Virus record (IMG/VR): IMGVR_UViG_3300037234_000145
Span: 1-45,843 of that record
DNA from: a virus
DNA: 45,843 nucleotides
Direction: 5' to 3' (one strand)
This document shows, in pieces, positions 1 to 45,843 of this stretch. Position 1 is the first letter of the stretch. Every line of letters begins with the position of its first letter. Below the pieces are notes generated by a model that was not told where the DNA came from, did no database searches, and saw only the letters and a list, made by a program, of their open reading frames with translations. The translations under genes were made by a program, and so were the position numbers.

Positions 1-127
1 CTGACTAACATTGTCAATATGAGTAACAACCCACAGTGGGAAGGTGTTGTGTCTTCTGGTATTGCTACTGGAATGCGCTTCGTCAAGAATATCTACGGCT
101 TTGACGTATATACTTCTAACTACACTG
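1..127. repeat. Terminal overlap, left copy
   Basis: This segment is identical to the last 127 bases of the window. It lies inside the capsid gene and the frame is preserved across the join. The best reading is a k-mer-length overlap left by assembling a circular or circularly permuted molecule, not a physical phage terminal repeat. Confidence 0.95.
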
Positions 128-342
128 CGGCTGGTACTACTTCCGCTGTAGCGCAGAATATGTTCTTCTCTGCTGCTGGCGACGTACTGCCTTTTGTTGG
201 TGCTTTCCGACAGATGCCAAAGGTTGATTCTGAATTCAATAAAGACTTCCAGCGCGAGGAATATGTTACAACTGCACGTTACGGCGTGAAATTGTATCGT
301 CCTGAAAATCTCGTAGTCTGCGAAACAGCGGTAGGAGTGTAA
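1..342 (+). CDS. Major capsid protein, C-terminal part (continues from 45123)
   Basis: The reading frame is open from base 1 and is the direct continuation of the gene starting at 45123: 45123-45716 gives 198 codons and 1-342 adds 113 codons plus stop, for a 311-aa protein. It follows the scaffold gene and has the composition of an abundant coat protein (many Ala, Thr, Val, Asn). A local ATG at 19 is not the real start. Capsid identity rests mainly on the order terminase, portal, scaffold, then this gene. An HK97-type fold would be expected but cannot be shown from sequence alone. Confidence 0.85.
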   Translation: MTNIVNMSNNPQWEGVVSSGIATGMRFVKNIYGFDVYTSNYTAAGTTSAVAQNMFFSAAGDVLPFVGAFRQMPKVDSEFNKDFQREEYVTTARYGVKLYRPENLVVCETAVGV

Positions 343-343
343 C

Positions 344-823
344 ATGGGTACTAAATACACAAATGCCGATGGTCTAATTGAACACTATGGTACTCGTAGC
401 GTTGAGAATATTAACGCTTCGGTTACATCCAAAGATGGCTACGAAGGCGAACTCATCGTAGACTTCGACTTCACCACTACTGGTAGTGTTGGGTCTATTG
501 CTGCTGATGCAGCTAATGCCCTTATCCCTGCTGGTAGCGTTATCAACTCTGTCTACATGAAAGTTGGTACTGCATGGATAGGTGGTACGTCCCTAGCCCT
601 CGATTTCGAGGATAGCTCTGGTGCTACTACCCCTGCTGCTGGTTTGGCTGCGGTTGCTCAGGCATCGCTGACTGCTAACAGTGTCCATCTGGGTGCTGGT
701 GCAGCTATTGGCGCAATCGTTCCTTCCGCTAACTCAGATGTAAGTCTGAATACTACGGTGGTTGGTACGTTTACTGCTGGTACTGCTAAGGTTGTTGTAG
801 CGTTTAGCAAGGCCCGTGCATAG
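344..823 (+). CDS. Putative head decoration or minor structural protein
   Basis: A 159-aa protein starting one base after the capsid stop. It is rich in Ala, Gly, Thr, Ser and Val, with no cysteine and no membrane segment, a composition typical of beta-rich phage structural proteins. The position directly behind the capsid gene suggests a decoration protein or head fibre made in high amount. A UUCG-loop hairpin follows it. I recognise no specific family, so the role is inferred from context only. Confidence 0.6.
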   Translation: MGTKYTNADGLIEHYGTRSVENINASVTSKDGYEGELIVDFDFTTTGSVGSIAADAANALIPAGSVINSVYMKVGTAWIGGTSLALDFEDSSGATTPAAGLAAVAQASLTANSVHLGAGAAIGAIVPSANSDVSLNTTVVGTFTAGTAKVVVAFSKARA

Positions 824-832
824 AAATTGGGT

Positions 833-848
833 GGGGGCTTCGGCCCCC
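833..848 (+). terminator. Stable UUCG-loop hairpin after the capsid-proximal gene
   Basis: GGGGGC-TTCG-GCCCCC forms a 6-bp G/C stem with a TTCG tetraloop ten bases after the stop at 823. No run of T follows, so it may be a partial terminator or an mRNA 3'-end stabiliser that raises capsid mRNA levels. Confidence 0.6.
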
Positions 849-873
849 TCCTACTTAATTAAAGGAGAATAAC

Positions 874-1197
874 ATGGCGAACCCGAACAAACAGGACTCG
901 CAGCTTGCAGATAAAAGTGATAATGCTCTTATTGGAAGTCAACAGTCTTTGGTAGCTGACGCTGCTAGTGCAACTGCCGTGCCTCTAGTAATTACCTTTA
1001 CAGCTAATACTCCAACCCCCTCAGCTACACAGACTATTGCAGACGGCACTGTACCTACAGTGGCAGAGCTTGGTCAGTATGCTGCTAATCAGGAGTTGGT
1101 GATTACGGCATTAACAGCAGACGTTGCACTTATACGTACTGCACTTAATGCAGCTTTGGATGTACTAGAAGCACATGGACTAATGTCCGACGCATAA
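874..1197 (+). CDS. Small Ala/Thr-rich structural protein of unknown function
   Basis: A 107-aa protein preceded by AAGGAG and flanked on both sides by UUCG hairpins (833-848 and 1211-1226), so it can form its own small transcript unit. The N-terminal half is Ala/Thr/Pro-rich and low in complexity. The C-terminal half (about residues 65-105) is predicted helical with heptad-like Leu and Ile, suggesting an oligomerising stalk. It may be a second head decoration or fibre protein. No family recognised. Confidence 0.55.
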   Translation: MANPNKQDSQLADKSDNALIGSQQSLVADAASATAVPLVITFTANTPTPSATQTIADGTVPTVAELGQYAANQELVITALTADVALIRTALNAALDVLEAHGLMSDA

Positions 1198-1210
1198 TGA
1201 AACACAGGAC

Positions 1211-1226
1211 AGGGGCTTCGGCCCCT
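1211..1226 (+). terminator. UUCG-loop hairpin
   Basis: AGGGGC-TTCG-GCCCCT makes a perfect 6-bp stem with a TTCG loop, followed by CTCTTCC and then the ribosome-binding site of the next gene. It resembles the hairpin at 833-848. The weak T tail suggests attenuation rather than full termination. Confidence 0.55.
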
Positions 1227-1247
1227 CTCTTCCACTAAGGAGAATGT

Positions 1248-2003
1248 ATGGCTAAGATGCAGCTAGTAGAAATAGTTAAGGACATTCTATCGGATATGGG
1301 TTCAGATGTTGTTTCCTCTATTGGTGATACAGCTGAGTCTGACCGAGTTGCAGCAATAGTCAAGAGTACGTATTTCAAGATGATTGAGGAAAAGAATTGG
1401 CCTCATCTGATGAACACAATACAGCTCGTTGGCTTAGGTGATACTACGAAGCCATCACACATGCAAATCCCAACAACCACTCGCTACTTAGAGTGGATTA
1501 AGCATAATAATAAAATAGATGCAGCTGATCCAGATGCATTCACTGATATTGAACACCTCTATCCCAAGGCTTTCCTTGATAGGATAAACTCCCGTGACTC
1601 TACTGACAGCAGTGTACAAGTAGTGACAGATACTACAGGGGTTACACTGAACATTCGTAATGACGTAGCTCCATCAGCATGGACATCATTTGATGACGAG
1701 TATATTGTTTTTGATAGTTTTGACTCTGCTATAGGATCAACTCTTGTATCAGCTAAGACACAATGTTTCGGATACGAAGAGCCAGTATGGACAGGCGGTG
1801 ATACATTCGTCCCTGCCCTACCTGCTAACAAATTTCCTCTCTTCCTATCAACTGCTAAAGCCCAATGCTTCAATAAGATTAAGCAAGTAGTGGATGCTCA
1901 GGAAGAAAGAGACGCTACAAGGCAGCGTGTAGTAATGCAGAAAGCCGAACACCTCTTTCGACAGAATGGAGGAAAACAAAAATATGGATATGGAAGGAAG
2001 TAA
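1248..2003 (+). CDS. Tail tubular protein A / head-tail adaptor-like
   Basis: 251 aa with AAGGAG upstream. The N-terminal region has the layout of podoviral tail tubular A/adaptor proteins: an initial helix with repeated Asp/Ser (about residues 5-30), a conserved helix containing Tyr and Lys ending in a Trp-Pro pair (WPHL, about residue 52), then mixed sequence and a basic, Gln/Arg-rich C-terminal helix. T7 gp11-type proteins form the ring below the portal. The position before a 729-aa nozzle-type protein supports this. Assigned from pattern and order, not from an alignment. Confidence 0.65.
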   Translation: MAKMQLVEIVKDILSDMGSDVVSSIGDTAESDRVAAIVKSTYFKMIEEKNWPHLMNTIQLVGLGDTTKPSHMQIPTTTRYLEWIKHNNKIDAADPDAFTDIEHLYPKAFLDRINSRDSTDSSVQVVTDTTGVTLNIRNDVAPSAWTSFDDEYIVFDSFDSAIGSTLVSAKTQCFGYEEPVWTGGDTFVPALPANKFPLFLSTAKAQCFNKIKQVVDAQEERDATRQRVVMQKAEHLFRQNGGKQKYGYGRK

Positions 2004-2008
2004 TAATA

Positions 2009-2194
2009 ATGACTAAAGCCTCACAGGAAAAGGGTACGACCCGTACACTACAGATTGAGAAGGTAGATAATAGCTCCCTCTTTCAGCTAAGATTTCAGGG
2101 CGGCGGTGAGTTGCCTGATCGTTTGAAAGATCAGCACTTCACCTCACCTAGCTTAGCTCAGGTGGCTATTGAAGAGTATACGGATTCTAAATAA
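2009..2194 (+). CDS. Small conserved-looking phage protein of unknown function
   Basis: A 61-aa protein between the two tail tubular genes. It is charged, has no cysteine or membrane segment, and appears to form a small beta-rich domain (Phe-Gln-Leu-Arg-Phe strand followed by Gly-Gly-Gly). Its last base is the first base of the next start (TAATG overlap), so it is translationally coupled to the 729-aa gene. Function unknown. Confidence 0.55.
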   Translation: MTKASQEKGTTRTLQIEKVDNSSLFQLRFQGGGELPDRLKDQHFTSPSLAQVAIEEYTDSK

Positions 2195-4383
2195 TGGCTA
2201 GAACCTCCGCTCAAAAGAACTATTTCAACTATGTAGCTGGTCTCATCACTGAGGCCAGTCCTCTCTCTGCCCCTGAAAATTCAAGCAGTGCTGAGGACAA
2301 CATGGACTTAAAAAGAAATGGTACTCGTAAGCGGAGGCGCGGAATTGATTTTGAGAAGGGGGGCAGTAGCCCAGCCTTCACCCAGACCCATGCCGCCAAC
2401 TACTATACCTCAGGGAGTCATGTTACATCAAGGCACGAGTGGCGTAGTATTGGCGGCATAGGCACCAACAATAAACTCATCATACAGATGGGTAGCATTC
2501 TCTATCTGATGGGACTTGATGTAGCTGTCGTTTCTACTGGTGGGTCTGGTATCACATTTAATAATACAGCTATTGGTGGCGGTGGCACTGATACATCTAT
2601 TGATATGTCTAACGTAGCTGTTGCAGCTGCTGACACAGGCCTCAATAAGATACAGGTGAGTTTTGGTAAGGGAGCTGCATATGTAGTTGGCCCCCATATC
2701 GACCCATTTATAATTGAATATCATGCTGATACAGGTAATTATAGCACTCACTACATAGGTACTACAGCTGGTAATATCCTTGTAAGAGACTTTCATGGTG
2801 TAGATGATGGGCTAGCTGTTGATAATCGCCCAGCATATGCTACATATGCAGCCCTAGTAGCTGGTAATCCTAATCATGCATACAATCTCCTAAATCAAGG
2901 TTGGACAACTGCACATATCAATACATATTGTGTAGCCCAGAGTGTTGCTCCCTCCAATTCTGATATATGGTGGCATGGTAAGAACACCACTGGTGTATTC
3001 ACTCCGGCTGAGATGGATAAGTTGTGGTTTGGTTCTATGTTTGCAGCAAAAGGGCACTATTTACATAAAGCTTTTGCCAATACTCGTAGTGGGATTGTAG
3101 CAGGGGCTACTGACTTCTCTACGAATGCTCGCCCATCATGTACAGCTTTCTACAGTGGACGTGTATGGTATAGTGGTGTTCAGGATAGCCACTTCTCGGG
3201 TGTTATTCTGTTTTCTCGATTGATCGAAGACCCTATTCTTGACGCACATCAATGCCATATGGATGCAGACCCTACCTCAGAGATTATCTCTACGTTGATA
3301 GCCTCCGATGGTGGAGCTATTACTATCCCAGAGGCTGGTGAGGTTGTGAAGATAATTCCTGCTGCTTCTGGATTGGTGGTGTTTGCACATAATGGTGTGT
3401 GGCATATTAAGGGTACGGCAGATACAGGTTTTAGTGCTGAAGGGTTTGCTGTACTGAAAGTGAGTAATGTTGGCTGTGAGTCACCAGAATCTGTTACAGA
3501 AGTTGAGGGAAGTATATTCTACTGGTCTAGGGCTGGCATCTATATGGTGAGTATAGATCAGAACTCTTACAATATGGAAGCGCAGAATATTACTCAAGAT
3601 ACTATTCAGTCAAAGATTGACGCTGTTGATAATGCAGCTCTCCCTTACGTTAAAGGTACATATGATCCTTTAGAACGAGAAGTTAAGTTTGTTTATTCGG
3701 AGACACTAGACACGTATGCTGAGTATGGAAATAAATTCTTAACATTGGATATTGTCTTAAGAGCTTGGTATACAGGTACAGTGAGTGGAGACAACACCAA
3801 CCCATTTATCGTAGGTGCCTTTAAGACATTGAATACAGCTAGTACAGCTCCAAACTATGAAAGTATGGTGAGATTCGTAACATTTAAACAGGCTACTGCT
3901 ACTACTATGGAAGTTTATATCTCGTCTATGTATCAGGATACACTGGTAGACTGGGGTACGATTGGGGACTCTCTTTCCTACCTCTCCTACGTAGATACAA
4001 TACAGGAGCTGATGGGCGATGCCATGCGTAACAAAACTGTTGATGCTGTTCATCTGTTCTTTCAGCGTACAGAGTTTACAGTAACAGATGGAGTCCTCAA
4101 CCAGCCTTCTGGCTGTCTTGTGCAGTTTATGTTTGATTGGGCTGATGATGCGTCCTCTGGTATGTATACAACACAAGAGGATGCCTACCGCTTTGTACGG
4201 GCATATACTATCCCATCTGCATCTGGTACACATGATTTTGATTATGGACAGAGCGTAATTACAACTAAGCATAATGTACGTGGCTCTGGTAGGGCATTTA
4301 GAATACGCTTAGAGAGCGTGGGTAATAAGGATATGCATATACTAGGATGGGCACTACTCGTATCAGGGAATACAGTAGTATGA
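2194..4383 (+). CDS. Tail tubular protein B / stabilisation-type tail nozzle
   Basis: 729 aa. The N-terminus matches podoviral nozzle/stabilisation proteins: an early GLITEASPL stretch (about residues 16-24), then Asn-Met-Asp and RKRRRGIDFE (about residues 46-55). In T7 gp12-like proteins and distant P22 gp10-like proteins this family forms the lower tail tube. The rest is beta-rich, with many Ser, Thr, Gly and aromatic residues. It lies directly after the gp11-like gene, as in T7-like phages. The stop TGA overlaps the ATG of the acetyltransferase. Confidence 0.7.
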   Translation: MARTSAQKNYFNYVAGLITEASPLSAPENSSSAEDNMDLKRNGTRKRRRGIDFEKGGSSPAFTQTHAANYYTSGSHVTSRHEWRSIGGIGTNNKLIIQMGSILYLMGLDVAVVSTGGSGITFNNTAIGGGGTDTSIDMSNVAVAAADTGLNKIQVSFGKGAAYVVGPHIDPFIIEYHADTGNYSTHYIGTTAGNILVRDFHGVDDGLAVDNRPAYATYAALVAGNPNHAYNLLNQGWTTAHINTYCVAQSVAPSNSDIWWHGKNTTGVFTPAEMDKLWFGSMFAAKGHYLHKAFANTRSGIVAGATDFSTNARPSCTAFYSGRVWYSGVQDSHFSGVILFSRLIEDPILDAHQCHMDADPTSEIISTLIASDGGAITIPEAGEVVKIIPAASGLVVFAHNGVWHIKGTADTGFSAEGFAVLKVSNVGCESPESVTEVEGSIFYWSRAGIYMVSIDQNSYNMEAQNITQDTIQSKIDAVDNAALPYVKGTYDPLEREVKFVYSETLDTYAEYGNKFLTLDIVLRAWYTGTVSGDNTNPFIVGAFKTLNTASTAPNYESMVRFVTFKQATATTMEVYISSMYQDTLVDWGTIGDSLSYLSYVDTIQELMGDAMRNKTVDAVHLFFQRTEFTVTDGVLNQPSGCLVQFMFDWADDASSGMYTTQEDAYRFVRAYTIPSASGTHDFDYGQSVITTKHNVRGSGRAFRIRLESVGNKDMHILGWALLVSGNTVV

Positions 4384-4814
4384 TTGAAGTTAGAGATGCT
4401 ACAGCTGAGGACTTGCCTTATATGTTAGAGCAGGGAGAGCAATTCTATAAGTACCATCCAGCTGATATAAAGTTTAAGGCTGCATATGTAGCCAATCTAT
4501 TCTTAGATATGATCGAGTGTGGGACTGTGCTTATAGCTGAGGAAGATGGGATTAAAAAGGGGGGTATTGGTGGTTTGATGGTGCCAAACTTCTTTGACCC
4601 CGACTACATCACTCTTACCGAGATGTTCTTATGGATTGAGAAGAGGCATAGGAAGAGTAGAGCTATGATCTCTCTGATTAAAGAGTTTACGAAGAGAGGG
4701 GAAGTAGCTAATACTGTGGCACTATGCCACACTAACCTAACCCCTTCCCTCGGCAGAGTTTATACACGATATGGGTATGAGTTGATGGAAACAACTTATA
4801 TCAAAGGAGAATAG
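4380..4814 (+). CDS. GNAT-family acetyltransferase
   Basis: 144 aa from the ATG at 4380, which overlaps the upstream stop (ATGA); an in-frame ATG at 4347 lies inside the tail gene and is less likely. The sequence has GNAT features: an IEVRDAT-type first strand, ATAEDLPYM helix, central strands containing LIAEEDGIKKGGIGGL, and a C-terminal GRVYTRYGYE motif where GNAT proteins place the helix before the last strand. Small acetyltransferases among tail genes are seen in several podoviruses. The substrate, virion or host protein, cannot be read from sequence. Confidence 0.75.
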   Translation: MIEVRDATAEDLPYMLEQGEQFYKYHPADIKFKAAYVANLFLDMIECGTVLIAEEDGIKKGGIGGLMVPNFFDPDYITLTEMFLWIEKRHRKSRAMISLIKEFTKRGEVANTVALCHTNLTPSLGRVYTRYGYELMETTYIKGE

Positions 4815-4815
4815 T

Positions 4816-5328
4816 ATGCCAGTTTTTACACCGATAGTAATGGGTACACTAGCCATATTGGGTGGCGGAGCAGCAATATATGGTACAGTAATGCAGCAGC
4901 AGGCCGCAAAGAAAGCTGCCCACTTCCAACGTGCAGCTGGGGCTAAACAGGAACAGGCCCAGAAGGAACAGCAGAAGATTCAAGAGAATACTCTGCGTCA
5001 GCAGAAGATGGCATCTATCCGTAGGGCAAGGCAAGCATCAGCTCGTACACGACAGATGGCTGTTAGTGTGGGAGCAGAAACAAGTACGAGTGCTGTGGCA
5101 GCAGCTGGTGATCCGTTTGTGAGAGCTGCGGCTAATATTGGCTTCCAGAATGTACAACTTGGATTCATGCGTACACGTAACGTCCTTCTTTCAGAAGCTA
5201 CTGGTCTTAGTACTCAGGCAGTTAGTGAGAGAGAGGCAGGGGCTACGTATGGAGCTATTGCTGGAGTAGGTGGACAGGTATTTAGCGCAACTGGTGGCTT
5301 TGGGGCTATTAAAAAAGGCTTTGCATGA
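4816..5328 (+). CDS. Internal virion protein with N-terminal hydrophobic segment (T7 gp14-like position)
   Basis: 170 aa. A hydrophobic glycine-rich segment (about residues 5-25) is followed by a long Gln/Lys/Arg/Ala-rich helix (about residues 28-80), then an Ala/Ser/Thr/Gly-rich tail. This resembles small internal core proteins of T7-like virions, which are ejected with the DNA and help form a channel across the envelope. It is preceded by AAAGGAG and overlaps the next gene by four bases (ATGA), linking it to the two large internal virion proteins. Confidence 0.6.
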   Translation: MPVFTPIVMGTLAILGGGAAIYGTVMQQQAAKKAAHFQRAAGAKQEQAQKEQQKIQENTLRQQKMASIRRARQASARTRQMAVSVGAETSTSAVAAAGDPFVRAAANIGFQNVQLGFMRTRNVLLSEATGLSTQAVSEREAGATYGAIAGVGGQVFSATGGFGAIKKGFA

Positions 5329-8300
5329 GATTAACCCCTGAAGAACTAGCAGTACAAGCACCAGAAAGAAGTCCTACTGAAACAGTAGTAGGCGACCTCA
5401 CCTATGCTATGGGCGTAGAGTCCTTTCAAGATGCCTCACCAGAGATGGTTTTAGAGCTGACTCAGGGGGGCGTGGAGCCCTCGGAAGGTGGTGGTTGGTA
5501 TGCTGATATGGTTGACGAGGAAAGAGTCTCTGTGGCGAACGAGGCTACCCTCGATAACAACGACATCAACCTTACTAACAAGCTGGGTCTGCTAGAAGCG
5601 ACGAGTTCGGGGCAGCAGAGCGATATGCTACGCGACCAGCTGCTCGTCGGTAATAATAAAGGAGCTGTACAGGCTGAAGAAATGCGCCTTAAGATGGAGT
5701 ATATATCAGCTAAGAACACAGCTAAGCTGGAATCAATAACTCTGAGTACAGATAGCCCAGAAGAAAAGGCCGTTGCTCTTGCTCAGTTACAACAGGATGT
5801 GCAACAGCCATCCCTAAACGTAGAAACTGATGAGATTGTACTTCATATACTTGACCCTATGGCTCCTGTACAACTGAGGAAGATAAGGCTGAAGGCTCTC
5901 AATGCTGAGCGTGAAGTAGATAAGATGGTGGATGCTGAAATAGCTGCCCGTTATGCTGATAAGGAGTGGTACAACCTGTTGGCTGATTTTGGTGAATACA
6001 TTATCCCTACGTTTGAGGGTAATACCCTACGTAGAATCGGTAATAAGGTGGAGATAGGTCAATCAGCTCTCGAGAATACTACTAACATAGTGTTTGTTGG
6101 TGACCAGCTCAATAATATTGTTAAGCATATCAATAGTACGCAGGGTGATGCGCGTATTGAGATGGCCCAAAGGACTATCGAAGCTGTCCAAAACTCTGGA
6201 CTAGGTGATAGTGAGAATGCACTGGTTGCACTCGACATTCTATACAGAATGAGAGAGGGTGATGATGAAGTAGGCATGACTGAACGCCAATTCTATAATG
6301 TGTTTGGTGCTATTGATGCTGTTCCTGTTGTTCAGCTCATCGGTAAGGCCGTAGCACTCCCTATCAAGGGTATTAAGGCACTGACATATGGCGCTAGGTT
6401 ACGTAGAACACTTGCAGCTAAGCGTATACGTGATATGGGTATGGCTGATAGTGTTGCCAATCTTGGCCCACTAGCTAAGAATAATGATGTGTTCCTAGAA
6501 CGCCACCTACAGGCCTCAGAAGACCCTGAAGCAGCATCGGCTCTTAATATAACACCCGAACAAACTATAAACCAAACTGTAGCTGTCACTATGCTTGATG
6601 ACGTACTCGAGAAAGTAGGGACTAAGCCACAGCTTGAAGCTGCACTGTCCGATTTGAAAACAAGAGTGGAGTTGCTGGAAGAGGGCGGGGTAAATCCTGT
6701 CCCTTATATGTCTGATGCTGAGCGTATTGGTACGCAGGAGCGTTTGGTTGTAGGATTGGAGCAAGTTGTTACAGGCAATCCCAACTTACACATCCACAGT
6801 ACACAGCTAGGCAGTAAGAATGTTGATGAAGCTCTCATCAATGCAAAAGAGGGAGCTGAAATCGAAGGCACAAGTCAGAACATCGTTATTCGTACTACTT
6901 ATGGTAAGGAAGACGGCGGGTTTGATACATTTATAGAAGCTCAGACCGCTATGAAGGGACTTGGTGACTTCGCTGAGGATGCAAGAGTTATTATTTATGA
7001 TAGGGGCGACCAAATGCTCAAAGAAGTGGGTGGGCCTATTAAAGATGGGCAATTCTATATCCGTTATGAACGTGAACACACCTACAATCCAAAGAAGGAT
7101 GTTGATGCTGCTATCCTTGGAGATAGGGGCTTCTTCCGTGATACTCTATGGGCAGGAAGTGGTAAGATCACGAGTTGGACACTTGATAATGGCAACCGAT
7201 TCAAAAGATGGATCAATAACGCCACTAATATTGCAGAGGATACCTCCAACTACCTAGAGAAACAGTATAAGGATATTATCAAACCCTTTGTTAAGCTGAA
7301 TGAGGAAGGAAAGAGCCGTGTAGTCCAGATGCTGGATGAAGGCAGCCGCTTTGTCAATGATGATAAGAGTATTGGCAAGACATTTACATATGATGAGATA
7401 ATGATGCGCTATCCAGAGATTAAGGATAGTGAGGTACATGCATACTACGCAGCTCGTAGTGCAGCCGACCTTGTATACTCCCATACCAACTCCACCTTCC
7501 GCACTAGGCTCGTACATGAAGGGCAGAGGCACTTCCAACAGGGCAGGTTCTCTATTATGGGTCGTCCATTAGATAGAGTGCCAACAGAGATGGATGTACG
7601 TGGCGGTATATTGGACATGGAAACTGGTGCTACTCGCACTATGACTAAGGCAGAGATGGAAGAGTTCTATGCTGCTGGTGGCAAGATAGCTAGGTTAAGA
7701 GACCCTCATCGTGAGGGGAGCAAGCTCATTGACTACGTAATGGTTAGTAGTAGGACAAAGAATAAGGATGTCCCTGAACAAGTGATTCATTATAGGGAAG
7801 GCCACTTTCCTCGTACATATCAGGAGAATTACTTCGTCCGTTTGAAACAAACTGTATCGAGAGATGGGCAGGTTATTAAGCACACTGATACTAATGCTTA
7901 CAGTAAGGCTATTGCTGCCTTTGGGCGTAAGGATGAGGCAGATGGCTTCGTTCTTCCAGCTGATATTCAGGCATTGGTAGATAGGGGTGAAGCCTCTATC
8001 GAAATCACATTCGATTTGAAGAAGGGATTTAGTGGGAGTGAGGCTGAATTAGAAATACTAAGAAATCAGGGACGGATGTTCACCTCTAAGCGTGGTGAGC
8101 ACCTTACAGGGTTGGACAACCAAGACCTAGCCCACATCGACGACCCTATACAGGCCATTCAAAACTCATATCGACGTGCATCACAGGTGATGACACACGA
8201 TGCACACATCATGGCAATGGAGACACGCTTCAAGCAGGCCTATGCCGACCAACTCGACCAGAATGGAGCACTGAAAACTAACTCCTCGGCTGAAGCTAAG

Positions 8301-10127
8301 GAAGCCTTTGACTACGTTGAGCTACTCAAGCACGTAGCCGATCCTAACGAGCAATTTACTAGGGCTAAACTGGTACAGTTTGCTAAGTGGATGGATGACA
8401 AGGGCTATCATGGTGGCTCCAACTGGGTATTGGGACAAGTGGATACCAGTGTGGGACAGTCCCTACGCTCCACTACATTCGCTCTGTTTATTGCAGCTAA
8501 TATGGCTAAGCAGTTTGTGCTTCAGGCATCTCAGTTTGCTATGTTGGCTGGTATGCACCCTGCTATCGCTCTTAAGAGTATGGTTCAGGGGCAAGCTATG
8601 ATTAGTAGCCTTGTAACAGACTCTCCAAGAGTATTGAGTGCTGCCGCTAAGGTGGCTGGGATGAGCAGAGAAGAGTTTGTAGCACTACGTGAGGCCTACC
8701 TAGCCTCTGGCATACCACACAGTCTCAGCAAGCATGCTATGATTCAACATGCAGCCTACGATTGGAGGCATGCAGCTGCTGAGAGTGGGTGGGGCAAATC
8801 TAAACGTATTGCTGGTAATATGATTAAGGCTCCATTCAAGGCTATGCAGGCAGTGGGCTTCAATGCAGGCGAGCTTGAGAACCTGACTATCAGTTGGCTG
8901 ATGGTACACAATTCATGGAAGAAGGCTAATCCTAATAAGAAGTGGGTAGGGAATAGAGATATATATGCTGGATGGGGAGCACAGGCTAGAGCTTGGACTC
9001 TCAATGCTACAAAGGCAGGCAGCTTTAAGATGCAGAGGGGCGTACTCTCTACAGCTACACAGTTCTGGGCATTCCAGCTTAAGGCAGTTGCTGCCCTTAC
9101 TATCAGTGAGGAATTCAGTAAAGCTCAAAAAGCCAAGATGGCTATGGGCCTGTTTGCTATGTGGGGATTTAGTGGATATGGGTTGATTGGTGAGGCCCTC
9201 TGGGATGAGGCTGAGAAGAGTTTTGGTGGAGAGATTCCTGATGAGGTGAGAGCAGTGGTAGAGCATGGCTTTGCTGATGCTGCCCTCAATCATGGCCTCG
9301 ACCTTATGACAGGAGAGACAGATATTAAGGGCAGGGAGAGTCAAGTGGCTTTCTCTGAAAGTATGTCCCCTCTAACTGGTACGAATATGATAGCACAGGC
9401 TGTCCTTGGGATGGCTGGTGATAAGAGTTTATTGGAAACCTCTACTGGTGTGTCCTACTATGCCCTATCAAGGGTGGGGCAGACAGGGAAACTGCTATAT
9501 GAACTGTTTAGCGAGAATAGTATGGATACAGAGGAAGATGCTTATCGCATCCTTCATACAGCTGCTACCATCCTGCCGTTCTACGACCAAGCAACACGGG
9601 GTAGGTGGGCAAGGGACTACGGCTACTCTCTGAGCCGGAAGACATACAAGAATGAGGCAGCCGTAACTCCGGGTGAAGCCCTCGTTCAGATGATGACAGG
9701 CTTCCAAGACAGAAAGACTATTGAAATGTGGAGGAGCCGCACTACAGAAACTGAGCTACGTAAGGAAGCCAAGGAAGTGGGACGGATGTATGCTCGTAGG
9801 CTCAATGAGGAATTCCTAAGAGCAGGAGAAAACATCACTGTTGATATGGCACAACGTATTGCAGAGACAGAGCGTGTTGTGTTCCATAATATGGAGCCAG
9901 TGGCTAAAGAGATTGCTAGGCGTGAGGCCATCAAGCAGTGGAACCTTGCTACAGCCAGTTCTGAGGATATGTGGATTAAGAACTTCCTGAAAGGATATGT
10001 GGGAGTGTCAGATATTAACAGTGCGAGAGCGCATGTACGTGGCAGCTCCATTCTGACGAACGATAACAGAGTAATAGCTAATCGCTTCTTAGATAATGAA
10101 GAACAACTGAGAGAGGGAATTGAATAA
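5325..10127 (+). CDS. Large internal virion protein (ejection protein)
   Basis: 1600 aa, the largest protein of the genome. It is long and charged with many helical stretches, and has hydrophobic segments around residues 1046-1080 and 1245-1295. It lies between a small membrane-associated internal protein and another 688-aa protein, the arrangement used for internal core proteins that are ejected in T7-like phages. I found no clear lysozyme or transglycosylase motif. One near-copy of the genome-wide palindrome lies inside it (8568-8579, one mismatch). Function is inferred from size and position. Confidence 0.65.
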   Translation: MRLTPEELAVQAPERSPTETVVGDLTYAMGVESFQDASPEMVLELTQGGVEPSEGGGWYADMVDEERVSVANEATLDNNDINLTNKLGLLEATSSGQQSDMLRDQLLVGNNKGAVQAEEMRLKMEYISAKNTAKLESITLSTDSPEEKAVALAQLQQDVQQPSLNVETDEIVLHILDPMAPVQLRKIRLKALNAEREVDKMVDAEIAARYADKEWYNLLADFGEYIIPTFEGNTLRRIGNKVEIGQSALENTTNIVFVGDQLNNIVKHINSTQGDARIEMAQRTIEAVQNSGLGDSENALVALDILYRMREGDDEVGMTERQFYNVFGAIDAVPVVQLIGKAVALPIKGIKALTYGARLRRTLAAKRIRDMGMADSVANLGPLAKNNDVFLERHLQASEDPEAASALNITPEQTINQTVAVTMLDDVLEKVGTKPQLEAALSDLKTRVELLEEGGVNPVPYMSDAERIGTQERLVVGLEQVVTGNPNLHIHSTQLGSKNVDEALINAKEGAEIEGTSQNIVIRTTYGKEDGGFDTFIEAQTAMKGLGDFAEDARVIIYDRGDQMLKEVGGPIKDGQFYIRYEREHTYNPKKDVDAAILGDRGFFRDTLWAGSGKITSWTLDNGNRFKRWINNATNIAEDTSNYLEKQYKDIIKPFVKLNEEGKSRVVQMLDEGSRFVNDDKSIGKTFTYDEIMMRYPEIKDSEVHAYYAARSAADLVYSHTNSTFRTRLVHEGQRHFQQGRFSIMGRPLDRVPTEMDVRGGILDMETGATRTMTKAEMEEFYAAGGKIARLRDPHREGSKLIDYVMVSSRTKNKDVPEQVIHYREGHFPRTYQENYFVRLKQTVSRDGQVIKHTDTNAYSKAIAAFGRKDEADGFVLPADIQALVDRGEASIEITFDLKKGFSGSEAELEILRNQGRMFTSKRGEHLTGLDNQDLAHIDDPIQAIQNSYRRASQVMTHDAHIMAMETRFKQAYADQLDQNGALKTNSSAEAKEAFDYVELLKHVADPNEQFTRAKLVQFAKWMDDKGYHGGSNWVLGQVDTSVGQSLRSTTFALFIAANMAKQFVLQASQFAMLAGMHPAIALKSMVQGQAMISSLVTDSPRVLSAAAKVAGMSREEFVALREAYLASGIPHSLSKHAMIQHAAYDWRHAAAESGWGKSKRIAGNMIKAPFKAMQAVGFNAGELENLTISWLMVHNSWKKANPNKKWVGNRDIYAGWGAQARAWTLNATKAGSFKMQRGVLSTATQFWAFQLKAVAALTISEEFSKAQKAKMAMGLFAMWGFSGYGLIGEALWDEAEKSFGGEIPDEVRAVVEHGFADAALNHGLDLMTGETDIKGRESQVAFSESMSPLTGTNMIAQAVLGMAGDKSLLETSTGVSYYALSRVGQTGKLLYELFSENSMDTEEDAYRILHTAATILPFYDQATRGRWARDYGYSLSRKTYKNEAAVTPGEALVQMMTGFQDRKTIEMWRSRTTETELRKEAKEVGRMYARRLNEEFLRAGENITVDMAQRIAETERVVFHNMEPVAKEIARREAIKQWNLATASSEDMWIKNFLKGYVGVSDINSARAHVRGSSILTNDNRVIANRFLDNEEQLREGIE
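8568..8579. repeat. Palindrome near-copy GCTCTTAAGAGT
   Basis: One mismatch at the last base. Inside the 1600-aa virion protein gene, on the rightward arm, again read as Ala-Leu-Lys-Ser. Confidence 0.6.
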
Positions 10128-12193
10128 TGGCAGGAAACATATTTGCAGGTGACGTATCAGGGGTAGAGAGTCCAACTGATATCTCTCCTATCCATAGTGG
10201 CGGAGCTACTAGAAAGCAGGACACCTCTACTGCACAAACCATCGCTAAGGTGGGGGCACTAGCTGAATCTGCTGGTAAGAGCTTCTTACAGATGAAGGTG
10301 GAGTCTGATGTTGAAGATGCCCAGTCGGGCGCGAAGGATTTCCTTACAGATACTCCGTCTGGTGGCATTGCAAGACAGCGGGATAAGATACTGGAAGATT
10401 TTGGCATAAGTATGGATGCTCTTGCTCAGGGCAGTTCTCCCGAATTGGCCCTCCTGAATGCACAGGCTGCTATTAAGAAAGTAAGCAGCATTGCCCCCGG
10501 ATGGGAGCAGGATATTAAGAAGGCTGCTATTGATAAGCTGGGCTATGATCCCGGTGGGCTGCTGATTAAGAGTGCGCTACAGAGACAGGCAGCAGAGTTT
10601 AGTCAGGAGATGGAAGTCAATAAGACTCTTACTAAGCTGGGATATGATCCTTCTATTCCTGCACACCGTCAGGCTGGTATGCTTGTACTACGTACTAAGG
10701 CTAATTTAGAGCTACTTAAGGAAACTGCGGCTATCAGGGCATCCCAAGCTACAGGCAATAAGGCTGCTATGGAAACTTCCTTCAACGTATCAGCTGCTGA
10801 ATATAACGCAGCCTCTGCTGATGGTGTGGGTGCAGTGCTTGTTAAGTATAGTCAGGCTATCCCTTATGCTAAGATGGATAAGGTTGGCACTATCACTAAT
10901 ATGGAGCAGATAAATGTATGGTGGGGTAGTGGTGAACGTGAAGTAATGCTCCAAGACATCCTGAATTTCAAAGCTACATACATTGCACAGATGAATGCAC
11001 TCGCAATACAGACGGGGGCTAAGCCTGCTTCTGTTAATGCAGCTACATCCACTATGTTAGCCAGCTTGAATAGGTACGAGACAGCACTACAGGATAAGGA
11101 CAGCTTTAAGAAGCTCCAAAATCTGGGTGCAGTTAATGATGCCAATGTGCGTAGAGAAATGTTCCTTGCTGATCCTGCTGCTGAGGCCTTATGGCATATC
11201 GGTGGAGGTAGGATTGAGATAGGTGGTACAGCTGGTGAGCTGCTTAAACAAACTGTCCTCAAGAATCTATTAACAAAGAGAGGCTTCTTAAAGAATGCCA
11301 CCAATCGTAGTGGAGATTCCTCTGAGACAGAAGGTAAGTGGTATGACTCTATTATTAAGGGTAAGGCTGGTGTAGGACAGAGTGACAATGATATAGGAGC
11401 CGAATCTGCTATCATTACCCATATTGGTGGAACCCCTGCTCTATTCAAGCAAGTGGCTGAGGCTGATAAGCCTAAGATATTTGACAGCTATATCCAATTA
11501 CTCAACACTCCTCGAAATACTAGGGAGTATAAGGAATTGGCTGCCGCTATGTCCAATCCAGACTTCAGCACTGGATTCATCAATAGGCTGAACGAGTTGC
11601 CTGATGGGGGAATTAAGATGCGGGGAAATATCCATCAGTATCAGACAGCAGCTCTTGTCCGTTTCACTAGGGATGTGAAGGCTTCAATGTCCACACCTGT
11701 TGGGCCTATGCTCATCAATCTCGAGAAGGGCAAGCCTTGGCAAGTTCCTCTCGTTAATGCAGACGCTATGCGCATCGTCTATGATCCTGTTACTATGGGC
11801 CTAAGTACATCCTTTCACCTTGACCCAGAGGTGGCGAAAGATGTCGATCCAGAGGCTGTTAGGATTGCTAAGCGTGATGTGATAGAGCGTGGAAGTGATA
11901 TCCAGAAGGGATGGGCAGATTATAGGAACATCGAGAAGGGTGTATTCGATATTGGACGTGGTACAGATGCAGTGCAGCAGAATAATGTAGACGTACTGGT
12001 AGGCTCAGGCTTAGCAGACAACATCTATCTGCCTAATGGCGATCCACTCATCATCAACGAAACTGCCTACTCCACTAATAACTTCGAGAGTAAGCAGGGC
12101 AAGTATGGTACGGCTAAGGAGTTGGTGTTTGGGGATAAGGTTTATGTTAAGAGTAGCTCAGCAGGTAGGGTAGTGTATGTGAGGCAGCTGTAA
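10127..12193 (+). CDS. Internal virion protein, helical
   Basis: 688 aa. The start overlaps the previous stop by one base (TAATG) and it overlaps the next gene in the same way. It is rich in Ala, Lys, Asp and Gln, with long amphipathic helices and no cysteine-rich or catalytic motif visible. By order it is the counterpart of T7 gp15-type proteins, which bridge the portal core and the ejected tube. Family-level identification would need a profile search. Confidence 0.55.
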   Translation: MAGNIFAGDVSGVESPTDISPIHSGGATRKQDTSTAQTIAKVGALAESAGKSFLQMKVESDVEDAQSGAKDFLTDTPSGGIARQRDKILEDFGISMDALAQGSSPELALLNAQAAIKKVSSIAPGWEQDIKKAAIDKLGYDPGGLLIKSALQRQAAEFSQEMEVNKTLTKLGYDPSIPAHRQAGMLVLRTKANLELLKETAAIRASQATGNKAAMETSFNVSAAEYNAASADGVGAVLVKYSQAIPYAKMDKVGTITNMEQINVWWGSGEREVMLQDILNFKATYIAQMNALAIQTGAKPASVNAATSTMLASLNRYETALQDKDSFKKLQNLGAVNDANVRREMFLADPAAEALWHIGGGRIEIGGTAGELLKQTVLKNLLTKRGFLKNATNRSGDSSETEGKWYDSIIKGKAGVGQSDNDIGAESAIITHIGGTPALFKQVAEADKPKIFDSYIQLLNTPRNTREYKELAAAMSNPDFSTGFINRLNELPDGGIKMRGNIHQYQTAALVRFTRDVKASMSTPVGPMLINLEKGKPWQVPLVNADAMRIVYDPVTMGLSTSFHLDPEVAKDVDPEAVRIAKRDVIERGSDIQKGWADYRNIEKGVFDIGRGTDAVQQNNVDVLVGSGLADNIYLPNGDPLIINETAYSTNNFESKQGKYGTAKELVFGDKVYVKSSSAGRVVYVRQL

Positions 12194-13335
12194 TGGCAGT
12201 TATAGGCGCACTGGCTAAGGTTGCGAAGCTAACTACGAAAGCCCCACCCCCCTCACTAGGAACACTGGACGTCAGTACGCTGAAGGCTGCTGATGAGGCA
12301 GTAGAGATGGTAGAGCAGGCTCCTATCAAGCAGGACATAGGTGCCCTATCCCTCGATGATTTGAAAGAGAGTGAGATAATTGATACTAGCCCTATCGACT
12401 ACGTACCTGACGCTGGAAAGCATACTGAAGCTGACCAGCCCTTCGTTGACTATCTGAAAGATGACGTAGGTTTTGATGCTGTCGATCCACAAGTGAGTGG
12501 TAACTCCCTACGGGTATATACTGAGGCACTCGACCAGCTGTATAAGTTTCTTCCATTGGCTAAGGGCACACCTCGTAGTGTGCTCTCTCTACGTGGGCGA
12601 CTATCTGTTCGTCCTCTCACTAAGGAAGCGGTGGGGGCTCCTGTGAAGGTAATGACACGTGGGATGTTTGGTAATACGTCAATGGGGGACAACCCCACTA
12701 TATTCCTTCGCCGTACTGGGCCAGAAGGAACCTCTGACTACTTTGAGAAAATACGTACAGTGCAGCATGAGTGGTTTCATGCACTGGATGACTACATGCT
12801 CACCCATTTCAGTGATAGCTACAAATACGACCTCAAATCGGGGCAAGTGAGTGCTCTTAGGAGCAGAGAGGACATTATAGAACAGAGCAGGATGGCTTCA
12901 TCTGATGCAGCTAAGCTGTCAGGTATGCGTCCTGAACTATTTGAGGTGTGGGACAGACTGCGCCTAGCTATCATCACTCCTGATGTACGTGGAGGCAGGC
13001 CTAACATGGCTGCCCGTATCGAAGATGATAGTGGTGACTATGTTAACAGGAATTGGGAGATGATGAGTAGGGCATTTGAGCAATACATGGAAGTGAAGGA
13101 GGCTACCAGTGTTGGTGAGCCTGCTATGCTGTCTCGTGGTGTATCCTACCCGTATGCTGATGAGATGAAAGTGTTGGAACCATTGTTTGATGACTTGTTT
13201 GCTGGATTGAAAGTGAGGAAAGCGAAGACACGCTTCAAAAAGGAAATACCTACGTGGTATGGAGCTGCACCAGTGATAGGGGTAGGCGTAGCGGGACAAA
13301 AAGAAGGGGCAACCGAAGTCGCCCCACCTCTTTAG
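12193..13335 (+). CDS. Zincin-like protein with HEWFH motif, late operon
   Basis: 380 aa, last gene of the rightward operon. Residues 192-196 are HEWFH within TVQHEWFHALDDY, a canonical HExxH zinc-protease motif. The motif plus HALD resembles metallopeptidase-like domains found in large phage polyvalent and virion proteins. The N-terminal 100 residues are acidic and Ala/Asp/Glu-rich. It could be a virion-associated protease used at assembly or entry, but the third metal ligand is not identified. The stop TAG overlaps the stop of the oppositely oriented gene at 13332, and an intrinsic terminator lies inside its 3' end. Confidence 0.6.
   Translation: MAVIGALAKVAKLTTKAPPPSLGTLDVSTLKAADEAVEMVEQAPIKQDIGALSLDDLKESEIIDTSPIDYVPDAGKHTEADQPFVDYLKDDVGFDAVDPQVSGNSLRVYTEALDQLYKFLPLAKGTPRSVLSLRGRLSVRPLTKEAVGAPVKVMTRGMFGNTSMGDNPTIFLRRTGPEGTSDYFEKIRTVQHEWFHALDDYMLTHFSDSYKYDLKSGQVSALRSREDIIEQSRMASSDAAKLSGMRPELFEVWDRLRLAIITPDVRGGRPNMAARIEDDSGDYVNRNWEMMSRAFEQYMEVKEATSVGEPAMLSRGVSYPYADEMKVLEPLFDDLFAGLKVRKAKTRFKKEIPTWYGAAPVIGVGVAGQKEGATEVAPPL
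13306..13325 (-). terminator. Intrinsic terminator of the leftward operon
   Basis: Read on the minus strand: GGGGCGAC-UUCG-GUUGCCCC, an 8-bp stem (one G.U pair) with a UUCG tetraloop, followed by TTCTTTTTG. This is a classic rho-independent terminator placed just after the last leftward gene and inside the end of the rightward gene. Read on the plus strand the hairpin survives with a CGAA loop and a weaker tail (ACCTCTTT), so it may work in both directions. Confidence 0.85.
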
Positions 13336-13670
13336 ACTTTCTTCTCAACCTCTTCACATATATACTGTACTATGTAGGCATGCACCTCGTCATTGATCTG
13401 GCTAGGCATGTGCCCAATAGCTTCAAGGATATAGTTTGAAGCGTGTATAGCTTCGTGTGCAAGGACAGACATCTTCCTCTCCTTCGTGTATATTAAACAG
13501 GAGTAAGGAAGCTTGTCGTCACGGAAAGCACATGCACCTGCAAAACTATCCGTACTATCAAACACTTCACGATGGGCCTTGCTCATACCCTTCGTCGTCC
13601 CCCCATAGTACACCACCACGTTGGTGTTGAATACAGGGAGACGAATGAGTATGCGGGTTTGTCTACTCAA
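13332..13670 (-). CDS. Small zincin-like metallopeptidase (HEAIH)
   Basis: 112 aa. Residues 72-76 are HEAIH and Glu95 follows in a helix (NDEVHAY), the spacing of a gluzincin-type active site. The start is a TTG whose TTGAGTAG overlap with the preceding stop mirrors the ATG overlaps elsewhere in this operon. It is the last gene of the leftward operon. Small phage proteins of this type are often annotated as putative peptidases without experimental data. It has no signal peptide, so a cytoplasmic role is likely. Confidence 0.65.
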   Translation of the reverse strand: MSRQTRILIRLPVFNTNVVVYYGGTTKGMSKAHREVFDSTDSFAGACAFRDDKLPYSCLIYTKERKMSVLAHEAIHASNYILEAIGHMPSQINDEVHAYIVQYICEEVEKKV

Positions 13671-13875
13671 CGCCCTTAATCACAGGGTCAAGCCTATCAA
13701 TACACTTGCCGGACAGGTCTTGAACTGCCTGTCCTGCCTCTTGTCCTAACAGCTGAGCACAATTAACAAGCCGCATGTACATAAAGACACGCCCCTCATC
13801 TGTAGTGGAGGTGTCAATCAACCTCTCTATTCGTCTCAGCTCATCAATCAAGCCTTCCATATCAATCCTTTCCAT
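13663..13875 (-). CDS. Small helical protein of unknown function
   Basis: 70 aa with AAGGAG seven bases before the ATG. It is predicted mostly helical and charged (DELRRIERLID near the N-terminus), with two cysteines and no membrane segment. It overlaps both neighbours, so it is part of the translation-coupled chain behind the ribonucleotide reductase gene. No family recognised. Confidence 0.55.
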   Translation of the reverse strand: MERIDMEGLIDELRRIERLIDTSTTDEGRVFMYMRLVNCAQLLGQEAGQAVQDLSGKCIDRLDPVIKGVE

Positions 13876-14098
13876 GTAATTCTCCTTCCACTTTATTTAC
13901 TACTGCACAGAGGGATTTGATAAGCCCCTTAACATCTTCAATATTATTAAAATATAAACGGCTCCTCTGAGTATAGTATATTCCTGTCATTTCCCTCTCA
14001 TCTACAGTTAGAGATGAGAACATGTTATTCATAATAGTAGCTGATACCAGTCCCTCATCAAAAGTTTGAGTGGTTGTTATCTCTGTCTTATGTTCCAT
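13862..14098 (-). CDS. Small protein of unknown function downstream of nrdJ
   Basis: 78 aa from the ATG at 14098, which shares bases with the nrdJ stop (TAATG); a start three codons upstream is possible but lies inside nrdJ. Mixed helix and strand, one Cys, no recognisable motif. Its coupling to nrdJ suggests co-production, but no thioredoxin- or glutaredoxin-like CxxC motif is present, so it is not an obvious reductant. Confidence 0.55.
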   Translation of the reverse strand: MEHKTEITTTQTFDEGLVSATIMNNMFSSLTVDEREMTGIYYTQRSRLYFNNIEDVKGLIKSLCAVVNKVEGELHGKD

Positions 14099-15807
14099 TA
14101 GCTGCACTCCTTCTGGCCTGTCTCAGCCGATATGTAACAGGCTTCGCCTGCCTCTTCTTCTCTCTCATTCAGGATGCCAAACCTTTTGCCACTAGGATTA
14201 AATGTAGTTATTCCTTTGCACTTAAGCTCCCATGCCCTGTCATAGACCCCTGTAAATTCTTCCCAAGCCATCTTGGGGTCGACGTTAACTGTCTTACTAC
14301 AAGCTGAGTCCACAAATCTCGTACATAGGGCGAGGACAGCAAGGTGTTCCTCCGCTCCCAGCTCCGTTGCTTTGCGTCCTTCAACACCATAGAAGCGATA
14401 GGCGTAGTCTTTGACATGCTCTATCCTCTCCCCATTAGGCGTTTGTATTGTCCTTTCAAAGCTGTGTGCAAAAACAGGCTCAATACCACCACTGACATTG
14501 TCAGCACATAGACTGATAGTACCAGTAGGCGCAAAGGATAGTAGATGAGAGTTTCGAATACCGTACTCACCAATCCTGTCAATGATATGTGCTGGTAGAG
14601 TTTGAATGAAAGCTGATCTAACATATTGCTCAGCATCAAACATAGGAAACGCTCCCTTCTCTCTAGCCAGCTCAATGCTCGCTTCATATACATCATCTCT
14701 CAGTACCTCCAGTACCCCTTCAGTCCATTGTAAGAAGTTCTCACTGCCATAGGCATGTCCAAGAATTTCTCCTGCGTTAGCAAGCCCTGTAATACCTAGT
14801 CCCATACGCCTCTTGTCCTTGCTTTCAGCTTCCTGTTCAGGCAAGGGAAACACAGTGGTGTCGTGTATGTTGTCCATAGCTCTCACTACATGGGGTATGT
14901 CCAGCTTGAGCTGTGCATAGTCAAACTCATAGCTAACTATGGTGTCCTCATCATCGAAGACAGGAACAATATACTTAACAAGATTGAAGCTGCCAAGCAG
15001 ACATGCACCATATGGAGGAAGTGGCTGTTCTCCGCATGGATTTGTGGCAGCTATGTCCTCGCAGTAGTAGAGGTTGTTGAATCGGTTGATGGTGTCGATG
15101 AACAACACTCCGGGTTCTGCCCAATCCCATGTGGAGCGCATGATTTCTTCCCATAGTAGTCGTGCATCAACTTGCTTATACACTCTGCCATTGAAGCGCA
15201 GGTCGAACATTTCTCCTGCTGCTTTTGCGTGCATGAACTCATCAGTGATCGCAATGGAAAGGTTAAATTGTGTAAGGTTGGTGGTGTTTTGTTTGACACG
15301 TATGAACTCCTCTATGTCGGGATGATCGACACGTAGTATACCCATTTGAGCACCACGCCTATGACCACTGCTACTGACAGTGCCACATAGCTCATCATAT
15401 ATACGCATGAATGAGAGAGGGCCACTAGAACTCGAATCCAAAGAAACGATAAGATCGCCAGCAGGGCGAAGTGTACTAAAGTCATACCCTATTCCTCCTC
15501 CGAGGCGCATGGTCTGCCCCCCTTCCTTAACTTTGTCCATGATAGAGTCGAAGCTGTCTTCGATTGTTCCGCTAGCAAAGCAATTAAATGCTGTGACCCT
15601 ACGTGGTGCGCCAATCGCCGCTTGTGTGCGTCCTCCTCCCATGAATCGCATGTTAAGGAGGACGTCTCGCAGCTCTCGGAAGTGGGAGTCGTTGTCCTTG
15701 AGGGCACTAGCAAATCGTGTACACCCTTCTTCAAATGTTTCATTCTCACCTCTATACTTCTGTGCATGCAGCTCCCTACTATAAGGGAGAGTTGGGCCGT
15801 ATGTCAT
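14098..15807 (-). CDS. nrdJ: Adenosylcobalamin-dependent (class II) ribonucleotide reductase
   Basis: 569 aa. Makes deoxynucleotides from ribonucleotides using vitamin B12 instead of an NrdB iron radical. The catalytic loop NPCGEQPL is at residues 256-263, with the radical Cys258. Cys76 (AFNCFASG) and Cys269, eleven residues after the radical Cys, fit the disulfide pair of bacterial NrdJ. SFAPTGTIS (about 424-432) is the phosphate-binding turn. Cys557 and Cys568 may be the C-terminal shuttle pair. The protein is much shorter than many bacterial NrdJ proteins and has no ATP-cone. No nrdB or nrdD is present. The start overlaps the upstream 55-aa gene (ATGA). Confidence 0.93.
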   Translation of the reverse strand: MTYGPTLPYSRELHAQKYRGENETFEEGCTRFASALKDNDSHFRELRDVLLNMRFMGGGRTQAAIGAPRRVTAFNCFASGTIEDSFDSIMDKVKEGGQTMRLGGGIGYDFSTLRPAGDLIVSLDSSSSGPLSFMRIYDELCGTVSSSGHRRGAQMGILRVDHPDIEEFIRVKQNTTNLTQFNLSIAITDEFMHAKAAGEMFDLRFNGRVYKQVDARLLWEEIMRSTWDWAEPGVLFIDTINRFNNLYYCEDIAATNPCGEQPLPPYGACLLGSFNLVKYIVPVFDDEDTIVSYEFDYAQLKLDIPHVVRAMDNIHDTTVFPLPEQEAESKDKRRMGLGITGLANAGEILGHAYGSENFLQWTEGVLEVLRDDVYEASIELAREKGAFPMFDAEQYVRSAFIQTLPAHIIDRIGEYGIRNSHLLSFAPTGTISLCADNVSGGIEPVFAHSFERTIQTPNGERIEHVKDYAYRFYGVEGRKATELGAEEHLAVLALCTRFVDSACSKTVNVDPKMAWEEFTGVYDRAWELKCKGITTFNPSGKRFGILNEREEEAGEACYISAETGQKECS

Positions 15808-15971
15808 TCGATATAGTCCTCTGTACGGAATGTTGCAAGCCCTTCAACAAGCTCAGCATGTACGCTATCAACTAACACCGTTACATGTGGATGATAATTC
15901 TTAGCCAGATATTCCATCAATGGTCTAGCTGCCTTCTCGAACTCATCCGTTAGACGTGTTGATCTATTCAT
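15804..15971 (-). CDS. 55-aa protein directly upstream of nrdJ
   Basis: Read directly from the sequence: ATG at 15971 overlaps the previous stop (ATGA) and its TGA at 15804 overlaps the nrdJ ATG. It contains the phrase HPHVTVLVD in a strand followed by a helix. The double coupling and good codon structure make it a credible gene despite its length. Function unknown. Confidence 0.6.
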   Translation of the reverse strand: MNRSTRLTDEFEKAARPLMEYLAKNYHPHVTVLVDSVHAELVEGLATFRTEDYIE

Positions 15972-16183
15972 ACATCCAGCTCCAACTGCCTACGCTTATT
16001 GAATTTAGAGTTCGGCTCTACATTACACCATTGACACTGCTCCTGCTCCATTTCTCCATGCATATCCGTAACGACATACCATCCCTCATTGTCACAATAG
16101 GGACAGTCAAGCCCAAACACTGCATCATGTCCCTCCCCATACTCAGGGGTTGTAGCCTTCTGATTTTCATTTCCTGCTCCCAC
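15968..16183 (-). CDS. Zinc-ribbon protein
   Basis: 71 aa. Cys27-x2-Cys30 and Cys50-x2-Cys53 form a two-knuckle zinc ribbon. The start is a GTG with GGAGG six bases upstream; no usable ATG exists near the N-terminus. It overlaps the end of the upstream 35-codon gene by 17 bases. Such small zinc ribbons in phage replication operons often bind nucleic acid or protein, but no partner is evident. Confidence 0.65.
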   Translation of the reverse strand: MGAGNENQKATTPEYGEGHDAVFGLDCPYCDNEGWYVVTDMHGEMEQEQCQWCNVEPNSKFNKRRQLELDV

Positions 16184-16274
16184 TCATTGCCTCCTTATAT
16201 GCATTATAAATGCGTTGTTGCCGTTCCGTCAAGGGCTTGCCCTTGGCTATCATGTCCAGTATGGATGCCATCAT
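16167..16274 (-). CDS. 35-aa microprotein
   Basis: ATG-ATG start at 16274 overlapping the previous TGA. It encodes a basic helix (IAKGKPLTERQQRIYNAYKE). Its 3' end carries the GGAGG that serves the next gene. Supported only by coupling and frame continuity. Confidence 0.4.
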   Translation of the reverse strand: MMASILDMIAKGKPLTERQQRIYNAYKEAMSGSRK

Positions 16275-16420
16275 TGCCTCAAGCATGCATACTCCTGTAG
16301 TTCTTCATCGAAGGTACGCAGCAGCTTCTCTACTGATATACCTAACAAGTCACAAACCTCCTGCTGTGTGTTGAATGTTTCTAGCTGATTACGTAGGAAT
16401 TCTTTGTCTTCCTCACTCAT
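16271..16420 (-). CDS. 49-aa acidic helical microprotein
   Basis: ATG at 16420 overlaps the end of the preceding gene by eight bases (ATGAGTGA). It encodes an acidic helical peptide (MSEEDKEFLRNQLETFNTQQ at the N-terminus). The next gene starts within its stop codon. Function unknown. Confidence 0.5.
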   Translation of the reverse strand: MSEEDKEFLRNQLETFNTQQEVCDLLGISVEKLLRTFDEELQEYACLRQ

Positions 16421-16580
16421 CAGGTAAGTCCTGTCGGTCTACCCAATGAGAGTGACACACAGGAGGGGCTACAAATATAGCAATCTGCTCCCCCTGTAGC
16501 ATACGTTGCTCCACATCTGCTGTCAGAATGCGATGACAAACGATGTAGGCACACTGTTGATAGAAAGGGCAGTATGTCAC
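16413..16580 (-). CDS. 55-aa Cys/His-containing microprotein
   Basis: GTG start overlapping the phosphoesterase stop (GTGA) with GAGGAGG upstream. Cys4, Cys10, Cys15 and Cys42 with nearby His residues could bind a metal. Begins MTYCPFYQQC when the start is read as Met. No family recognised. Confidence 0.5.
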   Translation of the reverse strand: MTYCPFYQQCAYIVCHRILTADVEQRMLQGEQIAIFVAPPVCHSHWVDRQDLPDE

Positions 16581-17347
16581 AACCACCTCCTCATCAGATA
16601 GTCCAAGGAGAGTTCCATCATACAGTAGTCCCCGTCAGCTACTTCCGTCTTGTAAATACAGCCACGCCAGTGGGCTACGTTGCCCTGTGGCCCACGATAG
16701 TCTTCGTCGTGTTGGTAGAAGCTGCCAGCTACAAGCCCACGTACAGTGGTGCCATCTGCTAGCCTACGTTCTGCCATATCCTTGCCCTGTTGATGCCCCA
16801 TTGTGAAGGAGAAGCCTACGTTCTTAATCCTCGTACTCATCACCCCACCATAGGGGCGGCCTGTGTTAGGATTATAGAAGTAGTGGCTGTACTGAACACC
16901 ATCAATCTTCTCCATCTCAAGGAACGGAATCACTTCCCACCCATCAAGAGACAGCTGATGGTAGCCTATCACTCCCCTGTACAGGACAGGATCGGAATCA
17001 ATCAAGCGTTGCATTCTGTTCTCATGATTCCCCATAAGGAAAACTTTCCTTGGGGTGTAGATGCGCTTCTTGTAACGCCGCTGCCTGTCATTGTGTGCAG
17101 CTAGCACGCCATCGAACAGCTCCATTGCATCGTTGCCTGCTTGTATGTCCTCAGCTAGCGAAGCATCCTCGAAGAAAGCACTGCCCTTCTTCTCGTATGA
17201 GGAGAGGGAGGGGAAATCCCAATGATCTCCCCCATGTATGATAACATCAGGCTTCTTGTCAATGATGTAGTTGGCTGCTGCTATCAGATGGTTGGTCGGG
17301 ACTCCCGGCCTCACCTGTGTATCAGGCATAAAGAAGTGGGAGGCCAT
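16577..17347 (-). CDS. Calcineurin-like metallophosphoesterase
   Basis: 256 aa with the metal-binding motifs of this superfamily: PDTQ (Asp9), GGDHWD (about 39-44), GNHE (about 106-109) and GHQQG (about 190-194). These coordinate two metals for phosphoester hydrolysis. Phage members may act on nucleotides, nucleic-acid ends or phosphoproteins; the substrate cannot be chosen here. The ATG overlaps the stop of the membrane protein upstream. A second, unrelated phosphoesterase lies at 22156-22689. Confidence 0.85.
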   Translation of the reverse strand: MASHFFMPDTQVRPGVPTNHLIAAANYIIDKKPDVIIHGGDHWDFPSLSSYEKKGSAFFEDASLAEDIQAGNDAMELFDGVLAAHNDRQRRYKKRIYTPRKVFLMGNHENRMQRLIDSDPVLYRGVIGYHQLSLDGWEVIPFLEMEKIDGVQYSHYFYNPNTGRPYGGVMSTRIKNVGFSFTMGHQQGKDMAERRLADGTTVRGLVAGSFYQHDEDYRGPQGNVAHWRGCIYKTEVADGDYCMMELSLDYLMRRWL

Positions 17348-17655
17348 TAGTACGCCCCCACCTTACGCTTGCCCTCTTCTTTCTTCAGCAGCTTCTTCAT
17401 CATAAACACGCTCCCTTCTGCTGTAGATATGGTGTAGGCTACGCCTGCTATCACTAGGTGCCACCAGTTGCCTGTCTCTAGGGCTGTCCACACCTGATGC
17501 CATATCAATACGTTAGCTGCAAACCATATGCTGTTACTACAGTAGGCTGCATAGCGATGGTAGGCAGGGTCGCCGGAGTTCCTGCTCCGACTAACCCATG
17601 TGAAGGCCATGTTCTGTACGAAGGACACCACCATCAATAGAATAATCTCAATCAT
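17347..17655 (-). CDS. Small integral membrane protein
   Basis: 102 aa with three hydrophobic segments (about residues 2-20, 38-56 and 64-84) and a basic C-terminal tail (LLKKEEGKRK). The topology is holin-like, but it is expressed with nucleotide-metabolism genes and a clearer holin candidate sits next to the endolysin at 37713, so lysis is not the favoured role. It overlaps the pyrophosphohydrolase gene by four bases. Confidence 0.6.
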   Translation of the reverse strand: MIEIILLMVVSFVQNMAFTWVSRSRNSGDPAYHRYAAYCSNSIWFAANVLIWHQVWTALETGNWWHLVIAGVAYTISTAEGSVFMMKKLLKKEEGKRKVGAY

Positions 17656-18020
17656 GGACGGTCGTCCTCCCCTACTTTACGTAGCTCATAGCTCAACAGG
17701 AACAGAATGCAACAGCCAGCGTGTGCCATGTGGCTCAGCCCTGTCTCCTCATCCTTGTCCTGCCCTCTAAACCAAGCCCATGAGTGGCGCATCAGTGCTC
17801 CAAACACACGGCTCCATGCCATGCCCTGTTCCCAATTACGTTCCTCATACTTGTTAGCACCAAAGGCTAACACCTTCAGAATTTCCTCTATAGCATCAGA
17901 GGGGAGCAGGTGGTAGGGCAGCTTGCCTCCATCATCCTTACGTCCTTCATCACACTTGACGAGATGCTTAGGCATAACACACCCTTCATCGGGCCATACT
18001 TCAGGACAATCATTATCCAT
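17652..18020 (-). CDS. MazG-like dATP/dGTP pyrophosphohydrolase
   Basis: 122 aa. The sequence GGKLPYHLLPSDAIEEILKVLAFGANKYEERNW, written here as GGKLPYHLLP then FGANKYEERNW, followed by HSWAWFRGQDKDEETG and LSHMAHAGCC, is typical of all-alpha NTP pyrophosphatase proteins of phages. The acidic clusters EE and DKDEE bind Mg. Likely roles are lowering dGTP or (p)ppGpp-type nucleotides or sanitising the dNTP pool; it sits close to nrdJ. Start and previous stop overlap by eight bases. Confidence 0.8.
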   Translation of the reverse strand: MDNDCPEVWPDEGCVMPKHLVKCDEGRKDDGGKLPYHLLPSDAIEEILKVLAFGANKYEERNWEQGMAWSRVFGALMRHSWAWFRGQDKDEETGLSHMAHAGCCILFLLSYELRKVGEDDRP

Positions 18021-18375
18021 TACGTTCCTCCTTCGTCTTCACACTGTGGCATCGCTTGCATAGGAGCTGTAGCCTGTCAGTTCCAACGAACAGCCGCTTG
18101 ACAAATCCTGCTAAGTCTTCGTGGCAATTCAATGCCCCCGCTGGTTCGATGTGGTCGACAGCTATTTCCTTCTGCATCCACCACCTCTTGCATTCAGCAC
18201 ACTGGTACTCAAACTTGTGCCTCCTGCCCTTCACGTCCCGCCTATTCTCCTTGAGCAGCTGGAATTTAGGAGGCCACTTCATCCATGCCTTACGCAGAGC
18301 TGAGCGTATAAACTGCCAATAGCGGGCAGTTGTCCACGCATCATACTCTGGGCAGGGTGGGGTCTTACGCCCCAT
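18013..18375 (-). CDS. HNH endonuclease
   Basis: 120 aa from the ATG at 18375; the ATG at 18384 has a ribosome-binding sequence too close to it. A CxxC pair (QCAEC) precedes IAVDHIEPAG, and LLCKRCHSVKT gives the second CxxC with the catalytic His, forming a zinc-stabilised HNH (beta-beta-alpha-metal) fold. It overlaps the nuclease gene and the MazG-like gene. It may be a free-standing homing endonuclease or act in DNA processing; phages with small HNH genes near replication genes show both. Confidence 0.85.
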   Translation of the reverse strand: MGRKTPPCPEYDAWTTARYWQFIRSALRKAWMKWPPKFQLLKENRRDVKGRRHKFEYQCAECKRWWMQKEIAVDHIEPAGALNCHEDLAGFVKRLFVGTDRLQLLCKRCHSVKTKEERNG

Positions 18376-19174
18376 TAGGTTCATACCTCTTCATTAGCTT
18401 CCATGTATTGAATGTGGACAGGAACATCTTCTCTCCCCACTGTGCATCCTCCTCACTCCACTCATGTAATGCATACACATTTGGATTGTCACGTGAGAGG
18501 AACAAATTTATCAAGCGGGCTTTCGGTAGGCCTAGTCCCATACGATAGGCGGCTAGCTGTGTGATGTGCTCATCATACACCAACCCCTTAGCTGCCTTGT
18601 CAGCATCCATGTCCTTCGTCTTGAAATCTATGATGATGCCATCGCCAACGTAGACAGGCAGATCAACTGCTCCGCCATACCCTAGCTCTGATGCGAAGCT
18701 ACGCTCAGGATGCATTTCATCCGTCAGGTTGATTTCCAAATCATCCAGTACGAATTGTAGGATGCGGATGTAGGGCTGGAACTCAGTGTCGAATCCTCCA
18801 CCCTGTAGGTAGCGTTCAAGTGCGGCATGTATCTCCGACCCACGCTTAGCCGCGTCAGCATCAGACGGCTGCTCAATCTTGAACATCATCTTGAATGCAG
18901 GGGCTAGCTGAGGACAACGGCTACTTACCACCCACTGATAAACTTCCCACATCTTGCTCTTAAGAGCGTGCTTTATTTTCCAATGTGTTAGTGCAGGCTT
19001 GTCCAGTATGCTACAGATGGTGGTGACAGACGGGAGAAGGGATAGCTTACGTGCGTCTCTGATTGTAGTCGGACGCTCGTTTCCCTTATTCTTTCCGCTT
19101 GCCGTGATCTGTGTATAGGCAGGCTTACCATCCTTACCATACCAATGGCCTGCCTCTGCTACATACTCAGACAA
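18365..19174 (-). CDS. PD-(D/E)XK nuclease, RecB/Cas4-like exonuclease
   Basis: About 269 aa. The C-terminal half contains the core: GSEIHAALERYL helix, GYGGAVDLPVYVGDG strand with Asp, IIDFKTK (catalytic Asp and Lys), and HITQLAAYRMGLG (the QxxxY helix). This is the arrangement of RecB/Cas4-type nucleases used by phages for end processing or host DNA breakdown. The first in-frame start is a TTG at 19222, but a TTG at 19174 overlaps the upstream stop as in other gene pairs and is preferred. A palindrome copy (18956-18967) is inside it, coding Ala-Leu-Lys-Ser. Confidence 0.85.
   Translation of the reverse strand: MSEYVAEAGHWYGKDGKPAYTQITASGKNKGNERPTTIRDARKLSLLPSVTTICSILDKPALTHWKIKHALKSKMWEVYQWVVSSRCPQLAPAFKMMFKIEQPSDADAAKRGSEIHAALERYLQGGGFDTEFQPYIRILQFVLDDLEINLTDEMHPERSFASELGYGGAVDLPVYVGDGIIIDFKTKDMDADKAAKGLVYDEHITQLAAYRMGLGLPKARLINLFLSRDNPNVYALHEWSEEDAQWGEKMFLSTFNTWKLMKRYEPNGA
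18956..18967. repeat. 12-bp palindrome GCTCTTAAGAGC, copy 1
   Basis: Exact copy inside the nuclease gene, read as Ala-Leu-Lys-Ser. Confidence 0.9.
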
Positions 19175-19373
19175 GTTCAGACCACTTCTTAGCGAGGGTA
19201 GTGGCACGTTCAGCTTCAACAACGTGTTCGTCTACTTGATTCTGCAAGTGCAGGATTTCATCTGCATGTGAAGATGCAATTTCCTTATGCTCTAGTGCCA
19301 GTGTATCCAGATCAGCGACAACTGTACGTGCAACAGCGAGAACGCTGTCGATTGTTTTCTTTCTTGTAAACAT
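19167..19373 (-). CDS. Small coiled-coil protein
   Basis: 68 aa, AAGGAG with good spacing before the ATG. It is basic at the N-terminus (FTRKKT) and then forms a heptad-patterned helix (about residues 15-65) rich in Leu, Val, Glu and His. It resembles small coiled-coil partners of phage DNA metabolism proteins, but no family can be named. Its stop overlaps the preferred nuclease start. Confidence 0.6.
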   Translation of the reverse strand: MFTRKKTIDSVLAVARTVVADLDTLALEHKEIASSHADEILHLQNQVDEHVVEAERATTLAKKWSELV

Positions 19374-19495
19374 ATTGTTCTCCTTGATTTGTTATTAGAA
19401 TGCCTGCCACGATAAGCATCCCAAAGACCGTAGTCAATAGGCTGGTACGCTATCCGCAGGCTCTTGGCGACCATGTATCCACGATCCTCAACCAA
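19292..19495 (-). CDS. Possible small gene between SSB-like and coiled-coil genes
   Basis: An open frame of 67 codons with a TTG start (or ATG at 19474). The part not overlapping the next gene reads like protein (KSLRIAYQPIDYGLWDAY), which would fill a gap of about 130 bases. It lacks a good ribosome-binding site and overlaps the coiled-coil gene by 82 bases. Weakly supported. Confidence 0.3.
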   Translation of the reverse strand: MVEDRGYMVAKSLRIAYQPIDYGLWDAYRGRHSNNKSRRTICLQERKQSTAFSLLHVQLSLIWIHWH

Positions 19496-19505
19496 GCTGG
19501 TGCTA

Positions 19506-19712
19506 CTAATGAACGGTGGGCGGAATCATTTGCTGTTCAGCAGAATGTATTAACGCTTGTACCCACTCGGGGTCATTAGTAATCTTGTCGGCTATGGTCA
19601 TGAAGAGTAGTGAGGGAGTTGTGACAAACTCATTCTCCTCGTAGTCAGGCAGCGTCAGTGTCAACACACCTGTCTCTTCATCCACCTCTAGGGTGGACAG
19701 CCTCTTGCTAAT
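19506..19712 (-). CDS. Small acidic protein, unusual start
   Basis: About 68 aa. No ATG, GTG or TTG lies at the expected place behind the SSB-like gene. An ATT at 19712 overlaps the preceding stop (ATTAG) and has GAGGA seven bases upstream, so it is the most likely start. The frame continues upstream inside the neighbour without a stop. The protein is acidic with a helix near the C-terminus. Function unknown; possibly an accessory to the SSB-like protein. Confidence 0.5.
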   Translation of the reverse strand: MSKRLSTLEVDEETGVLTLTLPDYEENEFVTTPSLLFMTIADKITNDPEWVQALIHSAEQQMIPPTVH

Positions 19713-20286
19713 AGGGAGCGTCCTCTTCGATACGTTTCTCAAAGACAAACTTAGCCAGTCCAAACAACGCCATAGTACAGGGGTTAGTATCATCATCTGC
19801 ATCTCCTATACATGGCTCTATCTCCGACTGTGCTACGTTCCCTTGGTACTTCTTAGGGATGGGAGTGAGGGCATCAATGTTATCATACTCATTCTTGCCG
19901 TCCTTACTCGTCCGTTTACCCACTGCCACATTACATGGCATGCCGAGCACACTGTCCCAATCTGCCACTTGTCCTTCTTGGCATTTAGCATCGAAGATTT
20001 TGTACACCATCATCTCCTTACCCTTGGCATTCAGCTCATGGAATACATTGAACGGATTAACCCACAGTACGCGGGGCTTATCTTCTCCGTCAATTTGTAC
20101 AGGCTGGCCTAAGATTTCAATACCCAAGCTGATTTGCTGAGCTGGGCTTTTAACTTCGCCTTTATATTCGCGCTTCTGCAATCCCAGATCAGCTACGTAG
20201 ACAAGACGCCCCTCATACTCACCATTGGCGAGCTTCTCATAATCACCTGTATCCTCACGATGTTCACTTCTTCGTTTTAATGTCAT
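19708..20286 (-). CDS. Single-stranded DNA-binding-like protein
   Basis: 192 aa. The N-terminal two thirds are strand-rich with aromatic and basic residues (GEYEGRLVYVADLGLQKREY) as in OB-fold phage SSBs. The C-terminal region is acidic (DADDD; final EEDAPY), the usual feature of SSB tails that contact polymerase or helicase. It has its own strong promoter (20311-20339), matching a protein needed in high amount, and sits between polymerase and nuclease genes. No alignment was possible, so the identity is inferred. Confidence 0.65.
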   Translation of the reverse strand: MTLKRRSEHREDTGDYEKLANGEYEGRLVYVADLGLQKREYKGEVKSPAQQISLGIEILGQPVQIDGEDKPRVLWVNPFNVFHELNAKGKEMMVYKIFDAKCQEGQVADWDSVLGMPCNVAVGKRTSKDGKNEYDNIDALTPIPKKYQGNVAQSEIEPCIGDADDDTNPCTMALFGLAKFVFEKRIEEDAPY

Positions 20287-20310
20287 TCATTCTCCTTGTT
20301 CCTTAGTAAT

Positions 20311-20339
20311 AGTATACCACACTTATGGGCTGTTGTCAA
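20311..20339 (-). promoter_or_regulatory. Sigma70-type promoter for the SSB-like gene
   Basis: Minus strand TTGACA (20334-20339), 17-bp spacer, TATACT (20311-20316), 25 bases before the start codon. The TGA stop of the polymerase gene is contained in the TTGACA. Confidence 0.85.
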
Positions 20340-22159
20340 TGGCAGTCAGCCCATGTACTGCCCCATTGTGTCTCACCAGTGATTGGTACGTTTATGTTAA
20401 GGGTAGTCCCTGCACGCTGCCAACACTCACTGACGATAGCATCAATGGCTTCCTTGTCCTGTCCAATTTCAAACTCATTCAAGAACTCATCATGCATATG
20501 AATCACCTGCCACCATGTATAGCCAGCCTCATCAAGGGCTTGGTTCATGTATATGGTGGCGAGCTTCACTGTGATAGAGCCTGCACTCTGGAACAACAGG
20601 TTGAGGGCTGAGTGCTTGGAGCGTATGTATAGCTTCCTTCCATCCAATCCCTTTAGGTGGCCTTTGGCGAGTGCTCTCTCCACTGACAGTTTCAATTGTT
20701 TGAGTGCGTAGTTCCCATCCCAGAACATATCAAAATATTTCTGTCCTAATTTTGGTGGCAGCCCCAGCGTGTTAGCTAGCTTGGGTGCTTGACCTCCGTA
20801 GCTCAGACAATACTTTCCGTTCTTTGCTATGGTTCGTGTCACCTTCCAGATGTCAGCGTTCTTCTGATGCACGTCGCCTTCGATTAGTTCAGCTGCATAC
20901 ACACCCTTGTCGAATGGGAATGTATAGTGCGCTTCCATGTTAGCTTCCAGCTTGTCTGCATCAGAACCAGCCAGCTCACGCCCATCAGCTGCACAGAATA
21001 GAGAACGTATCTCTGTTCCGTACTCCTTAGTTGGGTCGTTGGCCTTCGGTATGTTCACCACTCCGTAGTGGGTGTAACGTCCAGTGGGTGTCCCCATTGG
21101 TATGCCTCCCGCCACTACTCTCCCATCAGCTCTCACGTTGTTGACCAGCCCCTTGGTGGGGTCGGTGCGATTGCGTAGTAGACTAAGCCGATGCTGTAGC
21201 ATGCCCCTCTGTCTGACTAGCTCCCCTGTCTCACCTAATGGGAGCAGGCTGCTCTTAGATATTTTGGGGCTGCTGATTTGGAGAGGACGCTTGGGCTTAC
21301 CACTCGCATCCTTCACGTAGTTCCACTCATCAGGTGTCCAGCCTAAGCTGTGAAGCAGGGCTTTAAGCTGCGGATCAGAGTTGGGGTTCGGCTCCTTAAA
21401 CTCCACCTTCGTGTAGCTACCACCTACCCTCTCTCCCATCCAATTCATTACAGCAGATGGAACGCTCCCATCCTTGTTGAATGCTTTCGTTGGGTTAGGA
21501 CACCAAGATTTTCCTGCTTTAATACGTGGCCTGTTCTCATTGATCCAAGGCATCCTGCTCTTAAGAGCGGCAATGACAGTGTCAGCTCTCTCTTGGATTT
21601 CATCAGCTAATAGAATAGCTGCCTCACGATTGAAGGCTACGCCATTAGACTCTTGACGTGAATGATAGTGTGCTATCCAATGCTCTATCCATGCTGAGAA
21701 CGTCCAGTCATGCCCCGATTGTTCTCTTCGGAGGGTGTAATAGACAGCCTTAGTTATCTCTACGTCAACAGCACAGCGGTCTGACATGCCTTCATCCCAA
21801 ACCATCCAGTCTAAGTCGGGGAGCTTAGCTATGCCAACACGTCCGCCCCATTCTTCTAGGGAGTGAGGCTTACCATGCCCCTTCCTATCAGGACGCAAGA
21901 GGCGTGACATAATAGCTGTATCATAACAGTTGTCTACATTGTATTCCAATCCGTAAAGCTTTGCCAGAACTGGCAGATCGTATCCCAATATGTTGTGTCC
22001 AACGAGTGTGGACTCCGAACCAGAGAGGATACGTATTGCTTGGTAGAGTGTATGGCCTGAGTAATCAACTCCGTTGATGTTGATGCACCATACAGTGTCA
22101 GGTGTGAGGCCGTTAGCCTCGATGTCAAAAAATAATAATCGGTCTGTGCTAAATCTCAC
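20336..22159 (-). CDS. Family A DNA polymerase with 3'-5' exonuclease domain
   Basis: 607 aa. Exonuclease residues Asp12 and Glu14 (FFDIEANG), Asp60 (HNILGYDLPVL) and Asp131 (CAVDVEI) are all present. The polymerase domain has motif A GSDADKLEANMEAH (Asp about 399), motif B RTIAKNGKYCLSYGG (Lys445, with Tyr449 at the position of T7 Tyr526) and motif C MHDEF. It is about 100 residues shorter than T7 gp5. Motif A lacks the Arg of the usual LELRM pattern. The start is a GTG overlapping the upstream stop (GTGA) with AGGAGG before it. It contains one palindrome copy (21557-21568). Confidence 0.95.
   Translation of the reverse strand: MRFSTDRLLFFDIEANGLTPDTVWCININGVDYSGHTLYQAIRILSGSESTLVGHNILGYDLPVLAKLYGLEYNVDNCYDTAIMSRLLRPDRKGHGKPHSLEEWGGRVGIAKLPDLDWMVWDEGMSDRCAVDVEITKAVYYTLRREQSGHDWTFSAWIEHWIAHYHSRQESNGVAFNREAAILLADEIQERADTVIAALKSRMPWINENRPRIKAGKSWCPNPTKAFNKDGSVPSAVMNWMGERVGGSYTKVEFKEPNPNSDPQLKALLHSLGWTPDEWNYVKDASGKPKRPLQISSPKISKSSLLPLGETGELVRQRGMLQHRLSLLRNRTDPTKGLVNNVRADGRVVAGGIPMGTPTGRYTHYGVVNIPKANDPTKEYGTEIRSLFCAADGRELAGSDADKLEANMEAHYTFPFDKGVYAAELIEGDVHQKNADIWKVTRTIAKNGKYCLSYGGQAPKLANTLGLPPKLGQKYFDMFWDGNYALKQLKLSVERALAKGHLKGLDGRKLYIRSKHSALNLLFQSAGSITVKLATIYMNQALDEAGYTWWQVIHMHDEFLNEFEIGQDKEAIDAIVSECWQRAGTTLNINVPITGETQWGSTWADCH
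21557..21568. repeat. 12-bp palindrome GCTCTTAAGAGC, copy 2
   Basis: Exact copy inside the DNA polymerase gene, read as Ala-Leu-Lys-Ser. Confidence 0.9.
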
Positions 22160-22689
22160 TCATCCTCCTTTCTCCTAAACCATACATTCTTTGTCGCTTC
22201 TTCAATGACACTATCAATGGTCATTGGTATATAATTAGTTGCCTCAATACTGACGTTAAAATGGTGCGGACTATCTACTTGCTGCATATGAGTATGTCCA
22301 TGTATATTCAAGTGCCACCTTTCCATCTGAGATAGGTGGATAGGGATGTGTGTCATAAGGATATGAACTCCATCAATAGACTTCGACTTCATCGCCCCTA
22401 CCCAATGGAAATACTTTGCTAGGGTTTGCATAGCAGGGTCATGATTGCCTTGGATACAAAACTTATTACCATGTAACTTCTTAAACTTCATAAGCCCTGC
22501 TTCATTGAATGCAGCATCCCCTAGTACATAAACTGTACTCCCTCCGGGGATGTAAGTATTCCACATATCCATAAGGAACTCATCATGCTGCTCAGCGGAG
22601 GTGAAGGGAGTCCCATCTGCCATCCTCCTAAACTTATGGATATTTTTATGGCAGAAGTGAGTGTCTGCTAATACAAATGTCTTACTCAT
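22156..22689 (-). CDS. Metallophosphoesterase
   Basis: 177 aa. Motifs: LADTHFCHKNI (DxH), VLGDAAF (GDxx), IQGNHD (GNHD), MTHIPIH and NIHGHTH (GHTH), in the order of calcineurin-like phosphoesterases of the small phage type. It has a dedicated promoter (22700-22728) and AGGAG before the ATG, and it is coupled to the polymerase gene. The substrate is unknown; nucleic-acid-end or cyclic-nucleotide hydrolysis are possibilities. Confidence 0.88.
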   Translation of the reverse strand: MSKTFVLADTHFCHKNIHKFRRMADGTPFTSAEQHDEFLMDMWNTYIPGGSTVYVLGDAAFNEAGLMKFKKLHGNKFCIQGNHDPAMQTLAKYFHWVGAMKSKSIDGVHILMTHIPIHLSQMERWHLNIHGHTHMQQVDSPHHFNVSIEATNYIPMTIDSVIEEATKNVWFRRKEDE

Positions 22690-22699
22690 ATCTTCTCCT

Positions 22700-22728
22700 A
22701 TACTATCATTAGTTCAGTTGGTTGTCAA
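22700..22728 (-). promoter_or_regulatory. Sigma70-type promoter for phosphoesterase and polymerase
   Basis: Minus strand TTGACA (22723-22728), 17-bp spacer, TAGTAT (22700-22705). The TGA stop of the 56-aa gene lies inside the TTGACA. Confidence 0.75.
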
Positions 22729-22895
22729 TCCATGTGGAGGAAGTCATCCATATCATCGACTACCCACATACCATTCTTACGGTGGGGCATACCCTCTCGT
22801 ATAATCATACGCAGTGTGTTACGCACATGTCCCTCCGACATATCCTCCACTGCTATGGGTGTGCCATCTTTCTGAATCCATATCTCGTCAGTCAT
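22725..22895 (-). CDS. 56-aa microprotein
   Basis: ATG at 22895 with GGAGAG upstream and an ATGA-type overlap with the HNH gene stop. It reads as a compact helical protein (EGHVRNTLRMIIREG) with many Met and Asp. Short proteins beginning in this way are common next to phage replication genes. The role is unknown. Its stop forms part of the following promoter. Confidence 0.65.
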   Translation of the reverse strand: MTDEIWIQKDGTPIAVEDMSEGHVRNTLRMIIREGMPHRKNGMWVVDDMDDFLHMD

Positions 22896-23413
22896 AGTCT
22901 CTCCTCATTTGCATGCAGTTCCCTGTGACAGTTGGAGCAGAGTATGATGCATGTACTCAGCTCTTCTATAAACACCTTTATGTTCTGTTCTAATGGTGCC
23001 ATGTGTACCATGAAGTAGGCGGGGGAGAACGTCTTCTTATCTGGCTCGGTATGGTGTACGTCTAGTGCAGATGCACACTTGTGATACCCACAACTGGAGC
23101 AATAGAAGCCAAGCTCCTCTTTTATCACACCCCTCCAAAATTTCCTGTACTCTTGTTGCTTCAGCTTGATGCCAGCCTTAAGAGCCTCACTATTCACCTT
23201 GTAGTACGCCCTAGTTCTTGCGTTATGTACCTCAGTGTTAGCCTCGTAGTATGCTTTAGTCTTAGCCAGCACCTTCTCCCTGTTCCTATCATAATAGGAT
23301 GCACTGTCCTTACTTCGACACTCTTTACAGTAGGGATAGAAGCCACTCGCCTTACTCCTATCCTTATGGAACTCTTCCTTATCCTTATCACTCTTACACC
23401 TAGAACAAATCAT
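22892..23413 (-). CDS. HNH endonuclease with extra N-terminal zinc finger
   Basis: 173 aa. CSRC and CKEC near the N-terminus (about residues 3-6 and 29-32) form a first zinc finger. A long basic Tyr-rich helix follows, then a C-terminal HNH domain: CSSCG, LDVHHTEPDKK and ILCSNCHRELH. This resembles free-standing HNH homing endonucleases that insert between phage replication genes. It sits between the primase-helicase and polymerase genes and has its own promoter, which fits an independently mobile gene. Confidence 0.88.
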   Translation of the reverse strand: MICSRCKSDKDKEEFHKDRSKASGFYPYCKECRSKDSASYYDRNREKVLAKTKAYYEANTEVHNARTRAYYKVNSEALKAGIKLKQQEYRKFWRGVIKEELGFYCSSCGYHKCASALDVHHTEPDKKTFSPAYFMVHMAPLEQNIKVFIEELSTCIILCSNCHRELHANEERL

Positions 23414-23431
23414 TATATACCTCTGATTAAT

Positions 23432-23460
23432 ATTCTACCACATAAGGGAAGAATTGTCAA
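23432..23460 (-). promoter_or_regulatory. Sigma70-type promoter for the HNH gene
   Basis: Minus strand TTGACA (23455-23460), 17-bp spacer, TAGAAT (23432-23437). The helicase TGA stop lies inside the TTGACA. Confidence 0.75.
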
Positions 23461-25049
23461 TAGTCGGTATCAGGTTCTAAGTATGTTCCGTTCTCTTTGT
23501 TGTAGAATATGTCAAAGGCAATGCTATTCCCATTCACCCTGTCCTCTAGCAGCACGAGCTTAGTGGTATTCAGCTCCACCTCATCAAGCTCAGGAGACTT
23601 ATCCCTCTCCAATCCAATCATGTAATGGCATGCCCTGCCCATTGCCCTACTACCAGTGAACTGGCTACTCAACACCCTGCCACCCCTGTTATGTTCTGGG
23701 CCTGTCCTTGGGTTGTTTAGATGGGTGAAGCAGAAGCCACAGAAGCCGAGGTCTACTGACATCTGTGCCAACTCACGACTGAATTTTTGTAAGAATGTGT
23801 TAGCTTCGCTTGGTTCCATGCCATCAGTGAGTGTTACGAGAGGGTCGATGAACACAAACTTACACCCCTCGACTATGGCGGCATGTCTGATAGCAGCCTT
23901 TACTTCGTCCCAATCTAGTGAGTTATCCCTGTCGTATAAGATTACGTGCGGAGCTATGGCTTCCAGTGCGCCCCTCACCTCCTCATCATCCACCTCAATG
24001 GATGGGATGTGAAACACCTTCCCTGCAATTTTCCCTGCCAATTTTCTAGCTGTGAGTGGGGCTTGCTCCTCTCCTTTAATGATGAAGCACTTCTCTCCAA
24101 CGCTCAACAGGTGGGCCACCAGCTCATCAAGGAATGCGCTCTTGCCGCACTTAATACCTGCTCCAATGAAGTAGAGTTCACCAGACCTCATGCCATAGGT
24201 TGCTCTCGTCAAGGAAGGCCAAGGGAAGGACACACCCCACTGAGTGCGAAGCATGGCCTCCTCCATGATGTCCTCAATCCTCACTATACCTCCGGGGGAG
24301 TGGGGACGGGCATCAACAACAGCCCTTACGAACTCTTCCTCTGCTCCTAAGAGCAAGCAATCATTAGGGTCTTTGTGTGGCATCTGCACCACCAAAACTT
24401 CTCTGTCTATAAGAGCAGCCAGCTTGTTAGTACCAGCTAGACCAGCACTGTCCATGTCAAGGCATAGTAGGATACGCTTGTGCTTATGTACCCAATCAAG
24501 GTTGGAGCTGACAGCAGAGAAGTTTGATTCACCATCGGGAAGGGACACACAGCATGGGGTACGATGAGGCATGGCGAAGCTCATCATCTGATGTGCAGCC
24601 TTAGCATCCTCCTCTCCCCCACATATGATGAGGGTTTGGGAACGGACGACACCCATACCATACAATTCTGTCACGCCCTTGGTCTTACCAATGGAGTAGA
24701 AGCCCTTGGTATCGAGTGTCCTCACCTTCCAGCCCTTACCCTTCCGATAGTATACCCTCTCTGGCTCACCAGAACTCTCGTCAACACCCACCCTGTCCCC
24801 GTAGAGGGCACGGATTGTGTTATCAATACCACGTATAGGATCACCCTCGTAAGGGGCATAGGAGGCGATTGCCTCCGCTGATTCTCCACTCATAAACTCT
24901 TCCTTTGATTCGCCGTTGGCGAGGGTAGTGTAGCCACATTTAGGACAATGCTTCCCACCATCCTCGAAGATAATTAAATGATTACCTGTCCGATCATGCC
25001 CATCCTTGCGGCACTCGGGGCAAGGCTCGTCCCCAACAATACTACTCAT
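23457..25049 (-). CDS. Primase-helicase (T7 gp4-like)
   Basis: 530 aa. The zinc-binding primase module has Cys10/Cys13 and Cys35/Cys38. The toprim core is GGEEDAKAA (about 144-152) and LCLDMDSAG (about 195-203). The helicase has Walker A GAGIKCGKS (296-304) and Walker B FVFIDPL (Asp402), followed by a FTHLNNPRTG sensor-type segment. It makes primers and unwinds DNA at the fork with the family A polymerase. It overlaps the preceding 54-aa gene by eight bases. A one-mismatch copy of the palindrome lies at 24343-24354, in a different frame. Confidence 0.95.
   Translation of the reverse strand: MSSIVGDEPCPECRKDGHDRTGNHLIIFEDGGKHCPKCGYTTLANGESKEEFMSGESAEAIASYAPYEGDPIRGIDNTIRALYGDRVGVDESSGEPERVYYRKGKGWKVRTLDTKGFYSIGKTKGVTELYGMGVVRSQTLIICGGEEDAKAAHQMMSFAMPHRTPCCVSLPDGESNFSAVSSNLDWVHKHKRILLCLDMDSAGLAGTNKLAALIDREVLVVQMPHKDPNDCLLLGAEEEFVRAVVDARPHSPGGIVRIEDIMEEAMLRTQWGVSFPWPSLTRATYGMRSGELYFIGAGIKCGKSAFLDELVAHLLSVGEKCFIIKGEEQAPLTARKLAGKIAGKVFHIPSIEVDDEEVRGALEAIAPHVILYDRDNSLDWDEVKAAIRHAAIVEGCKFVFIDPLVTLTDGMEPSEANTFLQKFSRELAQMSVDLGFCGFCFTHLNNPRTGPEHNRGGRVLSSQFTGSRAMGRACHYMIGLERDKSPELDEVELNTTKLVLLEDRVNGNSIAFDIFYNKENGTYLEPDTDY
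24343..24354. repeat. Palindrome near-copy GCTCCTAAGAGC
   Basis: One mismatch in the fourth base. Inside the primase-helicase gene, in a frame other than Ala-Leu-Lys-Ser. Confidence 0.5.
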
Positions 25050-25206
25050 CCAATGCCTGTATCTTATCCAGTGCCTCTACTAGGTGGGGGTAGTCATTAC
25101 TGAAGAAGTCCCATCTACGGCTGCTATCCCCTAAGTCTAGTTGCATAGCTGCCTTCAGTAGGGTTTGAATCTCACTAGTGGACATAGCCTGCTCTAGCCT
25201 ACTCAT
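25042..25206 (-). CDS. 54-aa helical microprotein
   Basis: ATG at 25206, ending in TAG at 25042 and overlapping both neighbours by eight bases. Amphipathic helices with an acidic C-terminus. The location directly before the primase-helicase suggests an accessory role, but no motif is recognised. Confidence 0.5.
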   Translation of the reverse strand: MSRLEQAMSTSEIQTLLKAAMQLDLGDSSRRWDFFSNDYPHLVEALDKIQALDE

Positions 25207-25312
25207 TGGCGACAGACATCATCAAGCGTATTGCTTTCTTAAGCTCTTCGTTTTCTTTTTGGAGCCTGTCTCTTTCATCTACTAGTTCTTTAATCAATTC
25301 ATAGTCTGTCAT
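25199..25312 (-). CDS. 37-aa coiled-coil microprotein
   Basis: ATG at 25312 overlaps the previous TGA (ATGA). It encodes a single charged heptad helix (LVDERDRLQKENEELKKAIR), a clear leucine-zipper-like peptide. Function unknown. Confidence 0.5.
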   Translation of the reverse strand: MTDYELIKELVDERDRLQKENEELKKAIRLMMSVANE

Positions 25313-25512
25313 CTCGCGCACCTCTCAAACATCGCACTAACCAAATCATACTTCTGGATGTGCGGGTATTTCTTTACATGCTCATCCCATGTGAGGCATG
25401 GGTATTCAATAATCTCTGGTTTAATATCCGCCTTGAGTGATGGCTGTGGGGTAGGGTAGAATACGATGGTGGCTGTAAGAACCAACAGACTGTAACAGAT
25501 TATTATTTTCAT
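25309..25512 (-). CDS. Small protein with N-terminal signal/anchor
   Basis: 67 aa from the ATG at 25512, preceded by GGAGG. MKIIICYSLLVLTATIVFYP is a signal-anchor sequence without a lipobox. The rest (about 45 residues, two Cys) would face the periplasm. It could take part in superinfection exclusion or envelope modification; no evidence selects between these. Confidence 0.55.
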   Translation of the reverse strand: MKIIICYSLLVLTATIVFYPTPQPSLKADIKPEIIEYPCLTWDEHVKKYPHIQKYDLVSAMFERCAR

Positions 25513-25513
25513 A

Positions 25514-25702
25514 TCACATGCCTCCTTCACTTCTAGCACAAACCATCAAATTTTTCCTAAGCATTAGCTCTCTATCTGTAGCTGCCACAAGCTGCTGATT
25601 CAGCCTCACAATCTCCGCATCCCTCTCAGCCAGCTTATCAGTGAGCATAGTTATTGTGTGGTGAAGGAGTGTATTCTTCCGATCAGTCGGTTTCTGGTTC
25701 AT
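25514..25702 (-). CDS. Small coiled-coil protein
   Basis: 62 aa from the ATG at 25702 with GGGAGGGG upstream; an earlier in-frame ATG-type start lies inside the zinc-finger gene. Residues 15-50 form a heptad helix (KLAERDAEIVRLNQQLVAAT). No family recognised. It overlaps the previous gene by 20 bases. Confidence 0.55.
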   Translation of the reverse strand: MNQKPTDRKNTLLHHTITMLTDKLAERDAEIVRLNQQLVAATDRELMLRKNLMVCARSEGGM

Positions 25703-25862
25703 ACACCCCTCCCATATAGTCCATGAAGTCGGCATCCTCTTGCCCACTGAACACACCAGCGGCAATCAAACATTTAGTACAGAGAGTTTCGGGGCTTCCA
25801 TCCCTCTGCTTCCTCGCTATCTCCCCGCCTGTCATTATAGCAGGGCATGCTAAGCATCTCAT
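25683..25862 (-). CDS. 59-aa zinc-finger protein
   Basis: ATG at 25862 overlaps the upstream stop (ATGA) and has GGAGG before it. Cys3-x2-Cys6 and Cys28-x2-Cys31 form a treble-clef or ribbon-type knuckle, followed by an acidic tail. Similar MRCLAC-starting small proteins occur in several phages. Nucleic-acid or protein binding is likely. Confidence 0.65.
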   Translation of the reverse strand: MRCLACPAIMTGGEIARKQRDGSPETLCTKCLIAAGVFSGQEDADFMDYMGGVYEPETD

Positions 25863-26413
25863 TCTCTACCTCCAATAGTTTTTCCTCTCCGTTGAGGGGC
25901 ATGAGTAGGACGAGGCTTCTTCTTAGGCTTAGCCTTAACCTTCGGCTTAACAACAGGCTTACCCTCAATTTTTTCTCTAGCTATTTGAGTTGCCCTTCGC
26001 TTGTCTTTCCTCCGTTGCTTCTTACTCTTGAAGGGGACAACGGATGTGTTCTTACTAACGGTAGCACCCTCCACCACCTCACCCTTAGCAGTAACAGCCC
26101 CTCTATCTGCAAGGTAGGCTTCCGCTTCTTTAATCTGATTGTCAGTGAATAGCTCTGCCTTGTCTGTATTATTAAACACAGCTTCATCAAACTTTATTTC
26201 ATTAGCCTTCACTACAGCAGCATTGTCAGAGGTTTCAAGAGTCTTGGTCATGCCTTCCACTATAGTAGTAGTTTGCTCTTTAATTGCCCTGTCTAAGCGT
26301 ATGTATTCCCCACATATACTCCTAAAGGGACAGTCGCTTGACTCACATAGTGTTATGGTTGTCCAATACTTCTTACCTCGTAGTGTACACCACACATCCA
26401 CACCCTGCACCAT
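25859..26413 (-). CDS. Cys-cluster protein with highly basic tail
   Basis: 184 aa from the ATG at 26413, behind GGAGAGG; in-frame starts further up lie inside the cyclotransferase gene. Cys9, Cys23, Cys28 and Cys34 (CPFRSIC) could bind zinc or an Fe-S cluster. The last 60 residues are almost entirely Lys, Arg, Pro and Thr (for example KKQRRKDKRR, KAKPKKKPRP), suggesting nucleic-acid or cell-wall polymer binding. It lies directly after the amidoligase/cyclotransferase cassette, so it may be a substrate or partner of it. No family recognised. Confidence 0.6.
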   Translation of the reverse strand: MVQGVDVWCTLRGKKYWTTITLCESSDCPFRSICGEYIRLDRAIKEQTTTIVEGMTKTLETSDNAAVVKANEIKFDEAVFNNTDKAELFTDNQIKEAEAYLADRGAVTAKGEVVEGATVSKNTSVVPFKSKKQRRKDKRRATQIAREKIEGKPVVKPKVKAKPKKKPRPTHAPQRRGKTIGGRE

Positions 26414-26417
26414 TACC

Positions 26418-26777
26418 CTACCCTCTCCAGTTGAGGACGTTGTTGGTTGGTTGAACAGCTCGTCCACTAATTTTAGTAGCTTCATAAATATAAGCATCTG
26501 TTGTCACTCCATCCTCTAATTCAATTTGTATTACATTCCTTTCGTACAAGTGGGGGACGCCTTCATAACTGTCCAACACCTTCCAGTTAGGCTCATCGTA
26601 GATTTCCACACGAATAGGATGGCCTTCGTCTGCCCTCTCTATCATTGGGAACCCAACGTCTGTCATTCTATACTTAACGGACGTAAGCCCCACTCCTATG
26701 AAGGATGCATTGTTCAGCATTCCGTTAGCACGGAAGCCTCGCTTCAATGTACCATACACTGCTACTCTACCACTCAT
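26418..26777 (-). CDS. Gamma-glutamylcyclotransferase-like (GGCT/AIG2 family)
   Basis: 119 aa. VAVYGTLKRGF (residues 5-15) is the family signature that binds the gamma-glutamyl group, and VLDSYEGVP has the conserved acidic residue (Glu72). The family releases 5-oxoproline from gamma-glutamyl amides or forms related linkages. It overlaps the amidoligase gene (ATGAGTGGTAG) and belongs to the cassette 26418-29646. In published comparative genomics, phage amidoligases are found next to GAT-II and AIG2-like genes, which matches this order. Confidence 0.85.
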   Translation of the reverse strand: MSGRVAVYGTLKRGFRANGMLNNASFIGVGLTSVKYRMTDVGFPMIERADEGHPIRVEIYDEPNWKVLDSYEGVPHLYERNVIQIELEDGVTTDAYIYEATKISGRAVQPTNNVLNWRG

Positions 26778-28008
26778 TTCTGTCTCCTGTTGTTGGTGTT
26801 GTTACATCTGATGGCACAGTCCATGTCATGTTACGTACCCTCTCCATCTGCTCCGCACTTATATTAAAGACGGGAGGAGGAGGAGGTGACACAAACCTAC
26901 CCCTACTGTCCCGCCTCCTTGGTTGGGGAGCATTCACCATCTCTACGAAGGCTTCGGGGATGGGTGTTATCCCTATCGGTGGGTCAACAGTTTCCATCGG
27001 TTGTTGACTCCCATCCATCGACACAAACACTGGTCGTGGACGACGAGGTATAGTTGAGGGAGCTGCTTCTAGTGAAGCGTGTGCTCTACGCATCTGTGCC
27101 ACTTGTTCCTGTAAAGGGGTCATGTTTCTGCGAGGCTCTGGCCTCCGATCATCCCTAAACCCACCCTCATAGTGCCTCTCCTCTATCACAGTTTCCTGCT
27201 TAAGGAAGTCGAAGCATTGGTACGTCACTAGATAGGAGCCAGAGCCACCCCGTATCTCAATCCCATACATAACAGCCACCCCTTCACGTTGCAGCCACTC
27301 AGTATACTCCTTGAACTGAACGATGTGAGAGTGGTTGATGAAGTCTCCGGGCAGTTGGTGTAGCTTGGTTAGTATGTCTCTCCACTTGGGTTTAACCACT
27401 ACATTCTTACCCATCAGGAAATTGTAAGCACGGGAGAGGAGGCTCTTAAGAGCAGCCTTCCCCTTCTCTTCATACAACATCTCGGGTTCGATGCAGCGTA
27501 GCTCATACGTATCAAACGCCTGATGGTACACAACAGGCTGGAACCTATCCTTCTGCTTATACCTATACTCACTGCCCCTCACTCCACCATGTATGTGATG
27601 GGACGTGAGGCCTCTGAATGTCATGCCATAGTATCGCATTAGGTCAGCCATTACAATCTTACTTAGGTTGGCAGCTATGGCATGCTTGGCAGCCCTACCC
27701 ATACGATAGTCTATTCTTTTGCTGCCTCCTCGTAGCTGTAGATGGAGGTGTATGCCATTGAATACAGGCCCACCACTCCCATTCTTCGGAGCCTTGAAGT
27801 CCATACGTCCACGGGATGAGCGCTCTTTCAATTCATCTGCCCAATTAAAAAGCTGCTCAAGATTTTGATTCAGTGTTGGGTTGATTACATGGAAGTCATT
27901 AACTTCCCATTGGTTTGGATAGTACTCAGGGTGGGCGGGATAAGCTGTGCCCTCGTTAGCCCAGAACTCTATCTCACATCCTAAGTGTAGGTTTAGTGGG
28001 GAGGACAT
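26767..28008 (-). CDS. Amidoligase-like enzyme (glutamine-synthetase fold), copy 1
   Basis: 413 aa from the ATG at 28008 (TGATG overlap with the amidotransferase stop). Residues 9-16 LGCEIEFW give the Mg-binding Glu12/Glu14; FNGIHLHLQL gives His87/His89; YELRCIEPE gives Glu169-x-Arg171. This is the motif set of COOH-NH2 ligases that join a carboxylate and an amine using ATP. The C-terminal 120 residues are Pro/Arg-rich and probably disordered. A second enzyme with the same motif spacing lies at 28819. A palindrome copy (27442-27453) is inside the gene. Confidence 0.75.
   Translation of the reverse strand: MSSPLNLHLGCEIEFWANEGTAYPAHPEYYPNQWEVNDFHVINPTLNQNLEQLFNWADELKERSSRGRMDFKAPKNGSGGPVFNGIHLHLQLRGGSKRIDYRMGRAAKHAIAANLSKIVMADLMRYYGMTFRGLTSHHIHGGVRGSEYRYKQKDRFQPVVYHQAFDTYELRCIEPEMLYEEKGKAALKSLLSRAYNFLMGKNVVVKPKWRDILTKLHQLPGDFINHSHIVQFKEYTEWLQREGVAVMYGIEIRGGSGSYLVTYQCFDFLKQETVIEERHYEGGFRDDRRPEPRRNMTPLQEQVAQMRRAHASLEAAPSTIPRRPRPVFVSMDGSQQPMETVDPPIGITPIPEAFVEMVNAPQPRRRDSRGRFVSPPPPPVFNISAEQMERVRNMTWTVPSDVTTPTTGDRNEW
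27442..27453. repeat. 12-bp palindrome GCTCTTAAGAGC, copy 3
   Basis: Exact copy inside amidoligase copy 1, read as Ala-Leu-Lys-Ser. Confidence 0.9.
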
Positions 28009-28817
28009 CAGTGACAGTCCCCTACCCAACCCTGTCCTGCCACCCACTTACGTACCTTACCATTAGCACGTCCCTGTGTATAGTCAGGGGGCCATGAGTA
28101 TTGGGTTTTGCCTTTGCAATCGGAGCAGCGTACAGTTGTGGACAAACCTATAAATTCTTCGCCACAATTTTGATAGGTGCATACCTTACGACGATAGCCT
28201 TCGGGATCATCATGCCCTAAGTCCCATTCAGCCATATCGAGAGGCAATTCTGTCAGGATATGCGAGTCGATAGCTGCCCACATTCCCTCTTCCATTGGCT
28301 CACTGGCATACATGCCCTTGGCAATACCTTCAGTACAGAGGTGGAGAGAGCGGCCTATGTCCTTATGAAACCACAGCTTGCCTTCATCATACACAAACAC
28401 CACGCCTGTCCTCTCAAGCATACACCACATGGCCTCATCACCAACAATATTCCAGAAGTCTGCTATTACACAGGTATCTGATTGTCCCCAGAACATATCG
28501 GACAATGCCTTCCTCGTACCATTATGCATAACAAAAACTTTGTTAGCTGAGTCAGACACAGGATGGACAAGCTCGGCCTTGATGCCACCGATGCTAGCTT
28601 TCCGATGGTGTATGATAGTGGGCTGTCTTGGCATATACATGAAGCTGTCCATGAATGTATCATGGTTTAAATCCTTGACATGCCTTGCACCCTTGGATGT
28701 TGGAGGCTGTAAAGCTATAGCCCCATACCCATCAGTTCCTCGATGCTTCTGCTGTTCAAGATGCTTGGCGAGGAGGTTCCTTGATGGCTTTTCTGGATAG
28801 ATTAAGAAGCCGCACAT
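28008..28817 (-). CDS. Class-II glutamine amidotransferase with C-terminal zinc ribbon
   Basis: 269 aa. Cys2 is the Ntn nucleophile (MCGF). HRGTDGYG (25-32), HHRKAS (70-75), HNG (98-100) and SDTC (113-116) are GAT-II motifs for glutamine binding and ammonia release. Residues 213-234 (Cys213, Cys218, Cys231, Cys234) form an added zinc ribbon. The gene lies between the two amidoligase genes, so it probably supplies ammonia to, or transfers an amide for, the ligases. It starts one base after the upstream stop region. Confidence 0.88.
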   Translation of the reverse strand: MCGFLIYPEKPSRNLLAKHLEQQKHRGTDGYGAIALQPPTSKGARHVKDLNHDTFMDSFMYMPRQPTIIHHRKASIGGIKAELVHPVSDSANKVFVMHNGTRKALSDMFWGQSDTCVIADFWNIVGDEAMWCMLERTGVVFVYDEGKLWFHKDIGRSLHLCTEGIAKGMYASEPMEEGMWAAIDSHILTELPLDMAEWDLGHDDPEGYRRKVCTYQNCGEEFIGLSTTVRCSDCKGKTQYSWPPDYTQGRANGKVRKWVAGQGWVGDCH

Positions 28818-28818
28818 A

Positions 28819-29646
28819 TTATATACCAGCCTCCTTCAACATCAGAGGGTAGAGTTTGCCCTTCTTGAAATACAGGTCAGCATGTTCCCATACAGCTACA
28901 CTATCAGCCCCTTCAACAAACATATCCAGCACCTCATTCACCAAATCAAACTTCCAGTATTGCTTAGCTGCACTCATCATACCATGCATCATCTTGTCAC
29001 CCATAATCCTACGCACATCTGCTGCTATAGCAGAGGGTGAGCCTTCCCCATGATACCTCTCCTTCATACCCTTCACACTGGCTTGAAATCTCTCATCCAA
29101 TACAGTTGGGTAGAGCATGGTTGCTACAAGCGGAGCAGGATTCTCATTCAGACGTAGCTCCATCGTACCATTACCATTGTTAGCCATCATGCCATTGACT
29201 AGGCACCGATTCTCCAGATGTGTATGTTCCTGCCCTGTTAGGAATGTATCCTGTCTCGACCTAAACCTAACACCAGTGCGGGATAGATGATGAGCTGCAA
29301 GCAGCATAGGGGTGGCGTTCAAGGCATTGGCAGCCTCCACCTTTGTTACGTGCCCTTGATTAAAGTATGATGGACGTATCCGTCTTGCACCCATGTGTAA
29401 GTGGAAGCTCTCAGCTCGTTCATCATACTCACCACGAGCATGTTCAAAACCAAGCATGTGCCCTAACAGGCAACTTCTCCGAAGAAACTCACGCCCATCA
29501 CAAGGCATGGTTTGGTACTCATATATTCTGTTGCTTTCCCAATGGCTTGGTCGCATCCAAGGCATCACCTTCCAGCCTTCCTTCTCTCGCCGCCTTAGAT
29601 TTATTTCCAGCTCCATCCCAAATGTGTACGGCTTATGACCTGTCAT
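28819..29646 (-). CDS. Amidoligase-like enzyme, copy 2
   Basis: 275 aa. FGMELEINL gives Glu12/Glu14, ESFHLHMGA gives His82/His84, and TMELRLNEN gives Glu163-x-Arg165: the same motifs at nearly the same spacing as the 413-aa enzyme, without its Pro/Arg-rich tail. It resembles the COOH-NH2 ligase family known from phiEco32-like phages (Pfam family of that name). Its product is unknown; glutamyl or aspartyl amide bonds on a peptide, protein or cell-wall precursor are the general possibilities. Confidence 0.75.
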   Translation of the reverse strand: MTGHKPYTFGMELEINLRRREKEGWKVMPWMRPSHWESNRIYEYQTMPCDGREFLRRSCLLGHMLGFEHARGEYDERAESFHLHMGARRIRPSYFNQGHVTKVEAANALNATPMLLAAHHLSRTGVRFRSRQDTFLTGQEHTHLENRCLVNGMMANNGNGTMELRLNENPAPLVATMLYPTVLDERFQASVKGMKERYHGEGSPSAIAADVRRIMGDKMMHGMMSAAKQYWKFDLVNEVLDMFVEGADSVAVWEHADLYFKKGKLYPLMLKEAGI

Positions 29647-29650
29647 ACCC

Positions 29651-29962
29651 TCACCCCCTGCAACTCAAGCACTGTCTGATTGTCCTCGGAATAACACACA
29701 GCTCTCCCCATAGGTATGGCAAGACTATGAAGATGAGCCAGCCTAATACCCACATAGCAACACCACCACCAAGCCCATACACTATTATCTCAAGTGGAAG
29801 AGGTACTGACCTTCCACTCTCTGTAAAGTCTCCGAACAGAAGGTAGCATACTCCATATCCTGTAGTAACAAGGGCTGTTATGATAGATAGCACTGTTAGA
29901 ACAGGCAAATTATGCATCAAACAACTCATCAAATTCTTAAAGCAAACGGTATGGCTACTCAT
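29651..29962 (-). CDS. Small integral membrane protein
   Basis: 103 aa from the ATG at 29962 (eight-base overlap with the previous stop). Two strong hydrophobic segments (about residues 18-44 and 58-82) and five cysteines, with a basic C-terminus. First of three membrane proteins directly upstream of the amidoligase cassette. Function unknown. Confidence 0.6.
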   Translation of the reverse strand: MSSHTVCFKNLMSCLMHNLPVLTVLSIITALVTTGYGVCYLLFGDFTESGRSVPLPLEIIVYGLGGGVAMWVLGWLIFIVLPYLWGELCVIPRTIRQCLSCRG

Positions 29963-30350
29963 TAGGAGTCTCCTTGTGTGCATCCAAATCCTTCACATGC
30001 TTCTTGAACACCTTTGTATGGTCAACACCATACCTAGCTAGGTACATAACTGCAATGAACACAAGCACAGGTAGTGTGATAGTGTAGAACACGATAGCTA
30101 AGGTTATTAGTTGCGGCACTACCGCTACAAAGAAAGCAGTGGCAACTAGCACACCACCAACATCATCATCACCACACCCTGTAATATCTAAGAATTTTTG
30201 TACCAACCATGATGGTTTAGACGTATCATCACGATCAACCCACTTCCAAACCCAACTAAGAACCCCGCTAATAGCAAGCCCAACCACGACCATAAACATA
30301 AGACCAAGGCTGCCAGTAAAAACCATTTCATATATATTAAACTCATTCAT
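29955..30350 (-). CDS. Integral membrane protein with three hydrophobic segments
   Basis: 131 aa, AGGAGG before the ATG. Hydrophobic segments at about residues 9-35, 67-86 and 85-106, an acidic loop (CGDDDVGG) and a basic C-terminal helix (HTKVFKKHVK). No family recognised. Its ribosome-binding context (AGGAGGATAAG) is shared by neighbouring early genes. Confidence 0.6.
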   Translation of the reverse strand: MNEFNIYEMVFTGSLGLMFMVVVGLAISGVLSWVWKWVDRDDTSKPSWLVQKFLDITGCGDDDVGGVLVATAFFVAVVPQLITLAIVFYTITLPVLVFIAVMYLARYGVDHTKVFKKHVKDLDAHKETPNE

Positions 30351-30359
30351 CTTATCCTC

Positions 30360-30770
30360 CTACTTTATTAGGTTGGCTGCATATTCAACAAGCCATACCT
30401 TTGGTGCAATCCATATCTGTAACCATACAACATTGATGCTGACGAAGAATGTGAAAGCTCCGATACATGTCGCAAAGAATCCAAAGACAAACACAGGTGT
30501 AGGATCACCATCTGGATCAGTGTACTTCCATTCATCCTTCTCATCCTTTTGCCCAAGGAACATCGTCACCTTGTACAATACGAATGGTACAACAAAAGCA
30601 ACAATACACATGAGGAAATTAAACACACCATGCCACATCAATAACTGTATAACATACTCAGGAAGCTGCCCTTCCATAAACCCAACACCTGTGTCAACAC
30701 CAGCCAACACCTTATCAATCAACGATGCAACAGCACCATCCAACTTACCCACTACTACTTCTGTATTCAT
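30360..30770 (-). CDS. Integral membrane protein, possible early inner-membrane effector
   Basis: 136 aa. An N-terminal amphipathic region is followed by hydrophobic segments at about residues 45-70 and 90-120, separated by a charged loop (GQKDEKDEWKY). A QLPEYVIQLLMWHG stretch precedes the first segment; related sequences occur in uncharacterised phage membrane proteins. Holin function is possible but the gene is far from the endolysin. The RBS is AGGAGGATAGG. Confidence 0.6.
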   Translation of the reverse strand: MNTEVVVGKLDGAVASLIDKVLAGVDTGVGFMEGQLPEYVIQLLMWHGVFNFLMCIVAFVVPFVLYKVTMFLGQKDEKDEWKYTDPDGDPTPVFVFGFFATCIGAFTFFVSINVVWLQIWIAPKVWLVEYAANLIK

Positions 30771-30806
30771 CCTATCCTCCTAATGCAAGCATGCATTGTC
30801 GAACAA

Positions 30807-30820
30807 GCCCCCGCAGGGGC
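30807..30820 (-). terminator. G/C hairpin between the composite ORF and the membrane genes
   Basis: GCCCC-(TGC)-GGGGC stem-loop read on the minus strand, followed by TTGTTC. It may attenuate the long leftward transcript between 30838 and 30770. The T tail is short. Confidence 0.5.
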
Positions 30821-30837
30821 CTGCTCTGCAATGTAGA

Positions 30838-32073
30838 CTAAGCTACTGAACGCTCGTCGCACAGTGTTACCAGTGCGTCGATGCCAGACTGAAGCGCCTC
30901 GATCTTGGCAGTCAGTGAAGCAGGCTTGTTAACCATCTTCTCAAGACGTGCAATTTCTGCTTCAGCATCGCTGATGTAGCCGTAGAACGCCTCATCAGTG
31001 GTGTTCTTGTCGATTACTGTTCCGTTTACCAGAGTCTGTGATTTGATATTGATTTTGAATGGCATAGTGCCTCCTTGTGTTACGTTTGTGTTGCGTGGTG
31101 TTACCAATGCGAACTTCTTGCTGCTTCCGTTCGGCGTTTTGTGTCCGTTGTCCATCTGTACTACAAGCGAACCGCTTACATTCACTCCCAGCACACTACC
31201 TTCTTCACCATGACCAGCCTTAGACCAGCCAGTGCCGAGACGATAGACCCGATCACCCTTTTTGAACTCTGACATATGTAATGCCTCCTTAATTTCTACA
31301 TCTTCTGATGTAGTTGTATTGTCTGTATCACTACAGTCAAACCCTTGTAGGTGGGTGACATACTCACCAAGCCTACTATTATCCTTCCATATCCCATACT
31401 GTGGGGCATAGTCAAGCAGTCTATCTACCCACATTGCCGTACCATCTTGACATATGTAGATGTATCCATGTAGATGGCTATCACCCTTCATGTATGCAGG
31501 TTTGAATACATCACCAGCCCTCGGCTCTCTGGTCTTAGGAACAACAGCTTCCTTAATAGGATAGCCTCTATCAGCTTGCTCGAAGCTAAGCCAAGAGCCA
31601 CTGGTAAACTTAATCCTACCAAAGCCACATGACGTATCCTCAAGTACCACCTCTTTGATGATGAGTCTGGCTTGTGGATTGGACTTATGTTCAAGCTCTT
31701 GCCCCACCTTATACTTAACCTCACCCTCGGCAACGACAAGCTCGAAATACTCAGGCATATACCCAGCATCTTCGCACCCTTCGAGGTACATAGTATGGGC
31801 GCCATCCACTCTACGCACCACATACTCACCACCTTTCGTAACGTGGGTTTGAGTACGCCCTGTTCGTCGCACCCTATCACCCACCTTAAACTGAGTGACA
31901 AGCTGAAACTCTTCAGTGAAATGGAACTGACCAAGCTCATTGCGAAATCCATTGGTGGTGTCACACTCACGATACGCACCAACGGTACATTCAAACCCCA
32001 CCTTATGTTGAGGCCACACATCAGCCATCCTTCCGATGATGGATCGCCTCACTTTATCTCCTGTCTTAAACAT
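30838..32073 (-). CDS. Composite early protein with SH3-like repeats and internal start sites
   Basis: 411 aa. Four short repeats each begin with the same strand: FKTGDKVRR (2-10), FKVGDRVRR (62-70), YKVGQELEH (121-129) and FKKGDRVYR (270-277), as in small SH3-like barrels. Residues 337-411 are a separate helical domain starting MPFKINIK. Two internal in-frame ATGs (residues 267 and 337) carry perfect AAGGAGG sites, so two shorter proteins of 145 and 75 aa are probably made as well. A five-codon upstream reading frame overlaps the main start. Function unknown; by position it is an early protein. Confidence 0.65.
   Translation of the reverse strand: MFKTGDKVRRSIIGRMADVWPQHKVGFECTVGAYRECDTTNGFRNELGQFHFTEEFQLVTQFKVGDRVRRTGRTQTHVTKGGEYVVRRVDGAHTMYLEGCEDAGYMPEYFELVVAEGEVKYKVGQELEHKSNPQARLIIKEVVLEDTSCGFGRIKFTSGSWLSFEQADRGYPIKEAVVPKTREPRAGDVFKPAYMKGDSHLHGYIYICQDGTAMWVDRLLDYAPQYGIWKDNSRLGEYVTHLQGFDCSDTDNTTTSEDVEIKEALHMSEFKKGDRVYRLGTGWSKAGHGEEGSVLGVNVSGSLVVQMDNGHKTPNGSSKKFALVTPRNTNVTQGGTMPFKINIKSQTLVNGTVIDKNTTDEAFYGYISDAEAEIARLEKMVNKPASLTAKIEALQSGIDALVTLCDERSVA
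31070..31076 (-). promoter_or_regulatory. Internal Shine-Dalgarno AAGGAGG for an in-frame ATG at 31065
   Basis: AAGGAGG lies four bases before an ATG in the same frame as the 411-codon ORF and would start a 75-aa protein (MPFKINIK...). In the long form it is translated as part of Thr-Gln-Gly-Gly-Thr-Met. Confidence 0.7.
31284..31290 (-). promoter_or_regulatory. Internal Shine-Dalgarno AAGGAGG for an in-frame ATG at 31275
   Basis: AAGGAGG with ideal eight-base spacing to an ATG in the same frame as the 411-codon ORF. It would start a 145-aa protein beginning MSEFKKGDRV. Confidence 0.75.
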
Positions 32074-32083
32074 ATCTCTTCAT
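32066..32083 (-). promoter_or_regulatory. Five-codon upstream reading frame overlapping the composite ORF start
   Basis: AGGAGGATAGG is followed by ATG AAG AGA TAT GTT TAA, which runs across the ATG at 32073. The same AGGAGGATAGG sequence starts the gene at 30770, and a close form starts those at 30350 and 34582, so ribosomes should load here and then re-initiate on the 411-codon frame. Confidence 0.5.
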
Positions 32084-32112
32084 CCTATCCTCCTGTCGTA
32101 CATTTGTATGCA

Positions 32113-32196
32113 TCGGACACCAAGCGTTGATGCTTGAGCTATTGGCAGCCTGTCTGCCACACAATCACAGTGCATATGGTGTGATTGAATGTCCGA
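32113..32196 (-). ncRNA. Cloverleaf-like structured RNA element in the 5' leader of the composite ORF
   Basis: A perfect 7-bp closing stem (TCGGACA 32190-32196 with TGTCCGA 32113-32119, minus strand) encloses three hairpins: CAATCACA/TGTGATTG (8 bp, 10-nt loop), TGGCAG/CTGCCA (6 bp, 5-nt loop) and CAAGC/GCTTG (5 bp, 6-nt loop). The outline is a four-way junction of tRNA size (84 nt). It lacks T-loop, D-loop and U33 consensus and a CCA end, so it is not a normal tRNA. It ends about 40 bases before the start codon, where a riboswitch, processing signal or tRNA mimic could sit. Confidence 0.55.
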
Positions 32197-32203
32197 GTTG
32201 TAA

Positions 32204-32227
32204 GGGAGGCCACTAATGCAGCCTCCC
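32204..32227 (-). terminator. 7-bp G/C-rich hairpin after the 77-aa gene
   Basis: GGGAGGC and GCCTCCC separated by ten bases, 19 bases after the stop at 32246, followed by TTACAAC on the minus strand. Possible attenuator between the first early block and the structured leader. No true T run. Confidence 0.5.
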
Positions 32228-32245
32228 ATTGGGTGTAGCTACAGC

Positions 32246-32479
32246 TTATACAAGCTGCCCTGTAATGTCAACCGAGGGTACATATCTTTCCAGCACCGCT
32301 CGTCCATCCTTCATCAGCTTACACCCATCAACAAGGCGTAGCCTGCCATTGAGGTCGCGTCCAGTGCGTAGGAGGGACAACACTTCGCGCTGCTCTTCCT
32401 CACCCATATGACTGACATCCACCTTGCTTTCATTGAACGGTACGCTCTTACCCTTCCTTGTTTCAAACTGTACTATCAT
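32246..32479 (-). CDS. Small early protein of unknown function
   Basis: 77 aa, GGAGG before the ATG, ATGA overlap with the gene upstream. Charged, with a short strand (MIVQFETRKGKSVPF) and a central helix (EEEQREVLSLLRTG). No motif recognised. Confidence 0.55.
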   Translation of the reverse strand: MIVQFETRKGKSVPFNESKVDVSHMGEEEQREVLSLLRTGRDLNGRLRLVDGCKLMKDGRAVLERYVPSVDITGQLV

Positions 32480-32670
32480 ACTGCCTCCAACTCAAGTGAG
32501 TAGAATATCATAACACGTTCATCAACCCTACCAGCACACTTCATCCCTGTTTTATCCCTGTTCATAACAGCTTCGTTCTCACACTCAATCACTCGCCCTT
32601 TAATAGGATAGCGATCCCATCCAAAGAACGCATCATCCTCATTCACCTTAACAATCCTATACTTAAACAT
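32476..32670 (-). CDS. Small early protein of unknown function
   Basis: 64 aa from the ATG at 32670, which overlaps the previous stop (TGATG). Predicted small beta barrel; MFKYRIVKV start and two Cys. No motif recognised. Confidence 0.55.
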   Translation of the reverse strand: MFKYRIVKVNEDDAFFGWDRYPIKGRVIECENEAVMNRDKTGMKCAGRVDERVMIFYSLELEAV

Positions 32671-32855
32671 CACACTACCTCCACTGGCTCATCATACCAA
32701 TCCATATCCCTACCTATCAACTTAATCACTGCCCCCTTTGATATGGGGAGGTACATCTCAGGCCACTTAGCTGGAACCCACACACCATTCTCTCGCACTG
32801 GCTTACAATGGTAGATAAAGGCTCGCCTGCTCTTATCAACAGCTACGAAGGCCAT
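32670..32855 (-). CDS. Small early protein of unknown function
   Basis: 61 aa, AGGGGCGG upstream of the ATG, overlapping the previous gene by 13 bases. Rich in Trp, Lys and Val and beta-like (GVWVPAKWPEMYLPI). No family recognised. Confidence 0.5.
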   Translation of the reverse strand: MAFVAVDKSRRAFIYHCKPVRENGVWVPAKWPEMYLPISKGAVIKLIGRDMDWYDEPVEVV

Positions 32856-33121
32856 TGCTTGCCGCCCCTATACCCTACCCTAATATCATCAGCCTGATGT
32901 GTAGCCTTAGCAGGAGAGCTGAAGGCATACGCCTTGCTCCTATTCTGTAAGCGTTGAGGCAAGCGGACTATTTCCTCATACATATCATACGTATCATTGA
33001 ATGGGTTGCACCTCAATGCCTCTTGCACATCCCCCACCTCATACACTGGCACTCTCACTGTCTTGCCCTTCACTGCTGCATGCTGCCTACTGCCGCTGTC
33101 CTTATGTACTACGTTGTACAT
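32843..33121 (-). CDS. Early protein of unknown function
   Basis: 92 aa with AGAGGAG before the ATG. Basic, with a central acidic helix (DTYDMYEEIVRLPQRL). The palindrome copy at 33136-33147 sits directly before its ribosome-binding site, the first of several such junction placements. Confidence 0.55.
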   Translation of the reverse strand: MYNVVHKDSGSRQHAAVKGKTVRVPVYEVGDVQEALRCNPFNDTYDMYEEIVRLPQRLQNRSKAYAFSSPAKATHQADDIRVGYRGGKQWPS

Positions 33122-33222
33122 GGTGTGTCTCCTCTGCTCTTAAGAGCGACCAATTTCTCACACGTCTCGTTGCCTATACGTTCAAGCATCAGCACCACAC
33201 ACTCAGGTGCAGCTATTAGCAT
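33109..33222 (-). CDS. Possible 37-aa microprotein behind an internal early promoter
   Basis: A frame from the ATG at 33222 ends at 33109 and reads through the palindrome as Val-Ala-Leu-Lys-Ser. A GTG nine codons earlier is an alternative start. No good ribosome-binding site is visible. An open frame extending further upstream crosses the promoter at 33266-33294 and is not considered the gene. Confidence 0.35.
   Translation of the reverse strand: MLIAAPECVVLMLERIGNETCEKLVALKSRGDTPCTT
33136..33147. repeat. 12-bp palindrome GCTCTTAAGAGC, copy 4
   Basis: Exact copy 15 bases before the ATG of the 92-aa gene, immediately upstream of its AGAGGAG. Confidence 0.9.
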
Positions 33223-33265
33223 ACGTTGTGTACTACGTATCCTCACCAATCTCTGTTCGGCAATC

Positions 33266-33294
33266 ACTATAGCACAGCAGTCACTAGCTGTCAA
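33266..33294 (-). promoter_or_regulatory. Near-consensus sigma70 promoter inside the early operon
   Basis: Minus strand TTGACA (33289-33294), 17-bp spacer, TATAGT (33266-33271). It starts just after the TAG of the 69-aa gene and would drive the genes from about 33.2 kb leftward. Confidence 0.8.
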
Positions 33295-33295
33295 G

Positions 33296-33505
33296 CTAGC
33301 CAATCCCACTGATACGCTCACTCTCACCGTTAAATATACGCATCATATACCACTCGCCTAGCTTGATAGCCTCTTGTGCAGTGGATGCCTGTCCTATCAC
33401 ACGGGAGCACATACATTGAGGGTTGCATTGACACCCCCTCCCTTCACGCAGCGTCACTGTAAGATCGACACGATTCCAATGTGTTACCCATCCATCAACT
33501 ACCAT
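33296..33505 (-). CDS. Small Cys-rich early protein
   Basis: 69 aa with AGGAGG before the ATG. CQCNPQCMC (four Cys within nine residues, about 25-33) is a likely zinc or metal knuckle, followed by an amphipathic helix (TAQEAIKLGEWYMM). Function unknown. Confidence 0.6.
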   Translation of the reverse strand: MVVDGWVTHWNRVDLTVTLREGRGCQCNPQCMCSRVIGQASTAQEAIKLGEWYMMRIFNGESERISGIG

Positions 33506-33513
33506 GTTCCCTC

Positions 33514-33666
33514 CTAATGGACAGTTATGCTGCCCTCTATCCTACATGCCATGAACTCCACCTCATACGCCTTCAAGCTGGCACATCTAAGTGCAGCTGT
33601 GAGCACACGCCTTCGTTGTTCAGGGTTGGTACTGCCCTTCAATGCATTGTAATAGAACTTGAACAT
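33514..33666 (-). CDS. 50-aa basic early microprotein
   Basis: ATG at 33666 with GGAGTGG upstream; stop TAG at 33514 just before the next ribosome-binding site. Begins MFKFYYNALKG and has a QRRRVLTAALRC basic helix that could bind nucleic acid or host RNA polymerase. No family recognised. Confidence 0.55.
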   Translation of the reverse strand: MFKFYYNALKGSTNPEQRRRVLTAALRCASLKAYEVEFMACRIEGSITVH

Positions 33667-33755
33667 AGCCACTCCACTCCAAGGTATATATCATAGGCTA
33701 ATAGTGTTGCTAATACAATAGCTATAGCCCATTGCATCCCGACACTAGTCTGCAT
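33639..33755 (-). CDS. 38-aa single-pass membrane microprotein
   Basis: ATG at 33755. A transmembrane-length hydrophobic stretch (MQWAIAIVLATLLAYDIYLG) fills most of the peptide. It overlaps the next gene by 28 bases; the ribosome-binding site is weak (GGGGGTG). Confidence 0.4.
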   Translation of the reverse strand: MQTSVGMQWAIAIVLATLLAYDIYLGVEWLCSSSITMH

Positions 33756-33781
33756 GTATCACACCCCCAACCCTGTCGGGA

Positions 33782-33973
33782 TCATAACCCCTCCTCAAGT
33801 CCACATCTAATCCATATGCATACGATTAAGGCAGCAAAGAGAGGGGCTATTAAGTAGAGGATGACAGCAAGCACCTTGTCTTGTGTGTCATCAACAGGTG
33901 TATCCTTGATAAGGATTGTGATTCCAACCCAACTAATCATGTAGAGGAGTGCTCCTACTATTATGTATGTCAT
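33782..33973 (-). CDS. Small membrane protein, two transmembrane segments
   Basis: 63 aa, ATGA overlap with the gene upstream. Hydrophobic at residues 3-22 and 33-57 with an acidic loop (KDTPVDDTQDK). Early-expressed inner-membrane protein; function unknown. Confidence 0.6.
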   Translation of the reverse strand: MTYIIVGALLYMISWVGITILIKDTPVDDTQDKVLAVILYLIAPLFAALIVCIWIRCGLEEGL

Positions 33974-34179
33974 GAGGCTAACAGATTGCGGATGAACACA
34001 ATATCTGTGTCCTCTGCTATATCATGTGTTCCATAGCCCATGTATACATCATGTGCATCGAACTCACTCTCTTCCCACACCTCCAATGTAAAGCCCGCTG
34101 CCTCTCCATCAGACGTCACGATGTTCCAGCCCATCTCTCCGTCCTCGTCCCTCGCCTTATACAAATCACCTATGTTCAT
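33970..34179 (-). CDS. Acidic early protein
   Basis: 69 aa from the ATG at 34179 with AAGGAGG upstream; a longer in-frame start lies inside the zinc-finger gene. Very acidic (DEDGE, EESEFDAHD), DNA-mimic-like in charge, with MNIGDLYKARDEDG at the N-terminus. Acidic early phage proteins often inhibit host nucleases or RNA polymerase, but this is only a possibility. Confidence 0.55.
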   Translation of the reverse strand: MNIGDLYKARDEDGEMGWNIVTSDGEAAGFTLEVWEESEFDAHDVYMGYGTHDIAEDTDIVFIRNLLAS

Positions 34180-34180
34180 G

Positions 34181-34393
34181 TCATGCCTCCTTGTTGCTGC
34201 TCTTAAGAGCGTCTCGATACATCGTGCCACAACCAGCAAGACAGCATCGATTGTCAGCCCCTAGTATATACCCTGAGTAGTCTGATGTCAACTCCCACCA
34301 ACCCTCACTATGCTTGCAGCACTCATCACATCTAGCTGCATGATTGTGGTCGTAGGCACACCAACCAGTGTCATTACATTTCTTACATGCCAT
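34181..34393 (-). CDS. Zinc-finger early protein
   Basis: 70 aa with AAGGAG before the ATG. Cys3-x2-Cys6 and Cys22-x2-Cys25 (DnaJ-like knuckle), plus Cys50/Cys51/Cys55. The C-terminal residues DALKSSNKEA are encoded by palindrome copy 5, and its start lies just after copy 6. Function unknown. Confidence 0.6.
   Translation of the reverse strand: MACKKCNDTGWCAYDHNHAARCDECCKHSEGWWELTSDYSGYILGADNRCCLAGCGTMYRDALKSSNKEA
34199..34210. repeat. 12-bp palindrome GCTCTTAAGAGC, copy 5
   Basis: Exact copy at the 3' end of the zinc-finger gene, eight bases before the AAGGAGG that serves the next gene. Confidence 0.9.
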
Positions 34394-34404
34394 ACAAACT
34401 CCTT

Positions 34405-34416
34405 GCTCTTAAGAGC
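34405..34416. repeat. 12-bp palindrome GCTCTTAAGAGC, copy 6
   Basis: Exact copy that supplies the TAA stop of the 57-aa gene and is followed directly by the AAGGAG of the zinc-finger gene. Confidence 0.9.
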
Positions 34417-34582
34417 GTCCTTCCCACTCATTCTTATCAATACCATTATGGTGTAGCCGTACATCAGCATACATATAGCTAAGTACACGGCATATCCTAC
34501 GTGCCATATATCTGTTATCAGTGTGCAACGTGGCCTTAAAGACTAGCCTTGCGGCTAAATCACGGGCTTCTATCTCCCACAT
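34409..34582 (-). CDS. 57-aa basic early microprotein
   Basis: ATG at 34582 with AGGAGGATAGG upstream. Helical, Arg-rich (ARRICRVLSYMYADVRLHHN). The final codons are GGA CGC TCT TAA, so Gly-Arg-Ser-stop is written by the palindrome; the 49-aa gene at 35333 ends in the same way. Confidence 0.6.
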   Translation of the reverse strand: MWEIEARDLAARLVFKATLHTDNRYMARRICRVLSYMYADVRLHHNGIDKNEWEGRS

Positions 34583-34658
34583 GCCTATCCTCCTATCGTA
34601 TGCTCAGCATACACACTACAAGCTGCACCTATGATAGCATGCAGCCTGTATGTATATG
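34583..34658 (-). other. Intergenic segment with nested inverted repeats
   Basis: Between the 191-aa and 57-aa genes. Contains GTATGCT-C-AGCATAC (34598-34612), then ATAGCAT/ATGCTAT and GCTGCA/TGCAGC inverted repeats, and finally AGGAGGATAGG as the ribosome-binding site. It may fold in the transcript as a processing or attenuation site. No T run. Confidence 0.45.
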
Positions 34659-35234
34659 CTATGCAGCGTCTAGCTGTGCTTGGATAGCGGCAGTGAGGCC
34701 AGCATCAGCGCCCAGTATTTCGTGGGCTATGTCTGCCAGCAACTCAGCGTCGGCACTCTCACACATTAGCTTGAGAGCGTCAGCCATGCTCATGGCTTGG
34801 TCTATGACGGAGTCAGACGTAGGGCTTGCACTCATACTCTTAAGAGCGTCAGTGTCGGCATTCATAACACCCTCACTCGGATGCCCCGCAACCACTGCTT
34901 TCTTCTCCGCTTCCAGCCTGCTCTTGCCAACGGGCTTACCGTCACGGATAACGCTCCTGCCTTGGTCGAGTGCTGATGCAATGACGCTACGTGCCGAGGA
35001 TGAGCTGCTACGTACAGCCTTCTTCAGCGCCTCGTCTGGTGCATCTCGCATCATGCTCTCTTCGAGAGATTTGGTACGCTCTGTGAACGCTGTCTCATCC
35101 AATGAGCTGTCCGTTGCAAAGCGTGCCAGAGCTGCAAACAAATTGCTCTCGCCCTTCACTTGTGACGCCTTCGCTCTGGCGGCCTTGAGCCACACTTCTA
35201 TGAGCTTGTCCTGTGTCATACGTTTGTATCCCAT
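34659..35234 (-). CDS. Early helical protein of unknown function
   Basis: 191 aa, AGGAG before the ATG. Ala/Ser/Lys/Asp-rich, with a Ser-rich patch (RSSSSSARSVIASALD) and long helices; no Cys-rich or catalytic motif. It has its own strong promoter (35290-35319) and is the second gene of the leftward operon, so it is probably among the first proteins made. A one-mismatch palindrome (34836-34847) inside it codes Leu-Lys-Ser preceded by Ala. Confidence 0.6.
   Translation of the reverse strand: MGYKRMTQDKLIEVWLKAARAKASQVKGESNLFAALARFATDSSLDETAFTERTKSLEESMMRDAPDEALKKAVRSSSSSARSVIASALDQGRSVIRDGKPVGKSRLEAEKKAVVAGHPSEGVMNADTDALKSMSASPTSDSVIDQAMSMADALKLMCESADAELLADIAHEILGADAGLTAAIQAQLDAA
34836..34847. 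repeat. Palindrome near-copy ACTCTTAAGAGC
   Basis: One mismatch at the first base; inner 10-bp palindrome intact. Inside the 191-aa early gene. Confidence 0.8.
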
Positions 35235-35254
35235 GTTGTTCTCCTATGTGGGCT

Positions 35255-35266
35255 GCTCTTAAGAGC
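35255..35266. repeat. 12-bp palindrome GCTCTTAAGAGC, copy 7
   Basis: Exact copy in the 5' leader of the 191-aa gene, between the promoter at 35290-35319 and the ribosome-binding site. Confidence 0.9.
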
Positions 35267-35289
35267 GTCGCCCTGTTTGGTTGGCATCC

Positions 35290-35319
35290 ACAATAGCACG
35301 GATGCTTTGTGCTTGTCAA
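35290..35319 (-). promoter_or_regulatory. Early leftward promoter 1
   Basis: Minus strand TTGACA (35314-35319), 18-bp spacer, TATTGT (35290-35295). The spacer ends GCATCCGTGC. A palindrome copy (35329-35340) lies ten bases upstream of the -35 and another (35255-35266) in the leader. Confidence 0.75.
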
Positions 35320-35328
35320 GCTGACGTT

Positions 35329-35340
35329 GCTCTTAAGAGC
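35329..35340. repeat. 12-bp palindrome GCTCTTAAGAGC, copy 8
   Basis: Exact copy that holds the TAA stop of the 49-aa gene and sits just upstream of early promoter 1. Confidence 0.9.
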
Positions 35341-35482
35341 GTCCAGCCAGAGTTGTGAATGGTGTTCCGTTCCGTAGTGCCACCAGCTCGGCTACATCCC
35401 ATGCCATGCTGTGGCAGAGTGCGGCGTGTCGAGCGTTCCGGCTGGTGTTAGCCATGTAGCTGTATATGTGGATTGCTTTCAT
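35333..35482 (-). CDS. 49-aa first gene of the leftward operon
   Basis: ATG at 35482 with AGGAGG upstream; first gene behind early promoter 2. Encodes a His/Ala/Arg-rich peptide (ANTSRNARHAALCHSMAW). Ends Gly-Arg-Ser-stop through the palindrome. Position and promoter suggest a very early host-takeover peptide; function unknown. Confidence 0.6.
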   Translation of the reverse strand: MKAIHIYSYMANTSRNARHAALCHSMAWDVAELVALRNGTPFTTLAGRS

Positions 35483-35522
35483 GTGAGCCTCCTGAGTGAC
35501 AGCCCATTCGCTGTCGGCCTTC

Positions 35523-35552
35523 TATTAAGCACGAATGCCACAATCCTGTCAA
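35523..35552 (-). promoter_or_regulatory. Early leftward promoter 2
   Basis: Minus strand TTGACA (35547-35552), 18-bp spacer, TTAATA (35523-35528). The spacer ends GCATTCGTGC, nearly the same ten bases as in promoter 1. Confidence 0.75.
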
Positions 35553-35655
35553 GCCCTAAGACTCCGTCTTGGTGATGCGGGCGTACAGGAATGTACCATT
35601 CCGGCGTGCCTCAGACACTCGTGCAAAAGAACGAGCGTCATGCGAGGCAGCTTCC

Positions 35656-35716
35656 TGTGGATAAGCCTGTGGATAACCTGTGCATAACTATATATTATTA
35701 AACGCTTATATAATCG
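35656..35716. other. Putative replication origin: three DnaA boxes and AT-rich stretch
   Basis: TGTGGATAA at 35656-35664 and 35668-35676 are perfect DnaA boxes (TTATCCACA on the other strand). TGTGCATAA at 35679-35687 fits the TTATNCACA consensus. All three have the same orientation and near-helical-turn spacing (12 and 11 bases). They are followed directly by an AT-rich stretch (35688-35716) suitable for unwinding. Confidence 0.65.
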
Positions 35717-35725
35717 AATGGTAAT

Positions 35726-35737
35726 GCTCTTAAGAGC
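35726..35737. repeat. 12-bp palindrome GCTCTTAAGAGC, copy 9
   Basis: Exact copy in non-coding sequence just beyond the DnaA boxes and AT-rich stretch. Confidence 0.9.
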
Positions 35738-35887
35738 AGTGTGAACATATGGCTTTTCGTAATACACAATACATACCCACCCCTACATATAGTGGCTGCG
35801 CCAGCATACATACACAATATATAGTATGTACACTTATGTATATACGTGTATAGGGGGGCATACCCACTTGTTCCTATTGCAATGCAA

Positions 35888-35949
35888 CAAACTATTATCT
35901 CCAATAAATTATTGAACTCAAACTATTATCCCCAAGAAATTATCAACCT
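35888..35949 (+). repeat. Two imperfect 31-bp direct repeats
   Basis: Both units begin CAAACTATTATC/T and contain AAATTAT, with starts at 35888 and 35919. Possible iterons or an unwinding region next to the late promoter. Confidence 0.55.
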
Positions 35950-36003
35950 CTTAATAATATCCCACTATCCCCTAACACTAATCCCTCCTCCTAATAATAT
36001 TCC

Positions 36004-36032
36004 TTGACATTCCTATTCCTTTATGTTATAAT
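36004..36032 (+). promoter_or_regulatory. Consensus rightward (late) promoter
   Basis: TTGACA (36004-36009), 17-bp spacer, TATAAT (36027-36032): full sigma70 consensus about 70 bases before the tail fibre gene. Confidence 0.9.
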
Positions 36033-36103
36033 ACTATTATAATAATATATATTATAAAATATAATTACGCACGTAGTGCATATAATAATAGAGAGGGAAG
36101 TAT

Positions 36104-37396
36104 ATGGCTAAGCTGACATTAACGAATATTACGAGTGGGTTTGGTCAGGCTGACACCACGAATGCTAACAATGCGTTAATAGAGGCCGCCCTCGAGAATA
36201 CATTAAGCCGAGATGGCTCAGCTCCCAATGGAATGGAAGTTGATTTGGATATGGGGAGCTTCAAGGCTATAAATTTAGCCGATGGTGTCAATCCTCAGGA
36301 TGCAGCTACAATAGCACAAGTGGGGCTCGATCATGCACAGATAGCCTCTGATGCAGCTGATGCAGCTGCCATAAGTGAGACAAATGCTGGTAATAGTGAA
36401 ACAGCTGCCTCTTCTTCAGCTACAGCAGCAGCTGTTTCAGCAGCCTCTGTTAATTTAAGAGTTATAAACAAGCAAGCCGGAAACTATACTATTGTTCTTG
36501 CAGATAGGAACAAACTAATTGAATATACAGGAACAGGAGGCGATACGATTACGTTGCCGCTTACATCAGCTTTAGTTGATGGATTTGAATTCCATGTTAA
36601 GCATGTAGGGACGGGCAATCTAACTGTCGATGCAGATATAGTTGGTGGGACAACAATTGATGATGTGACAGATATTACGCTTACACCAGAGCAATCCATT
36701 GTTATTGTTACAGACAAGGTAGCCGATCATTATGAAGTTACGCAGTCGAGAGGGTATGCCCTATTAGCAGGAGCCAATACTGTCAGTTTCACCCCCACAG
36801 GGAATATTGTAGCTACAAACGTTCAAACAATGGGCGAGGAACTAGAGGCTGAGAAACTGGCTAAGGCTGGCGGCACAATGACAGGGGACATCGTATTAGC
36901 AAACGATCCTACAGCAGCTCTTCATCCGGCATCTAAACAGTATGTTGATGGGAAAGTAGTAGATTATATATACATCCGTGATGAAAAGACATCTAGCACG
37001 AATGGTGGAACACTCACCTTGGGTGCATGGCGTACACGAGACTTGACGGCAGAAGTTAATGATGCTGGTGGGCATGCCTCTCTTACATCAAATCAGATTA
37101 CTCTGGCAGCAGGAACATACAGGTTCCGTGCTTCTGCGCCCGGTTATGAAGTGGGGCAACATAAAGCTAAACTAATAAATATCACAGATACTATTGATTA
37201 TCTTGGGACATCCGAAATGGCACCTGTCGGTTCCAGTTGTAGGTCTTTTGTATCTGGAAGATTTACCATCGCAGCTAGTAAAGTATTTGAACTACAACAT
37301 CAGAGTTTAGTTACTAAAGCAGCCGATGGCTTTGGTACGGCGACTGGTATTGGGATAGAAGTTTACGCTGAAGTTGAATTTTGGAAGGAGGCTTAA
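36104..37396 (+). CDS. Tail fibre protein
   Basis: 430 aa, GAGAGG before the ATG. The N-terminus (about 1-70; LTNITSGFGQADTTNANN, then LDMGSFKAINLADG) is typical of podoviral tail-fibre anchoring domains. An Ala/Ser coiled-coil stretch (about 80-120) and a beta-rich shaft follow, then a C-terminal globular domain (about 290-430) with the strand pattern of C1q-like receptor-binding heads. It determines host recognition. First gene behind the consensus late promoter. Confidence 0.8.
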   Translation: MAKLTLTNITSGFGQADTTNANNALIEAALENTLSRDGSAPNGMEVDLDMGSFKAINLADGVNPQDAATIAQVGLDHAQIASDAADAAAISETNAGNSETAASSSATAAAVSAASVNLRVINKQAGNYTIVLADRNKLIEYTGTGGDTITLPLTSALVDGFEFHVKHVGTGNLTVDADIVGGTTIDDVTDITLTPEQSIVIVTDKVADHYEVTQSRGYALLAGANTVSFTPTGNIVATNVQTMGEELEAEKLAKAGGTMTGDIVLANDPTAALHPASKQYVDGKVVDYIYIRDEKTSSTNGGTLTLGAWRTRDLTAEVNDAGGHASLTSNQITLAAGTYRFRASAPGYEVGQHKAKLINITDTIDYLGTSEMAPVGSSCRSFVSGRFTIAASKVFELQHQSLVTKAADGFGTATGIGIEVYAEVEFWKEA

Positions 37397-37398
37397 TA

Positions 37399-37716
37399 AT
37401 GGATACTGCAATTGCCTTAGAAGAGTTGAATGAAGGCACGCCATTTGATTATACAGGCTCTACTACAGATAATGATGAAGCTGCATATGACGCTTTAACA
37501 TGGAATGATGGACGAACAAAGCCAGCATGGGCAGCAATCCAAACGGCTTCCGCAGCAGAAGATGCTAGGACTGTAATTCAAGATCAGATTGATATACTGG
37601 AAGCATCTGTAACTGACCGCAAACTCCGTAAGGCTCTACTGAACAATGGAAATAATATGCAGTGGGTGAGGGATGCAGAAGACCAGATTCTTGCATTAGA
37701 GGCACAGCTTCCATGA
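37399..37716 (+). CDS. Small protein behind the tail fibre, possible fibre chaperone
   Basis: 105 aa from the ATG at 37399 with AAGGAGG upstream; an earlier in-frame start lies inside the fibre gene. Acidic N-terminal half, C-terminal helix (DQIDILEASVTDRKLRKALL). Position suggests fibre assembly or attachment. No family recognised. Confidence 0.5.
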   Translation: MDTAIALEELNEGTPFDYTGSTTDNDEAAYDALTWNDGRTKPAWAAIQTASAAEDARTVIQDQIDILEASVTDRKLRKALLNNGNNMQWVRDAEDQILALEAQLP

Positions 37717-37946
37717 GAAAAGAAGAGTTCATAACTCATGCACAGCATGGAATACAGATAACATCAACTGAACTTAGTAAGGGGACAGGCGACGTTATCA
37801 GTTTCTCTGTATTAGGAATGACACTTATGAATGCAATCCCTGATGTAGCTGCTATAGTTTCTCTACTATGGATGGTGATTCGTTTGTTTGAAACTGATAC
37901 AGTTCGGAAGCTCCTTAAGCGGAAAAAGAAAAAGGAAGATAAATGA
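37713..37946 (+). CDS. Putative holin
   Basis: 77 aa from the ATG at 37713 (ATGA overlap). One to two hydrophobic segments (about residues 28-60, including VAAIVSLLWMVIRLF) followed by a strongly basic tail (RKLLKRKKKKEDK), the usual topology of small holins. The gene overlaps the endolysin start by four bases, forming a holin/endolysin pair. Confidence 0.75.
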   Translation: MRKEEFITHAQHGIQITSTELSKGTGDVISFSVLGMTLMNAIPDVAAIVSLLWMVIRLFETDTVRKLLKRKKKKEDK

Positions 37947-38254
37947 GTGTTCGTAAGAAACAGAGTAGGTTTGTCCATATGATTGGGCAGCTAATTGAGC
38001 ATGCAGAGAGTCTCGGGTATGAGCTTACATTCGGTGATGCCTACCGTGATCCTCGAGTTAAGTATGGACATAAGAATAGTGCACACAGGTATCGCCTTGC
38101 TGTCGATTTCAACCTGTTCAAAGGCGGTAAGTTTCTATCTGCCACATCCGACCACGAGCCACTAGGCATTTATTGGGAATCAATTGGTGGGACATGGGGC
38201 GGAAGATTTAAGGACGGCAATCACTACAGCTTAGAGCACAACGGAGTTAAGTAA
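37943..38254 (+). CDS. M15-type peptidase endolysin
   Basis: 103 aa. Zinc-peptidase features of the VanY/L-alanyl-D-glutamate endopeptidase type: SAHRYRLAVDFNLF supplies His and Asp ligands, followed by DHEPLGIYWESIGG, GGRFKDGNHYSLE with the final His. It cleaves peptidoglycan stem peptides at lysis. No signal peptide, so release depends on the adjacent holin. Confidence 0.88.
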   Translation: MSVRKKQSRFVHMIGQLIEHAESLGYELTFGDAYRDPRVKYGHKNSAHRYRLAVDFNLFKGGKFLSATSDHEPLGIYWESIGGTWGGRFKDGNHYSLEHNGVK

Positions 38255-38508
38255 TGGCTAATATTGATGATGCAGAAGAGGCCTACCTAATAGACAAGAG
38301 TTATGCCACACTAACTGAAATGTTTATTGACATAACAGCAGCAACAGAAGGGCAGATAGATGATCTATGGACAGTATTCTTGATTGGTCAGGGGTACACA
38401 ACTGGCTCTGTACAGGATAGACAGTTTGCCTATTTCGGCAGCTTAGGCCATACAGGGGGAATAGACGATAGGTTGTTGGCTTGGTATTTAGCAAAGGCGG
38501 TGATTTAA
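38254..38508 (+). CDS. Small protein of unknown function
   Basis: 84 aa, TAATG overlap with the endolysin. Acidic and Asp-rich, Gly/aromatic in the second half (YFGSLGHTGGIDDRLLAWYL). Phage proteins with a related ending are found among tail and lysis genes. Role unknown. Confidence 0.5.
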   Translation: MANIDDAEEAYLIDKSYATLTEMFIDITAATEGQIDDLWTVFLIGQGYTTGSVQDRQFAYFGSLGHTGGIDDRLLAWYLAKAVI

Positions 38509-38509
38509 T

Positions 38510-38905
38510 ATGAATTGGATCACAAACATTTTCAAACCTATCAGTGATGTTGTTAATAAATGGCAGGACGGTAGACAGAAGAAATCTGAACGTATTGATC
38601 GTATCAAGGAAGCTGAATGCTTAGGGCGTATTGCCGTCATCAATAAGTATGTTGATGGGGATAATAATGCCGACCTTGAAGCGATGCGTCAGATGCAGTA
38701 TTCGTGGAAGGACGAGTATCTAACTATCGTATTTACATTGCCGTTCCTATATTCATTTTTCGATGTGATTATAAAGGGCGGCACTACCGAGACAGCATGG
38801 AAGGCCGTTGCACTGGCTCCTGATTGGTATCAGTGGTGTCTTACTGGTATAGTTATGGCTACCTTCGGCCTACGTGCTTGGGCAGCTAGGACACGGATTA
38901 AGTAA
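38510..38905 (+). CDS. Membrane protein in the lysis region
   Basis: 131 aa. A charged N-terminal helix (about 1-50, Lys/Arg/Glu-rich) is followed by two hydrophobic segments (about 73-90 and 108-125) and a basic end. It resembles small phage holin- or spanin-associated membrane proteins. Located two genes after the endolysin. Confidence 0.55.
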   Translation: MNWITNIFKPISDVVNKWQDGRQKKSERIDRIKEAECLGRIAVINKYVDGDNNADLEAMRQMQYSWKDEYLTIVFTLPFLYSFFDVIIKGGTTETAWKAVALAPDWYQWCLTGIVMATFGLRAWAARTRIK

Positions 38906-39123
38906 TGACTAGAGCACGCCACGACCATGAGTTAAGAAGGTTTACAGAAGATAGTCAGGTAAGAGTCAAGATTGAAGAAGATGCTTCTACGGATACTGAA
39001 AGTAGAGATGAATTTGCCTCTTTAAAAGAGAGTATTGATGACTTAGTAATTCAAATGAAAATATTAAATAAATTCATGTCAGAGGGATTTGATATGGAAA
39101 TAACAGAGGAGGATATAATATGA
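38905..39123 (+). CDS. Small coiled-coil protein
   Basis: 72 aa, overlapping both neighbours. Acidic with a heptad helix (DEFASLKESIDDLVIQMKIL). No motif recognised; possible structural or lysis accessory. Confidence 0.5.
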   Translation: MTRARHDHELRRFTEDSQVRVKIEEDASTDTESRDEFASLKESIDDLVIQMKILNKFMSEGFDMEITEEDII

Positions 39124-39677
39124 GTGTAATTCGTGATCCATATACATTACAAGGTGGGAAAATTAATTCTGATGGGCAACAGATTGGTGAAGTCGAAACC
39201 CACGCAGAAGCAAGGGTTCATGCGGAACAAGGTAAAGCTTTTTGGTTAGCTACTGGATTTATTCCGCTCACTACTACTGGAAGTTTTAATGCTGTATTCT
39301 ATTTGAAGAATACATCAGAGACAAAAAATATCCATATTGGCAAATTCAGAACTTGTTCAAATCAGATTTGTGAATGGAAACTAGCGCATACAATTACAGC
39401 AGGTACGCTGTTCACAGATCAAACGGCAGCTACTCAAATGAATCTAAGAGTAGGAGCAACGACTACACTAACGGCGAATATTTATAAAGGGGCTGATGGA
39501 AAGACAATGGTGGGAACAGAAGTACCTACATGGATCAATAATATAGGCCATTCGCAGCCTGATTTTGCAGGGTCATTGATTCTTGGCCCGACATCATCTA
39601 TTGGCATTGCAGTCAAACCTGCTGCTGCTGGGGATATTTGCCTTACTGTTGAATGTTGGCAGACACTACCTGAATGA
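39120..39677 (+). CDS. Putative virion surface protein, copy 1
   Basis: 185 aa, GAGGA before the ATG. Begins VIRDPYTLQGGKINSDGQ, matched by the next gene (TIRDPGTLSGARTTKNGE). The rest is Thr/Ala/Gly-rich and beta-like. The shared start suggests a common anchoring segment on two decoration or adhesin proteins. No family recognised. Confidence 0.55.
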   Translation: MSVIRDPYTLQGGKINSDGQQIGEVETHAEARVHAEQGKAFWLATGFIPLTTTGSFNAVFYLKNTSETKNIHIGKFRTCSNQICEWKLAHTITAGTLFTDQTAATQMNLRVGATTTLTANIYKGADGKTMVGTEVPTWINNIGHSQPDFAGSLILGPTSSIGIAVKPAAAGDICLTVECWQTLPE

Positions 39678-40093
39678 CCTTTCCCGTAACAATTCGTGAC
39701 CCCGGAACTCTTAGTGGGGCACGAACTACTAAGAATGGAGAAGTTGTTGTTGCAGCACTCGAATACTCGATGCCCTATTTTGTCAAACTTACCGTTGATA
39801 ATGTTATATATAATATTGTACCCGCCAAAGTAGGAAAGTGTTTTATTTCAACGGGATTATTTGTCTCTACTTCTAAATCTATTGTTGGTGAAAAGACAGT
39901 TGAGATATATGAATCGCTTGCAGCAGATTCAGGTATTCATGAGACTGATATTTTCAGTGCAGATATGGTAAAGAATGAAAGAGTTGTAATCCCATTGGCA
40001 AATGCTACAACTGAATCAACAAGATACATTAATGCTAATTGTGATGATAGCGACGTTAGTATTACGATATGGGGCTACTATGTTAATTGTTAA
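39674..40093 (+). CDS. Putative virion surface protein, copy 2
   Basis: 139 aa, ATGA-type overlap with copy 1. It shares the N-terminal RDP-x-TL-x-G pattern and is beta-rich afterwards, with C-terminal aromatic strands (SITIWGYYVNC). Probably a diverged duplicate with a different outer domain. Confidence 0.55.
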   Translation: MTFPVTIRDPGTLSGARTTKNGEVVVAALEYSMPYFVKLTVDNVIYNIVPAKVGKCFISTGLFVSTSKSIVGEKTVEIYESLAADSGIHETDIFSADMVKNERVVIPLANATTESTRYINANCDDSDVSITIWGYYVNC

Positions 40094-40119
40094 AAGGAAT
40101 CCAGAACTAGGAGACAGAT

Positions 40120-40314
40120 ATGGCAGTTACTGAACTAGAAGAAGAGAGGAGTCGCTACATAATCGTACAGGCTAAGAACGTATCTCAGATGGAGCAGCGT
40201 ATTATCGACTTCATGGCAGAGGGATATGAACTACATGGCACATTGGAGATTGATAATGGAGTATTCACTCAGGCTATGATTAGGGCTAAGAAAATTATAA
40301 GGACAAGTATCTAA
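40120..40314 (+). CDS. Small protein upstream of the terminase genes
   Basis: 64 aa. RYIIVQAKNVSQMEQRIIDF then MAEGYELHGTLEIDNGVFTQAM matches the pattern of small DUF1737-like proteins (strand, helix, Gly-Tyr-x-x-x-Gly strand). TAATG overlap with the small terminase gene. Role unknown. Confidence 0.6.
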   Translation: MAVTELEEERSRYIIVQAKNVSQMEQRIIDFMAEGYELHGTLEIDNGVFTQAMIRAKKIIRTSI

Positions 40315-40799
40315 TGGAACGCAAAGACTTCCTAGACAATAGAGGTCATATTCGTACTACATCCTTGTTCAAGGAAACAATGCCAAGAGGAGATGCACGC
40401 GGCACTATGGAACCTCTGATGACGCTTCGTGAGTATGAAGTGGATGGACTACCATCTATGCATACAATGTTCATGGAAGATAAGGACATCACAGGCTATG
40501 CTACATGTATGCGTACTGTTGGAGTATGGCGACACTGGAAAAAGATGTGGGCCAATAAGAAACTCAAGCCGCATATGGATGCATGGGTTGAGGAGTTGGA
40601 AGTGTGGATGATGGCTGACGGTATCAAGAAGATGAGAAACTCTCAGTCACCCGCTGCTGCTAAATATCTAGTGGAGAAGGGTTGGGATAAGAAAGCTGGC
40701 AGGCCTAGTAAGGCTGATATCAATAAGCAGGCAAGGGCACAGGCTCTTCTCGATAATGATTTGGCAGATGATGCTGCAAGGATATTTGTAATTAAATGA
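40314..40799 (+). CDS. Terminase small subunit
   Basis: 161 aa, directly before and overlapping the large terminase gene. Mostly helical with a basic C-terminal region (KKAGRPSKADINKQARAQA) that includes an AT-hook-like GRPSK. The small subunit binds packaging sites and regulates the large subunit. Identity is from position and composition. Confidence 0.7.
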   Translation: MERKDFLDNRGHIRTTSLFKETMPRGDARGTMEPLMTLREYEVDGLPSMHTMFMEDKDITGYATCMRTVGVWRHWKKMWANKKLKPHMDAWVEELEVWMMADGIKKMRNSQSPAAAKYLVEKGWDKKAGRPSKADINKQARAQALLDNDLADDAARIFVIK

Positions 40800-42343
40800 C
40801 AAAGGATGAGATAAGACTGGCAGCAGAAGCCGATCTATATACATTTGCAAAACTGGTTGGGCCGCATCGTGTATATGGTCACATCCATGAGGAACTCTTT
40901 GGATGGTGGACACGACAGGAAGCCAAAGAAAATCAGCTAGTATTATTTCCCCGCGACCACCAGAAGAGCCACTGCTTGGCTGTACGTGTAGCATGGGAGA
41001 TTACTAAGAACCCTGCTATCACTATTCTCTATGTATCAGCCACAGCGGCACTAGCAGAAAAGCAGCTCTACGCTATTAAGAACATCCTCACCAGTAAAGT
41101 GTATCGACGCTATTGGCCTGAGATGGTTAATGTTAGGGAAGGGGATAGGGAGTTATGGAACGCTAGTGAAATCGCAGTCGATCACCCGCTCAGAGAAAAG
41201 GAAGGCGTTCGTGATGCTACTGTTATGGCTGCTGGTCTTACTACCAATATTACAGGCTTTCATTGCGCTGTTGCGGCCCTAGATGATGTAGTAGTTCCGA
41301 ACAATGTGAATACACAGGAAGGAAGGAACAAAGTGGCAGCTATGTACTCCCAGCTTTCCTCTATTGAAACAACTGATTCAAGAGAATGGGTAGTGGGCAC
41401 AAGATACGATGCACGTGATCTGTATAATACTATGCTCGAACTTGAAGAAGAACTATTCAATGAAGAGGGCGAGCTATTAGAAGCCACCTCTGTATATGAA
41501 GTGTTTGAAAGAGTGGTAGAGGACAGTCCAGAGAGAAACGGAAGTGGTGCATATCTATGGCCTAAGATGCGTAGAGCAGATGGGAAATACTTTGGCTTTG
41601 ATGCCAGAGCTTTAGCACGTAAAAGAGCCAAGTATGTAGACAGGGGCCAGTTCTTCGCACAGTATTATAACGATCCTAATGATGCAGAGAACGCCCCAGT
41701 TAAACTGGATTGGATGCAATACTATAACAAAGAGCATGTCAAGATGAAGAATGGGCATTGGTATTTGGGTGAAAAGAGGCTGAACGTAGTTGCAGCTATG
41801 GACTTTGCATACTCTATTAGTAAGGCTGCCGACTTTACAGCTATCGTTATCGTTGGCATTGACTCCGAGCACAACCTCTATGTACTAGACATCGAAAGAT
41901 TTAAGACTAAGAGTTATAGGGAGATGTTCGATAGGGCATTGACTATGTACAAACGCTGGGACTTCTCTAAGCTACGCTGTGAGATATCAGCTGGACAAGG
42001 AGCTGTCATACAACAGTTTAAGACGTACATGGGTGAGGATGGCATCTACTTCTCTATTGATGAATACAACCCTCGCTATCAGGGCAGCAAGGAAGAAAGA
42101 ATACACGCGATCATCGCTCCTCGTTATGAGAACGGAAAGATATGGCATTATAGAGGTGGCTTATGTCAGCTCCTTGAGGAAGAGGTAAGGCAGAGTAGAC
42201 CTCCCCATGATGATCTGAAGGATGCATTAGCAGCAGCTGTAGATTTTGCAAGAGCACCATCACGTAATAGGCAGTATGAGAATGCAGAAAGTAATGTAGT
42301 ATCAATGAGTAGATTTGGAGGATTACAATGTCGGACACATTAG
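40796..42343 (+). CDS. Terminase large subunit
   Basis: 515 aa. ATPase: Walker A-like FPRDHQKSH (52-60), Walker B VAALDDVVV (Asp163/Asp164), SATAALAEKQ motor segment. Nuclease: AAMDFAYS (Asp336) and HDDLKDAL near the C-terminus complete an RNase H-like metal site. It packages DNA through the portal. The start overlaps the small subunit stop, and the end overlaps the portal start by 16 bases. Confidence 0.92.
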   Translation: MTKDEIRLAAEADLYTFAKLVGPHRVYGHIHEELFGWWTRQEAKENQLVLFPRDHQKSHCLAVRVAWEITKNPAITILYVSATAALAEKQLYAIKNILTSKVYRRYWPEMVNVREGDRELWNASEIAVDHPLREKEGVRDATVMAAGLTTNITGFHCAVAALDDVVVPNNVNTQEGRNKVAAMYSQLSSIETTDSREWVVGTRYDARDLYNTMLELEEELFNEEGELLEATSVYEVFERVVEDSPERNGSGAYLWPKMRRADGKYFGFDARALARKRAKYVDRGQFFAQYYNDPNDAENAPVKLDWMQYYNKEHVKMKNGHWYLGEKRLNVVAAMDFAYSISKAADFTAIVIVGIDSEHNLYVLDIERFKTKSYREMFDRALTMYKRWDFSKLRCEISAGQGAVIQQFKTYMGEDGIYFSIDEYNPRYQGSKEERIHAIIAPRYENGKIWHYRGGLCQLLEEEVRQSRPPHDDLKDALAAAVDFARAPSRNRQYENAESNVVSMSRFGGLQCRTH

Positions 42344-44082
42344 ATATTGAGAGTTGGTTGAATAAGGAGAGCCTTGCATCGCAGATCGTTGATACGTGGA
42401 CGCGCTGGAAGACAGCGAGAGGCCCGATTGAGGCTGAGTGGGAGGAAACCCGCAACTTTCTATTTGCTACAGATACACGGAGTACAACCACAGGGAGCTT
42501 GGGATGGTCGAACTCCACTACAATCCCTAAGCTGACACAAATCAGGGATAACTTGCATGCCAATTATATGGCTGCTTTATTCCCTAATGACAACTGGTTA
42601 CAGTGGGTTGGACAGGATAAAGATAGTGTAACAACTGAAGCTAAGATGATTATCCAAAGCTATATGCGTAATAGGCTGGAAGCCTCTGGTTTCCGTACTA
42701 CTGTATCACAGCTTGTCTACGATTACATCGACTATGGTAATATTATTGCTGAAGCTATATATGTGACAGAGAAGAAGATGATTGATGGTAAGTCAGTAAT
42801 AACGTACAGTGGGCCGAAGGCAGTTCGTCGTTCACCATATGATGTTGTATTCGACATCACTGCCAAGAGTTTTGAAAGCTCTCCTACAATAACTCGCACT
42901 CTAAAGAACTTGGGTGAGTTAGAGAAGGAGGCTAAGGATAACCCATCCTTGAAGTATAATGCTGAGATTATCAACTATATGAAAGAGCGTAGGATGAAGT
43001 ATACTCAGATGACACCCAAGGATAGAGTCAAGTTCAATGGGATGGCTGTCGATGGGTTTGGTAACTACGAACAGTATATAACATCAGGTCTAGTAGAGAT
43101 ACTTGAGTTTGAGGGGACGATTTACAATGTGGAGACAGGTGAGCTTCTCGAAGACCACATCATCACCGTCATTGATGGTACGCACATTGTACGGAAGGAA
43201 CCCGGTATTGTATTCAAGGTACATACTGGATGGAGAACTCGTCCTGATAATCTGATGGCAATGGGGCCACTTGCCAACCTAGTAGGGATGCAGTATCGCA
43301 TCGACCACTTGGAGAATTTAAAGGCTGACATCTTCGATCAGATAGCCCATCCTGTGAAAGTGATTAAGGGCGACATACCTGAGATGAGTATCAATCCGGG
43401 CGATGACATCTTTGTTGGTACTGAGGGTGATGTAACCTACTTACATCCTGATGCTACAGCTCTGAATGCTGATATGCAGATTGCTCGACTTGAGCAGCTT
43501 ATGGAAGAATTTGCTGGTGCTCCAAGAGAAGCTATGGGTATGCGTACTCCCGGTGAGAAGACAAAGTATGAAGTGCAGCGGCTAGAGAATGCAGCTGGAC
43601 GTATCTTCCAATCCAAAACTGCACACCTTGAGGAGACAGGCCTTGAGCCACTCATCAATGAGATGTACCGCCTTGCTAGGGAACATGCTCCTACTGAAAC
43701 AACCCTTGAACGTGTGGTACAACCCGGATCGACTGTTGTACAATTTCTGAATATCAGTGCTGACGATCTGAAGTCTAGTGGGAAGCTGATACCAAAGGGT
43801 GCCCGTCATTTTGCAGCACAGGCCAATCTTGTACAAGATTTAAATGCCTTCATCGGCTCCCCTGTAGGACAGAAACCTGATGTAGCCGTCCACTTTTCTG
43901 GTAAGGAGATTGCGAGATTGATGGATGAGATGTTAGGGCTACAGCAGTACAGAATCTTTGAGCCTAACATTGCTATTGGTGAAGGGCTAGAGACACAGCG
44001 TTTAGCATCAGCAGCTCAGGAGCAGCTCGGAACTGAGCAACAGATTGATGCAGGAGAAGGGGGCGTTGAGGATGAGCTTTAA
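42328..44082 (+). CDS. Portal protein (head-tail connector)
   Basis: 584 aa. An early tryptophan/acidic region (IEAEWEETRNFLFATDT), a long mixed core with LKADIFDQIAHPV, and MRTPGEKTKYEVQ in the typical helical clip/stem region of podoviral portals, then an Ala/Gln-rich C-terminal crown. Located between large terminase and scaffold as expected. RBS GGAGG. Confidence 0.85.
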   Translation: MSDTLDIESWLNKESLASQIVDTWTRWKTARGPIEAEWEETRNFLFATDTRSTTTGSLGWSNSTTIPKLTQIRDNLHANYMAALFPNDNWLQWVGQDKDSVTTEAKMIIQSYMRNRLEASGFRTTVSQLVYDYIDYGNIIAEAIYVTEKKMIDGKSVITYSGPKAVRRSPYDVVFDITAKSFESSPTITRTLKNLGELEKEAKDNPSLKYNAEIINYMKERRMKYTQMTPKDRVKFNGMAVDGFGNYEQYITSGLVEILEFEGTIYNVETGELLEDHIITVIDGTHIVRKEPGIVFKVHTGWRTRPDNLMAMGPLANLVGMQYRIDHLENLKADIFDQIAHPVKVIKGDIPEMSINPGDDIFVGTEGDVTYLHPDATALNADMQIARLEQLMEEFAGAPREAMGMRTPGEKTKYEVQRLENAAGRIFQSKTAHLEETGLEPLINEMYRLAREHAPTETTLERVVQPGSTVVQFLNISADDLKSSGKLIPKGARHFAAQANLVQDLNAFIGSPVGQKPDVAVHFSGKEIARLMDEMLGLQQYRIFEPNIAIGEGLETQRLASAAQEQLGTEQQIDAGEGGVEDEL

Positions 44083-44335
44083 GTTTGTACACACTCCTGA
44101 TGATAAGATTCCGGCTTGCCTCGTTCAGCGGAGCAAGGATAAGGATGCATTCAGGAAATCCTACCATGCATCGCACGTAGTAACGGATGTTATTAGGGAT
44201 GAAATCCTAATGAGACTTGAAGCTATAATGTTCCCTAAAGAGGAAGCATTCAGTAAATCTGGATGGGATTACAGACAAGCCAAGAACATTGGACGTATGA
44301 AAGCATATAAGGAAATCCTAGAACTACTACCTTAA
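44072..44335 (+). CDS. Small protein between portal and scaffold
   Basis: 87 aa from the ATG at 44072, overlapping the portal stop. Basic N-terminal half (PACLVQRSKDKDAFRKSYH) and a helical C-terminus (GRMKAYKEILELLP). Small proteins at this position occur in several podoviruses; function unknown. Confidence 0.5.
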   Translation: MSFKFVHTPDDKIPACLVQRSKDKDAFRKSYHASHVVTDVIRDEILMRLEAIMFPKEEAFSKSGWDYRQAKNIGRMKAYKEILELLP

Positions 44336-44338
44336 TGC

Positions 44339-44367
44339 TTGACAAAACTATTATAATATGTTATAAT
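44339..44367 (+). promoter_or_regulatory. Consensus promoter for scaffold and capsid
   Basis: TTGACA (44339-44344), 17-bp AT-rich spacer, TATAAT (44362-44367): perfect sigma70 consensus 29 bases before the scaffold ATG. Gives extra transcription of the two most abundant head proteins. Confidence 0.92.
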
Positions 44368-44395
44368 AGAAATATATTACATATAAGGAGAATAC

Positions 44396-45109
44396 ATGAC
44401 AGATGTATTTAATAATGGCAACGCAAGTAACAGCGGAGCACCAGCAGAAAACACAGGCGACAAACCAGTGTTTGATTTCATAGGCGAAGGCAAGCAGTAT
44501 GCAGATGCTAACACAGCGTTAGCGGCAATCCCTCATAAGGATACGCATATTGCTAAGATCGAGGAAGAGAATGCGAACATGCAAGCACAGCTCGCGGAAG
44601 GCAAGACCATCAACGATGTACTTGAGGCTATGAAGACGGATGGCACTAACGTTAATACACCCCCAGCGAATCAGGGCACTTCTACCGAAGCCCCCGATAT
44701 TGCGGAGATTGTTAAGAACGTGTTACAGGGAGAGAGAGCTGCGAATACAGCTCAGGGCAATATGGATTCAGTTAATGAATTTATGACCACTAACTTTGGA
44801 GATAAGGCTGTAGAAGCAGCTGAGGCCAAAGCAGTAGTTTTAGGGATGTCTATGGACGAACTAAAGGGACTGGCAGTGAGGAGCCCCGGTGCTTACAAAG
44901 CTCTCTTTACAGGTACGAAAGTAGAGGAAAGCATAACTACAACCCAGAGCAATGTGAACACTCAGGCCATTAACGATACATCGTCTAGTGGCATGAAGAA
45001 GTATCAGGAAGTATTGAAGGCTGACAAGTCTAAGTTCCTGAGTGCTGATGTTCAGAAAGCACAGATGGCTGAAGCTATGTCAGACCCTGCTAAATTTTTT
45101 AATAATTAG
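44396..45109 (+). CDS. Scaffolding protein
   Basis: 237 aa, AAGGAG before the ATG. Acidic, Asn/Thr/Ala-rich and low in aromatic residues, with helical stretches (IAKIEEENANMQAQLAEG) and a C-terminal helix (DKSKFLSADVQKAQMAEAM), as in phage scaffolds that assemble the procapsid and then leave. Located between portal and capsid with its own strong promoter. Confidence 0.8.
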   Translation: MTDVFNNGNASNSGAPAENTGDKPVFDFIGEGKQYADANTALAAIPHKDTHIAKIEEENANMQAQLAEGKTINDVLEAMKTDGTNVNTPPANQGTSTEAPDIAEIVKNVLQGERAANTAQGNMDSVNEFMTTNFGDKAVEAAEAKAVVLGMSMDELKGLAVRSPGAYKALFTGTKVEESITTTQSNVNTQAINDTSSSGMKKYQEVLKADKSKFLSADVQKAQMAEAMSDPAKFFNN

Positions 45110-45122
45110 AGAGGAATAAATT

Positions 45123-45843
45123 ATGGGTGGTTTTACTACTGGTAACAGTGGTCATCTAATTCGTTCGTCCGTCTGGTCGCAGAACCTGAAGGACATCTTA
45201 ATTGACGAACTGGAAGCTACAAAATACGTGGATTGGCTCACCGATTTCCCTGATGGAAATACGTTGAACATTCCTTCAATTGGACAGGCAACTGTTCGTG
45301 ATTATAGTGAGAATGAACCTGTCGTATACGACGCAATGGACACTGGTAACTTCCAGTTCTCTATCGACCAGTATAAGAGTTCAGGTACGTACATCACTGA
45401 ACAGAATAAGCAGGATGGTTTCTACATGGATCGGCTTATCAGCTCTTTCGTGCCTAAGCAGAACCGTGCTATTCAGGAATCTGTGGAAACTTCCATCATG
45501 GCCTTGGCATCTAGCCTTGGTACTGTTGGTACTCCCGGCTATGCTATCAATGGTCGTAACCATCGCTTCGACGCGACAGGTACTGCTGTAGGTGGCGACC
45601 AGCAGATTGCTGTAGCTGACTTTGCTACTGCACTGTTGGCCTTGAAGAAATCTAATGTCCCTCAGACCAACTTGGTCGCAATTGTTGATCCGTCTGTTGA
45701 GTATACTCTCAACACCCTGACTAACATTGTCAATATGAGTAACAACCCACAGTGGGAAGGTGTTGTGTCTTCTGGTATTGCTACTGGAATGCGCTTCGTC
45801 AAGAATATCTACGGCTTTGACGTATATACTTCTAACTACACTG
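45123..45843 (+). CDS. Major capsid protein, N-terminal part (continues at 1-342)
   Basis: ATG at 45123 with GAGAGG upstream, 13 bases after the scaffold stop. 240 codons are visible before the window ends; the last 127 bases repeat the window start, and the joined protein is 311 aa. N-terminal SSVWSQNLKDILIDELEAT then a beta-rich coat-like domain (GNTLNIPSIGQATVRDY). Made at high level from the consensus promoter at 44339. Confidence 0.85.
   Translation, partial: MGGFTTGNSGHLIRSSVWSQNLKDILIDELEATKYVDWLTDFPDGNTLNIPSIGQATVRDYSENEPVVYDAMDTGNFQFSIDQYKSSGTYITEQNKQDGFYMDRLISSFVPKQNRAIQESVETSIMALASSLGTVGTPGYAINGRNHRFDATGTAVGGDQQIAVADFATALLALKKSNVPQTNLVAIVDPSVEYTLNTLTNIVNMSNNPQWEGVVSSGIATGMRFVKNIYGFDVYTSNYT
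45717..45843. repeat. Terminal overlap, right copy
   Basis: Identical to bases 1-127. Confidence 0.95.

Follow-up and report, generated by a model that had tools for sequence, protein, structure and literature searches.

A candidate reduced and rearranged version of the phage amidoligase cassette in a 45,843-base virus genome

Organization of the locus

The window, that is, the whole stretch of DNA analysed here (IMG/VR record IMGVR_UViG_3300037234_000145, positions 1 to 45,843), is a virus genome with an exact terminal repeat of 127 bases, which suggests that the genome is probably complete. Its terminase and portal proteins share about 44-52% identity with their counterparts in the Zobellviridae phages MEP401, GX1-k141_326647 and CVT22, and its tail adaptor about 40% with the Zobellviridae counterparts. 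The structural genes are situated on the plus strand. The minus strand carries the early genes, among them those for a ribonucleotide reductase, a metallophosphoesterase, an exonuclease, a DNA polymerase and a primase/helicase. The primase/helicase gene (23457-25049, minus strand; phrog_239, 5e-132) lies just downstream of a cassette of four genes, a placement shared with several known cassettes (loci L001-L006).

The cassette runs on the minus strand in the order ligase A, GAT-II, ligase B, GGCT. Ligase A ("amidoligase 2" in the first-pass annotation; 28819-29646, 275 residues) is a putative Amidoligase_2-like or glutamine-synthetase-like carboxylate-amine ligase. It is followed by a class-II glutamine amidotransferase of the Ntn type, with Cys2 and a four-cysteine C-terminal tail (GAT-II; 28008-28817, 269 residues), by the putative Amidoligase_2-like ligase B ("amidoligase 1"; 26767-28008, 413 residues) and by an AIG2-like gamma-glutamylcyclotransferase (GGCT; 26418-26777, 119 residues). 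A single base (28818) separates ligase A from GAT, whereas GAT and ligase B have one base in common, within TGATG at 28008, and ligase B overlaps GGCT by 11 bases. The four open reading frames, their order, their minus-strand coordinates and the junctions, two overlaps and one one-base gap, are all as first annotated. Ligase B starts with ATG at 28008; with the in-frame GTG at 28047 as its start, the protein would be 13 residues longer. Its C-terminal part is rich in proline and arginine. Purine-rich stretches resembling Shine-Dalgarno sequences precede ligase A, GAT and GGCT.

The cyclotransferase and the amidotransferase

GGCT matches PF06094 with an E-value of 1.5e-16 and a score of 61.5 bits, the Pfam cut-off being 22.8, and the phage GGCT family phrog_2520 with 4.4e-17. 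It also matches solved AIG2-like structures in the PDB, with which its YGTL motif (residues 8-11) and the glutamate of SYEGVP (residues 70-75) can be aligned. As a prediction from sequence, the assignment of 26418-26777 to the GGCT family is certain.

Residues 1-174 of GAT align with the GAT family of the known cassettes with an hhalign probability of 96% and an E-value of 3.9e-9. The catalytic set is in place, consisting of Cys2, Arg72, HNG at 98 and SDT at 113. The match to Pfam GATase_6 (0.0048) falls under the Pfam cut-off and that to GlmS (3.3e-5) is weak. The predicted class-II amidotransferase assignment is solid. No close viral-contig relatives of GAT or of the primase were found.

The C-terminal tail of the window GAT contains the cysteines Cys-x4-Cys ... 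Cys-x2-Cys. A CxxC..CxxC tail is present in 97 of 108 cassette GATs and in 2 of 602 other ORFs. The window tail resembles it, the spacing not being an exact match.

The two ligases

Both ligases carry G-x-E-x-E, HxH and ExR motifs at the spacing found in the Amidoligase_2 family (PF12224). These are G10-x-E12-x-E14, H82/H84 and E163/R165 in ligase A, and G10-x-E12-x-E14, H87/H89 and E169/R171 in ligase B, in agreement with the glutamate, histidine and arginine residues named in the first-pass annotation.

Neither ligase has a family match in Pfam, PHROGs, NCBIfam or PADLOC, and PF12224 gives nothing against either at E<=1. In a 68-member family alignment that includes ligase A, PF12224 matches 65 of the sequences, ligase A not being among them. 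Deep HMMs built from 105-117 cassette ligases detect neither protein, and when each ligase sequence alone was compared with family profiles by hhalign, no match reached significance (best E 0.017, for ligase A). A tblastn search of 50,697 phage records, a peptide-pattern search of viral contigs and a search of 47 kin records found by way of TerL brought up no relatives of the ligases; genome contigs likewise hold no relatives of ligase B. A match of ligase B to a transporter (E 0.17) is put down to chance.

The motifs can be followed by a strict pattern, G-x-E-h-E ... HxH ... ExR. Devised after the sequences had been seen, and overlooking some divergent amidoligases of the minimal modules described below, this pattern matches among 240 ORFs only the two window ligases and 10 of 10 annotated phage Amidoligase_2 proteins. 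It does not arise in 20,000 shuffles of ligase A, nor in 20,000 of ligase B.

When the ligases are aligned with a reference of 70 diverse viral-contig amidoligases, four MAFFT modes assign G10, E12, E14, W36, H82, H84, G160, E163 and R165 of ligase A to conserved columns. Three of the four do so for G10, E12, E14, W34, H87, H89, E169 and R171 of ligase B. Seven signature columns are invariant in a 68-row alignment, window rows included. Upon addition of shuffled sequences to the family alignment, the number of invariant matches was equalled by 7 of 200 shuffles for ligase A and 1 of 200 for ligase B, although the test has little power, since MAFFT itself maximises such matches.

When a matrix was trained on the family (67 members, with the window left out), the two ligases took ranks 1 and 2 of the window ORFs of at least 150 residues. 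In a background of 2,140 ORFs taken from related phage loci, the score of ligase A is equalled or exceeded by 29, 23 of them being COOH-NH2 ligases, and that of ligase B by 32 (25 COOH-NH2 ligases), with the third block of ligase B set by the matrix at 191 rather than at E169. Of the proteins other than COOH-NH2 ligases, about 2,035 in number, just 6 or 7 reach the score of A or B. Shuffled sequences reach it in 9 of 2000 cases for ligase A and 17 of 2000 for ligase B.

Motifs, alignment and genomic context, by which alone the relationship becomes evident, identify ligases A and B as putative amidoligase-like proteins. Ligase B was also considered as a counterpart of the PF14395-type partner ligase of other cassettes. 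This was ruled out, as it has G-x-E-x-E and not G-x-D-P-E; G-x-E-x-E occurs in none of 105 PF14395 family members, yet it is present in both window ligases.

Structure model of ligase A

An AlphaFold model of ligase A computed on the family alignment is of medium confidence (mean pLDDT 59.6), the signature strands being among the better-modelled parts. Prediction from the single sequence was uninformative (pLDDT 37). The structures closest to the model are three glutamine synthetases and YbdK, with weak Z-scores (8fbp, 4.2; 8tfb, 3.9; 7tf6, 3.4; 1r8g, 3.1) from a model that is partly circular, family sequences having served as its alignment. They superimpose on it over 156-169 residues with 8-15% identity and an rmsd above 5. 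Glutamine synthetase and YbdK have no sequence match to the window ligases but share with them a signature of the E-x-E, H-x-H, E-x-R type. In glutamine synthetase this is the metal- and phosphate-binding signature (E129/E131, H269 and E357/R359 in the Salmonella enzyme).

For ligase A, the check proposed at the outset (another predicted fold, or misaligned metal and arginine residues) did not refute a putative glutamine-synthetase-like fold: the signature residues fall in invariant columns of the family, and glutamine synthetases, at Z of about 4, are closest to this medium-confidence and partly circular model. A Foldseek search found nothing better than E>3 in the PDB and nothing better than E>0.3 in BFVD. 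Two of the weak BFVD matches bear amidoligase names.

Gene content of the cassette

The amidoligase or "peptidoglycan modification" cassette of the phiEco32/LUZ24-tf/CW02/RIO-1 type was reportedly predicted through comparative genomics by Iyer et al. in 2009 and Hardies et al. in 2013. For comparison, 117 loci with an Amidoligase_2 gene were assembled, the window excluded. In this set, in which certain phages are represented by both a GenBank and an IMG/VR record and some of the loci are truncated, a COOH-NH2 ligase (PF14395), a partner protein, Amidoligase_2 (PF12224) and GAT occur together in 105 loci, and in all 105 of these the partner protein lies between the two ligases. ATP-grasp is present in 110 of the 117 loci and GGCT in 56. 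None has two Amidoligase_2 genes, and a GAT between two Amidoligase_2-like ligases is found in the window only (0/117 elsewhere).

The ORFs of the window include no profile match to PF14395. An HMM of 111 ATP-grasp members finds none among them (best E 0.26) in this genome with its exact terminal repeat, and a hidden ATP-grasp is thereby ruled out. There is likewise no HMM match to the partner protein, whose place is occupied by GAT. Of the 47 kin records, 17, several of them fragments, were read whole or in large part, and the full cassette occurs in only one of these (G014, L206), suggesting that the trait is sporadic in this phage group.

Judged by its gene content and motifs, the window cassette is a reduced, rearranged and very diverged version of the known phage amidoligase cassette. 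The link to phiEco32-type cassettes that had been proposed from the start holds, the same gene set being found beside primase/helicase in known cassettes.

Proposed pathway

The predicted enzyme classes, the coupling of the genes and the conserved catalytic-type residues of the cassette are supported by sequence. The full cassette goes by the name of peptidoglycan modification cassette, with a possible role in blocking superinfection or in preparing the cell for lysis, a prediction from comparative genomics (PMC5498523, PMC10580990, PMC11945000). No demonstrated substrate or product of any phage amidoligase cassette was found in the literature searched. In Pseudoalteromonas phage PSA-HP1, experiment shows that expression of the homologous cassette genes follows immediately upon infection (PMC7082346), which speaks for an early effect on the host rather than for modification of the virion. 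On the best-supported reading, the cassette would act early in infection and form amide or gamma-glutamyl bonds with ammonia from glutamine, probably on a host-envelope peptide.

In the proposed mechanism, GAT would hydrolyse glutamine at Cys2 and pass on the ammonia, ligase A being the likelier recipient of the two ligases. Ligase A would activate a carboxylate as an acyl phosphate at the expense of ATP and then amidate it. Ligase B would join a second amine, plausibly as a gamma-glutamyl bond, and GGCT would release gamma-glutamyl groups as 5-oxoproline, a trimming or recycling step. The likeliest target would be a host-envelope peptide, altered early so that other phages are kept out or lysis is prepared. 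The two diverged ligases may represent sequential steps, which would fit the known cassette, where two ligases and ATP-grasp usually occur together. Given the absence of ATP-grasp from the window, the pathway would either comprise one ligation less than that of the full cassette or draw on a host enzyme for the step, and its product would probably be shorter than the product of the full cassette or of another kind. On balance, though by no wide measure, we consider it probable that this is a reduced and diverged amidoligase cassette acting in the sequence of ammonia release by GAT, two ligations and GGCT, with an envelope peptide as the target.

The interpretation put forward in the first-pass annotation is partly supported. 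Its enzyme identities hold, those of GGCT and GAT by profile and hhalign and those of the ligases by signature, alignment and matrix, as does the relationship to the phiEco32-type cassette. The virion protein that it listed among the possible targets is disfavoured by the position of the cassette among early replication genes and by the immediate expression of the PSA-HP1 homologues. The reduced and reordered state of the cassette had gone unmentioned. Since the window lacks key genes of the full cassette, conclusions drawn from the latter may not carry over. It is possible, although doubtful, that two Amidoligase_2-like ligases with one GAT-II and one GGCT, and with no PF14395 ligase, partner protein or ATP-grasp, constitute a distinct type of pathway whose product is unlike that of the phiEco32-type cassette.

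The envelope may not be the target at all. The cassette might yield a diffusible small molecule, or might amidate or gamma-glutamylate a metabolite or host protein, comparable to the butirosin-type protection by BtrJ and BtrG, with GGCT finally removing the gamma-glutamyl protecting group. A record note on a cassette GGCT describes it as AIG2-like and butirosin BtrG-like, amidoligases of such kind are linked to secondary metabolites in a passage of PMC10580990 that cites the Marvin paper, and no gene in the window points to an envelope substrate. However, no transporter or further biosynthetic gene adjoins the cassette according to Pfam and PHROGs, and the published hypothesis and the early expression fit an envelope change as well. 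This explanation is considered rather unlikely. An anti-phage defence system was also considered and rejected, there being no PADLOC match.

The cassette might instead be decaying, its ligases being fast-evolving remnants after the loss of ATP-grasp, the PF14395 ligase and the partner protein, with the full pathway gone. The three missing genes, the failure of profiles to detect the ligases and the sporadic occurrence among the kin records are in keeping with decay. Against it, the open frames are full-length, their starts and stops are tightly coupled, and all signature residues are retained in both ligases, GAT and GGCT, so that decay is improbable. There is very little likelihood that the signature is a coincidence and that GAT and GGCT work alone: despite a pattern devised in hindsight and the want of any significant profile or Foldseek match, the signature never arose in 40,000 shuffles, its alignment is stable across several MAFFT modes, and the two proteins that an independently trained matrix ranks highest in the window are placed beside GAT and GGCT.

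For the full cassette, the idea of such a pathway has been published before; what is new is the reduced, rearranged variant. The phage amidoligase cassette is widespread, occurring in podoviruses of Escherichia, Pseudomonas, Salinivibrio, Pseudoalteromonas and Citrobacter and in many uncultured phages. A natural version with two ligases, GAT and GGCT shows which parts of it may be dispensable, and four genes are few enough for reconstitution in vitro. If the pathway were of a distinct type, the window would hold a small, naturally occurring form of the system with two ligases. The window ligases also illustrate that cassette ligases can escape profile-based annotation altogether.

Comparison with known systems

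The window cassette shares with the phiEco32/LUZ24-tf/CW02/RIO-1-type cassette two putative glutamine-synthetase-like ligases, a class-II GAT of the same family, an AIG2-like GGCT and a position in the early region beside primase/helicase. The phiEco32/RIO-1-type cassette has a PF14395 ligase, a small partner protein and ATP-grasp, each present in about nine-tenths of the 117 loci, whereas the window has none of these. Instead, it has two Amidoligase_2-like ligases that are beyond profile detection, with GAT between them.

Minimal two-gene modules, in which an amidoligase is directly followed by GAT-II, are found in unrelated phages, namely Marvin (gp105-106), MEP401 (gp05-06), ctgrD200 and Acinetobacter phage 313. 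The modules of Marvin, MEP401/402, ctgrD200 and Acinetobacter phage 313 have the same order as ligase A and GAT in the window and, like the window, show no ATP-grasp gene within the regions covered. However, they carry one ligase and the window two, and their ligases have no detectable sequence similarity to the window ligases. Grouped with these modules are phages C75C1 and ctfjg026, in which GGCT is fused to GAT in one protein. These fusions suggest that GAT and GGCT belong to one pathway and, together with the amidoligase-GAT-II modules, tie all of these enzymes to it.

Genome ends and flanking genes

The first 127 bases of the window are repeated exactly at its end (positions 1-127 and 45717-45843), and because of this terminal repeat the genome in this record is probably complete.

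Three small ORFs lie directly upstream of ligase A, the Amidoligase_2-like ligase that opens the four-gene cassette, and on the same strand (positions 29651-30770), each with two or three hydrophobic segments resembling transmembrane helices. The first of them (30360-30770) matches phrog_3054, and its relatives occur across 174 records from widely differing phages. The 411-residue product of the ORF at 30838-32073 contains repeated modules of the KVGDRVRR type and is weakly SH3-like (PF18346, phrog_4317). The ORF at 25859-26497, which overlaps the end of the gamma-glutamylcyclotransferase (GGCT) gene, encodes a protein with cysteine in its N-terminal part and a tail rich in Lys and Arg; it matched no family.

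Cassette proteins in other phages

A C-terminal CxxC..CxxC pair resembling a zinc ribbon is present in 97 of the 108 class-II glutamine amidotransferases (GATs) from phage cassettes (loci L013-L119), as against 2 of 602 other ORFs. In phages C75C1 (L007:6506-7402) and ctfjg026 (L238:5001-6218) a class-II GAT is fused to a GGCT; the annotation of these proteins names the GGCT only. Marvin gp105 (L240:1836-3197), which its annotation calls a glutamine amidotransferase domain protein, has the amidoligase signature and matches the amidoligase of phage MEP401; the GAT of Marvin is gp106.
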